NCBI GenBank assembly: GCA_903868795.1
Contig: CAIPWR010000109.1
Coordinates: 1-40,873 of the forward strand
From: an uncultured Spartobacteria bacterium
Lineage (GTDB): Bacteria; Verrucomicrobiota; Verrucomicrobiia; Chthoniobacterales; UBA6821
Direction: 5' to 3'
DNA: 40,873 nt
Of this stretch, positions 1 through 40,873 are shown piece by piece. The position numbers and the translations under genes were made by a program. How positions within the stretch are numbered: the first letter of the stretch is position 1; each line of letters opens with the position of its first letter. The notes under the pieces were generated by a model, which had not been told where the DNA came from, made no database searches, and was given only the letters and a program-made list of their open reading frames with translations.

Positions 1-270
1 GCGGCGTTTCTAGCCATTGTTTGGTTTGTCAGCTGGCTGAGATTTTCTTTTGCATCGCTTGCGCAGATTCTCTCCTTCTTCCTGATCATCTTCCTGACCG
101 GTGCCGGAACGAATCCCAAACCGCTTCAGTCTTTCGACACCACCCTTACCAACCTCTACAGTGTGTTGAGTGGGATTGTCCTGGCAACGGTTCTCTGGGT
201 GATTGACCAAGCTCTCCGATCCGTGGAGCTGGCAGTGGAACGATCAGGCAGGAGAGAGGTGCCCTGCTAA
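1..270 (+). CDS. C-terminal fragment of an integral membrane protein
   Basis: Frame 1 is open from the first base to a TAA at 268-270, giving 89 residues with no start codon, so the gene begins outside the window. Two hydrophobic stretches are visible (about residues 4-33 and 55-75), separated by a short polar loop containing TGAGTNPKPLQSF, with a charged tail. This looks like the last two membrane segments of a multi-pass protein. I do not recognise the family. The stop overlaps the end of the oppositely oriented helicase gene by 4 bases. Confidence 0.55.
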   Translation, partial: AAFLAIVWFVSWLRFSFASLAQILSFFLIIFLTGAGTNPKPLQSFDTTLTNLYSVLSGIVLATVLWVIDQALRSVELAVERSGRREVPC

Positions 271-2357
271 TCCTCCAACTCGGGGATCTGGGATTCCTCA
301 GCGGGATCAAACTCCTGACTGAATCTTTTCTTTTCGGAATCGCGTGCGCCCTGAGGAGTGAATCGAGCAACAGCGCGGGCAACTTCCCAGCGTTCGGTAA
401 GATGCTCTGGTAACTCCTCAAGGAAGCGGGAGGGTCGCTGGAATGCCTCACCATAGGCGGCGTTGAGACGGAGTTCAGGATAGGTGAGGTAGAGCTCATC
501 CTTGCAGCGGGTGACTCCGACATAAAACAGGCGACGCTCTTCTTCCAGGGCATTGTCATCTTCCATCGAGCGTGCTCCAGGGAACATCCCCTCAGTGAGC
601 CATGCCAGGAAGACGGCCTGCCATTCGAGTCCCTTGGCCTGATGAATACTGGAGAGGCAGACGCGATCCTCCTCGTCATCTCTTCCCGTCACCTCGCTGG
701 TCTCGGTGCCTCCCAAGAGGGTGAGTTGAGCGAGGAATTCATCCGTTTGCTCGAACTGCTTGGCATAGTTGGCCAGCGTGTTCAGATCGTCGCGGCGGGC
801 CTCGTAGTTGGCGAACTTGGCCTGCATGTAGTCATCATAGAGCGACTTCATGACTGCAGTGATCATATCGGAGGGGGAGGCCGGGACTCCCTTTGGGGCC
901 AGTTCCGAGAGAGTCGTGATCAGTTGGGACCAAGCTCCCGTGGCTTTAGAGGGTGGTTTGCATCCTTTCTCAAGCAGAGGAAAGCTCCGTCCTCCCTCCA
1001 GGAGTTTCATGGTTTGTTGCCAGAGATTCTCGGCGGTCTTCGTGCCAATGCCGGGAAGAAGGCGCACCATGCGTTTGAAGGCCACCTCATCATTCGGGTT
1101 GATCGCGAATTTCAGGAAGGCCGCCACATCCTTGATATGGGCCTGCTCAAAGAAACGGAGTCCGCTGGTGATGCCGAAAGGTATCCCCCTGCGCGTGAAT
1201 TCCAGTTGGATTTCCATCGAGTGGTAGTGGGCGCGGTAAAGGACGGCGATCTCACGGAAATCGATCCCCTCGTCGTGGAGTTCAAGAACGCGTTGGGCGA
1301 TGAAGGATGCCTGCTCATTGTTCGTCGCGAGAGGAACAAGAGCCGGCTTGGTGATTGACTCCTTGCGTACGGCGCGGAGTTCCTTCGGAAACTGGCGGGG
1401 ATTATTCAAGATGGAGGCATTCGCAAGCTCGAGAACCTGTGGAATGCTCCGGTAGTTCGTCTCGATGCGATGAACCACCGAGTCAGGATAGCGCTTCGGA
1501 AACTCCAGGATGTTTGCGAAATCAGCTCCCCGCCAGGAGTAGATCGACTGGGCATCGTCTCCCACAACCATGATGTGCTTGTGAGCGGCTGCCAGCGTGT
1601 CGATCAGACCTGCTTGGAGTCTGTTCGTGTCCTGGTACTCATCGACGAGGATGGCGCGGAAGCGCCGCTGGTAGGTGGCGGCAATCTCGGGATTGGTCAG
1701 AAGAAGTTCGTGAGTCTTGGAGAGGAGATCATCGAAATCGAGCGCATTGACTTCCTTCTTGCGTCCCTCGTAGGCCGTGGCGACTTGGGCGATCTGATCT
1801 TCCAGATCAATGAAGTACCTGTAACGACGAGCCAACAGCGTACGAAGGGAGTCACCGGTATTGCATCCGAGACTGATCAGTTCCGCCAAAACCTGTCCTT
1901 TGGGAAAGCGCTTGTCGCTAGTGCGGAATCCAAGTCGGGCGACCACGGATTCCAGCAATTCCTCCTGATCTTCACGATCCATGATGGTGAAACCTTGGGC
2001 GAAGCCGACCGCCTCTGGGTGCCGTCGCAGAATCCGGTGGCCGATCGAATGGAAGGTGCCGCTCCAGAGTCCCTCAGCGGCGCCGGGAAGGAGCATGTTC
2101 ACCCGCTCCAGCATCTCGCGGGCTGCCTTGTTGGTGAAGGTCAGGAGGAGAATTTCTCCGGGGCGGTATCCTTGCTCCAGAAGCCATGCGACCCGGTAGG
2201 TCAGCGTTCTCGTTTTTCCCGTTCCCGCCCCTGCAATCACGAGATGAGCGCCGGAGGGAGACGTTACGGCGGTCAGTTGTTGATCATTGAGCTCCTTGGC
2301 AAAGTCAATTCCGCTACCCGATCCCTGTGCAGGATGGAGTTGGTAGCTTCTGCTCAT
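267..2357 (-). CDS. uvrD: UvrD/PcrA/Rep-type superfamily 1 DNA helicase
   Basis: A 3'-5' ATP-dependent helicase of the UvrD/PcrA/Rep family, 696 residues, close to the usual family size. All canonical motifs are present: a Q-motif (LNDQQLTAV, about 23-31), Walker A AGAGTGKT (42-49), TFTNKAA (73-79), Walker B VDEYQDT (238-244), motif III GDDAQSIYSWRGAD (266-279), motif IV ETNYRS, motif V SSIHQAKGLEW, and motif VI EERRLFYVGVTRCKDELYL near the C-terminus. The roles known for this family are nucleotide excision repair, mismatch repair and clearing of replication forks. The ATG overlaps the stop of the upstream carboxypeptidase gene (ATGA), so the two are translationally coupled. The UvrD, PcrA and Rep paralogues cannot be separated from motifs alone. 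Confidence 0.93.
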   Translation of the reverse strand: MSRSYQLHPAQGSGSGIDFAKELNDQQLTAVTSPSGAHLVIAGAGTGKTRTLTYRVAWLLEQGYRPGEILLLTFTNKAAREMLERVNMLLPGAAEGLWSGTFHSIGHRILRRHPEAVGFAQGFTIMDREDQEELLESVVARLGFRTSDKRFPKGQVLAELISLGCNTGDSLRTLLARRYRYFIDLEDQIAQVATAYEGRKKEVNALDFDDLLSKTHELLLTNPEIAATYQRRFRAILVDEYQDTNRLQAGLIDTLAAAHKHIMVVGDDAQSIYSWRGADFANILEFPKRYPDSVVHRIETNYRSIPQVLELANASILNNPRQFPKELRAVRKESITKPALVPLATNNEQASFIAQRVLELHDEGIDFREIAVLYRAHYHSMEIQLEFTRRGIPFGITSGLRFFEQAHIKDVAAFLKFAINPNDEVAFKRMVRLLPGIGTKTAENLWQQTMKLLEGGRSFPLLEKGCKPPSKATGAWSQLITTLSELAPKGVPASPSDMITAVMKSLYDDYMQAKFANYEARRDDLNTLANYAKQFEQTDEFLAQLTLLGGTETSEVTGRDDEEDRVCLSSIHQAKGLEWQAVFLAWLTEGMFPGARSMEDDNALEEERRLFYVGVTRCKDELYLTYPELRLNAAYGEAFQRPSRFLEELPEHLTERWEVARAVARFTPQGARDSEKKRFSQEFDPAEESQIPELED

Positions 2358-3283
2358 GAAGACTGCTGATTCGAGGGCGTATGATGGTGGTGATGTTTTT
2401 TCACCTTCGGAGTGACTTGATTGCCCGAGTCCGGCTGTGCATGAGGTTTCCGGGTAGCGACAGCGGTTGTGGACTTACCCTCCTGGGGAAGGCCAAGGGC
2501 CCAGCGCAGCATGCGCGCGGAATCTGCAAAGACGCGTTCCTTGGTACTCCCGAGGATCACGGTGATGACCTCCTTGCCGTTGTAGCTTCCACTGGAGACG
2601 AGACAATGCTTGGCCTTGTCCGTGTATCCCGTCTTCATGCCGGTGCAGAACCAATTATCCCTCATGGTCTGGTTGGTATTGCGAAGCATGTGGACATGGC
2701 CATCGGCATAGCGAAAGGGAAGGTATTTGGTCGCCATGATGGGGCGCAGGATCGGATTGGCATAGGCGGCCCTGGCCACTTTCGACATATCCGAGGCCGT
2801 GGAATATTGGTCATCGGCGGGCAGTCCGTTTGGATTCACAAAGTGCGAGGAGTTCATTCCAAGGCTGGCTGCCTTACGATTCATCAGGTTGGCAAAATCC
2901 TCGAGGCTTCCTCCCGTGTCACGTCCCAGAGCACGCGCCACATCGTTCGGGCTTTTTACAAGAAGTGCTGTGAGGAGAGTTCCCTTGGTGTAGGAGGTGC
3001 CCGGTTTTAATTGAAGGGTGGTCGGTTCAGCCATCTCATCGATGGGGTCGATGACAACTTGCTTATCGAGGTTTCCCTGCTCGGCAACGATGAGCGAAGT
3101 CAGCAGTTTCTGAGTGCTTCCAACGGGGCGCTTCTCATCTGGATTCCTTTGAAAAAGAACATCTCCAGAATTGGCATCGACGACCACGACGGAAGCCCCT
3201 TTTACATCAGGGGGTGGGGGAGTGGCGCCAAAGATCGGCAGCGAGAGGGAGAGGAGAATCAGCGGCAGATAAGTCGTCTTCAT
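2354..3283 (-). CDS. dacA: D-alanyl-D-alanine carboxypeptidase (S11 family) with His-rich tail
   Basis: A penicillin-binding-protein-5-like serine peptidase that would trim the terminal D-Ala from peptidoglycan stem peptides in the periplasm. It has an N-terminal signal peptide (about residues 1-20). The three active-site motifs are intact: S56-T-Q-K59, S111-P-N113 and K217-T-G219. At 309 residues it holds the catalytic domain but lacks the C-terminal beta domain and amphipathic anchor of longer PBP5 proteins. In their place is a Pro/Lys/His-rich tail with five consecutive histidines near residue 300. It lies 57 bp downstream of the TPR gene and overlaps uvrD by 4 bases. S11 members range from carboxypeptidases to endopeptidases, so the exact bond cut is inferred. 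Confidence 0.9.
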   Translation of the reverse strand: MKTTYLPLILLSLSLPIFGATPPPPDVKGASVVVVDANSGDVLFQRNPDEKRPVGSTQKLLTSLIVAEQGNLDKQVVIDPIDEMAEPTTLQLKPGTSYTKGTLLTALLVKSPNDVARALGRDTGGSLEDFANLMNRKAASLGMNSSHFVNPNGLPADDQYSTASDMSKVARAAYANPILRPIMATKYLPFRYADGHVHMLRNTNQTMRDNWFCTGMKTGYTDKAKHCLVSSGSYNGKEVITVILGSTKERVFADSARMLRWALGLPQEGKSTTAVATRKPHAQPDSGNQVTPKVKKHHHHHTPSNQQSS

Positions 3284-3340
3284 GAGGCGTGAGTGTTCTG
3301 TGAATGGAGATTGTTAAAGAAAGAGGGTTAAAAGGAGGTG

Positions 3341-4048
3341 CTAGGGAAGTGCTGATTTTGGTGAATCGGAGGGCTGACTTGCAACTGCTTTGGCAATCAG
3401 GTTTTCAATTGCCGGGTCGCGTTGAGCACCGAGATCCAAGGCTCGCTGATAATGCCTTCTGGCCAATTCGATCAGCGGGGGATTCCTCCCCAGATAGAGC
3501 ACTGCCAGATTGAAGTTCGCATCCGCATAATTCGGATCGAGTTCGACAGCTCGTCGGAGCTCTTGCTCCGAAGCTTCTCCCCAGCCCTTGCGTCCTGCGG
3601 CCATACCGAGATAGTTGTGGGCTCGAGGATTGCTCTCGTCATGGAGGGTTGCCTGGGCAAGGCATGCAAAAGCCTCCTCGTCTCTTTTTTGTTCCAGCGC
3701 ATTCATACCGAGCAATTTCCAGGCAGCGGCATTATCCAGGTCAAGGGAGAGGGCTTCTCGTAGCATTTTGCGGGACTCCTCGAGTTTGCCGAGTCGCGTC
3801 TTCACTGCTGCAGCACTCACCAATAGGGAGGAGATGTTCGGTGCCATGCCCAAGGCTCGGGAATAGAGGGCATCTGCTTTTTCCAGATTACCTGCCGCGA
3901 ATGATTTCTCAGCCTCCTTTCTCAGGGAGACTACTTCGGGCGACATCTCACTTGGGGAGGCTGTGGGAGCCCCCACGGCGGCGGTTGGCAAGAGGCCACT
4001 TGCAAGGATGCTTAGGAGGAGAACCCCAAGGGAAAGCGTTCCTTTCAT
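3341..4048 (-). CDS. exported tetratricopeptide-repeat protein
   Basis: A 235-residue protein with a cleavable-looking signal peptide (hydrophobic core at residues 5-22, then AVGA). Four to five TPR units follow; examples are the segments starting AEKSFAAGNLEKADALYSRA, SAAAVKTRLGKLEESRKML and NYLGMAAGRKGWGEASEQEL, with repeat-typical Ala/Gly/Pro spacing. TPR proteins are scaffolds, so no catalytic role is implied. The start overlaps the proC stop (ATGA), and the carboxypeptidase gene follows 57 bp later. By context it may be a periplasmic scaffold for envelope enzymes, but this is inference. Confidence 0.82.
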   Translation of the reverse strand: MKGTLSLGVLLLSILASGLLPTAAVGAPTASPSEMSPEVVSLRKEAEKSFAAGNLEKADALYSRALGMAPNISSLLVSAAAVKTRLGKLEESRKMLREALSLDLDNAAAWKLLGMNALEQKRDEEAFACLAQATLHDESNPRAHNYLGMAAGRKGWGEASEQELRRAVELDPNYADANFNLAVLYLGRNPPLIELARRHYQRALDLGAQRDPAIENLIAKAVASQPSDSPKSALP

Positions 4049-4857
4049 TGCTCTGTTTTTGGAGCGGAGAGCTCGATGGAGCGATTTCTGGCAGCCCGTA
4101 TGGAATCGCGCACAATGCCCGGGAAGCCTTTTTCCTCTAACACGCCGAGCCCGGCGGCTGTCGTCCCGGCAGGGCTGGTAATTTCAGCACGCAGGGCCAG
4201 CGGAGTTTCACCAGTTTCATTCACAAGTGCGGCAGCCGCTGCGAGTGCGCCGGCAGCCAGGGTCTTTGCGATCTCAGGTTCCAGGCCGCCGTCGATACCA
4301 CCCTGCGCCATGGCTTCAAGCATCAGCAGGGCAAAAGCCGGACCACTTCCACTCACTGCAGTCACGGCGTCCAGATCATCCTCTCGTACGACAAGCGCCG
4401 ATCCCACGGAGGAAAAAATCGCCGATGCTGCCTGAAGATCCGCCTGAGTGCTGGAAGGGTGAGGAGCCAGTGCGGTAATGCCTTTGCGAAGCCTGACGGC
4501 TGTATTGGGCATGGAACGAATAACTCTAGCCTTCCCTTGGGCGGCTTGAAATAGCTCCTCGGATCGGATTCCTGCGACGATCGAGATCAGCAGCTTCCCC
4601 TCGAGTTCTGGAGCGACTGATGAGACGACGGCTGCAGCTTGGGCCGGTTTCACGCAGAGAAAGACGATTTCGGAATCGCGGAGAGCCTCTGCATTGGAAG
4701 CTGCGGATTTCACTCCGAGTGCAGAAGCTGACTTCTCAGCGGATTCGAGGGTCTTCGCCGACACAGTAACCCGATCGCCGGTAGTGAGTCCCGAGGCTAG
4801 CATTCCTCTGACAAGGGCTCCGCCCATTTTTCCCGCTCCGATCACTGCATAATTCAT
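4045..4857 (-). CDS. proC: pyrroline-5-carboxylate reductase
   Basis: Catalyses the last step of proline synthesis, NAD(P)H reduction of 1-pyrroline-5-carboxylate. The 270-residue length is typical. The N-terminal Rossmann loop GAGKMG (7-12) is followed by family-typical segments: FLCVKPAQ, SIVAGI, IRSMPNTA and the C-terminal signature containing AVSGSGPAFALLMLEAM. It is the first gene of the leftward run proC > TPR > dacA > uvrD. The 139 bp before the divergent ABC gene should hold its promoter, though I cannot pick out clear -35/-10 boxes. Confidence 0.95.
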   Translation of the reverse strand: MNYAVIGAGKMGGALVRGMLASGLTTGDRVTVSAKTLESAEKSASALGVKSAASNAEALRDSEIVFLCVKPAQAAAVVSSVAPELEGKLLISIVAGIRSEELFQAAQGKARVIRSMPNTAVRLRKGITALAPHPSSTQADLQAASAIFSSVGSALVVREDDLDAVTAVSGSGPAFALLMLEAMAQGGIDGGLEPEIAKTLAAGALAAAAALVNETGETPLALRAEITSPAGTTAAGLGVLEEKGFPGIVRDSIRAARNRSIELSAPKTEQ

Positions 4858-4996
4858 AGGCTCATTTTAAGGAAGAGATGCCATGGCGCAAGGCTTGGCG
4901 GCATGATTCCGAGCAAAACCCCCGCTATCTCATACCCAAGTGGATCGTGCAGGATCACTTGCGGAAACATCCCTTGGGCGTTTAGTTTGGCGATTG

Positions 4997-6829
4997 ATGC
5001 TCTCCCTTGATCAATTGTCCCTGACTCTCGGAACTGAAGAGGACTCCCCCCGGCTTCTTTCCAAGATTTCCGCCTCGTTCCAACGGGGGGAGTTCATCGC
5101 CGTGATCGGTCCCTCCGGTTGCGGAAAAAGCACCCTCTTGAAGATGATTGCCGGCATCGCTTCGGGTGAGGAGGAGGGAAGCATCCATTGGGATGGTCGG
5201 AATCTCGCGGAGGATGATTTCAATCCCTCGGAATTCGGCTATGTTCCCCAGTTCAGCATCGCCTATGAGGACCTGACCGTGGAGGAGTGCGTCGACTACT
5301 CTGCCCGACTACGAGTCAGTGGCCAGAGCGGGGAGGAGCGGGAAAAGATGGTGGAGCGTCTCCTCGGAGAAGTTGGCATGGGAGAGTTCCGCGAGCGTCC
5401 CGTGAAGGTACTCTCGGGAGGACAAAAGCGCCGCTTGGCTCTGGCGATGGAACTGGTGAGCAGTCCTCCGATTCTTCTATGTGATGAGGTCACGAGTGGC
5501 TTGGACCCTCGGTCCGAGGACGAGATTGTGAATCTTCTTAGGAATGTAGCCCGTGATGGAAACCGATTGGTCATCTCTGTCACCCATAGTCTCAAGCATC
5601 TCTCCTCCTATGATGCCGTGGTCGTCCTCTACCGTGGAGTTCTTACTTATGCTGGGCCTCCTGATCATCTCGCCCACTATTTTCGGGTGGAGGATCCGGG
5701 ACTTGTCTATGCACAGTTGGAGAGCCGTGAACCGGAGGGGTGGCAGGCCTCTTGGATTAAGCACTCGGCTTCCTTCCTTCAAAACACCCGGGAGCAAGCG
5801 ACTGAAAGAGTTTCTTCCGAGGCAAAGGAAGTCGTTGCTTCCGTGATCTGTCCGGAGTGTCGCTCTGAATATCCTGCCGGGGCGATGTATTGCAGGGAAT
5901 GTGGGGCCAAGATGCACAAAACGGAGGATGCCACAGGAAAAGCGACGAGTGCTGACGGCAAATCTGATACTTCTCATCCCGCCCCCCTTTCCCAACTCCT
6001 GACACTTGTCGAGCGCAGACTTCGCATCTTTCTGAGAAGCAAGGCCCAGCTTTGGCTACAGGCCGGCCTTGTGTTCGGTTTCCCATGCCTGGTCGCCGTC
6101 TTTGGTTGGAATGGGCTTCCACAGATTCGGAATCTTGGGATGGGTCTCGATCTCAATGTCATCCAGCAACTCACCGAGGCCCGCGACTTTCTGATCCAGG
6201 CCAGCAAGGTCGGAAGCCTGGTCTCCGGAATCGTGATGTTCGAAGTCATCCTCCTGACGCTCATGGGTGCCAATAATTCGGGTCGGGAGATCGCCGCGGA
6301 GCGCCAGATCTTCGAGAAGGAGAAACTCTCCGGATTAAGTCCAGCCGCCTATATCGCGAGCAAGGTCCTGTTCCTTGGTATTCTTTCCGCGATCCAGTCG
6401 CTCTGGATGGGCCTCTTTATTCATTATACGTGTGCTTTCCCGGGGGATTTACCCTCTCAACTGCTTTTCCTCTTCCTGGTCAATGCCGCAATGACATCCA
6501 TCTGTCTTGCCATCTCCTCTTTTATGTCGACTGCGGAGCAGGCCTCCATGGCCTCCATTTATTTGGTGGGTTTCCAGTTGCCTCTCTCGGGTGCCGTCCT
6601 GGCTCTACCCTCATGGTTAGGAATGATCGCGCGTCCCTTCATTGCCGCCTACTGGAGTTGGTCGGGAATCCTGCAATCACTCAGAGGGGAGAGGTACTAC
6701 GACATCGTCGTCATGGTGATTCAGACAAGTCTCTCCCTCACGCCCCTCTGTTTCTGGGTTCTCGGTATTCATATTGGGGTAGGTATCCTGCTGGCTTATC
6801 AGGGGTGCCTGAAGACACGGATGGAGTGA
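4997..6829 (+). CDS. ABCG-type ABC transporter (ATPase-permease fusion) with internal zinc ribbon
   Basis: A half-transporter with the nucleotide-binding domain first and an ABC-2 permease second (ABCG order). The NBD shows Walker A GPSGCGKST, Q-loop VPQF, signature LSGGQKRR, Walker B ILLCDEVTSGLD and H-loop VTHS. Between the domains lies a zinc ribbon, CPEC followed eleven residues later by CREC, roughly 285-302 residues into the protein. It is followed by a low-complexity linker and then about six membrane segments up to the C-terminus. The open frame extends to a GTG at 4940; I prefer the ATG at 4997 because the NBD fold starts there, though neither has a good ribosome site. Substrate is unknown. 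Family members export lipids, drugs or polysaccharide parts. It stands alone upstream of a small unknown gene. Confidence 0.88.
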   Translation: MLSLDQLSLTLGTEEDSPRLLSKISASFQRGEFIAVIGPSGCGKSTLLKMIAGIASGEEEGSIHWDGRNLAEDDFNPSEFGYVPQFSIAYEDLTVEECVDYSARLRVSGQSGEEREKMVERLLGEVGMGEFRERPVKVLSGGQKRRLALAMELVSSPPILLCDEVTSGLDPRSEDEIVNLLRNVARDGNRLVISVTHSLKHLSSYDAVVVLYRGVLTYAGPPDHLAHYFRVEDPGLVYAQLESREPEGWQASWIKHSASFLQNTREQATERVSSEAKEVVASVICPECRSEYPAGAMYCRECGAKMHKTEDATGKATSADGKSDTSHPAPLSQLLTLVERRLRIFLRSKAQLWLQAGLVFGFPCLVAVFGWNGLPQIRNLGMGLDLNVIQQLTEARDFLIQASKVGSLVSGIVMFEVILLTLMGANNSGREIAAERQIFEKEKLSGLSPAAYIASKVLFLGILSAIQSLWMGLFIHYTCAFPGDLPSQLLFLFLVNAAMTSICLAISSFMSTAEQASMASIYLVGFQLPLSGAVLALPSWLGMIARPFIAAYWSWSGILQSLRGERYYDIVVMVIQTSLSLTPLCFWVLGIHIGVGILLAYQGCLKTRME

Positions 6830-6872
6830 GTGGAGGTTGACTCCTTCGGATCCCTTCGTTATCTATTTATCA

Positions 6873-7097
6873 ATGACACGACATCCAGCATCAGGCGATG
6901 CAGGTGATCTGCTCAGGAATTCGACCCTCTACAGGGAGTTCCAAGCGGAAAGGGAGGAAATTCTCCGGCACAAATGGTGCGAGAGTGAGAAGCATGGTCG
7001 TGACATTGGATTTGAAAGAGCTCTTCTCGATTGGATGATGAAGCATCGCACTCCCTGGCGTCAGGCCCGTGCGGCAGCCAAAAAAACAACCGGCTAG
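6873..7097 (+). CDS. small conserved-looking hypothetical protein
   Basis: A 74-residue soluble, charged protein rich in Arg, Glu and Trp, with a helical central part (REFQAEREEILRHKWCESEK) and a C-terminal segment ending HRTPWRQARAAAKK. I place the start at the ATG (6873) rather than at an in-frame TTG 36 bases upstream that lies close to the ABC stop. No catalytic motif is visible. The composition is coherent and the frame matches neighbouring codon use, so it is probably real. Function unknown; it sits between the ABC transporter and pyrR on the same strand. Confidence 0.6.
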   Translation: MTRHPASGDAGDLLRNSTLYREFQAEREEILRHKWCESEKHGRDIGFERALLDWMMKHRTPWRQARAAAKKTTG

Positions 7098-7148
7098 CCA
7101 TTACTTCTCCATTTCCTTTAAGGGGGCCCCGCGAGACCGCCAAGGATC

Positions 7149-7784
7149 ATGAAACCGACCAAATCAACCAAGACACCCGCTAGTTTACCTCAGCCTGCTG
7201 GAGAAGGACAACAGGGAGAGCTTTCCGTGGTTATGGATGCGGACTCAATCCGCAAGGCGATCCGTCGCATCGCCCACGAGATCATTGAGCAGAATCAGGA
7301 TCTTTCACGATTGGTCATTGCGGGCATCCCCACCCGGGGAAAGATTATCGCCAGTCGCATTGCCTCGCACATTGCCGAGATTGAGGGAATCTCCCCGGCA
7401 CTCGGTGTTGTGGATGTCTCCATGCATCGAGATGATCTTGCCACGAGGATCAGTCTTAGCGCCCTGGAACCGACGGAACTTCCTCTCGATCTCGATGGAC
7501 GCCCCTTGGTGCTGATCGATGATGTTCTCTACACGGGGCGCAGTTGCCGTGCCGCCATGGATGCCATCGCTTCCTTTGGTCGCCCCTCGCGCATCCAGTT
7601 GGCGGTTCTTGTCGATCGCGGTCACCGTGACCTTCCCATCCGGGCAGACTTTGTCGGCAAGAATGTGCCCACGGCTTCTTCCGATCGGATCAGGGTCCGT
7701 TTTGAGGAGTTCGACAATGTTCCCGATTCGGTGACCCTAGTTCATCCAGCGCTTCAACACTCCACTTCCTCGCCTCAATCATGA
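7149..7784 (+). CDS. pyrR: PyrR bifunctional regulator / uracil phosphoribosyltransferase
   Basis: A type I phosphoribosyltransferase of the PyrR family, which senses UMP/PRPP and in Firmicutes binds pyr mRNA to control attenuation. The PRPP loop [11 protein letters not shown] is at 121-131, and PyrR-typical motifs [15 protein letters not shown] and [22 protein letters not shown] are present. It has an N-terminal extension of about 25 residues (Thr/Pro/Gly-rich) compared with the roughly 180-residue family norm. An AAGGA sits five bases before the ATG. The stop overlaps the pyrB start (ATGA). No attenuator hairpin with a U-run or PyrR-binding loop is evident upstream, so RNA-level control is unproven here. 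Confidence 0.93.
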
Positions 7785-8743
7785 TCACCCAACTTTGGAA
7801 GCATAAAGATCTCTGCGCTCTCGCGGATCACACGCCTGAGGAGTTGCTCACGATCCTCGACACAGCAATGGCCTTCAAGGGGGTGGGGGAGCGCAATCTC
7901 AAGAAAGTCCCCGCTCTTCGCGGGAAGACGCTGGTGAATTTTTTCATCGAACCGAGCACACGGACCCGTATTTCCTTCGAACTTGCCGCGATGCGACTGA
8001 GTGCCGACGTGGTCAACATCTCCGCCTCCGCTTCCAGTTTGGAGAAAGGAGAAACCCTTCTCGACACAGCCCGTAATCTGGAGGCCCTCCGTGCCGATCT
8101 CATCGTCATCAGGCACAAGTCCGCCGGCAGCGCACGCTTCCTGGCGGATCGACTCGATGCCTCCATCATCAATGCCGGCGATGGCGCGCACGAGCATCCC
8201 ACCCAGGGACTTTTGGATGCCTTCACGATTCGCGAGAAGCTCGGTCGCATCGAGGGAGTCCGCGTGGCGATCGTCGGTGATATTCTTTTCAGCCGCGTGG
8301 CTCGCTCCAATATCCAACTGCTCACGAAGCTCGGCGCTGAGGTGACGCTGGTTGGCCCCTCCACACTCGTTCCGGCAACGTTTACCTGCCTTGGAGTCAA
8401 GGTGGCCCATAGCATTGACGAGGTTCTGGAACAGGTGGATGTCATCAACCTCCTGCGCATCCAGCACGAGCGTCAGCGAAAAGAATATTTCCCAGGTGTT
8501 GGGGAGTACACCTCGCGGTTCGGCCTCACAAAAAAACGGGCCGCCCGGATCAACCCTGAGTGCCTGATCATGCACCCCGGGCCTATGAACCGCGGAGTCG
8601 AGATCGACAGTGATGTGGCGGATGGGAGGGGGAGCGTGATTCTCGATCAGGTGACCAACGGTCTCGCCGTTCGCATGGCCGTCCTTTACCTTTGCTCAGG
8701 CGGAGCCCCCTTTGCTCCAGCTGCTTCCAATACACTTTCATGA
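7781..8743 (+). CDS. pyrB: aspartate carbamoyltransferase catalytic subunit
   Basis: Condenses carbamoyl phosphate with aspartate, the second step of UMP synthesis. The 320-residue length is typical. The carbamoyl phosphate site S59-T-R-T-R63 and the HPTQ motif (139-142) are intact, as is the late [11 protein letters not shown] segment. That ending resembles the PyrB class that works with PyrR or PyrC rather than with a PyrI regulatory chain, and no pyrI is present. Both ends overlap neighbours by 4 bases (pyrR and pyrC), showing a tightly coupled operon. Carbamoyl phosphate could come from the CarA-type gene starting at the right window edge. Confidence 0.96.
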
Positions 8744-10038
8744 ACACTTCACTGCACATCAAGGGGGGCCGAATCATTGATCCGGCCAATGGAATTGACC
8801 GAATCGGAGATCTCTTTGTTAGGGATGGCCTCATTGTCGATTCGCTTTCTAAGAATGAAAAGGATGTCGAGGTTATCGATGCGAGCGGCAAGGTGGTCTC
8901 GCCCGGTCTCATTGACATCCATGTCCACTTCCGTGAACCCGGCCAATCACACAAGGAGACGATCGAGACCGGTGCACGATGTGCTGCCGCCGGAGGTTTC
9001 ACCACGGTGGTTTGCATGCCGAACACGTCGCCCGTCGCTGACAGTCCCGCGACAATTGCCTGGATTCAGGAGCGCGCCGCCTCCACGGCCTGTGTGAACG
9101 TTTTTTGCACGGGAGCCATCACTAGGGGACTTGCCGGCGAAGAGATGGCTCCAATCGGAGCACTTGCTGCAGCGGGAGTTGTCGCACTCACTGATGATGG
9201 GCGTTGTGTACAGAACCATGGGGTGATGCGCCGTGCCGTCGAGTATGCCCGCCAGTATGGATTGCCCATCATGGATCATTGCCAAGAAGCCACACTCAGC
9301 TCTGACGGAGTCATGAACGAGGGAGAGTGGAGTACCCGTCTCGGTCTTCCGGGATGGCCCGCCATCGCGGAGGATCTCATCGTCGCCAGGAATATCCTGC
9401 TTGCCGAAGAGACGGGGCATCCCATTCACTGCCAGCACATCAGCTCGGCACGCAGTGTCCGTCTGCTCCGCGAGGCCCGGCGTCGGGGTGTTCCGATCAC
9501 TGCCGAGGCATGCCCTCATCACATTGCTCTCACCGATGGTGATTTGAAGACATTCGATACGAACTTCAAGATGAATCCTCCCCTGCGTACGCAGGCCGAT
9601 ATCGATGAAATCATTGCCGGCATAGCGGACGGGACCATCACCATCCTCGCCAGTGATCATGCCCCGCATGCCACCTATGAGAAGGAAGTGGAGTTTGATC
9701 GTGCACCCTTCGGTATTCTAGGGTTGGAAACCGAGCTGGCCCTCTTTCTGGAGATCCTGCTCCATCAGAGCAAGGCGCTCACGCTGCCGCAGATCCTAGG
9801 AATGCTGACAATCAACCCTGCCAAATTCTTGCGTCTCGATCGTGGGACTCTTTCCGTCGGAGCTCCTGCTGATATCACGATCTTGGATCCGGATCACTCA
9901 TGGACCGTTGATAAGAACGCTTCGGCATCACTCTCACGGAACACTCCTTTCCATGGTCACTCCCTGCGTGGAAGAGCCCTGCGAACGATCGTGGGAGGAA
10001 AGACAGTCTGGGATCTGGAGGCCGGATTCAGAAACTGA
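8740..10038 (+). CDS. pyrC: dihydroorotase (class I)
   Basis: Cyclises carbamoyl aspartate to dihydroorotate. The metal motif H61-V-H63-F-R65-EPG, the MDHCQE and CQHISS histidine segments and the SDHAPH motif identify an amidohydrolase of the PyrC class I type. The reading frame is open upstream to an ATG at 8692, but the ATG at 8740 overlaps the pyrB TGA and begins with the typical beta strand ([15 protein letters not shown]), so I use it; this gives 432 residues. It is the last gene of pyrRBC and is followed by a small inverted-repeat element that may end transcription. Confidence 0.95.
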
Positions 10039-10052
10039 GGAATAGATTTTTA

Positions 10053-10158
10053 ATTTGGAACTCAGGAACTTAGGAAGGGGAATGAAAGCTTGTTGCTTTC
10101 CACTGAATCGTTTCCTGTTTTGTACCTTCTTCAGTTCCTGATTTCCTGAGTTTCATAT
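10053..10158. repeat. 106-bp inverted-repeat element, empty copy of the GGAACTCAGGAA family
   Basis: Two 26-bp arms (10053-10078 and 10133-10158) are inverted copies with 20 of 26 positions matching; the core is GGAACTCAGGAA. The same arms bound the GxxExxY gene at 28240-28678. Here the interior is only 54 bp and has no ORF. It contains a 6-bp hairpin, GAAAGC (10084-10089) with GCTTTC (10095-10100), which could act as a stem-loop after pyrC. It may be a gene-less member of a small mobile repeat family or a deletion remnant. Confidence 0.7.
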
Positions 10159-10194
10159 TTTTATTTTCAGTCCAATAGCCCTCTTTTTATCCCT

Positions 10195-11337
10195 GTGAGC
10201 TCTTTAAAGCCCTATACCCTTCTCAAGACCGATGCCTCCAGTAAGGCGCGGGCAGGAATCCTTCATACACGTCGCGGCGATGTGGAGACCCCCGTCTTTA
10301 TGCCTGTGGGAACCCAGGCCACGGTCAAGGCTGTCTCCCCTGACGAGCTCCGAGCCCTGGGTGCGAAGATTATTCTCGGCAATACCTACCACCTGCATGT
10401 TCGGCCTGGTGAGAAAGTCATCGAAGAGATGGGAGGTCTCCACCGCTTCATGGGTTGGGATCGATCCATTCTGACCGACAGTGGAGGATTCCAGGTCTTC
10501 TCCCTCGCGAAGCTCCGTCGCATTACCGAGGAAGGGGTGCATTTTCAGAATCACCTCGATGGGACGCCCACCTTTATTGGTCCGGAGACCTCCATGCAGA
10601 TCCAGCGTGATCTCGGGAGCGATGTGGTCATGGCTTTCGATGAGTGTCCTCCGTTCCCCTGTACCTATGAGGAGGCAGCAAAGAGTCTCGATCTAACGAC
10701 CCGCTGGGAGCGTCGCTCCCGCGAGTGGTGGCGTACACAACCAGAAGAGGGACGTCCCCTGCTTTTCGGCATCGTTCAGGGAAGTTCCCATGCCGATCTC
10801 CGGGAGAAATCAGCTCGCTCGCTTGTCGAAATCGGCTTCGATGGTTATGCGGTTGGTGGCGTTAGTGTCGGAGAGCCCGAGCCCGAGATGATGAAGGCTG
10901 TTGAATCGAGTGTTCCGTTCCTGCCGGAGAGTGCCCCCCGCTATGCCATGGGGCTTGGCACGCCCCCTCAGTTGGTGGAGATGGTGGCACGGGGGATCGA
11001 CATGTTCGACTGCGTCCTTCCCACGCGGATCGCCCGCAATGGCACGGCCTTCACGGCAAAGGGGACCATGAATCTCAAGAACGCTCCCTACACCCGGGAT
11101 CCTCTCCCGATTGAGGAGGGATGTACCTGTCCCGCCTGCACGACCTTCTCACGCTCCTACCTAAGGCATCTGATCAAGGCCGAGGAGATCCTCGGCCTGC
11201 GTCTTGTCTCCCTGCATAACCTGCACTTCTATCTTTCCCTCATGAGGAAGATCAGGGAAACGATTCTCGATGGATCATTTGCGGAATTCCGAAAGGAATT
11301 CGTCGCTGGTTACCGCGTCTGGAATGCGGAGGAATAA
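10195..11337 (+). CDS. tgt: tRNA-guanine transglycosylase
   Basis: Exchanges guanine-34 of GUN-anticodon tRNAs for preQ1 in the queuosine pathway. The 380 residues match the family. ILTDSGGFQVFSL holds the catalytic base Asp95, DMFDCVLPTRIARNG holds the nucleophile Asp and the flanking tRNA-contact loop, and the zinc site CTCPAC plus the downstream His is present in the last 70 residues. Translation appears to start at a GTG (10195), since no ATG lies nearby and the family's N-terminal strand follows at once. queA, the next enzyme of the pathway, is 1.8 kb away on the other strand. Confidence 0.96.
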   Translation: MSSLKPYTLLKTDASSKARAGILHTRRGDVETPVFMPVGTQATVKAVSPDELRALGAKIILGNTYHLHVRPGEKVIEEMGGLHRFMGWDRSILTDSGGFQVFSLAKLRRITEEGVHFQNHLDGTPTFIGPETSMQIQRDLGSDVVMAFDECPPFPCTYEEAAKSLDLTTRWERRSREWWRTQPEEGRPLLFGIVQGSSHADLREKSARSLVEIGFDGYAVGGVSVGEPEPEMMKAVESSVPFLPESAPRYAMGLGTPPQLVEMVARGIDMFDCVLPTRIARNGTAFTAKGTMNLKNAPYTRDPLPIEEGCTCPACTTFSRSYLRHLIKAEEILGLRLVSLHNLHFYLSLMRKIRETILDGSFAEFRKEFVAGYRVWNAEE

Positions 11338-11428
11338 AATCAAGAAATTCTCCCGCAGAGGCGCGGAGGGTCAGAGAAACAAGGATTACGCTATCTCTCT
11401 GCTTTAAGAGCTTTTTAGCCTTCAGCCT

Positions 11429-11445
11429 AAACCCCTGCAGGGTTT
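11429..11445. terminator. stem-loop between convergent tgt and TIGR04073-type gene
   Basis: AAACCC (11429-11434), loop CTGCA, GGGTTT (11440-11445) forms a perfect 6-bp stem between two convergent genes. There is no long U-run on either strand, so intrinsic termination is plausible but not secure. The same intergenic region also holds CGCAGAGGCGCGGAGG (from 11355), a sequence type I recall as dispersed in genomes of this group. Confidence 0.4.
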
Positions 11446-11458
11446 CGCAAGCAAAACA

Positions 11459-11887
11459 CTACCAACTCTGGATCGAGTACTGGCGGCAGTAGTCGTACTT
11501 CGTTTCGAATCCAACCTCTGGAGGGAACTCCGAGTAGCCCGAGTTCAGCCACTGAATGTTGTTATTGTAGGGAGGCTGGTAGGTGCCGTGCTGAGTAGGG
11601 AAGGGGAAGGTCACCGTTTCAAAGATGCCATATCCAAGGCGGGCAAAGGTTCTGCCGAGTCCACGGACGAGCCCATAGCTGAACGCGGCGGAGTTCCCTT
11701 CCATGTAATTCACATCCGACATCGAATCAATGATCTCCGTGGAACCGTAGAGAATATTACCCAGACCACGTCCCAACTTGCGAGTGGGTCCCTGATCGGA
11801 TGCGGGAGGCGCTTGAATGTCAGCAAAAACAAGAGAGCTGGATCCTGAGAGGAGAATGGCAATCAGAAGGAGGGGGAGCTTTTTCAC
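11459..11887 (-). CDS. exported exosortase-system-associated small protein (TIGR04073-like)
   Basis: A 142-residue protein starting at a GTG (11887), where a signal peptide begins (KKLPLLLIAILLSGSSSLVFA). The frame is open further upstream, but that part is non-hydrophobic and lies within the neighbouring gene. The mature part contains RKLGRGLGNILYGSTEI and GLVRGLGRTFARLGYGIFETVTFPFP, which match my memory of the TIGR04073 family found mainly in Verrucomicrobia and Lentisphaerae and named for co-occurrence with exosortase. The function is unknown; two Gly-rich helical segments suggest membrane association. It lies 41 bp downstream of the HD-domain gene. Confidence 0.65.
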   Translation of the reverse strand: MKKLPLLLIAILLSGSSSLVFADIQAPPASDQGPTRKLGRGLGNILYGSTEIIDSMSDVNYMEGNSAAFSYGLVRGLGRTFARLGYGIFETVTFPFPTQHGTYQPPYNNNIQWLNSGYSEFPPEVGFETKYDYCRQYSIQSW

Positions 11888-11928
11888 GGGCAGGTATGAA
11901 TGACTTTTTTTGGTGCTTCTTGGCAAGA

Positions 11929-13008
11929 TTAAAGTAGGGAATCTGAATATTGCTTGGGTGATGACTCGGCTGCCTTGGAGGTCTCTCCTGGCAGGGGGAA
12001 GTGAGCTAGTGGTGTCACTGGAGCAACTCCCAGGGGACGTACCCACTCCCGTTGTCCATTCGGTGCCGCATTACCGCTGGCGTAGGCTGCGAGGAACATC
12101 TCCATCCTGGCGTCGATATTGTCTACAAAGTGAAGCAATGCTGCCTCGGGAGTTTTGGGCAGAACAGGAGAGCCAAATTCAAGCTGTCCATGATGAGAGG
12201 CCACCAGATGGAGAAGATGGAGGCGGACATCTTCGGATGTGGGCACCATAGTTTCCCAGCCTTCCTTGGGAAGATCCCGCCAGAGCATATTGACCAGCTC
12301 GATGCCGATCGAAAGATGCCCCAGCAGTTCGCCGCGCGGTTCCGACTCGATGCCGAAGCCCCGTTCCGGAGGACATGTCTCCCAAAGTTTTCCCGTGTCA
12401 TGGAAGAGAACCCCGGCAATGAGGAGGTCTCGATGGAGTTCGGGATAGACCGCGGAGAGGGCCAAAGCCGACTCCATCATCCGCGAAGTATGCTCCAGAA
12501 GCCCCCCACGCCGGGCGTGATGGTTCCCTCGGGCCGCAGCTGCCCTGCGGAAGCGGGCACCATGTTGTGAAAGAAAACGATGACAAAGGGCCTTCATCCT
12601 CGGATCACGGATGCTTTCCACCGCATCGGTAATGATCGCGTAGGCTCGATCCAGCAGGGCAATCCTCTCGGCAGAGCCCTCCAGCAAGAGATCCACGGAC
12701 TCATCCGGAAGGGGGCTCATTTCCCAGCCCTTGGCATCGAGCCCATAGGATGGGCTATGGCTGAACTGCCCTTCGATCATGATAAATTCACCAGGCTTTG
12801 CCCCCGAGCATGCCTCAAAGGCACTGCTGTCAGCCCAAGCCCGCAGCGTGAGGCTCTCGGTGGCATCCCTGAAGATTGCTTCGAAGAATGGCTTTCCATT
12901 GGAGGCCTCCTTGCGCGTGATCTTTTCGATCTGAGCGTGGACCACGGCCTCCTGTGGCGAATACTCACGGGCGGCTTTCTTCAGTTGGGTAATGGTTAGC
13001 AAGGGCAT
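11929..13008 (-). CDS. OB-fold plus HD-domain protein, YhaM-type 3'-5' exoribonuclease
   Basis: A 359-residue protein with an N-terminal OB-fold nucleic-acid-binding domain (about 1-105; KPFFEAIFRDATESLTLRAW is typical) and a C-terminal HD metal phosphohydrolase domain (about 150-320). The HD part has GGLLEHTSRMM, the His-Asp doublet LFHDTGK, and later histidines in GHLSIGIEL and LHLVASHHGQLEFGSPVLPKTPEA, an arrangement matching YhaM/CBF1-type exonucleases. These degrade RNA, and in some species DNA, from the 3' end. It is followed by the small exported protein. The exact substrate is inferred from the family. Confidence 0.85.
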   Translation of the reverse strand: MPLLTITQLKKAAREYSPQEAVVHAQIEKITRKEASNGKPFFEAIFRDATESLTLRAWADSSAFEACSGAKPGEFIMIEGQFSHSPSYGLDAKGWEMSPLPDESVDLLLEGSAERIALLDRAYAIITDAVESIRDPRMKALCHRFLSQHGARFRRAAAARGNHHARRGGLLEHTSRMMESALALSAVYPELHRDLLIAGVLFHDTGKLWETCPPERGFGIESEPRGELLGHLSIGIELVNMLWRDLPKEGWETMVPTSEDVRLHLLHLVASHHGQLEFGSPVLPKTPEAALLHFVDNIDARMEMFLAAYASGNAAPNGQREWVRPLGVAPVTPLAHFPLPGETSKAAESSPKQYSDSLL

Positions 13009-13120
13009 TAGGGAAAAGGTTGAATGATGAAGGCTAAAACTAGAGATACTAACGATTGATTTCTTTGAGGGCGCTTCGGGGGTGCTTTATGGGTGTTTTT
13101 GCAGTGACCTAATAGTCTAT

Positions 13121-13133
13121 AGCCTAAACCCCT
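13121..13133 (+). repeat. 13-bp repeat AGCCTAAACCCCT, second copy
   Basis: AGCCTAAACCCCT occurs here and, on the same strand, at 11424-11436. The two copies flank the pair of leftward genes (TIGR04073-like and HD protein). The surrounding CCTAATAGTCTATAGCCTA resembles in composition the arms of the four-helix-bundle cassette at 26767-27255, so these may be fragments of one dispersed repeat family. Confidence 0.45.
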
Positions 13134-13151
13134 AAAAGCCTTTCATTTTCG

Positions 13152-14138
13152 TCACACAATCAGCATGCAGTCGCCGTAGCTGAAGAATCTGTATTTTTCC
13201 CGGACCGCCTCCTCGTAGGCCTCCATGATCAGTCCTCGTCCTGCGAAGGCGCTCACCAGCATCAGCAGCGTTGAGCCCGGCAGGTGGAAATTGGTCAGCA
13301 GCGTATCGACTCTTTGGAACTGGTAAGGAGGACGGATAAAGATGTCCGTCGATCCGCTCGTTGCCACGAGTTCACCCGCCGGTTGCGATTCCAGAACACG
13401 TGTCGAGGTGGTTCCGATGGCGACGATTCGACCTCCCTGATTTTTGGTGAAGTTGATTCGAGCTGCGGCGTTGTCCGAGAGTGTGTAGTGTTCCAAGTGC
13501 ATCCGGTGCTCAGAGAGATCCTCTGATTTGACCGGTTGGAAGGTGCCTGCCCCCACATGAAGTGTCAGGAAGGAGTGGGGGATCTTGGCGAGGATTTCCG
13601 GCGTGAAGTGCAATCCTGCGGTGGGAGCCGCGACAGACCCGGGATCCTGGGCAAACACTGTCTGATACCGCTCCTTGTCCTGAGCATCAGCCGAACGATG
13701 GAAGTAGGGAGGGATCGGCATTTCTCCATGTCTTTCCAGGTCAGGTTCAGAGGCGAATTCCAGCAACCGAGTCCCATCCTGATGGATCCCGAGGACTGTA
13801 GCCTCTGTTCCGGCCACGTCGACACGGATGCCCAGCCTCATCTTCTTTCCGGGACGAACCATCGCTGTCCACCGGAGCGGGGAATGTTTCTCTAAAAGCA
13901 GGATCTCGATCTTTCCTGTAGGATCGTGCAGGCGCGCAGGAATGACCTTGCTGTCATTGAGGATGACGAGATCCGTTGGCGTGATGAGAGAGGGGAATTC
14001 CGTAAAATGGTGATGAGAGATTGTTCCGGCACGCCGCTCGACCACCATCATCCGAGACTGCTCGCGCCTCTCAGTGGGCCGATCGGCGATCAGTTCCGAG
14101 GGAAGATGGTATTGATAGTCAGAGAGGCGCGAGGACAT
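13152..14138 (-). CDS. queA: S-adenosylmethionine:tRNA ribosyltransferase-isomerase
   Basis: Transfers and isomerises ribose from SAM onto 7-aminomethyl-7-deazaguanine in tRNA, giving epoxyqueuosine. I take the ATG at 14138, which yields 328 residues and the expected start MSSRLSDYQYHLPSELIA; the frame is open 53 codons further, but that part is not QueA-like. Family signatures are present: LVILNDSKVIPARL, SVAAPTAGLHFTPE, LHVGAGTFQPVK, HRMHLEHYTL and TLLTNFHLPGSTLLMLVSAF. It is divergent from the gene at 14285 and functionally paired with tgt. Confidence 0.95.
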   Translation of the reverse strand: MSSRLSDYQYHLPSELIADRPTERREQSRMMVVERRAGTISHHHFTEFPSLITPTDLVILNDSKVIPARLHDPTGKIEILLLEKHSPLRWTAMVRPGKKMRLGIRVDVAGTEATVLGIHQDGTRLLEFASEPDLERHGEMPIPPYFHRSADAQDKERYQTVFAQDPGSVAAPTAGLHFTPEILAKIPHSFLTLHVGAGTFQPVKSEDLSEHRMHLEHYTLSDNAAARINFTKNQGGRIVAIGTTSTRVLESQPAGELVATSGSTDIFIRPPYQFQRVDTLLTNFHLPGSTLLMLVSAFAGRGLIMEAYEEAVREKYRFFSYGDCMLIV

Positions 14139-14242
14139 GGAGTGAAAAGGCTGAAGGATCAAAGCTGAACTATGAAGAAAAACCGGAGTAACGGACTCGA
14201 TTTCCAAGGCTTCGGAATCTTCCTCCAGTCCTCTGATTTGTT

Positions 14243-14272
14243 TTGACAGAAAAGGGTTCTGGCACAGATAAA
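14243..14272 (+). promoter_or_regulatory. sigma70-like promoter for the secreted protein gene
   Basis: A perfect TTGACA (14243-14248) is followed after 18 bp by GATAAA (14267-14272). The first plausible start codon is at 14285, so a transcript would begin about 6 bases before the ATG and have almost no leader. A 16-bp-spaced alternative -10 (CAGATA) is also possible. Confidence 0.5.
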
Positions 14273-14284
14273 GTACGACCGACC

Positions 14285-15184
14285 ATGACTCTCCCAACTT
14301 CCCCTCATAAAGCCCTAGCCTGCTTCAAGGTCACTCTAGGTGCCCTGCTCCTGTGCATGATTCCTCAACTTCACGCGGGTGCCTCCAACAAGAACGGCAA
14401 CCCCTATGGTAACGGAACCTTCTTTGACACGACTGGTACCTTCAGTGCTGTGGTGCGTGGTGAGAATCTGAGCGGTACCATCCTCTTCAGCACCGGCGTG
14501 AGCACCAATGGTTCAAGTACTAACTCGTCTGGATCTTCGGTGATCGTATTTCAGGGGAATACCTACATGGGAAATTCTGATGGGATGTGGAATCCCTCTT
14601 CCGGCACGATTACTGGTCAGATTTGGGGAGGTCAGAGCCTTTCGGGATCGAACTCTTCGACCATTTATCCGGAGATTTTCAATACGAATTATGACGGACA
14701 GGGTAATGGGTTCCCTGTTCCCATCAACGTGGTTTCCAATGTGGTGATTCCTCCAACATCGCAAACTTTAACTAATGGTGGTATTGTGTTTGTTCCTGGA
14801 ACCAATTACACAATTACCAATACGATCTATGTGGAACCGATTGGTACAAATTTCGTGCAAGATGGTGTCTACATGAATGGTTCTTTCGATGGTAATGTTC
14901 AGAATAGTTATCCGAACCAAACCTTCACGGCTTATGGAACGCTTACTCAGCAGCAGTTGGCTCAGTATTTACCAAGCCAACTTGGCACCAGTGCACCAGG
15001 CTCTGGCACAGAGGGAACGCAACCCATGCAAATTTCCTCAACCAATATTTCTATTACTGTTCAGGGGATTCGAGTGGCTGATACCTTCACTTCCTTCAAC
15101 ACGGTTAATCAGCAATCAAACGTTCCTTATTCATCCACTGTTTATACAGTTACCAACATTCCAAGTCAGCAGGGAGGTTTGTAA
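14285..15184 (+). CDS. exported Ser/Thr/Asn/Gly-rich protein of unknown function
   Basis: A 299-residue protein with a signal peptide (hydrophobic stretch about residues 14-28, then HAGAS). The mature part is rich in Asn, Ser, Thr, Gly and Gln with few charges and no cysteine, typical of extracellular beta-structured proteins. Motifs such as NGTFFDTTGTFSAVVRGENL and GGIVFVPGTNYTITNTIYVE suggest repeated beta strands. The start at 14285 is chosen because the upstream frame from TTG (14243) overlaps the promoter and lacks a signal. It is the first gene in a rightward run with a pseudopilin and an Ig-like membrane-anchored protein. I do not recognise a family. Confidence 0.7.
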   Translation: MTLPTSPHKALACFKVTLGALLLCMIPQLHAGASNKNGNPYGNGTFFDTTGTFSAVVRGENLSGTILFSTGVSTNGSSTNSSGSSVIVFQGNTYMGNSDGMWNPSSGTITGQIWGGQSLSGSNSSTIYPEIFNTNYDGQGNGFPVPINVVSNVVIPPTSQTLTNGGIVFVPGTNYTITNTIYVEPIGTNFVQDGVYMNGSFDGNVQNSYPNQTFTAYGTLTQQQLAQYLPSQLGTSAPGSGTEGTQPMQISSTNISITVQGIRVADTFTSFNTVNQQSNVPYSSTVYTVTNIPSQQGGL

Positions 15185-15219
15185 TAGTTCTCGAGTGGGG
15201 GAAGGATTCGAGTTTTTGA

Positions 15220-15768
15220 ATGAATTCATCAACTACTTCTCGAAGCGTTGGGGGATTCACGCTCATCGAGTTGATCGTGGTTATCGGGATTGTGGGGATC
15301 TTGATGTCATTACTTTTTCCTGCGATCAGCACGATTCCTGCGAAGGCGAATGAAATCGTCTGCATGTCGCATCTTCATCAGCTCTGGATTCACTTTGCCC
15401 CGTGTGCCACGGAGCCTGATGGTTGGCCCCAGTTACCGAAGGGAGTGAAGCCTGGCTCCCCCGAGGAGAGCCAGTTCTGGCTCGAGTATTCCAGTAACAA
15501 TCTCGATGTGCCCGCTGCACTGTGGCTTTGTCCAACGATCGAAAAGGTCGCCCAGCAAACACAAAGCGCTCGTAAAATTCCCCGGATCGATTATCTTCCC
15601 ACGCTTTTTGACTCCCGTCCTGGAACCCCGAACCGGTGGCCGGCAATGCCTTGGTTCAGTGAGATTGCCAATGTCCATGGGCACGGGAATCTGACCGTTC
15701 GAGCCGATGGCTCCGTCCAGCCTTCAGTACCCATTGGTTCGGGGGGGGCATCGCCCTCGCAGCCCTAA
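15220..15768 (+). CDS. type IV pilin-like / type II secretion pseudopilin
   Basis: A 182-residue protein with a class III prepilin leader: after 11 residues, G-FTLIELIVVIGIVGILMSLLFP carries the prepilin peptidase site (G|F), the conserved Glu at +5 and the hydrophobic helix. A soluble domain of about 140 residues follows, ending in HGHGNLTVRADGSVQPSV, a variant of the 'ADGSV' ending usual in the very numerous pseudopilin-like proteins of Verrucomicrobia and Planctomycetes. Three cysteines are spread through the domain (CMSH, PCAT, LCPT). It lies 35 bp after the secreted protein gene and 14 bp before the next, so probably one transcript. No secretion ATPase is in the window. Confidence 0.85.
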   Translation: MNSSTTSRSVGGFTLIELIVVIGIVGILMSLLFPAISTIPAKANEIVCMSHLHQLWIHFAPCATEPDGWPQLPKGVKPGSPEESQFWLEYSSNNLDVPAALWLCPTIEKVAQQTQSARKIPRIDYLPTLFDSRPGTPNRWPAMPWFSEIANVHGHGNLTVRADGSVQPSVPIGSGGASPSQP

Positions 15769-15782
15769 AAAGTTCTCTCCCG

Positions 15783-17669
15783 ATGAGGCGGTTTGATTCG
15801 ATCGACTCACATCGCCTGATTGGTGTTTACGGGATTCCCAGGTTCGTTTTACTTGCGGTTCTTTTCTGCATCTTTCTTTGCCATCCAGAGGTACTTCGCG
15901 CTGATATTACAATCACGCCTTCGGGGACTAAGGGGATCGGACCGGATCGGCGGGGTGGTGTATCCCCCACGGTGCTTCTTAGCCCGGTCACTGGGGAGTT
16001 GATCCGCGGGGGAGAGGTTGATTTGCCTATCGCAGTAGCTTCTCCAAGCGGGGGTAAGGTTTCACTCCAAATCTCCAAGCCTCCCCGCTTCGGATCGCTG
16101 CAGAGTCTTGAGAACCGTTCCTCCTCAGCTTTCCTTTATCGCTATGTCAATGACAGCGCCGTTAAGTCCATGGAGGATTCCTTCGAATTCCGAATCCAGG
16201 CTCCAGGTCAGGCTTGGAGCACGCATACTGCGTCGATTCGCATCAAGGATCCCCCGGGATCCCTCTCGGTGATTCCCGGGAAAGTTGATTTCGGCAAGGT
16301 GGCGATCGGATCCACGGCCCGCAGAACTCTCCTTCTCTGCAACAGTTTCGGGGCCCCCGTTTCCGGGACACTCCTGCTTCCCGCCCCCTGGTTCGTGATC
16401 GGTGACGGCGTCTTCTCGCTTGCCGAGAAGGAGACGCATTCCTTTGAGATCGAGTTTAGGCCCACGGAATCCAAGGAAGAGACCACGGAACTCAGGGCAG
16501 CTCCAGAGATTCCTAACTTCCCATCCGTACTGGTCTCGGGTGAGGGGATTGTTCCCTTTCTGATCGACACAACGAGCGCGATTGTCAGCACAGAGCATCC
16601 TAAAGCGATCTTCCATATCACGAATTCCTCGGCTCGAGAGATGACTATCGACTGGACCGATGACACCGGACTCCTCTGCTCACTTCCTGCAAGGATTCCC
16701 CCTCAAGGGAGTGGAGAAGTCTGGCTTTCGATTGGCTCCCTTCATCTGGAAAACGAGGAGAGGAAAGAACTTCATCCTGCGCTCCGGGATGGGAATTTCT
16801 CGCTTCCGTTGGAGATCGTCGCCCTAGGGCCGAAGGGGAAAGTTTCCATCAAAGCTCTTCAGGACCAGCCTCTATCCACTCAGGAGCATCTGCCGATCAC
16901 CTTGCATGGAGTCATTGAGAGCACCTCTTCCGTGGAGCGTACGCTTCAGATTCGCTACCCGGAGGAAGAATCCGACTCCCGGATCATTACCAAGAGTTTG
17001 AAAATTCCCTCCCATGCTTCGCAGCCCTTCCTCTTTTCGTGGAGTTCCGGCAAATCGGGTAGTTTCACTCCCTCCGCAACCCTTTTGGAGGAGGGGAGGA
17101 TTCTCGACACAGCGCAATGGAAGGTTGCCGTGAAGCGTCCTGAATCATCAGCTCAGCCGCTCAGAGCCTCCGATCCTGTTCCCGTTGCCGTGACTCACGA
17201 CTCCTCCTCTGCCAAGCCAGTGGGAGGATTTATCCGACTCGCCCGTCACGACAATGACAAGGTCGCCCCTAGTCTGAGTGCCTCTATTCAATCTGGACTT
17301 CTCTTCAACTCCCTGGTGCTGCACTGGCTCTATCGGGGTGAGGGGACGCCGCATTTCATCATCGAGGAGAAGGTTTCTAGAAATGCGCTGACGGACAGGT
17401 CGGGGGAGATTGGGGAGGCGGGTGAGGACTCCTGGCGCAGGATTCAGGTTTCGCCAGTCCTTCAGTCTGGAGGTTGGAGTGTTGGATTCTCCATGCCCTG
17501 GCCCGGCGAGCATGTCTACCGCGTCTATCCCGAAGGACATGACATGGTGATCATGGCTCAGATTACCGTTCCTGTAACTTGGAAGATGTACCTCTGGCCA
17601 ATCATCAGGGCATTCCTAGGGCTCCTGTTCCTGATCTGCCTGATCAAAGTCCTGCGAGAGCGTCTTTAA
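15783..17669 (+). CDS. surface protein with Ig-like (ASH-type) domains and C-terminal membrane anchor
   Basis: A 628-residue protein. An N-terminal signal or anchor (about 20-37) is followed by a long beta-rich extracytoplasmic part and one C-terminal membrane helix (about 604-622) with a basic end, KVLRERL. Residues about 165-255 (VDFGKVAIGSTARRTLLLCN ... EIEFRPTE) resemble ASH/HYDIN-type Ig-like domains. Residues 60-155 look like another beta-sandwich, and 370-450 resemble a CARDB-like unit. No enzyme motif is visible. Its position directly after the pseudopilin and facing the giant RTX-like gene suggests a shared surface role, but that is inference only. Confidence 0.7.
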   Translation: MRRFDSIDSHRLIGVYGIPRFVLLAVLFCIFLCHPEVLRADITITPSGTKGIGPDRRGGVSPTVLLSPVTGELIRGGEVDLPIAVASPSGGKVSLQISKPPRFGSLQSLENRSSSAFLYRYVNDSAVKSMEDSFEFRIQAPGQAWSTHTASIRIKDPPGSLSVIPGKVDFGKVAIGSTARRTLLLCNSFGAPVSGTLLLPAPWFVIGDGVFSLAEKETHSFEIEFRPTESKEETTELRAAPEIPNFPSVLVSGEGIVPFLIDTTSAIVSTEHPKAIFHITNSSAREMTIDWTDDTGLLCSLPARIPPQGSGEVWLSIGSLHLENEERKELHPALRDGNFSLPLEIVALGPKGKVSIKALQDQPLSTQEHLPITLHGVIESTSSVERTLQIRYPEEESDSRIITKSLKIPSHASQPFLFSWSSGKSGSFTPSATLLEEGRILDTAQWKVAVKRPESSAQPLRASDPVPVAVTHDSSSAKPVGGFIRLARHDNDKVAPSLSASIQSGLLFNSLVLHWLYRGEGTPHFIIEEKVSRNALTDRSGEIGEAGEDSWRRIQVSPVLQSGGWSVGFSMPWPGEHVYRVYPEGHDMVIMAQITVPVTWKMYLWPIIRAFLGLLFLICLIKVLRERL

Positions 17670-17737
17670 TCAAGAAGTCTGGGAGTCTTTTACTGAAAAA
17701 GCCCTTATCGGTACTGATTTTTTTGAGAGTTTCGTTT

Positions 17738-17753
17738 TTTTAGAGGTCTAAAA
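17738..17753. terminator. AT-rich palindrome between convergent genes
   Basis: TTTTAGAGGTCTAAAA is a perfect palindrome lying between the 3' ends of the Ig-like gene (+) and the giant gene (-), in a 125-bp AT-rich spacer with several T-runs. It could serve as a bidirectional terminator, but the stem is short and weak. Confidence 0.35.
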
Positions 17754-17794
17754 GGATATAACAAAGTTAATCTAAAAGAGTATTTTAGGTTTTT

Positions 17795-20700
17795 TTATCC
17801 GATGTGAACGTGATATTTGGCAAAATCAGTTAAACTCAAATTATAGAGTGCTCCGATTCCAGCAAAATTCGTAGCAGTTTGAAATTGGTTATTATTATAA
17901 GTAAGTCCACCGGAATCATTGCCTCCACCCATTTCAGTGGCGCTGTTGATGCCCGTTGCATAGAGATTAGAGTATAAAACTCCGATTTGAGAGCCTACAT
18001 CGTGGTAAACGGCACCGAGATTGCTAGGCACAAGGTTAACAATATCTGTTGAATCAAGGGTAATTCCTTTGACCTCGGCGACGAGATTAACCTTGTTGTG
18101 TCCGCTACTATCGGTAGTTAATTTGTATATGCCAAAGTCGTTTTTATTTGGAATTGTAGAGCCCCTAAGATTATTTAAACCAAACGTAGTGGGCGCACTT
18201 CCAATCAGATAGGTTCCAGCCCCAAGATTGATGGTAGCACCAGTGTTAGTTCCTGATTGAGCATTTCCATTATTAATTGCATCAACGGATGATGTAGTTG
18301 CATCAATAACTGCATAATCTTCATCTGTTGCGGCGGCGGTTAATCCTAAAATCTTATAATAAGTACCGTCTGAACTACTACTGACAACTCCCACACTATT
18401 ACTTGTCGACCCTGTATAATTCGATCCGATCAGGAAGGTATCGGCTGTGCCGGTAACCGACTGAATGGTTTTGGTTGGTGGAATGAGCACAGCCCCGGTA
18501 GCATTACCAACAAGGCTGTCGAGGCCGATGCCAGTTCCAGTGGTGCCACCGACCCCACCACCATCGAGCGTGGCTCCGTATTCGTTTCCGATTAGGATAT
18601 TGCTGCCAACCTCTGTGCCTGTGAATCCAGCTCCTGAACCCAATGTCGCATTTCCAGTGGAGGTGCTGTTACCGGTTGCAAAGCGTGCGATTGGATCACC
18701 TTTTTGAAGGGTAATATTGGAAATACTCTGTCCACCGGAGGAATCACCGGATGTGCTGAGGATGTAACCGAGAGTCGCAGTCGTACCTCCTGGTAGGCTT
18801 GACCAGTAGACATCCGATCCGGTGAAAATCACAGTGTCATTGCCGCCGCCTCCAGAAATAACATCTGCATTGGGCGTTCCTGCTTGAGCAGGGGCGTAAT
18901 TATCTGTGTAGGTGTTGCCCGTTACAACGCCATTGGTAAATTTTAAAACTCCTCCAGAACTGACATAGAAAACATCATTGCCCGCGGCTCCTATCATGGA
19001 ATCTGCTCCAGCCCCTCCATCGAGCGTGGATGAAGCGGTCGCAATCAGGGTGTCTGAGTTTCCGAGGAAATTGTAGACGAATCCGCCGAGTCTTCCGTTC
19101 TGTGTCCAGTATTGACTTGGGTCGGCATTCCCCGGACCACCGGTGACTGCATTGCTCGGCGTGGGATCGGTGTCGCGATAGATGCTCACTGAGTTGGGCC
19201 CATTTAACGCATAATCAGCCAATGCTCCTGCGATGCTGTCCATGCCGGTCGCAGTTCCACCGATCAGGACGTCCCCTCCGCCGATTCCCGCGATACTGTC
19301 CCTACCGGTGGAGCCAACCAGTGTATTCTTACCACCGGTGGCATTCACATCATAGATGAAGTTATCGAGGCGGTTACCCTCGCCGAAATTCCGTGATCCA
19401 TCCAGCAGAAGTTCATCGACAAACATTCCCTGAGAGACGACTTGATCGCTGAGCTTGATGGCGCTCAGCCTGGAGACGATGAGATTATGCTGCCCTCCGT
19501 TGAGGCTGACGCCAGTAGTACCAATCCCAGCGGGGGTGCTCGGTGCAACATTCGAATAATTTACAGGGGTCTCGTTGCCGTACTTGATGCAGAGGTCAAA
19601 TCCGTTCGGGCCATTGGTAACGACTCCGTTGGAAAAGGTCGTGTCCCCATTGGAGACAAAGAAGGTGTCGCTTCCGATGCCTCCGACCATGGTGTGAAGA
19701 CCAGGATAGGTGACGCCGCCAGCGGTGTAGGAGGAGCCATCGCCATTGCCGATCTGCTGGGTGACGAAGAGGTCATTCCCGTTCTGGCCATCCATGTAGA
19801 CGGGGTAGCGATCCGCGAGTAAGGAATCGGGTTGCGTCGGAACCGGGATGGTACCGTAAGGATTGTTCGTCAGGATCGGGGCATTGCTATCATATCCGAC
19901 AAGCGCGCCGCCAAAGAGTGACTCCGCCGGCATGAACGCCCAGAGGACATCGTTACTGTTGCTCCCCTGGAGGGTGACGGGGGTGCCTGTTACTAGGCCC
20001 GTGTCAGGATCGGTTGTAGTCGGTAGAGTGAGTTGCTGGGCCGTGACACGGAAGTCGTAGCTCTGGCCAGAGGGCAGGGTGGGTAGTCCGTCTACGGTTA
20101 GGGAAGGATTCTGTGCAGTTCCTGAGAGGTCCTGCGACGTGCCGTTCACGTAGGTTTTCCAAGGGCCGAGAGTTCCACTGCCGTCATCCGTACGGTAGTA
20201 GACGGAATAACCCACCACGGTGCCGCCAGTCGTCGGTGCTGCCCAAGTGAGGGTGGTTTCCACAGCTCCGGAAGGATTGCTGTGATCGGGAATAATAGGA
20301 CCTACCTGCAGGGTGTCGAATCCCGATGGGAGGCTGCTGCCGTCATAGTTATATTCGTACTGCTGCCCCTCGGCGGTGCCATACTGCACATCAAGTCGGG
20401 TGGCATTAGGAACGGTGATTGAAAGGTTGCCCCCGGAGTATCCATCCGATGAATTGGAGTTCGGCAGGCCGTTACCAAAGCCGAGGAAGGTCGCCGGATC
20501 CGTCTGGCCTGAGTTGGCAGGGAGTGTCGGATTATTCGGGTCGATGTTCGGAAGATCAGGCGCCTGTTTGGTGACCAAGAGCGTGGCACGGTTGATATTA
20601 TTCGCGATGGAGTGGAGGTCGACCGTGGAGAGCAGTTCATTGCTTCCGGCCGCGGCGACCACAACATCGGCCTGACTGTGAACCACGAAAGTATCTCCGG

Positions 20701-23700
20701 CAGCGTTGCCGATGAGTGTGTTCGAACCGCTCGAACCGCCCAGACCATCGTTGTATCCGGGACCTCCGTCGAGGTAACTGTTGGCACCGTTTGCAACGAG
20801 AGAGTTATTGCCAGCTACGCCGATCACCCCGTTGATAAAGGATTGATCACGGGTGTCATAGGGGGCTGCGGCGTAGAGGTCGGGATTGGCATAAGTGCTG
20901 TTCACATAGCCGTAGAGGGAGGTGTTGGCGCCGTTGCCAACCAGAGTGTTGTCCCCCCCCATGCCCAGCATCAAGGCGTTGGCCGATGCTGAAGTCATGG
21001 AGTTATCGAGGGCATTCCCCACACCATATGCAGCTGAACCGAGCAGGTTGAAATATTGCAGGTTGTAGAAGGAGGTGAGGTCTGCTGATGCGAAGGAAAT
21101 TGATTTGGTGATCGAAGGAGATCCATCCGGCAGGGTGGGGGCAAACTGATTGAACTGAGTCGACTGAATCGGATCAAAGTTGACATAGGTATTCACGATT
21201 CCAACCTCGGGCGTCGTCGCGATGGGAGCAGGATTCGGAGGAATGATCTGACCCGAGACAGGATCACGCTCCAAGGAGTAGGGATTCAGAATCCTCGTAT
21301 TGCGATTGCGAACAACAAAATAGTTCAGGCCTCCATCAGCCTGCAGGGTCGAGACTCCCAAGCCACCATCGAGGGTGCTGTTCCCGACTCCGGAGAGGAT
21401 GAGATTATTTCCCGATCCTCCGATCAGGCTGTTGTTGCCATCACCTCCAACGATGGTTGCGTTTCCATTGCCTGCGAGGAGAGTGTCATTGCCTGACCCC
21501 GACTGGAGGAACTGGTTGCCTGATCCCTTGGATGCATCAAAAAGGACGGAGGGCAGATAAGGAACGAGATTGCCGTTCTGATCAAGGGTGGGAAGCGCGA
21601 CAAAGGTGTCGGATCCCACGCCGCCAATGATGGTCTGGATACCAATCGGCGTGGCATTCTGTCCGATCTGGATCAGGTTGTTACCATTGGCTGTCTTGAT
21701 GACTTGTGCTGTGCGGGCCCCGACATTAGCAAAGGAGTTGTCAGTGAGTTGGACGCCGTTCGTCGTAAACTGGATGGTGCTTCCACTCTGTAGTGTGGAG
21801 AGATTCTGAATCGTCGGCAGGAGAGTATCGCCGGGGAGGTTGTTAAGGATGTAGGTATTGGTACCGGGTCCGCCAACGAGGGTGTTCTGGGCTCCGATGA
21901 GCGAAGCGGTTCCGGAGTTGTTGAACATTCCGGAGACGATGGTGTTGTTGGCAACGACATGGGAGTAGAACGAAATGCCGGAGACTTTGTTCCCGTAGGA
22001 GTCGGTGAACGTGATGGACGAACTGAGGAGGGAGTCGGGCGCAGTCGAGATGGCTCCGGAAACGAATTCCCCGGTGCCCCCCACGACCAGATAATCCCCT
22101 TGGGTTCCGATGTAGGTGAGGGGGTTGGACTGCTGGGCCTGCAAAGCCTGGACATCGAGAGCGAGCTCGTTGGGCAGGCCTCGGTATTGCTCGTAGATAC
22201 CATTCGCTGAATTTGAAAGATTAAGCACCTGCTGGAGAGCTGTGGCGCCCTCCGCAGCGGTTGCATTCTGTCCGCCGCTAACGCTTCCAATAATGGAGAT
22301 CCCATTGAGATAACCGGTGACAAGGGTCCCCTGGCCGACAAGCGAAGAGGTCGGTTTGCTAAGCAGCAAGGTCACGGTGGCAGGTGTGCTACCCACGGCG
22401 GGATTCACCGTGACTCCCGTGATCATTGTGCCCGGAGCCAATCCATTTCCCGACACATACTGCCCCACGGCAAATCCGACGGAACCGCTGGCGCCAGCCG
22501 GTGTCGCCAATTTGATGGAGTTGGAGCCTTTGTTGGTAACGGCAAGGACATTGGCGGCCACTCCCGCCGTGATGGTGTCGGAGTCGACCCCCGACCCACC
22601 AATGATCGTGGTGATGCCACTACCCTGAAGGGATCCGACCGAGTTAACCGCGCTAATCAGGCTGGTGCCACCGGCAAGCGAGAGAACCTCCACGCCGGAG
22701 ATCCCGTTGAATGTTTTATAATCAAGAGCTGCGGGACGGGTCATGGCGATCGTATCCGTCCCTGCACCACCAGTAATCGAACCCACATTGGAGTTTTGCA
22801 GGATAAGCAGGTCGTTGCCTCCTCCGCCATTGATGGTGTCATAACCCTGCTGGCTTCCCACCAGTGTATCGTTACCGGCATCGCTTCCGATGAGACTTGT
22901 CCGTGAGGAGGAGAGGGAGGCGCTTAGGTAAGCCGAGGCAGAGGCGGCAAGCGATGGTGTAGTGCCGAATCCCGCTGTGCTGAGCGTATCGCTGTTCGGT
23001 CCGGCAATCAGGCTTTGAACTCCGGCGCGTTGTGCATTCTGCCCAAGGATCATCTGAACTGCAGGGGTGCCTTGAGTGCCAAGATCAATGACAGATCCGA
23101 TACTGGAAGTGGCGGGGCGGGCAGTTTTGGCGGAGGATGCGAGACTAAAAATGGAGTCCTGGATGGTGATTGCCGTGGCACTTGCGACGCCGAGGGTGTT
23201 GGAGGCAGATGAGAGCGTTGAGAGAGAAAGCGTATCGGAAGCAAAGGCTGCCGCCTGTGCCTGGGAGGTGATGAGCAGGAGGTTCTGGTGCGATCCGCCA
23301 ACGATGGAATCCTTGCCCAATCCCGCAACGAGGGTATTGGCACCGGAACCGCCAACCAGAGTGTTATGCTGCAATGAGGTGGATGATCCGGACTTAAGGA
23401 AGTTCGACCCCGTTCCGCCGACCAGGATGTCGCTGCCGACTCCACCGAGCAATGTCGCGGGGCCGCTCACGGCAATCAGGCTGTCGTTGCCCAAGCCGGC
23501 AACAAGAGAACTGGAGGATCCTCCTCCGAGGAGGGTGTTCCCTCCATTGGCAGCAGAACCGGAGCGCAGGGTGTTCGTTCCTGATCCGGCACGAAGAGTG
23601 GATTTGCCGATGCCGCCAACCAGGGAGTTCACGCCGCCGCCACCAATCAGGCTTTGATTGCCGCTACCAGCGTAGAGGAGGTTGTTTCCCGATCCACCGA

Positions 23701-24523
23701 CGAGAGTTGCCGCGCCATTGGCGGCCACCATGGTGCTGTTGCCAGATCCGCCCTTGAAGAAATCAGTCTGGGTTCCCGTCCCACCACGGAACCAGTTGTT
23801 ACCGGATCCACCGACCATGCTGGTGGTGGTGGCTGTCCCTGCGACAAGCGTCGTGGAGGCAGCTCCAGCCTGGAGGTAGTTGTAGTTCTGAGCGTTTCCG
23901 GTAAGAACCTGCGTGCCTCCTTGGAGCGTTCCTATGAGCCCATGGATGCCTGACGGCATGGTAATAGCGGAGGATCCAGTATGGAGCGTGTCGCTTGAAT
24001 TGCTGGAACCACCATTAGACGGAGGCGCGGGCGGCAAGGTTGGTCCTCTTGGAATAATGCATTCGATGGCAACAAGTGACCCCTCATGCGTGATCACGGC
24101 GGAGTCATCCTCGTTCAGGATGGAGGTGATTTCCTCTTCGGTGAGTTCTACGCCGCGCACGGTGGCTGAGAAGAGAGCGCCCTCGTCACCGGGGGTCTCC
24201 AAAGTATTCAGGAGGGCATCGATGTGGTGTCCGATCTCTTCAAGGAGTGCCTCGGTCTGCAGATCCGAGGGGCAGACATCGGAGAGATAGATGGTCTCGG
24301 TCTCACGAGAATACGCGGCGATCGCCGGGGAGAGGATTTCTGCAGAAAGAATCTTGATCCGAGGAAGCCAGGAAAGATCGTTATTCCGGATCCTGTTTAG
24401 GAGGGAAGCACTGGTCTCTGAAGTGGCACCGAAGATCTCCTTGAGATCAGAGGCGGCATCAGGTCGGTCAGACCATGAAGAGAGGAATGAGAGAACTTCC
24501 GTGGAGTAGGTCGGATTCAACAT
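17795..24523 (-). CDS. giant RTX-like repeat protein with N-terminal zincin-like domain
   Basis: 2242 residues from the ATG at 24523; a TTG nine codons upstream is the alternative. There is no N-terminal signal peptide, as expected for type I secretion. Residues about 55-145 form a domain containing LLEEIGHHIDALL and TPGDEGALFSATVRGVEL, like the N-terminal unit I recall from cyanobacterial RTX proteins. Long tracts of degenerate calcium-binding nonapeptides follow (GGSGN-, GGTG-, GGAG-type, often Asn where Asp is usual), about residues 180-430, 540-600, 975-1060, 1170-1280 and again toward the C-terminus. A fibronectin type III-like domain (about 1410-1495) holds LTWAAPTTGGTVVGYSVYYR. The last roughly 230 residues are non-repetitive. 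Likely a surface or secreted adhesin-like protein. The gene's 3' end is clearly AT-richer than its body. No T1SS genes are in view. Confidence 0.85.
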   Translation of the reverse strand: MLNPTYSTEVLSFLSSWSDRPDAASDLKEIFGATSETSASLLNRIRNNDLSWLPRIKILSAEILSPAIAAYSRETETIYLSDVCPSDLQTEALLEEIGHHIDALLNTLETPGDEGALFSATVRGVELTEEEITSILNEDDSAVITHEGSLVAIECIIPRGPTLPPAPPSNGGSSNSSDTLHTGSSAITMPSGIHGLIGTLQGGTQVLTGNAQNYNYLQAGAASTTLVAGTATTTSMVGGSGNNWFRGGTGTQTDFFKGGSGNSTMVAANGAATLVGGSGNNLLYAGSGNQSLIGGGGVNSLVGGIGKSTLRAGSGTNTLRSGSAANGGNTLLGGGSSSSLVAGLGNDSLIAVSGPATLLGGVGSDILVGGTGSNFLKSGSSTSLQHNTLVGGSGANTLVAGLGKDSIVGGSHQNLLLITSQAQAAAFASDTLSLSTLSSASNTLGVASATAITIQDSIFSLASSAKTARPATSSIGSVIDLGTQGTPAVQMILGQNAQRAGVQSLIAGPNSDTLSTAGFGTTPSLAASASAYLSASLSSSRTSLIGSDAGNDTLVGSQQGYDTINGGGGNDLLILQNSNVGSITGGAGTDTIAMTRPAALDYKTFNGISGVEVLSLAGGTSLISAVNSVGSLQGSGITTIIGGSGVDSDTITAGVAANVLAVTNKGSNSIKLATPAGASGSVGFAVGQYVSGNGLAPGTMITGVTVNPAVGSTPATVTLLLSKPTSSLVGQGTLVTGYLNGISIIGSVSGGQNATAAEGATALQQVLNLSNSANGIYEQYRGLPNELALDVQALQAQQSNPLTYIGTQGDYLVVGGTGEFVSGAISTAPDSLLSSSITFTDSYGNKVSGISFYSHVVANNTIVSGMFNNSGTASLIGAQNTLVGGPGTNTYILNNLPGDTLLPTIQNLSTLQSGSTIQFTTNGVQLTDNSFANVGARTAQVIKTANGNNLIQIGQNATPIGIQTIIGGVGSDTFVALPTLDQNGNLVPYLPSVLFDASKGSGNQFLQSGSGNDTLLAGNGNATIVGGDGNNSLIGGSGNNLILSGVGNSTLDGGLGVSTLQADGGLNYFVVRNRNTRILNPYSLERDPVSGQIIPPNPAPIATTPEVGIVNTYVNFDPIQSTQFNQFAPTLPDGSPSITKSISFASADLTSFYNLQYFNLLGSAAYGVGNALDNSMTSASANALMLGMGGDNTLVGNGANTSLYGYVNSTYANPDLYAAAPYDTRDQSFINGVIGVAGNNSLVANGANSYLDGGPGYNDGLGGSSGSNTLIGNAAGDTFVVHSQADVVVAAAGSNELLSTVDLHSIANNINRATLLVTKQAPDLPNIDPNNPTLPANSGQTDPATFLGFGNGLPNSNSSDGYSGGNLSITVPNATRLDVQYGTAEGQQYEYNYDGSSLPSGFDTLQVGPIIPDHSNPSGAVETTLTWAAPTTGGTVVGYSVYYRTDDGSGTLGPWKTYVNGTSQDLSGTAQNPSLTVDGLPTLPSGQSYDFRVTAQQLTLPTTTDPDTGLVTGTPVTLQGSNSNDVLWAFMPAESLFGGALVGYDSNAPILTNNPYGTIPVPTQPDSLLADRYPVYMDGQNGNDLFVTQQIGNGDGSSYTAGGVTYPGLHTMVGGIGSDTFFVSNGDTTFSNGVVTNGPNGFDLCIKYGNETPVNYSNVAPSTPAGIGTTGVSLNGGQHNLIVSRLSAIKLSDQVVSQGMFVDELLLDGSRNFGEGNRLDNFIYDVNATGGKNTLVGSTGRDSIAGIGGGDVLIGGTATGMDSIAGALADYALNGPNSVSIYRDTDPTPSNAVTGGPGNADPSQYWTQNGRLGGFVYNFLGNSDTLIATASSTLDGGAGADSMIGAAGNDVFYVSSGGVLKFTNGVVTGNTYTDNYAPAQAGTPNADVISGGGGNDTVIFTGSDVYWSSLPGGTTATLGYILSTSGDSSGGQSISNITLQKGDPIARFATGNSTSTGNATLGSGAGFTGTEVGSNILIGNEYGATLDGGGVGGTTGTGIGLDSLVGNATGAVLIPPTKTIQSVTGTADTFLIGSNYTGSTSNSVGVVSSSSDGTYYKILGLTAAATDEDYAVIDATTSSVDAINNGNAQSGTNTGATINLGAGTYLIGSAPTTFGLNNLRGSTIPNKNDFGIYKLTTDSSGHNKVNLVAEVKGITLDSTDIVNLVPSNLGAVYHDVGSQIGVLYSNLYATGINSATEMGGGNDSGGLTYNNNQFQTATNFAGIGALYNLSLTDFAKYHVHIG

Positions 24524-24768
24524 AAGGGGAAAGTTTTTAGGGGAGATCAAGGGAGATATGAGGAGAGGGGAAACTTTTCAATAAAGTAGGGAGAAAGTCC
24601 ATGCTGTCAAATGAAGATTCTTCTTTGGAGCGAATCAATATTTCAGAGATTTCTGGGACCACGGGAGGCCCGTTCATAAAATCTTCATTTTCCGGGACGG
24701 TTTCTTCACAAATCAATCAATCCGCTCCGGTTTTTTGCGGTTCCCGGGAGGTGGATTTCTTAAAGATA

Positions 24769-24796
24769 TTGATTTATCACCATATACCCATATTAT
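24769..24796 (+). promoter_or_regulatory. promoter and possible operator of the vapBC pair
   Basis: TTGATT (24769-24774), 16-bp spacer, TATTAT (24791-24796). The antitoxin ATG is at 24804, only 7 bases after the -10 box, so the transcript would be leaderless or nearly so. CCATAT occurs at 24780 and again at 24800, and CATATG is itself a palindrome, giving candidate half-sites for autoregulation by the ribbon-helix-helix antitoxin. Confidence 0.4.
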
Positions 24797-24803
24797 AAAC
24801 CAT

Positions 24804-25061
24804 ATGAAGACGACGCTTGAGTTGCCCGATGAGTTGCTGATGGAAGTCAAGGCCGTTGCGGCACGCCGTCGAACGACCATGCGATCCATCATGGAGCACG
24901 CGCTGCGCCGTGAACTAGGTGAACTGAATCCTGCGAGAAAAGATCGCTCTGCGCTCGTGGAAATGAATGCCTATGGTTTCCCAATCATTAAAAGGCAAGG
25001 GCGTGGGCGTCTCGCCAGCGAGATGGTCTATGCGCTTCAGGATCAGGAAGGGGAGGAGTAG
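24804..25061 (+). CDS. vapB: VapB-type ribbon-helix-helix antitoxin
   Basis: An 85-residue protein whose N-terminal MKTTLELPDELLMEVKAVAA and following helix MRSIMEHALRREL fit a ribbon-helix-helix DNA-binding fold, as in VapB antitoxins. The C-terminal half (ALVEMNAYGFPIIKRQGRGR) would wrap the toxin. The frame is open to 24735, but the strand that begins the RHH fold starts at the ATG at 24804. It lies 3 bp upstream of the PIN toxin on the same strand and is the expected repressor of the pair. Confidence 0.85.
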   Translation: MKTTLELPDELLMEVKAVAARRRTTMRSIMEHALRRELGELNPARKDRSALVEMNAYGFPIIKRQGRGRLASEMVYALQDQEGEE

Positions 25062-25064
25062 TCC

Positions 25065-25487
25065 GTGGTTATTCTCCTGGATGTGAATGTGCTGATTGCC
25101 CTCGGGGATCCGTTTCATGTTCATCATGATCGGGTACAGGAGTGGTTCCACCGCGAGAGAGGAAGGGCCTGGGCTACCTGCCCGATCACGGAGAATGGTT
25201 TTCTGAGAATCTTGGGTCATCCGAATTACAAGGACTCTCCGGGATCTCCCTCCAAGATGCAGGAGGTGCTCAAGGCCATCTGCTCCGCTCCCGGGCATCA
25301 ATTCTGGCCCGATGCCATCTCGCTCACGGACGAAAAATATCCTGAGCTACCCGGTTCCAAACAGCTTACGGATTTCTATCTCCTGGCTCTCGCCATCCAT
25401 TACAAAGGAAAACTTGCGACGCTTGATCGCCGGATCGATGCCTCGGTCCTTCCCGGTGGCGAGAGGGCTTATCTCCTGATTCCTTAG
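25065..25487 (+). CDS. vapC: VapC-type PIN-domain ribonuclease toxin
   Basis: A 140-residue PIN-domain protein starting at GTG (25065). The acidic metal-binding residues are in place: D6 (LLDVNVLIAL), E43 (PITENGFLRIL), D103 (LTDFYLLALA) and D121 (LATLDRRID). VapC toxins cleave tRNA or rRNA and are neutralised by VapB. The catalytic set is complete, so the toxin should be active. The gene ends 6 bp from the convergent hemL stop, leaving no room for a separate terminator. The target RNA cannot be predicted. Confidence 0.88.
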   Translation: MVILLDVNVLIALGDPFHVHHDRVQEWFHRERGRAWATCPITENGFLRILGHPNYKDSPGSPSKMQEVLKAICSAPGHQFWPDAISLTDEKYPELPGSKQLTDFYLLALAIHYKGKLATLDRRIDASVLPGGERAYLLIP

Positions 25488-25493
25488 AACGCT

Positions 25494-26801
25494 CTAATAC
25501 TTGGCTAGAGTTCGTATCATGATCCTGAATGTTTGCTCCAGTGCTTCCCTGGAGTGTGCCGTGGAGAGGAAGCCCGCCTCGTACTGGGAGGGTGCGAAAT
25601 AGATGCCGTTTTCCAGTGCGGCGTGGAAGTAGCGGGCGAAGGCGGCGGTATCACTCTTCTTCGCATCGGTGAGATTGCGGACCGGGCCCTCCGTGAAATA
25701 GAGACAGAACATGGAGCCGATACGCTGGTAGGTGAGGGGCTTGCCTTTGATCAAGATCCTCATGGACTCCTCCATCTGGGCACCAAGGGACTCGAGACGG
25801 GCCCATCCGTTGATCCTTTCCATTTCCTTGAGTTGGGCAAGACCCGCGGCCAGGGCGAGGGGATTCCCCGAGAGCGTCCCGGCCTGATAGACGGGGCCGA
25901 GAGGAGCGAGATGATCCATGATGTCGGCACGCCCGCCGAAGGCTCCCACGGGTAAGCCACCTCCGATGACCTTGCCCATGGTCGTGAGATCGGGAGTGAT
26001 TCCGAAGATCTCCTGAGCACCTCCGCGGGCAAGACGAAATCCTGTCATGACCTCGTCAAAGATCAGCAAGGCACCATGTTCAGTGCACAGCTGTCTGATA
26101 GCCTCTAGGTAGCCAGGTTCGGGAAGGTAGAGGCCGGCATTTGCTGGCACCGGCTCAAGGATGACACAGGCGATCTCGGATCCCTGATCCCGAAAGACGG
26201 CCTTCAGTGATTCGATATCATTGAAAGGAACTGTGGTTGTCAGCTCGGCCAGAGTGGCTGGAATGCCGGCACTGTCGGGCTGGCCGAGGGTGAGGGCACC
26301 GCTGCCGGCCTTGACGAGCAGGGAGTCGACATGGCCGTGGTAACACCCTTCGAATTTCACGATGCGCTCACGACCTGTGAAGCCCCTTGCCAAGCGGATC
26401 GCCGACATAACGGCCTCGGTGCCGCTATTGGTCATTCGGACTTTCTCCACGGAGGGAACCAAGCGGCAGATGGTCTCGGCCATCTCAACCTCAAGAGGAT
26501 TCGGAATGCCGAAACTCGTGCCGTGTTTGGCCGTTTCGGTGACGGCATCGATCACGACTTGCGGTGCATGACCGAGGATCGCCGGCCCCCATGTTCCGAC
26601 GAAGTCAATGTACTCTCGGCCATCGACATCGGTGATCGTGCATCCCTGTGCCTTGTTGACGAAGAAGGGCTCGCCACCAACGCCGCGAAAGGCCCGCACG
26701 GGGGAGTTCACCCCACCGACGAGACGCTTCTGGGCACGTTGCCAGAGGGAGTGGGAGAGGGTCGAAGGCTCTAGCGGTTTAGACTCTAGGTTTTTAGACA
26801 T
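25494..26801 (-). CDS. hemL: glutamate-1-semialdehyde 2,1-aminomutase
   Basis: A PLP enzyme that makes 5-aminolevulinate from glutamate-1-semialdehyde in the C5 route of tetrapyrrole synthesis. It has 435 residues, usual for the family. Conserved parts are [10 protein letters not shown] (29-38), [29 protein letters not shown] (Asp249) and [15 protein letters not shown] with the PLP lysine at 277. Unusually, codons 3-12 ([10 protein letters not shown]) lie in the left arm of the inverted repeat that bounds the neighbouring four-helix-bundle gene, and the start codon lies just inside the element. The conserved fold begins only after about residue 15, so the changed N-terminus should be tolerated. 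Confidence 0.96.
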
Positions 26802-27255
26802 CTGAATGAGTGATCGGTTGCGGACACCAGCCTCAATGCTACTTTGAGAAAAGCCGCATGCGAGATCATAAAAAACTCAGGGCATTCGAGTTGGCCGATA
26901 AAGCGGCGATCTTAATTTATCGAATAACGAAATCCTTTCCTAAAGAGGAAATCTATGGATTAACCTCTCAGATGAGGCGAGCAGCGGTGTCCGTTCCCTC
27001 CAATATTGTTGAGGGATGCGCCCGTGAAAGTCGTGCCGAATACATGAGGTTTCTTGAAATCGCGTTTGGTTCTCTACAGGAGCTCCATTATCAACTCCAC
27101 CTTGCCAGGAGGCTAGGATTTCTTAGTGAAGAAGGAGCTCTGAAGGGGGATTCACTCCTTGATGAAACGGGCAAGGTGCTTGGATCCCTGATTCGTTCTC
27201 TTAGGAAAGAATGACGATGCTTCTGCAAAAACCTAGAGTCTAAAAAGCTAGAGCC
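26767..27255. repeat. inverted-repeat cassette around the four-helix-bundle gene
   Basis: A 29-bp left arm (26767-26795) and right arm (27227-27255) are inverted copies with 27 of 29 positions matching; the core is AACCTAGAGTCTAAA. They enclose 431 bp with one gene (26858-27214) and the hemL start codon. The arrangement recalls 23S rRNA intervening sequences, where the same protein family sits inside a long stem, but here it is in an intergenic region. Confidence 0.75.
26858..27214 (+). CDS. four-helix-bundle protein (IVS-encoded / S23 family)
   Basis: A 118-residue all-alpha protein of the family first seen inside 23S rRNA intervening sequences (TIGR02436 / PF05635). The signature [20 protein letters not shown] is followed by [20 protein letters not shown] and a final helical hairpin, typical of the pentameric four-helix bundle. 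I start at the ATG at 26858 ([16 protein letters not shown] is the family N-terminus) rather than at 26810. It is the only gene inside the 26767-27255 inverted repeat. The biological role of the family is not established. Confidence 0.9.
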
Positions 27256-27282
27256 TAGAATCCTGAGCCAATCGCTTTGCGA

Positions 27283-28227
27283 TTAGCGACTAAGTTCCAA
27301 CATCCTTCGCACCGACTTCTCGGCTTTGGCACGCAGGCCTTCCTCGAGAAGAATCTCGGGCTTCAGATCACGGAGGCAGAGGTAGAGCTTCTCGAGGGTA
27401 TTCCGTTTCATATAGCGGCACTCGGCGCAAGCGCAGGTGTCGGTAGGACCGGGAATAAAGACCTTGTCCGGGATCTCGCGACGCAGGCGGTGAAGCATTC
27501 CCTCTTCGGTGACGATGACGAAGGCGTTTGCGGGTGAAGTCTTGCAGTAGCTCACCATCTTCTCAGTCGAGCAGACTTCGTCTGCAAGGAGTCTCACGGC
27601 CTGAGGGCACTCGGGGTGGGCGACAACGAGAGCGTCGGGATGCTCACGCTTGGCCCGTTCGATGCTGTCGCGTGTATACTCCATGTGGACATAGCAGGAG
27701 CCCTGCCAGAGATCCATCGGACGACCGGTCTGCTCCATAACCCAGGCACCGAGATTCTGATCAGGGACGAAGAGAATGGGGCGGTCCGCAGGTGCTGCCT
27801 TGACGATCTTCACTGCGTTGCCGCTGGTGCAGATCACATCAGCCAGAGCCTTCACTCCGGCGCTGCAGTTGATGTAGGCAATGACGAAGTAGTTCTTCCC
27901 GGCGTGTTCTTGAAGAAAGGCCTCAAGCTTCTCGGCGGGGCAGGAATCGGAGAGAGAGCAGCCGGCATCCATGTCGGGAATAACAACAGTCTTTGACGGA
28001 CTGAGGATTTTTGCCGTCTCACCCATGAAGTGGACTCCGCAGAAGACGATGACGTCCGCATCGGTCTCTGCGGCCTTCTGGCTCAGGCCGAGGGAATCAC
28101 CGACGAAATCGGCAACATTCTGGATCTCCTCAATCTGGTAGTTGTGCGCCAGAATGACGGCATTCCGCTCCTTCTTGAGTCTCAGAATTTCTGCGACAAG
28201 ATCGGTGGGATGGTAGGAAGAAGTCAT
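27283..28227 (-). CDS. nadA: quinolinate synthase
   Basis: A 4Fe-4S enzyme that condenses iminoaspartate with dihydroxyacetone phosphate to quinolinate in NAD synthesis. It has 314 residues, in the range of the shorter NadA type. Conserved segments are ILAHNYQIEEIQ, GDSLGLSQ, FCGVHFMGETAKILSP, the Cys in YINCSAGVKA (121), HPECP (Cys207) and TCACAECRYMKRN near 264-275; three of these cysteines are the expected cluster ligands. A small hairpin (ATCGC-TTT-GCGAT, 27271-27283) overlaps the stop codon. The start lies 13 bp from the arm of the GxxExxY cassette. nadB and nadC are not in the window. Confidence 0.95.
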   Translation of the reverse strand: MTSSYHPTDLVAEILRLKKERNAVILAHNYQIEEIQNVADFVGDSLGLSQKAAETDADVIVFCGVHFMGETAKILSPSKTVVIPDMDAGCSLSDSCPAEKLEAFLQEHAGKNYFVIAYINCSAGVKALADVICTSGNAVKIVKAAPADRPILFVPDQNLGAWVMEQTGRPMDLWQGSCYVHMEYTRDSIERAKREHPDALVVAHPECPQAVRLLADEVCSTEKMVSYCKTSPANAFVIVTEEGMLHRLRREIPDKVFIPGPTDTCACAECRYMKRNTLEKLYLCLRDLKPEILLEEGLRAKAEKSVRRMLELSR

Positions 28228-28239
28228 GCAGATGATTTA

Positions 28240-28678
28240 ATATGGAATTCAGGAATTCAGGAAAAAGACAAAGAAGATGAAGGGTTGGAATCCAAGCCTA
28301 CTCTTTTGATGGTCAGGGGCATCGATGAAAAGTTGAGAATGATGCCTGATGTCGCCTTTGCAGCTTTTACGTAGGAGCGGACAACAGAGTAATGTATCGG
28401 ATCGATCTCCTTAACGGTTTTCAATTCGAGAACTAGTTTTCCATCAATGAAGAGGTCTAAGCGATGTTCTCCGATCTTCCGATTGCGATAGGTGATTTCG
28501 ATGGTTTTCTGGCGTTCATAGGGAACGCCAAGAATGTCCAGTTCAATGCAGAGAGCTTCTTCGTAAAATGACTCAAGAAATCCAGGGCCGAGAGTACGAT
28601 GAACTTCGATAGCGGCTCCAATCGCTCGCTGGCTCAGTTCCTCATCCTTTAGTTTTCCTGATTTCCTGAGTTCCACAT
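28240..28678. repeat. inverted-repeat cassette around the GxxExxY gene
   Basis: Two 26-bp arms (28240-28265 and 28653-28678) are inverted copies, 23 of 26 matching; the core is GGAACTCAGGAAATCAGGAA. They enclose a single gene whose first and last codons lie in the arms. The cassette fills the gap between nadA (13 bp away) and acnA (14 bp away). The same arms without a gene occur at 10053-10158. Confidence 0.78.
28257..28676 (-). CDS. GxxExxY family protein (PD-(D/E)XK nuclease-like)
   Basis: A 139-residue protein of the GxxExxY family (PF13366). The naming motif is in GPGFLESFYEEAL, preceded by AIGAAIEVHRTL. RLDLFIDGKLVLELKTV gives the D...ExK arrangement of PD-(D/E)XK nucleases. No ATG is available; GTG at 28676 or TTG two codons earlier are the likely starts. 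The first codons (VELRKSGK) are read directly from one inverted-repeat arm and the stop from the other. Proteins of this family are common in the PVC group and in metagenomes, but no activity is established to my knowledge. Confidence 0.85.
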   Translation of the reverse strand: MELRKSGKLKDEELSQRAIGAAIEVHRTLGPGFLESFYEEALCIELDILGVPYERQKTIEITYRNRKIGEHRLDLFIDGKLVLELKTVKEIDPIHYSVVRSYVKAAKATSGIILNFSSMPLTIKRVGLDSNPSSSLSFS

Positions 28679-28692
28679 TCAATGATCCCCGC

Positions 28693-31494
28693 CTACTTCG
28701 CCTCGTTGATGAGTTGGCGAAGGATGAAGGGGAGGATACCGCCGTGGCGGTAGTAGTCGACCTCGATCGGGGTGTCGATGCGGACCTTGACGGTGACATC
28801 CAGTGAGGAGCCATCCTTGTGGGTGATCCTGACAACCAGATCCTGACGTGGCTTGAGATCCTCGCCGAGGCCGATGATGTCATAGCTCTCAGTGCCATCA
28901 AGACTCAAGGTCTGGGCCGTGGTACCCTCTTGGAACTGAAGAGGAAGGATGCCCATGCCGACGAGGTTGGAGCGATGGATTCGCTCGTAGCTGGCAGCGA
29001 TGACAGCCTTCACCCCGAGGAGGCGGGTGCCCTTGGCAGCCCAATCACGACTGCTGCCTGTGCCGTACTCCTGACCCGCGATGATGACGAGAGGTGTCTT
29101 TTCGGCCTGATACTTGTGAGAGGCGTCGAAGATGCTCATCCGCTCGCCATCTGGCTGGTGCAGGGTTTCTCCACCCTCGACGCCGGGAAGCATGAGGTTC
29201 TTGATACGAACATTGGCAAAGGTGCCGCGGGTCATGATGCGGTCATTGCCACGGCGGCTGCCGTAGCTGTTGAAATCATCCTTGGTGACGTTGTGTTCAC
29301 TGAGGAAGCGACCTGCGGGGGACTTCTCCTTGATGGCTCCGGCAGGGGAGATGTGATCGGTCGTGACGGAGTCGCCGAAGATGCCGAGGGCACGCGCTCC
29401 GGAGATCGGGGTGATGGTACCAGCCTCCATGCCGAAGTTCTCGAAGAACGGAGGCTCCTGGATGTAGGTGCTCTTGGTGTCCCACTCGTAGATGGCACCC
29501 GTGGGAGCGCTGATTTCGTTCCACTTCGGATTCTGTCCGGCGAAGTTGCCGTAGAGGGTGGCGAACATTTCTGGAGTGAGGGCGCTGCGGAGCGTGTCGC
29601 GGATCTCTGCGAGGCTGGGCCAGATGTCCTTCAGGAAGACATCCTGTCCCTCCTTGCCCTTGCCGATCGGTTCCTTGTCGAAGTCGATATCGACACGACC
29701 CGCGAGAGCAAAGGCGACGACCAGCGGTGGGGACATCAGGAAGTTGGCCTTGATGTTCTGATGGATACGGGCTTCGAAGTTGCGGTTGCCTGAGAGGACG
29801 GCTGCAGCGACGAGATCCTTGTCAACGATGGCCTTCTCCACCTCGGGATTGAGCGGGCCGGAGTTTCCGATGCAGGTGGTGCAACCGTAACCAACGGTTT
29901 GGAAGCCAAGCTTGTCAAAGTAAGGCTGAAGGCCTGTTTTTTCGAGGTATGCGGTGACGACACGGGAGCCTGGTGCGAGTGAGGTCTTCACCGTGGGATC
30001 CATTTCCAGCCCGGCTTCGACGGCCTTTTTCGCAAGGAGCCCTGCTGCGAGCATGACGCTGGGGTTGCTGGTGTTGGTACAGCTGGTAATAGCCGCAATG
30101 AGGACGGAGCCGTTGCGGATCACGCTCTTGCTGTCATGTCCTTTGTGGTAAGGCGATTCAGGCATCTGGTGGACGGCATCAGGCGTAGGCCGATCGCTGA
30201 TCATCTCCTCCTCATCGGCAGGGATTGTTGGATTGCGACGGGCCACCAAGGCCTCGGCTGTGAGTGCGCCACCATCCTTGCCATACCCCCCCTCGGCGAC
30301 TGACTTGGTGAGAAGTTCGTGGAAGGTGGAGCGGAGTTGGGGAAGATCGATGCGGTCCTGGGGACGCTTCGGGCCGGCAACGCTAGGAACAACCGTCGCG
30401 AGGTCGAGTTCGAGATCGACGCTGTAGTCGATCTCTCCCTTGCGGGGCATGCCGAACATCCCTTGTGCCTTGAAGTAGTTCTCGAAGGCGCTGCACTCCC
30501 CCTCGGTACGGCCTGTGGCACGCAGGAAGGCGACGGATTCGGAATCAACGGGGAAGATACCCATGGTGGCTCCATATTCTGGAGCCATGTTGGCGATGGT
30601 GGCACGATCAGGGAGAGGGAGCGACTCGGCACCCTCGCCATAGAACTCGACGAACTTGCCGACGACCTTAGCAGCGCGGAGCATCTGGGTGACGCGGAGT
30701 GCAAGGTCGGTGGCGGTGACTCCCTCGCTGAGTTTGCCGGTGAGATGAACGCCGACAACCTCCGGAGTGAGGAAATAGACGGGCTGGCCGAGCATTCCAG
30801 CCTCGGCCTCGATGCCGCCGACACCCCACCCGACGACGCCAAGGCCGTTGATCATGGTGGTATGGGAGTCCGTGCCGACAAGACTGTCGGGGTAATAGAC
30901 TCCGCCGGAGTGGAGAACGCCACGGGCGAGGTACTCAAGGTTCACCTGGTGGACGATACCGATGCCAGGAGGAACCACGCCGAAGGTCTCGAAGGCCTGC
31001 TGGCCCCACTTGAGAAATTCGTAGCGCTCACGGTTGCGCTTGAACTCCATGTCGAGGTTCAGCTTCATCGCGTCGGCCCAGCCGTAATAGTCGACCTGCA
31101 CAGAGTGATCGACGACGAGATCAACGGGAACAAGCGGTTCGATGATGCCAGGCTTCCCGCCAAGGCGCGCCACGGCGCTGCGCATCGCGGCGAGATCGAC
31201 GAGAAGAGGAACACCAGTGAAGTCCTGCAGAACGATACGCGCCACGACGAAGGGGATCTCCTCAGGGGCGGGAGCTTTGGCATTCCAAGCTGCAAGCGCC
31301 TTCACATCCTTGTCGTGAACCTTTTTGCCATCGCAGTTGCGAAGAACCGACTCCAGCACCACGCGGATCGAGAAGGGAAGGCGGGAGATCTTACCCACGC
31401 CTTGCTCCTCAAGAGCGGGGAGGGAGTAATAAGAGGCGCTGGTTCCTTTTGTGGGCTCGAAGCTGCGGAGTGTATTGAACGGGTCGGTGCTCAT
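28693..31494 (-). CDS. acnA: aconitate hydratase A
   Basis: Interconverts citrate and isocitrate in the TCA cycle; the AcnA/IRP1 type, with 933 residues. The iron-sulfur ligands are in the typical places: SCTNTSNP and [13 protein letters not shown]. Other conserved parts are [69 protein letters not shown] and the C-terminal [20 protein letters not shown]. Its end lies 16 bp from the GxxExxY start. A leader of about 40 bp separates it from the peroxiredoxin gene upstream, so the two could be co-transcribed. Confidence 0.97.
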
Positions 31495-31536
31495 GGATGA
31501 TCGGATCTCGGGAATGGGTGATGGGTGAAAGATAGG

Positions 31537-32028
31537 TTACTTCAGCTCTGCGAGTTTGGCCTGGATCTTGGCAAAGTCGGGGAGTTGCTTCGGATCTTCG
31601 TTCGACTCGGCGTACTGGATGATTCCTGCGCGGTCGATGAGGAAGGCGGAGCGTTTGGCGACTCCACCCATGCCAAGACCGATCTGAGGAAGGAAGCTCT
31701 CGTAAGCGATTCCGTAAGCCTTGGCGACGGCATGCTCGTAATCGCTCAGGAGAGGGATTGTGATCGCTTCCTTTTGCGCCCATGCCTGCTGGGCAAAGGG
31801 ATTGTCTCCACTGATACCGTAGACGGTGCAGTCGAGTGAATCATAGGCTCCGATCCCCTTGCTGATCTCGCAAAGTTCGGTGGTGCAGACTCCGGTGAAG
31901 GCCATGGGAACGAAGAGCAAGAGGATGTTCTTCTTGCCGATCTCAGCGGAGAGTGTGACTTGTTTGGGGCCCTCGGCGGTGGCGGTGGAAAGGGTGAAAT
32001 CGGGGGCTTTTGTACCGGTGGTGATCAT
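31537..32028 (-). CDS. peroxiredoxin (AhpE/Bcp-like thiol peroxidase)
   Basis: A 163-residue thioredoxin-fold peroxidase that reduces peroxides. The peroxidatic site P41-x3-T45-x2-C48 is intact in PMAFTGVCTTELC. A second cysteine at 53 sits within the same helix, and no distant resolving cysteine is present, so recycling may use an external thiol. It follows the lipoprotein and fusion-protein genes on the same strand and precedes acnA, whose oxygen-sensitive cluster may benefit from peroxide removal; that link is inference. Confidence 0.9.
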   Translation of the reverse strand: MITTGTKAPDFTLSTATAEGPKQVTLSAEIGKKNILLLFVPMAFTGVCTTELCEISKGIGAYDSLDCTVYGISGDNPFAQQAWAQKEAITIPLLSDYEHAVAKAYGIAYESFLPQIGLGMGGVAKRSAFLIDRAGIIQYAESNEDPKQLPDFAKIQAKLAELK

Positions 32029-32085
32029 ATTGGAAAGTTTGAAGGATGAGGGTTGAAGTATGAAAGGTCGTTGAAGACTGATATC

Positions 32086-33432
32086 TTACTGATTTGTCGT
32101 TGGGGATGGAAGAGTAGAGGTTGATTGTGGCAGTGAAGCAGCAGGATTTGTGCCAGATGGAGAATTTGTCGGCGAAGGGATCTCCGGTGAGGGGGAGGGC
32201 ACGGGAGTCGGAGTAGGCCACGGCTTTTCCAGGGAGGTCCATTCGTGCCAGGGCGCCGTGTCGCTTCCTCCGAGCTCCTTCCAGAGAGAATGACAGCGCT
32301 CCGACCAATGAGCGTAATCAGGAGCGGCAAATGGTTTCTCGGCAGTTCCCGGGAAGACAAGATAGACGACTTCGGGGCGACTCATGGGACGCCTGTCGGC
32401 TCCGGAATCGGGTAAAATTTCACGACAGATCCGCAGGGAGGCCTCTCCGATTTTAGAATTCGGTCCGAGATCGCCCAGGATAGCTGGGTAGAGGGTGCCC
32501 TTTGCTATGACGACCGCGTAGTCGCCGATACCGGGTTGACCAGGGGATTTTCCCACCATGAAGGAGGGCAGCACAATAAAAGGATCCGCGGTTCCTGAAA
32601 GAAAGCTCCACCGCTTCAACTCAGCGATGGTGGCTTTGGCGGCCGTGGAACGAGCCTCGAGCGAGGATTTTTGCAGGGCACTCATGGTTCCGCTTCCGAG
32701 TTCTGCCTCGGTGAGAGCGAGTTGGGAGACCTCTTCCCGGAGGCAAGGGTTGGGTCGGTCGCTCTTTTTTGCCCAGCGATAATTGGTCTGAGGCTGGTAG
32801 GTGAGCGAGAGTCGGTCGAGGGGGAGGTTCCGGTCGCCATCGGATCCATCCGTATTCACATTCATGATTGCCTGTATGAAGAGGGCGCGGCGGGAGTTTC
32901 CCGAGTGATTCAGATCGAGGATGTCGAGGATGGTCTGGCAGTCAAAGAGTGAGTCGCGGTAGGGTAGGCGCTGGAGTTGTCCCAGATTGTTTCGAAGTGA
33001 TTTCTCCTTATGGTCAAGGAGTGCGGCAAAATCAGGAGAGAGGACCGCATTGTTCAACAGGGAGTTGAGGTTCGGGAGCAACTCGGTAATCTCCGGTGTG
33101 GCGGCTTGCAGATCAGCAATGGTAGTTGCGGCCCTGGGCCAACGGACATGCAGAGTGATGTCCATTTTATAAGAGTTGCTATCCGATCCGACGACAAGGG
33201 CCCTTTCCTGTGAGGGACTGCAATCGACGCTGCTCTTCAGAATAATTCCATTGAAAAGCTTGGCGGTGTCGTAATTTTTACGAGGAAGGATCGGAATGGG
33301 AGAAGCCGCGGGTGTTGGATGTCCGTTTTCCAGATTAGAACTCTGTTTTCTTGAGCATCCGAGAGGAAGAAGAAAGAGCACCAATGCTCCGGCCATGCAA
33401 CCTCGCATGAGGTGAGTTTTTTGAGCCAGCAT
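32086..33432 (-). CDS. putative lipoprotein of unknown function
   Basis: A 448-residue protein with a lipoprotein signal peptide: a hydrophobic stretch leading to the lipobox LPLGC near residue 26. I start at the ATG at 33432; a TTG at 33480 overlaps the upstream stop but would put 16 extra basic residues before the signal. The mature part begins with a Pro-rich linker. A middle region of about 300 residues follows with no motif I recognise, then a Pro/Ser/Thr-rich tail of about 50 residues (PTPTPVPSPSPEIPSP), typical of wall-spanning or disordered segments. It lies directly after the transporter-thioesterase fusion and is probably co-transcribed. Confidence 0.7.
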   Translation of the reverse strand: MLAQKTHLMRGCMAGALVLFLLPLGCSRKQSSNLENGHPTPAASPIPILPRKNYDTAKLFNGIILKSSVDCSPSQERALVVGSDSNSYKMDITLHVRWPRAATTIADLQAATPEITELLPNLNSLLNNAVLSPDFAALLDHKEKSLRNNLGQLQRLPYRDSLFDCQTILDILDLNHSGNSRRALFIQAIMNVNTDGSDGDRNLPLDRLSLTYQPQTNYRWAKKSDRPNPCLREEVSQLALTEAELGSGTMSALQKSSLEARSTAAKATIAELKRWSFLSGTADPFIVLPSFMVGKSPGQPGIGDYAVVIAKGTLYPAILGDLGPNSKIGEASLRICREILPDSGADRRPMSRPEVVYLVFPGTAEKPFAAPDYAHWSERCHSLWKELGGSDTAPWHEWTSLEKPWPTPTPVPSPSPEIPSPTNSPSGTNPAASLPQSTSTLPSPTTNQ

Positions 33433-33476
33433 GGAATGAAATCTGCGCCTCCTCAAGAATCCCTCAGGGAGTGCTA

Positions 33477-35324
33477 TCAAAGGTAGGCTAGAAAGGAGCC
33501 CATAACATCCCCTGGTATGTCGATCATCTTGTAATCCGTTGAGGAGACGAAAAGGAGGCTCTGACTTCCCTTGCCAAGTTGGTTGCCAGCGGAATCATAG
33601 ATTTCATGCTCGAGGGTCACGAATTTACGATTATGACCAGCCACACGAATCTTCACGCTGACGGTCTCAAACTCCTTGGTCTCCCGTACGAACTTATGTT
33701 CAAAGGAGCGGGTCAGGATGTAGAATGGAGTCTCCTTGAGATTGAACTTTGGCATCACCTTGTTGAAGAAGAGTTCGCGGGTCTTGCCAACCCACATGGC
33801 ATACATGCCGAAGTAGACATTTCCCACGGAGTTGGTATCGGCGTAGGTGGCGATGAAGGAGTGGACGAACCACTTGTCCTCAAAGTGTCCCGAGATGTCA
33901 TGGGTGCCGGTCGGTGCTGGAGTAAGGATTGTACCAACAGGGGTGAGGGGAACAACGGATGCGGTGGAGGGTTGTTCCAATTCCTCGGAATCGGTCGTAA
34001 AATCCTCTCCGGTGAAGGGCTTGATCATCAGCCAGATGACATAGCCCAGCGGTAGTAGTGATGCCAGAATCTGGAACATGGGGTCATGCAAAAAGTAGCC
34101 ATAGGCAAAAATCACCACCGCCAGAGATCCGATGCAGAACATCTTGATCTGGGGGATGACATTCACAGGCCCATTCATGAAGGCGCGCCCGATGGCCAGA
34201 GCCGAGTAACCGACGAAGAATGTCGCAAAGAAGATCATGAAATATTCCAACTCGATGCCGATTGCCGCACCGATCACGGCAATCAGGGCGCACAGGATGA
34301 AGGTGGGGATCGGCGAGGTGATCAGTTTCTGCGGGATCAGGGCGAAGATGGGGTTCTTGCTCCTGCTGGCGTTGCTCTTGAAGAACCACTCAAGAGCGAT
34401 GTAGCCGCTATCAAGCGTGGTAAGGATGCAGCCGCCTAGAAATACGAGATACGAGCCGAGCAGCCAGGCATTCACCGGAGGCTGGCTGAAGACGCGGGTG
34501 AGCAGCGACTGGGCGTAAGGATAGCCTGCAAGCCCTTTCTGAATGAATGCGGCGCCGCTTCCCTCCATCGCCCAAAGAGCCAGGATTCCATGAAAGAGAA
34601 GAATCGCTCCGAAGAGTGTCGCTCCCACGGCATACGAAGCCGTGATGGAGGTGTTTTCCCTCCGCATCTGGATGGCCCTCTGCCATTGCTGAAGATCCAG
34701 CCAAGGGCCCACGATAAAGCCGATGCAGATAGGGATCACATAACCCCAGAAATTCCAGTCATGAGTCGGCAGTAAACTCGGGCGATGGAGACCGCGGAAG
34801 TAGGGGGATCCTAGCTCGGCGATGATGATGACCACGCACGCAATGATCAGTGCGAGGAAGGCTGCGTGGCTGTATTTGATCCGTCGGATGGAGAACTCCT
34901 CACCGAAGAGAATGCCTGCAGCCAGAATAATGAGAGCCGTCAGCGGCAGGTAGAGGGAGTCAGGTTTGAGTCCCAGCGGCTGCCATCCATAACGGATCAA
35001 TGCGAAAATCGTGAGTGAGAGCGCGATGATCTGGTAGAGGAAGAACACCAGTCGGAAGGGACGCGACCAGTTGTTGAAAAATGCGGCCAAGCTTTCCGAG
35101 CCGGCATGACGTTTGGCAATGTGATCGGCAACGGCTCCGAACAGAAAGAGGCCCAGGCAATTCGGGATCAAAAAGGTCAGGAGACCTGTCAGACCGAACT
35201 CAACGGTGAACTGAACGGAGAAAAAGAGTCCCAGTCCCCAGACCCAGGAGAGGGCGACTGTATTTCCCCAGAGGAGAACATTCAAAAAACGAAAGCGAGG
35301 AGCGGAGAGAGCGGGAGTAGCCAT
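33477..35324 (-). CDS. multi-pass transporter-like protein fused to a hotdog thioesterase domain
   Basis: A 615-residue two-part protein. Residues 1-435 hold about 12 membrane segments. FLIPNCLGLFLFG and IGFIVGPWLDLQQWQRA resemble sodium/solute symporter (SSS) family segments. A Pro/Thr-rich linker (440-475) leads to a cytosolic C-terminal domain (478-605). There YADTNSVGNVYFGMYAMWVG and KTRELFF match the hotdog thioesterase pattern, closest in my memory to the enediyne/polyketide type (TN-x-x-GNVYF, Arg516), while the central strand includes TLEHEIYDSAGNQLGKGSQS. No frameshift or internal stop separates the two parts. The family of the membrane half is a moderate call, the hotdog call stronger. 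The fusion suggests acyl-thioester hydrolysis tied to transport or sensing, which is inference. Confidence 0.72.
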   Translation of the reverse strand: MATPALSAPRFRFLNVLLWGNTVALSWVWGLGLFFSVQFTVEFGLTGLLTFLIPNCLGLFLFGAVADHIAKRHAGSESLAAFFNNWSRPFRLVFFLYQIIALSLTIFALIRYGWQPLGLKPDSLYLPLTALIILAAGILFGEEFSIRRIKYSHAAFLALIIACVVIIIAELGSPYFRGLHRPSLLPTHDWNFWGYVIPICIGFIVGPWLDLQQWQRAIQMRRENTSITASYAVGATLFGAILLFHGILALWAMEGSGAAFIQKGLAGYPYAQSLLTRVFSQPPVNAWLLGSYLVFLGGCILTTLDSGYIALEWFFKSNASRSKNPIFALIPQKLITSPIPTFILCALIAVIGAAIGIELEYFMIFFATFFVGYSALAIGRAFMNGPVNVIPQIKMFCIGSLAVVIFAYGYFLHDPMFQILASLLPLGYVIWLMIKPFTGEDFTTDSEELEQPSTASVVPLTPVGTILTPAPTGTHDISGHFEDKWFVHSFIATYADTNSVGNVYFGMYAMWVGKTRELFFNKVMPKFNLKETPFYILTRSFEHKFVRETKEFETVSVKIRVAGHNRKFVTLEHEIYDSAGNQLGKGSQSLLFVSSTDYKMIDIPGDVMGSFLAYL

Positions 35325-35468
35325 GGAGATTTCCAGACTCTAATGCCTGATTGACGGGTCTTCAATCTGAATGGGTGAATAGGGGGCTGGAAGATGATGG
35401 GAAGCCTATGCCCGTTGACTCCTCCCGTTCTTGCAATTGACCCTCAGTAAAGGCACGCTGATTCATTA

Positions 35469-35485
35469 CCACCAGTCCTTGGTGG
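35469..35485 (+). promoter_or_regulatory. stem-loop in the leader of the LptF/LptG-like gene
   Basis: CCACCA (35469-35474), loop GTCCT, TGGTGG (35480-35485) is a perfect 6-bp stem ending 21 bases before the TTG start. It is in the divergent spacer (35325-35506), which should also hold promoters for both genes. It could be a leader structure or the dyad of a regulator site. Confidence 0.35.
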
Positions 35486-35506
35486 AGTTTCCTTTCTCCT
35501 TAATCC

Positions 35507-36613
35507 TTGAAAATCCTAGACCGCTATCTTCTGACCGCCCTCGGTGTGGCGACCCTGATGGGTGTTGCCTTGCTGAGTCTGGTGCTGGTTCTTGGAAATG
35601 TCTTCAAGGAGATGCTCGATCTGCTGATCAATCACAGTGTCCCCCTTGAGACGGTTCTGGGGTTCATCGCCTTTGTTCTCCCCTTCTCGATGACCTTCAC
35701 CATCCCGTGGGGGTTTCTCACGGCTGTACTGTTGGTGTTCGGGCGTCTCTCGGCAGATAATGAAATCATCGCCCTGCGCGCCAACGGGGTGAGTTTTCCG
35801 AGGGTCTTCATCCCGGTTCTAGCAATGGCTCTCCTGCTTGTCGGAGTCTGTTTCTGGATCAATACCGATGTTGCGCCTCGAGCCCAATACTCAATGCTGA
35901 CCTCCTTGTTCCGGATTGCCACGAGCAATCCTGTCTCGATGTTTCAGCCTGATGAAGTGGTTGATCAGTTTCCTGATCGTAGGATCTTCGTGGGAGGGAG
36001 AGAGGGTGATCTCATGAAGAATCTGGTGGTCGTGGAACTCGATGACAAGGGCTCTCCGTCAAAAGTAGTCTTTGCAAAGACCGGCACTCTCACCACGGAC
36101 TCCGAGAATCATCGGCTTCTCCTGAGGGTGCAGGATGCTCATTTTGAGCAACGGGACAACAGGGATTCTCAGAATGTTGCCTTGATCCGTCAGGGGATCA
36201 CGATGAAGGAGGGAGTCTTTCCGATGTCGATCCAGAAGCTGCTGGATCAAAAGAAAAGAGGGAAGCCGCTCACGTCGCATACACTTCGGGAGCTTTTTGA
36301 GGCAATTGCCCAACCTGACTGCCCGCGTCGGCTTGCCTATCAAGTGGAGGTCAGTAAGCGATTCTCGCTCTCCCTAGCCGCCCTTGCCTTCGCACTGATT
36401 GCCGTTCCCTTGGGCATCACCGCCCATCGCAAGGAGACCTCCGTGGGATTTGCCCTGAGTCTCGTGATTGCATTCGGATACTTCTTCCTGATCATCATCG
36501 CTGATACCTTCCACGAGAATCCTCATGCCATGCCTGTGCTGCTGGTCTGGCTTCCCAATCTCCTCTTCACGGGGCTTGGAATCTGGCTCTTCTCCCGCCT
36601 TGCCCGCCGTTAA
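35507..36613 (+). CDS. LptF/LptG family permease (YjgP/YjgQ)
   Basis: A 368-residue inner-membrane protein of the LPS-export permease family. The start (TTG, 35507) gives KILDRYLL, the typical N-terminus. Three membrane helices (about 10-30, 50-80, 100-122) lead to a large periplasmic beta-jellyroll domain (about 125-270), then three more helices with LSLAALAFALIAVPLGITAH and an FLIIIADTF segment. In E. coli LptF and LptG form a heterodimer with the ATPase LptB to extract LPS. Only one permease gene is seen here, so its partner must lie elsewhere, or it could act as a homodimer. A position effect with the neighbouring LOG-family gene is not obvious. Confidence 0.9.
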   Translation: MKILDRYLLTALGVATLMGVALLSLVLVLGNVFKEMLDLLINHSVPLETVLGFIAFVLPFSMTFTIPWGFLTAVLLVFGRLSADNEIIALRANGVSFPRVFIPVLAMALLLVGVCFWINTDVAPRAQYSMLTSLFRIATSNPVSMFQPDEVVDQFPDRRIFVGGREGDLMKNLVVVELDDKGSPSKVVFAKTGTLTTDSENHRLLLRVQDAHFEQRDNRDSQNVALIRQGITMKEGVFPMSIQKLLDQKKRGKPLTSHTLRELFEAIAQPDCPRRLAYQVEVSKRFSLSLAALAFALIAVPLGITAHRKETSVGFALSLVIAFGYFFLIIIADTFHENPHAMPVLLVWLPNLLFTGLGIWLFSRLARR

Positions 36614-36681
36614 GCGTTCCACTCTGTCGATCACTCCAATTCACTCCCTTCATCATCATGCCATCCTCCAAGGAACCTTCA

Positions 36682-37731
36682 ATGAACGATCCCGTCACCA
36701 AAGAAACCATCCGTAGCCTTGTCGCGGGTTTGGCGAGCGGACGGCGGGCGGATTTCCTGACAGACATGATGGAAACGGTCATCAAATTAGGACTGGATGG
36801 CGCCTCATTCGGAGACCTTAAGCTGGTGAGTCGCTCGATGCGCGAGATGCGCTATGCGGCCTCCGTGTTTCAAAAATACAACACGATCCGCAAGGTGGCG
36901 GTCTTTGGATCAGCCCGCACTCGTGCCGATGAGCCTGACTTCCAGCTGGCCAGGGAGTTTGCCCGTCGGATCGTCGAGGAGAATTTCATGATCATCACGG
37001 GCGGAGGTGATGGCATCATGGGAGCTGCACAGCAGGGGGCTGGAGCTGAGAAGAGTTTCGGGCTTAATATCAGGCTTCCCTTCGAGCAGAGTGCCAATCA
37101 GGTGATTCAGGGAGACCCAAAGCTGATCAACTTCAACTATTTCTTTGCCCGCAAGCTCAGCTTTGTGAAGGAGACGAGTGCCTTCGTTCTCTTTCCCGGA
37201 GGTTTTGGAACGCTTGATGAGGGGTTTGAGGTCCTGACCCTCCTCCAGACGGGAAAAACCTCCATCGTCCCGATCATCCTAATGGACAGACCGAATGGCT
37301 TCTATTGGGAGACCTGGCGGCGTTTCCTGGATAATGATTTGTTGGAGCTGGGTCTGATTTCCCGCTCGGACTTTCACCTCTTCACGATCACGCACGATGT
37401 GGATCGGGCCGTGAACGAGATCAAGAACTTCTACAAGGTATTCCATTCCTATCGTTGGGTCCGTGACGAGATGGTGATCAGAATCAACCACAGGATCACT
37501 CCTGCTGCATTGGAAAATCTGAACCAGCAGTTCGATCATCTCATTGCCTCGGGCCATATCGTTCAGCGGGAAGCCCTTCCAGAGGAGGCTGACGATCGCG
37601 CCTCCATTCATCTTCCCCGGTTGGTACTCATCCCACACAAGAGGGAGTTCGGCATGCTCCGCCTCCTGATCAATGCAATCAACGACTCCCAAGTGATTGT
37701 TAATACTGTCGATCAGGCCGCCGGGATCTAG
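36682..37731 (+). CDS. LOG-family protein (TIGR00730-like)
   Basis: A 349-residue protein with the Rossmann-like LOG (lysine decarboxylase-like) fold. VAVFGSARTRADEP begins the core, MIITGGGDGIMGAA and PGGFGTLDEGFEVLTLLQTGK form the family's PGGxGTxxE site. The best known activity is release of cytokinin base from its ribotide; in bacteria it may be a nucleotide 5'-monophosphate phosphoribohydrolase. I choose the ATG at 36682 because AAGGA sits 8 bases before it; the upstream ATG at 36658 would add 8 residues and has no such site. An extra N-terminal helix region (about 50 residues) and a C-terminal domain of about 100 residues make it longer than minimal LOG proteins. Confidence 0.87.
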   Translation: MNDPVTKETIRSLVAGLASGRRADFLTDMMETVIKLGLDGASFGDLKLVSRSMREMRYAASVFQKYNTIRKVAVFGSARTRADEPDFQLAREFARRIVEENFMIITGGGDGIMGAAQQGAGAEKSFGLNIRLPFEQSANQVIQGDPKLINFNYFFARKLSFVKETSAFVLFPGGFGTLDEGFEVLTLLQTGKTSIVPIILMDRPNGFYWETWRRFLDNDLLELGLISRSDFHLFTITHDVDRAVNEIKNFYKVFHSYRWVRDEMVIRINHRITPAALENLNQQFDHLIASGHIVQREALPEEADDRASIHLPRLVLIPHKREFGMLRLLINAINDSQVIVNTVDQAAGI

Positions 37732-37755
37732 TTTTCGGTAAAAAAGTTTTTTCCC

Positions 37756-39321
37756 ATGACAACGATGCCAACAGTTCTTCTCTACGATACCACGCTGCGC
37801 GACGGAACTCAGGGTGAGGGAATCTCTTTCAGTCTGCTGGATAAAATACGGATTGCTCAGAAACTTGCCGGATTTGGTATGGATTACATTGAGGGCGGGT
37901 GGCCGGGATCGAACCCCAAGGATCTTGCGTTTTTTACCGAGGCCCGGAAGCACGATTTCGGGAAGACCAAACTGGCGGCCTTTGGTAGTACGCGCCGTGC
38001 GGGAATTGCTGCTGCTTCGGATCCTCAATTGGCCCAACTGCTGGAGGCTGAGACTCCTGTCGTGACGATCTTCGGGAAGAGCTGGAAGCTCCAGGTTGAG
38101 AAAGTCCTGGGGGTTCCCCATGAGGAGAATCAAGCCATGATACGCGACAGCGTCGCCTATCTTAAGTCCCACGGGCGCGAGGTCTTCTACGATGCCGAGC
38201 ATTTCTTCGACGGGTACAAGGATGATGCAGACTTTGCCATGGCGACACTCGCTGCAGCTGACGAGGGGGGCGCCGATATGCTCGTCCTCTGCGACACCAA
38301 CGGTGGTACGATGCCTGATGAGATCTCCGAGATCACTGCGGCTGTTGAGAATCGCTTTCCCGGTAAGGTCGGGATCCACACGCATAATGATTGCGGCATG
38401 GGAGCCGCCAATGCCCTAGCCGCTGTCCGCTCCGGTGCCTTGCAGATCCAGGGGACGATGAACGGCTACGGAGAGCGCACCGGCAACTGTAACCTGACGA
38501 CCGTGATTCCATGCCTGCAACTTAAGATGGGAATACCTGTCGTTTCGGATCTCACGCGCCTTCGCGAGGTCTCGCTCTTTGTTGATGAGTTGGCTAACTG
38601 CCATCCCGATGTGCGTGCTCCATTCGTGGGCAGCACCGCCTTTGCTCACAAGGGGGGAATGCACGTGAATGCCGTGGCCAAGACCGCTGCAGCCTACGAG
38701 CATATCAAGCCTGAGTCTGTTGGTAATCATCAGAACATTCTTGTTTCCGAGCTCTCCGGACGGAGCAATATTCTGCTGAAGGCTGAGGAACTGGGGCTTC
38801 AGCTTTCCAAGAGTGACCCCGCCGTGCTTCGGGTACTTGAGAAAATCAAGGCCTTGGAATCCGAAGGATTTGAATTCGAGGCGGCTGATGCTTCCCTCGA
38901 TTTGCTTATTCGGAAGGAACTGGGCCTTCATGCGCCGCTCTTCGAGCTGCAGGGATATCATTGCAGTTTTCGTCGTGATGCCGCCGGATCCTCCACAACC
39001 TGCGAGGCAACCGTTACCGTCCGTAAGGGCACCGAACTACTGATCATGACCGCCGATGGTGATGGTCCTGTGAACGCCCTGGATGCCGCTCTTCGTAAAG
39101 CCCTGCAACAACTCCACCCTTGGATCGCGGGGATCACTCTTTCCGACTACAAAGTCCGTATCGTTGATGGGGGACGCGGGACGGCGGCGCGCACCCGGGT
39201 CCATATTCTTTCGAGCGAAGGATCGGAGTCCTGGGGAACGGTGGGTGTTTCCGACAATATCATCGAGGCAAGTTGGATGGCACTAGTCGACTCTCTCGAG
39301 TTTCGCGCCTCGAAACGTTAA
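37756..39321 (+). CDS. cimA: citramalate synthase
   Basis: A DRE-TIM metallolyase that condenses pyruvate and acetyl-CoA to (R)-citramalate, the threonine-independent route to isoleucine. YDTTLRDGTQGEG (10-22) holds the catalytic Arg-Asp, and GIHTHNDCGMGAANALAAV holds the metal histidines. The 521-residue length, the insertion of about 30 residues after SWKLQVEKVLGVPHEEN, and the C-terminal regulatory domain fit the longer CimA type (TIGR00977) rather than LeuA or homocitrate synthase. It lies 24 bp after the LOG gene on the same strand. The C-terminal domain suggests feedback control by isoleucine, a family property. Confidence 0.93.
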   Translation: MTTMPTVLLYDTTLRDGTQGEGISFSLLDKIRIAQKLAGFGMDYIEGGWPGSNPKDLAFFTEARKHDFGKTKLAAFGSTRRAGIAAASDPQLAQLLEAETPVVTIFGKSWKLQVEKVLGVPHEENQAMIRDSVAYLKSHGREVFYDAEHFFDGYKDDADFAMATLAAADEGGADMLVLCDTNGGTMPDEISEITAAVENRFPGKVGIHTHNDCGMGAANALAAVRSGALQIQGTMNGYGERTGNCNLTTVIPCLQLKMGIPVVSDLTRLREVSLFVDELANCHPDVRAPFVGSTAFAHKGGMHVNAVAKTAAAYEHIKPESVGNHQNILVSELSGRSNILLKAEELGLQLSKSDPAVLRVLEKIKALESEGFEFEAADASLDLLIRKELGLHAPLFELQGYHCSFRRDAAGSSTTCEATVTVRKGTELLIMTADGDGPVNALDAALRKALQQLHPWIAGITLSDYKVRIVDGGRGTAARTRVHILSSEGSESWGTVGVSDNIIEASWMALVDSLEFRASKR

Positions 39322-39343
39322 AATATTAAGGATTTCGGCGCAT

Positions 39344-39407
39344 TGCGTCGTCAAAGCTCCCTTGCCGTAGATTGAGCTACGGCTGCGGTCTCATTCTTTC
39401 CAACGCA
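39344..39407. repeat. REP-like palindromic element after cimA
   Basis: A perfect 7-bp stem GCCGTAG (39364-39370) and CTACGGC (39377-39383) with loop ATTGAG is nested in an outer pairing TGCGT (39344-39348) with ACGCA (39403-39407). A T-run follows at 39423. The layout is that of an interspersed REP/BIME-type repeat and may also stop cimA transcription. I recall similar palindromes in verrucomicrobial genomes, but no second copy is in this window. Confidence 0.5.
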
Positions 39408-39499
39408 TCCGAACTTCTTGATGTTTTTTACCCAAAATTTGCATTAGCAACCATTCAGTCGGAATGTTGACAAGTTAAAATCGTTAGAAAGGTTGAAGC

Positions 39500-39718
39500 G
39501 TTACAACGTGGAGATGAGGGTACATCGGACTATCGAACGCAAGTGTTCGCATGATGAACATGAGGTGCGTAGAAACGCATCTTAGTCATGCCGCAGGTAG
39601 TCCGAACTAGCTCGAATGGGTGATCTGGGAGGATCGCCAGACAAAGAGCATCAGAGGGGGGCATTCCCGATTCATGATGATAGGATTAAGTCCTTTTTAA
39701 CCCTTTTAACGTCGTAAC
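39500..39718 (+). ncRNA. candidate structured RNA of about 219 nt, family unknown
   Basis: Nested pairings I can trace by hand: an outer closing stem GTTACAACGT (39500-39509) with ACGTCGTAAC (39709-39718), 9 of 10 paired; a hairpin GATG/CATC (39513-39526); a multi-branch closed by GGACTA (39527-39532) with TAGTCC (39598-39603). That branch holds hairpin CGAAC/GTTCG (534-549) and a stem CATGA/TCATG (550-590) capped by AGGTGCGT/ACGCATCT with loop AGAA. Then come TCTGG/CCAGA (39624-39641), CATCA/TGATG (39649-39679) around a G/C-rich hairpin, and AGGA/TCCT plus TTTTT (39682-39698), which looks terminator-like. No ORF covers it. It does not match tmRNA, RNase P, 6S, SRP RNA or a group II intron domain V as I know them. 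The strand is chosen by the U-run and loop types. Confidence 0.55.
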
Positions 39719-39820
39719 AATTTTAACGATCGCTGAGATCACCATCCCGGTGAAGTACCCAAAACTGTTGACTGCACGCTATCGCATCATCCGGTTTTAA
39801 ATGAAGATCCCACGCATCCT

Positions 39821-40699
39821 CTAGTGACTACTGTGTGGGTCTGCTGAGTTTGAAGACGAGCCGGTGTGCTTGTGCTTTTTCTTCGAGTGATGCGTCGATC
39901 CCGAGGAGGTCTCCGAGTGACGGGAGTGAGCGGACTTGGAGGGGATCTTTTTCTTCTGGGAATGGAAAAAGAGGCGATGAAAGGACCAGGGGTTTTCGGC
40001 AGTCGGCAGCAGAAAGTGTGCCGCCGGGGTCGGAACATTATGCCCACCGCCATGGAGTTTGCGGTGCTCCATGATGAAATCAGTGGGGACCCAGTAGCTG
40101 ATCAGGTCACGGGTTCCCCCTGCATGATTCACCCCGATGCTCAGATCCTTGTGCATCTCAAAGTGAAGGTGAGGGGGGTACATTCCGTGATTATTTCCGA
40201 TCGTACCGATCTGCTGACCTCTTGTTACCTGCTGTCCTTCCCTCACCATGATCCGGTCGAGATGTCCGTAGAGTGAGTCCGTGAAGTGAATTTTTCGGTT
40301 CTCGATCCAAGCGTGTCTGATCACCACGACATTTCCCCAGTCAGCACGGATATCACGCGCCAGAACAACGAGGCCATTCCCGATGGAATGCACGGGATGG
40401 CCGAATGCCTGCCCTTTTCCTCCGGCGATGACCCAATCCTCTCCAAGATGACCATGGGGTCGGAATCCGCGAGACTTGCAAAAACCTAACCCGTCGGGGG
40501 GGGCCACAGGGAAGTCAAATCCATCCGCTGTCATCGCGGATGTCTCTGGTAAAATCTCTACCGATGGGAAGGAGTGGAATAAACGCGCGAAAAATCCTTG
40601 AGGAGCTATGACGGAATCATCACTCCGCCCTTGAGTTATCAAGAGGGGAAAAATCAGAGCCCAAAAAAAGAGGGCAAAGAATGGAGATCTTCTAAACAC
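39821..40699 (-). CDS. M23-family metallopeptidase with His/Lys/Ser-rich tail
   Basis: A LytM-type endopeptidase that would cleave peptidoglycan cross-links in the periplasm. A signal peptide (about residues 8-25) precedes the catalytic domain. Metal ligands are H84 and D88 (GHLGEDW), with the HLH pair at 177-179 (YPPHLHFEMHK); YGHL (144-147) supplies another conserved His. The domain covers about residues 60-215. The C-terminal 50 residues are Lys, Ser and His-rich (HHSKKKHKHTGSSSNSADPH), like the tail of the carboxypeptidase at 2354-3283. It is convergent with cimA across the non-coding region. Confidence 0.88.
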   Translation of the reverse strand: MFRRSPFFALFFWALIFPLLITQGRSDDSVIAPQGFFARLFHSFPSVEILPETSAMTADGFDFPVAPPDGLGFCKSRGFRPHGHLGEDWVIAGGKGQAFGHPVHSIGNGLVVLARDIRADWGNVVVIRHAWIENRKIHFTDSLYGHLDRIMVREGQQVTRGQQIGTIGNNHGMYPPHLHFEMHKDLSIGVNHAGGTRDLISYWVPTDFIMEHRKLHGGGHNVPTPAAHFLLPTAENPWSFHRLFFHSQKKKIPSKSAHSRHSETSSGSTHHSKKKHKHTGSSSNSADPHSSH

Positions 40700-40825
40700 G
40701 AAATTTTGATTTTAGAAAGGAAGATGTGATCATGCAACCTCGCGATAAGCCCTGTTCTTGATTGGTAATCTGATTGCATGGAGAAGGCGTGCGTGATGAG
40801 ATTATTCTGTTTTTCTCTAACACCC

Positions 40826-40873
40826 ATGCCTGCATCATCCCATCCTTCTCCTGCGATCCTAGCCCTTGAAGAC
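40826..40873 (+). CDS. carA: start of a probable carbamoyl-phosphate synthase small subunit gene
   Basis: From an ATG at 40826 the frame stays open to the window edge and reads 16 residues ending PAILALED. CarA proteins typically begin with a short lead-in and then ILALEDGT, so this is a likely match, but the call rests on about 7 residues. CarA would supply carbamoyl phosphate for the PyrB and PyrC enzymes encoded at 7781-10038. A promoter could lie in 40700-40825, where I see no clear boxes. Confidence 0.55.
   Translation, partial: MPASSHPSPAILALED

Follow-up and report, generated by a model that had tools for sequence, protein, structure and literature searches.

What occupies the intergenic stretch between a cimA-like gene and an M23 peptidase gene in an uncultured lake-dwelling Spartobacteria bacterium, and is its strong folding that of an RNA gene? 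The window analysed here is the whole 40,873-nt contig, in which an earlier note had singled out positions 39500-39718 as an unassigned, highly foldable RNA. The upstream neighbour is the cimA-like gene (37756-39321, + strand), encoding HMGL-like and LeuA dimerisation domains, and the convergent neighbour is the M23 peptidase gene (39821-40699, - strand). The strong fold was borne out, with -83 kcal/mol for 39500-39718 against -58.0 +/- 4.6 in dinucleotide shuffles (z -5.47, 0/200 shuffles as low); the reverse strand gave a z of -3.33. The computed fold also includes the proposed long-range closing stem (GUUACAACGU/ACGUCGUAAC). As had been stated, the region lacks an ORF, the list having no entry of 60 aa or longer there, and it matched no known RNA class: no Rfam family was found for it at the gathering threshold, and E-value mode returned only chance matches to eukaryotic snoRNAs (E 1.8 and 7.8). 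The small hairpin and U-run described at the end of the region did not register as a terminator, as scans of 39320-39830 returned 0 terminator sites and 0 promoter sites. Elsewhere in the window, a 2251-aa ORF on the minus strand (17795-24550) with glycine-rich GGxGxDxL-like repeats resembles, by eye, RTX-type calcium-binding repeat proteins.

The region is not unique to this site. In the same genome, assembled as 2.77 Mb in 169 contigs, 39480-39730 is present in full three times, the window copy included; about 15 further copies are short and lack the middle, so that their first ~80 bases adjoin the last ~80. When the alignment of these copies was extended outward, the full element was found to run from CCC to GGG, and a multi-copy alignment, a scan for terminal inverted repeats (TIRs) and a test for target-site duplications (TSDs) place its 365-bp long form at 39431-39795 on the + strand. 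This repeat unit replaces the boundaries 39500-39718. Its TIRs are imperfect, CCCAAAATTTGCATTAGC on the left and CCGGATGATGCGATAGC on the right (reverse-complemented, degraded). A 20-bp TIR pattern with 2 mismatches allowed matched 66 times in the genome, and its backwards control gave 0 matches in any of 16 genomes of the genus. Exact 5-bp AT-rich direct duplications were present in 22/38 paired elements, compared with a mean of 3.7 and a maximum of 11 when left and right flanks were shuffled, where each pairing took the nearest right end and a few pairings at clustered sites are possibly wrong. At the window copy, the duplications are TTTTA (39426-39430) and, by the TSD test, TTTAA (39796-39800), which are identical at 4/5 positions.

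An autonomous relative with the same ends was identified in the genus. In G006:C53 (L277), a 430-aa transposase (PF13701, E 7e-42) lies between TIRs at 7868-7887 and 9241-9260 that match the ends of the window element, and a second, partial IS1380-family element is found in G009. IS1380-family elements of the genus were seen in L267 (1519-2796) as well as in L277. For many TIRs the contig ends about 100-140 bp away, and many of those in the genome of the window are likewise close to contig ends, which suggests that complete IS1380 elements broke the assemblies. The element at 39431-39795 shares its TIRs with an autonomous IS1380 element, has a short TSD, is short and multi-copy, and contains no transposase gene. 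Judged by its sequence, it is a non-autonomous IS1380-type MITE, and we infer that a transposase mobilised it in trans.

We consider it very probable that the locus is a transposase-moved IS1380-type MITE, lying between two convergent genes and carrying a second repeat, module C, as a passenger. An IS1380-family transposase would have moved the MITE in trans by cut-and-paste at AT-rich 5-mers, with insertion between the cimA-like and M23 peptidase genes, and the long form would carry C as the source of the excess folding. The guess that a mobile element had left the sequence behind was a good one, given the IS1380-type ends, the 5-bp duplications and the transposase elsewhere in the genus. Two observations weigh against the MITE reading: the genome itself yielded no intact transposase, only weak PF13701 fragments, and the TSD at the window is imperfect.

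Module C is a ~90-nt multi-hairpin dispersed repeat at 39556-39648 (+ strand), recognised by covariance-model scores, by comparison of short and long copies and by compensatory changes in its family. It is present in the three long MITE copies, whereas the short copies read AGATGAAC/GGCATAAGAGG in its place. The excess fold energy goes with C, because one MITE copy without it folded no better than chance (z -0.46) compared with the z of -5.47 for 39500-39718; C alone gave -3.5. The first helix, P1 (39562-39583), is of the AAG.UGCGU/ACGCA.CUU type, with double changes in 5/8 pairs in the family. The closing helix P2, taken from the family alignments, pairs GUC (39585-39587) with GAC (39640-39642) and encloses P3 (39590-39598), P4 (39601-39616) and P5 (39618-39638). 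In the window copy, P1 has a G7.U28 wobble, P4 two A.C mismatches and P5 one G.G mismatch. This copy scores 91.6 bits with model R1 and 50.8 bits with R2, below intact copies, as expected of a decaying passenger. Given its three stem mismatches and the lack of any promoter-like or terminator-like site, C is most likely a passenger in the window. Against this, C is often more conserved than flanking genes at orthologous sites, so it is possibly functional in general. It was probably inserted into the long form before that form spread, the alternative being its loss from the short forms.

This nesting also bears on the fold built by hand. The multi-branch proposed for 39527-39603 gave way to a covariation-supported fold at ~39562-39642, and the MFE stem in that interval joins MITE sequence to C sequence. 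The 3' half of the stem lies inside C, and copies without C therefore cannot form it. It is very unlikely that 39500-39718 encodes an independent orphan ncRNA of ~219 nt: its z of -5.47 speaks for such a gene, but the stretch cuts across nested repeats, the repetitive unit is 39431-39795, most copies of the outer repeat lack the structured middle, neither promoter nor terminator was found, and the hand-built fold differs from the covarying one.

The closing stem, for its part, is formed by the inner arms, termed B. The left arm (39474-39535, + strand, ends approximate) is an array of GTTRRAA units, GTTAAAAT CGTTAGAAA GGTTGAAGC GTTACAACG, and makes up the 5' half of the stem, while the right arm (39687-39742, + strand, ends approximate), CTTTTTAACCCTTTTAACGTCGTAACAATTTTAACGATC, makes up the 3' half. 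B-like arms also occur alone in G014 (L284, L286, L287 and L294). Inverted GTTRRAA arms with units spaced 8-10 bp apart are a dispersed repeat in the genus and are most abundant in G014.

Module C also occurs alone elsewhere, outside the MITE, which allowed its fold to be examined across a family. In an alignment of 17 short-type sequences, the five-helix structure paired 90.1% of cells compared with 24-40% for slid-structure controls, although the structure was hand-drawn from the same 17 sequences and is hence favoured over its slid versions. Double changes were present in 16/28 pairs, and the covariation score was reached by 0/500 shuffles. The long-type alignment of 40 copies was 94.8% paired, with double changes in 21/31 pairs and 129 double-changed cells versus 34.8 in shuffles. 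An Rfam search with a consensus-type copy matched no family. C is a structured repeat family absent from Rfam, its fold conserved by compensatory change. The proposal of a new structured RNA thus survives for the part formed by C, as a structure-conserving family, and fails for the whole ~219 nt as a unit.

Such covariation might be taken as the mark of a new ncRNA class, in which C is a trans- or cis-acting structured RNA made from the + strand and borne by the MITE in this case. Conservation at orthologous sites would fit this reading, as would the tandem G.A of P3 (conserved in 38/40 long-type copies), the GGGA (GNRA-type) loops on the + strand, and the better folding of the + strand than of the minus strand in 39/40 copies. 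Nevertheless, we regard it as rather unlikely, as the upstream flanks of C are variable and show no conserved promoter, no Rfam family corresponds to it, and flanking transcription runs mostly along the minus strand. The earlier note had also taken a G-U wobble as a sign of RNA, but the C family has G.T and A.C cells in equal measure (23 vs 21), where an excess of G.U would be expected from selection acting on an RNA strand. The separate idea that C is an RNA gene driven by a promoter of its own was rejected, as none was seen in the flanks of the copies or in 39320-39830.

The distribution of C was examined with covariance models. It was found in 16/16 genomes of one Spartobacteria genus, with 1-28 copies each, these numbers being model hits that include weak or partial matches, and none was found with strict filters in other genera among 388 genomes of the phylum. 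By flank similarity, 135 copies fall into 84 site clusters. With the first copy taken per cluster, and with genes called by a home-made codon-score method and not a published gene finder, the gene flanking C on the 3' side is directed toward it at 50/68 independent sites and away from it at 18 (p 1.3e-4). The minus strand of C therefore usually follows closely on a stop codon. In several cases a + oriented gene terminates within C. In L051, L074, L077, L092, L098, L107, L109 and L113, C supplies the last codons and a TAG stop, giving tails like GEKVPGKAA*, and L092 (2003-2320; G014:C6) has three tandem copies with a period of ~103 bp behind a gene that ends within C. No gene constantly adjoining C was noticed when its neighbours were read by eye, and no clean target duplication was defined for it. 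GTAG precedes several copies, not most.

The most likely role of the C family, put forward tentatively, is that of a transcript 3'-end element. Genes that run into C end shortly before it, and on their strand P1 is followed by CCUUUUC. In intact copies, the minus strand shows P1 (a GC hairpin) and then CCTTTTC, and the window copy gives no terminator site. However, just four U follow P1, it is the + strand, not the usually transcribed one, that folds better in 39/40 copies, and in one group of viral contigs C is placed beyond a separate terminator-like hairpin.

At orthologous sites, C in many cases matches or exceeds its neighbouring genes in conservation, and modules are swapped between orthologous copies; for example, L104 and L137 are identical except for one 20-nt module. 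This conservation could reflect either selection or gene conversion between copies. A further reading is that biased mutation, through template switching in hairpins and gene conversion between copies, perfected the fold without functional selection. Such block swaps and the equal numbers of G.T and A.C cells would be accounted for in this way, but we think it improbable given that unpaired positions and the tandem GA are conserved, that C is biased in its orientation relative to genes, and that it persists in viral genomes.

C was found in twelve IMG/VR contigs, which form four groups by sequence, two of them carrying terminase genes. In the terL group (L297, L298, L300 and L303), with terminase, portal and head protease genes, C lies directly behind terL, and the intergenic region contains further hairpin modules also present in bacterial C copies. 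The contigs outside this group are L299, L301 and L302; L319-L321 and L323; and L322. One group has a methyltransferase gene and phage-family genes of unknown function, and another matched nothing, its viral nature resting on IMG/VR. At the position behind terL, C is missing from phages whose terL is 74% identical. Searches of named phage records for C gave no match, searches of plasmid records gave only partial chance matches (E 0.3 or worse), and a looser pattern and a gapped pattern both found no match in viral sequences.

This scatter raises the possibility, which we hold with considerable doubt, that C is a mobile element recognised as folded single-stranded DNA, as REP and IS200-like elements are, by an enzyme lost or unsampled in most genomes. 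Its 84 site clusters, its 1-28 copies per genome, its absence from some members of long/short MITE pairs, its presence in four viral groups and its absence behind terL in a relative with 74% identity are consistent with this reading, as are the equal G.T and A.C counts. DNA hairpins, too, are stabilised by C(GNA)G triloops and tandem GA, which would fit the same reading. On the other hand, Y1_Tnp/RAYT genes were found in 2/16 genomes and in none of those with 28 and 16 copies, no clean TSD was defined for C, and no constant neighbour gene was noticed. Overall, C may be a new mobile structured nucleic acid of ~100 nt, with five helices and a tandem G.A, found in one genus and in viruses; this is a tentative proposal, in which it would insert at gene 3' ends and be kept there either by a transcript-end effect or by an unknown enzyme that recognises folded ssDNA.

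For the window itself, the preferred reading stays that of an IS1380-type MITE with C as its passenger, and the locus is an example of how a MITE can be mistaken for an orphan ncRNA. The work also uncovers a structure-conserving repeat family missing from Rfam, and it is this family, rather than the partly decayed window copy, that deserves further study. If C is functional, it offers an example that can be tested, in which a short structured sequence spreads through one genus and into viral genomes while compensatory changes keep its fold. Furthermore, because the other genera sampled gave no C, a viral contig that carries it may thereby reveal its host.

Several known systems share features with these elements. 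Like REP/BIME sequences mobilised by RAYT, which include GTAG and CGTC palindromes, the GTAG repeats being reported from Verrucomicrobia (PMC3733652), C consists of dispersed extragenic palindromes that are near gene 3' ends and also inside gene ends, but at ~90-110 nt with five covarying helices it differs from a 20-40 bp hairpin. RAYT-driven REP was rejected for C, with Y1_Tnp (IS200-type transposase) missing from 14/16 genomes of the genus. Non-autonomous IS200/IS605 elements and TnpB guide RNAs likewise have strand-specific hairpins, are mobile and occur in hosts and viruses; a TnpB guide RNA was rejected, as the TnpB zinc ribbon (PF07282) was found in 0/16 genomes. CsrB/RsmZ-type sponge RNAs resemble C in having multiple hairpins whose loops contain GGA, and a CsrA sponge was rejected with CsrA in 0/16 genomes. 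The GTTRRAA units of B resemble the GTTRRRY of integron attC, a likeness of motif alone. The closest comparison for the window element is with IS1380-family MITEs. Its interior differs in being unrelated to the transposase gene and in holding the inverted arms of GTTRRAA units, to which the long form adds module C, but its ends are common to the element of the genus that encodes a PF13701 transposase, and its AT-rich 5-bp target duplications are like the 5-bp duplication of IS1247, a member of the IS1380 family (PMC3281130, table 2).
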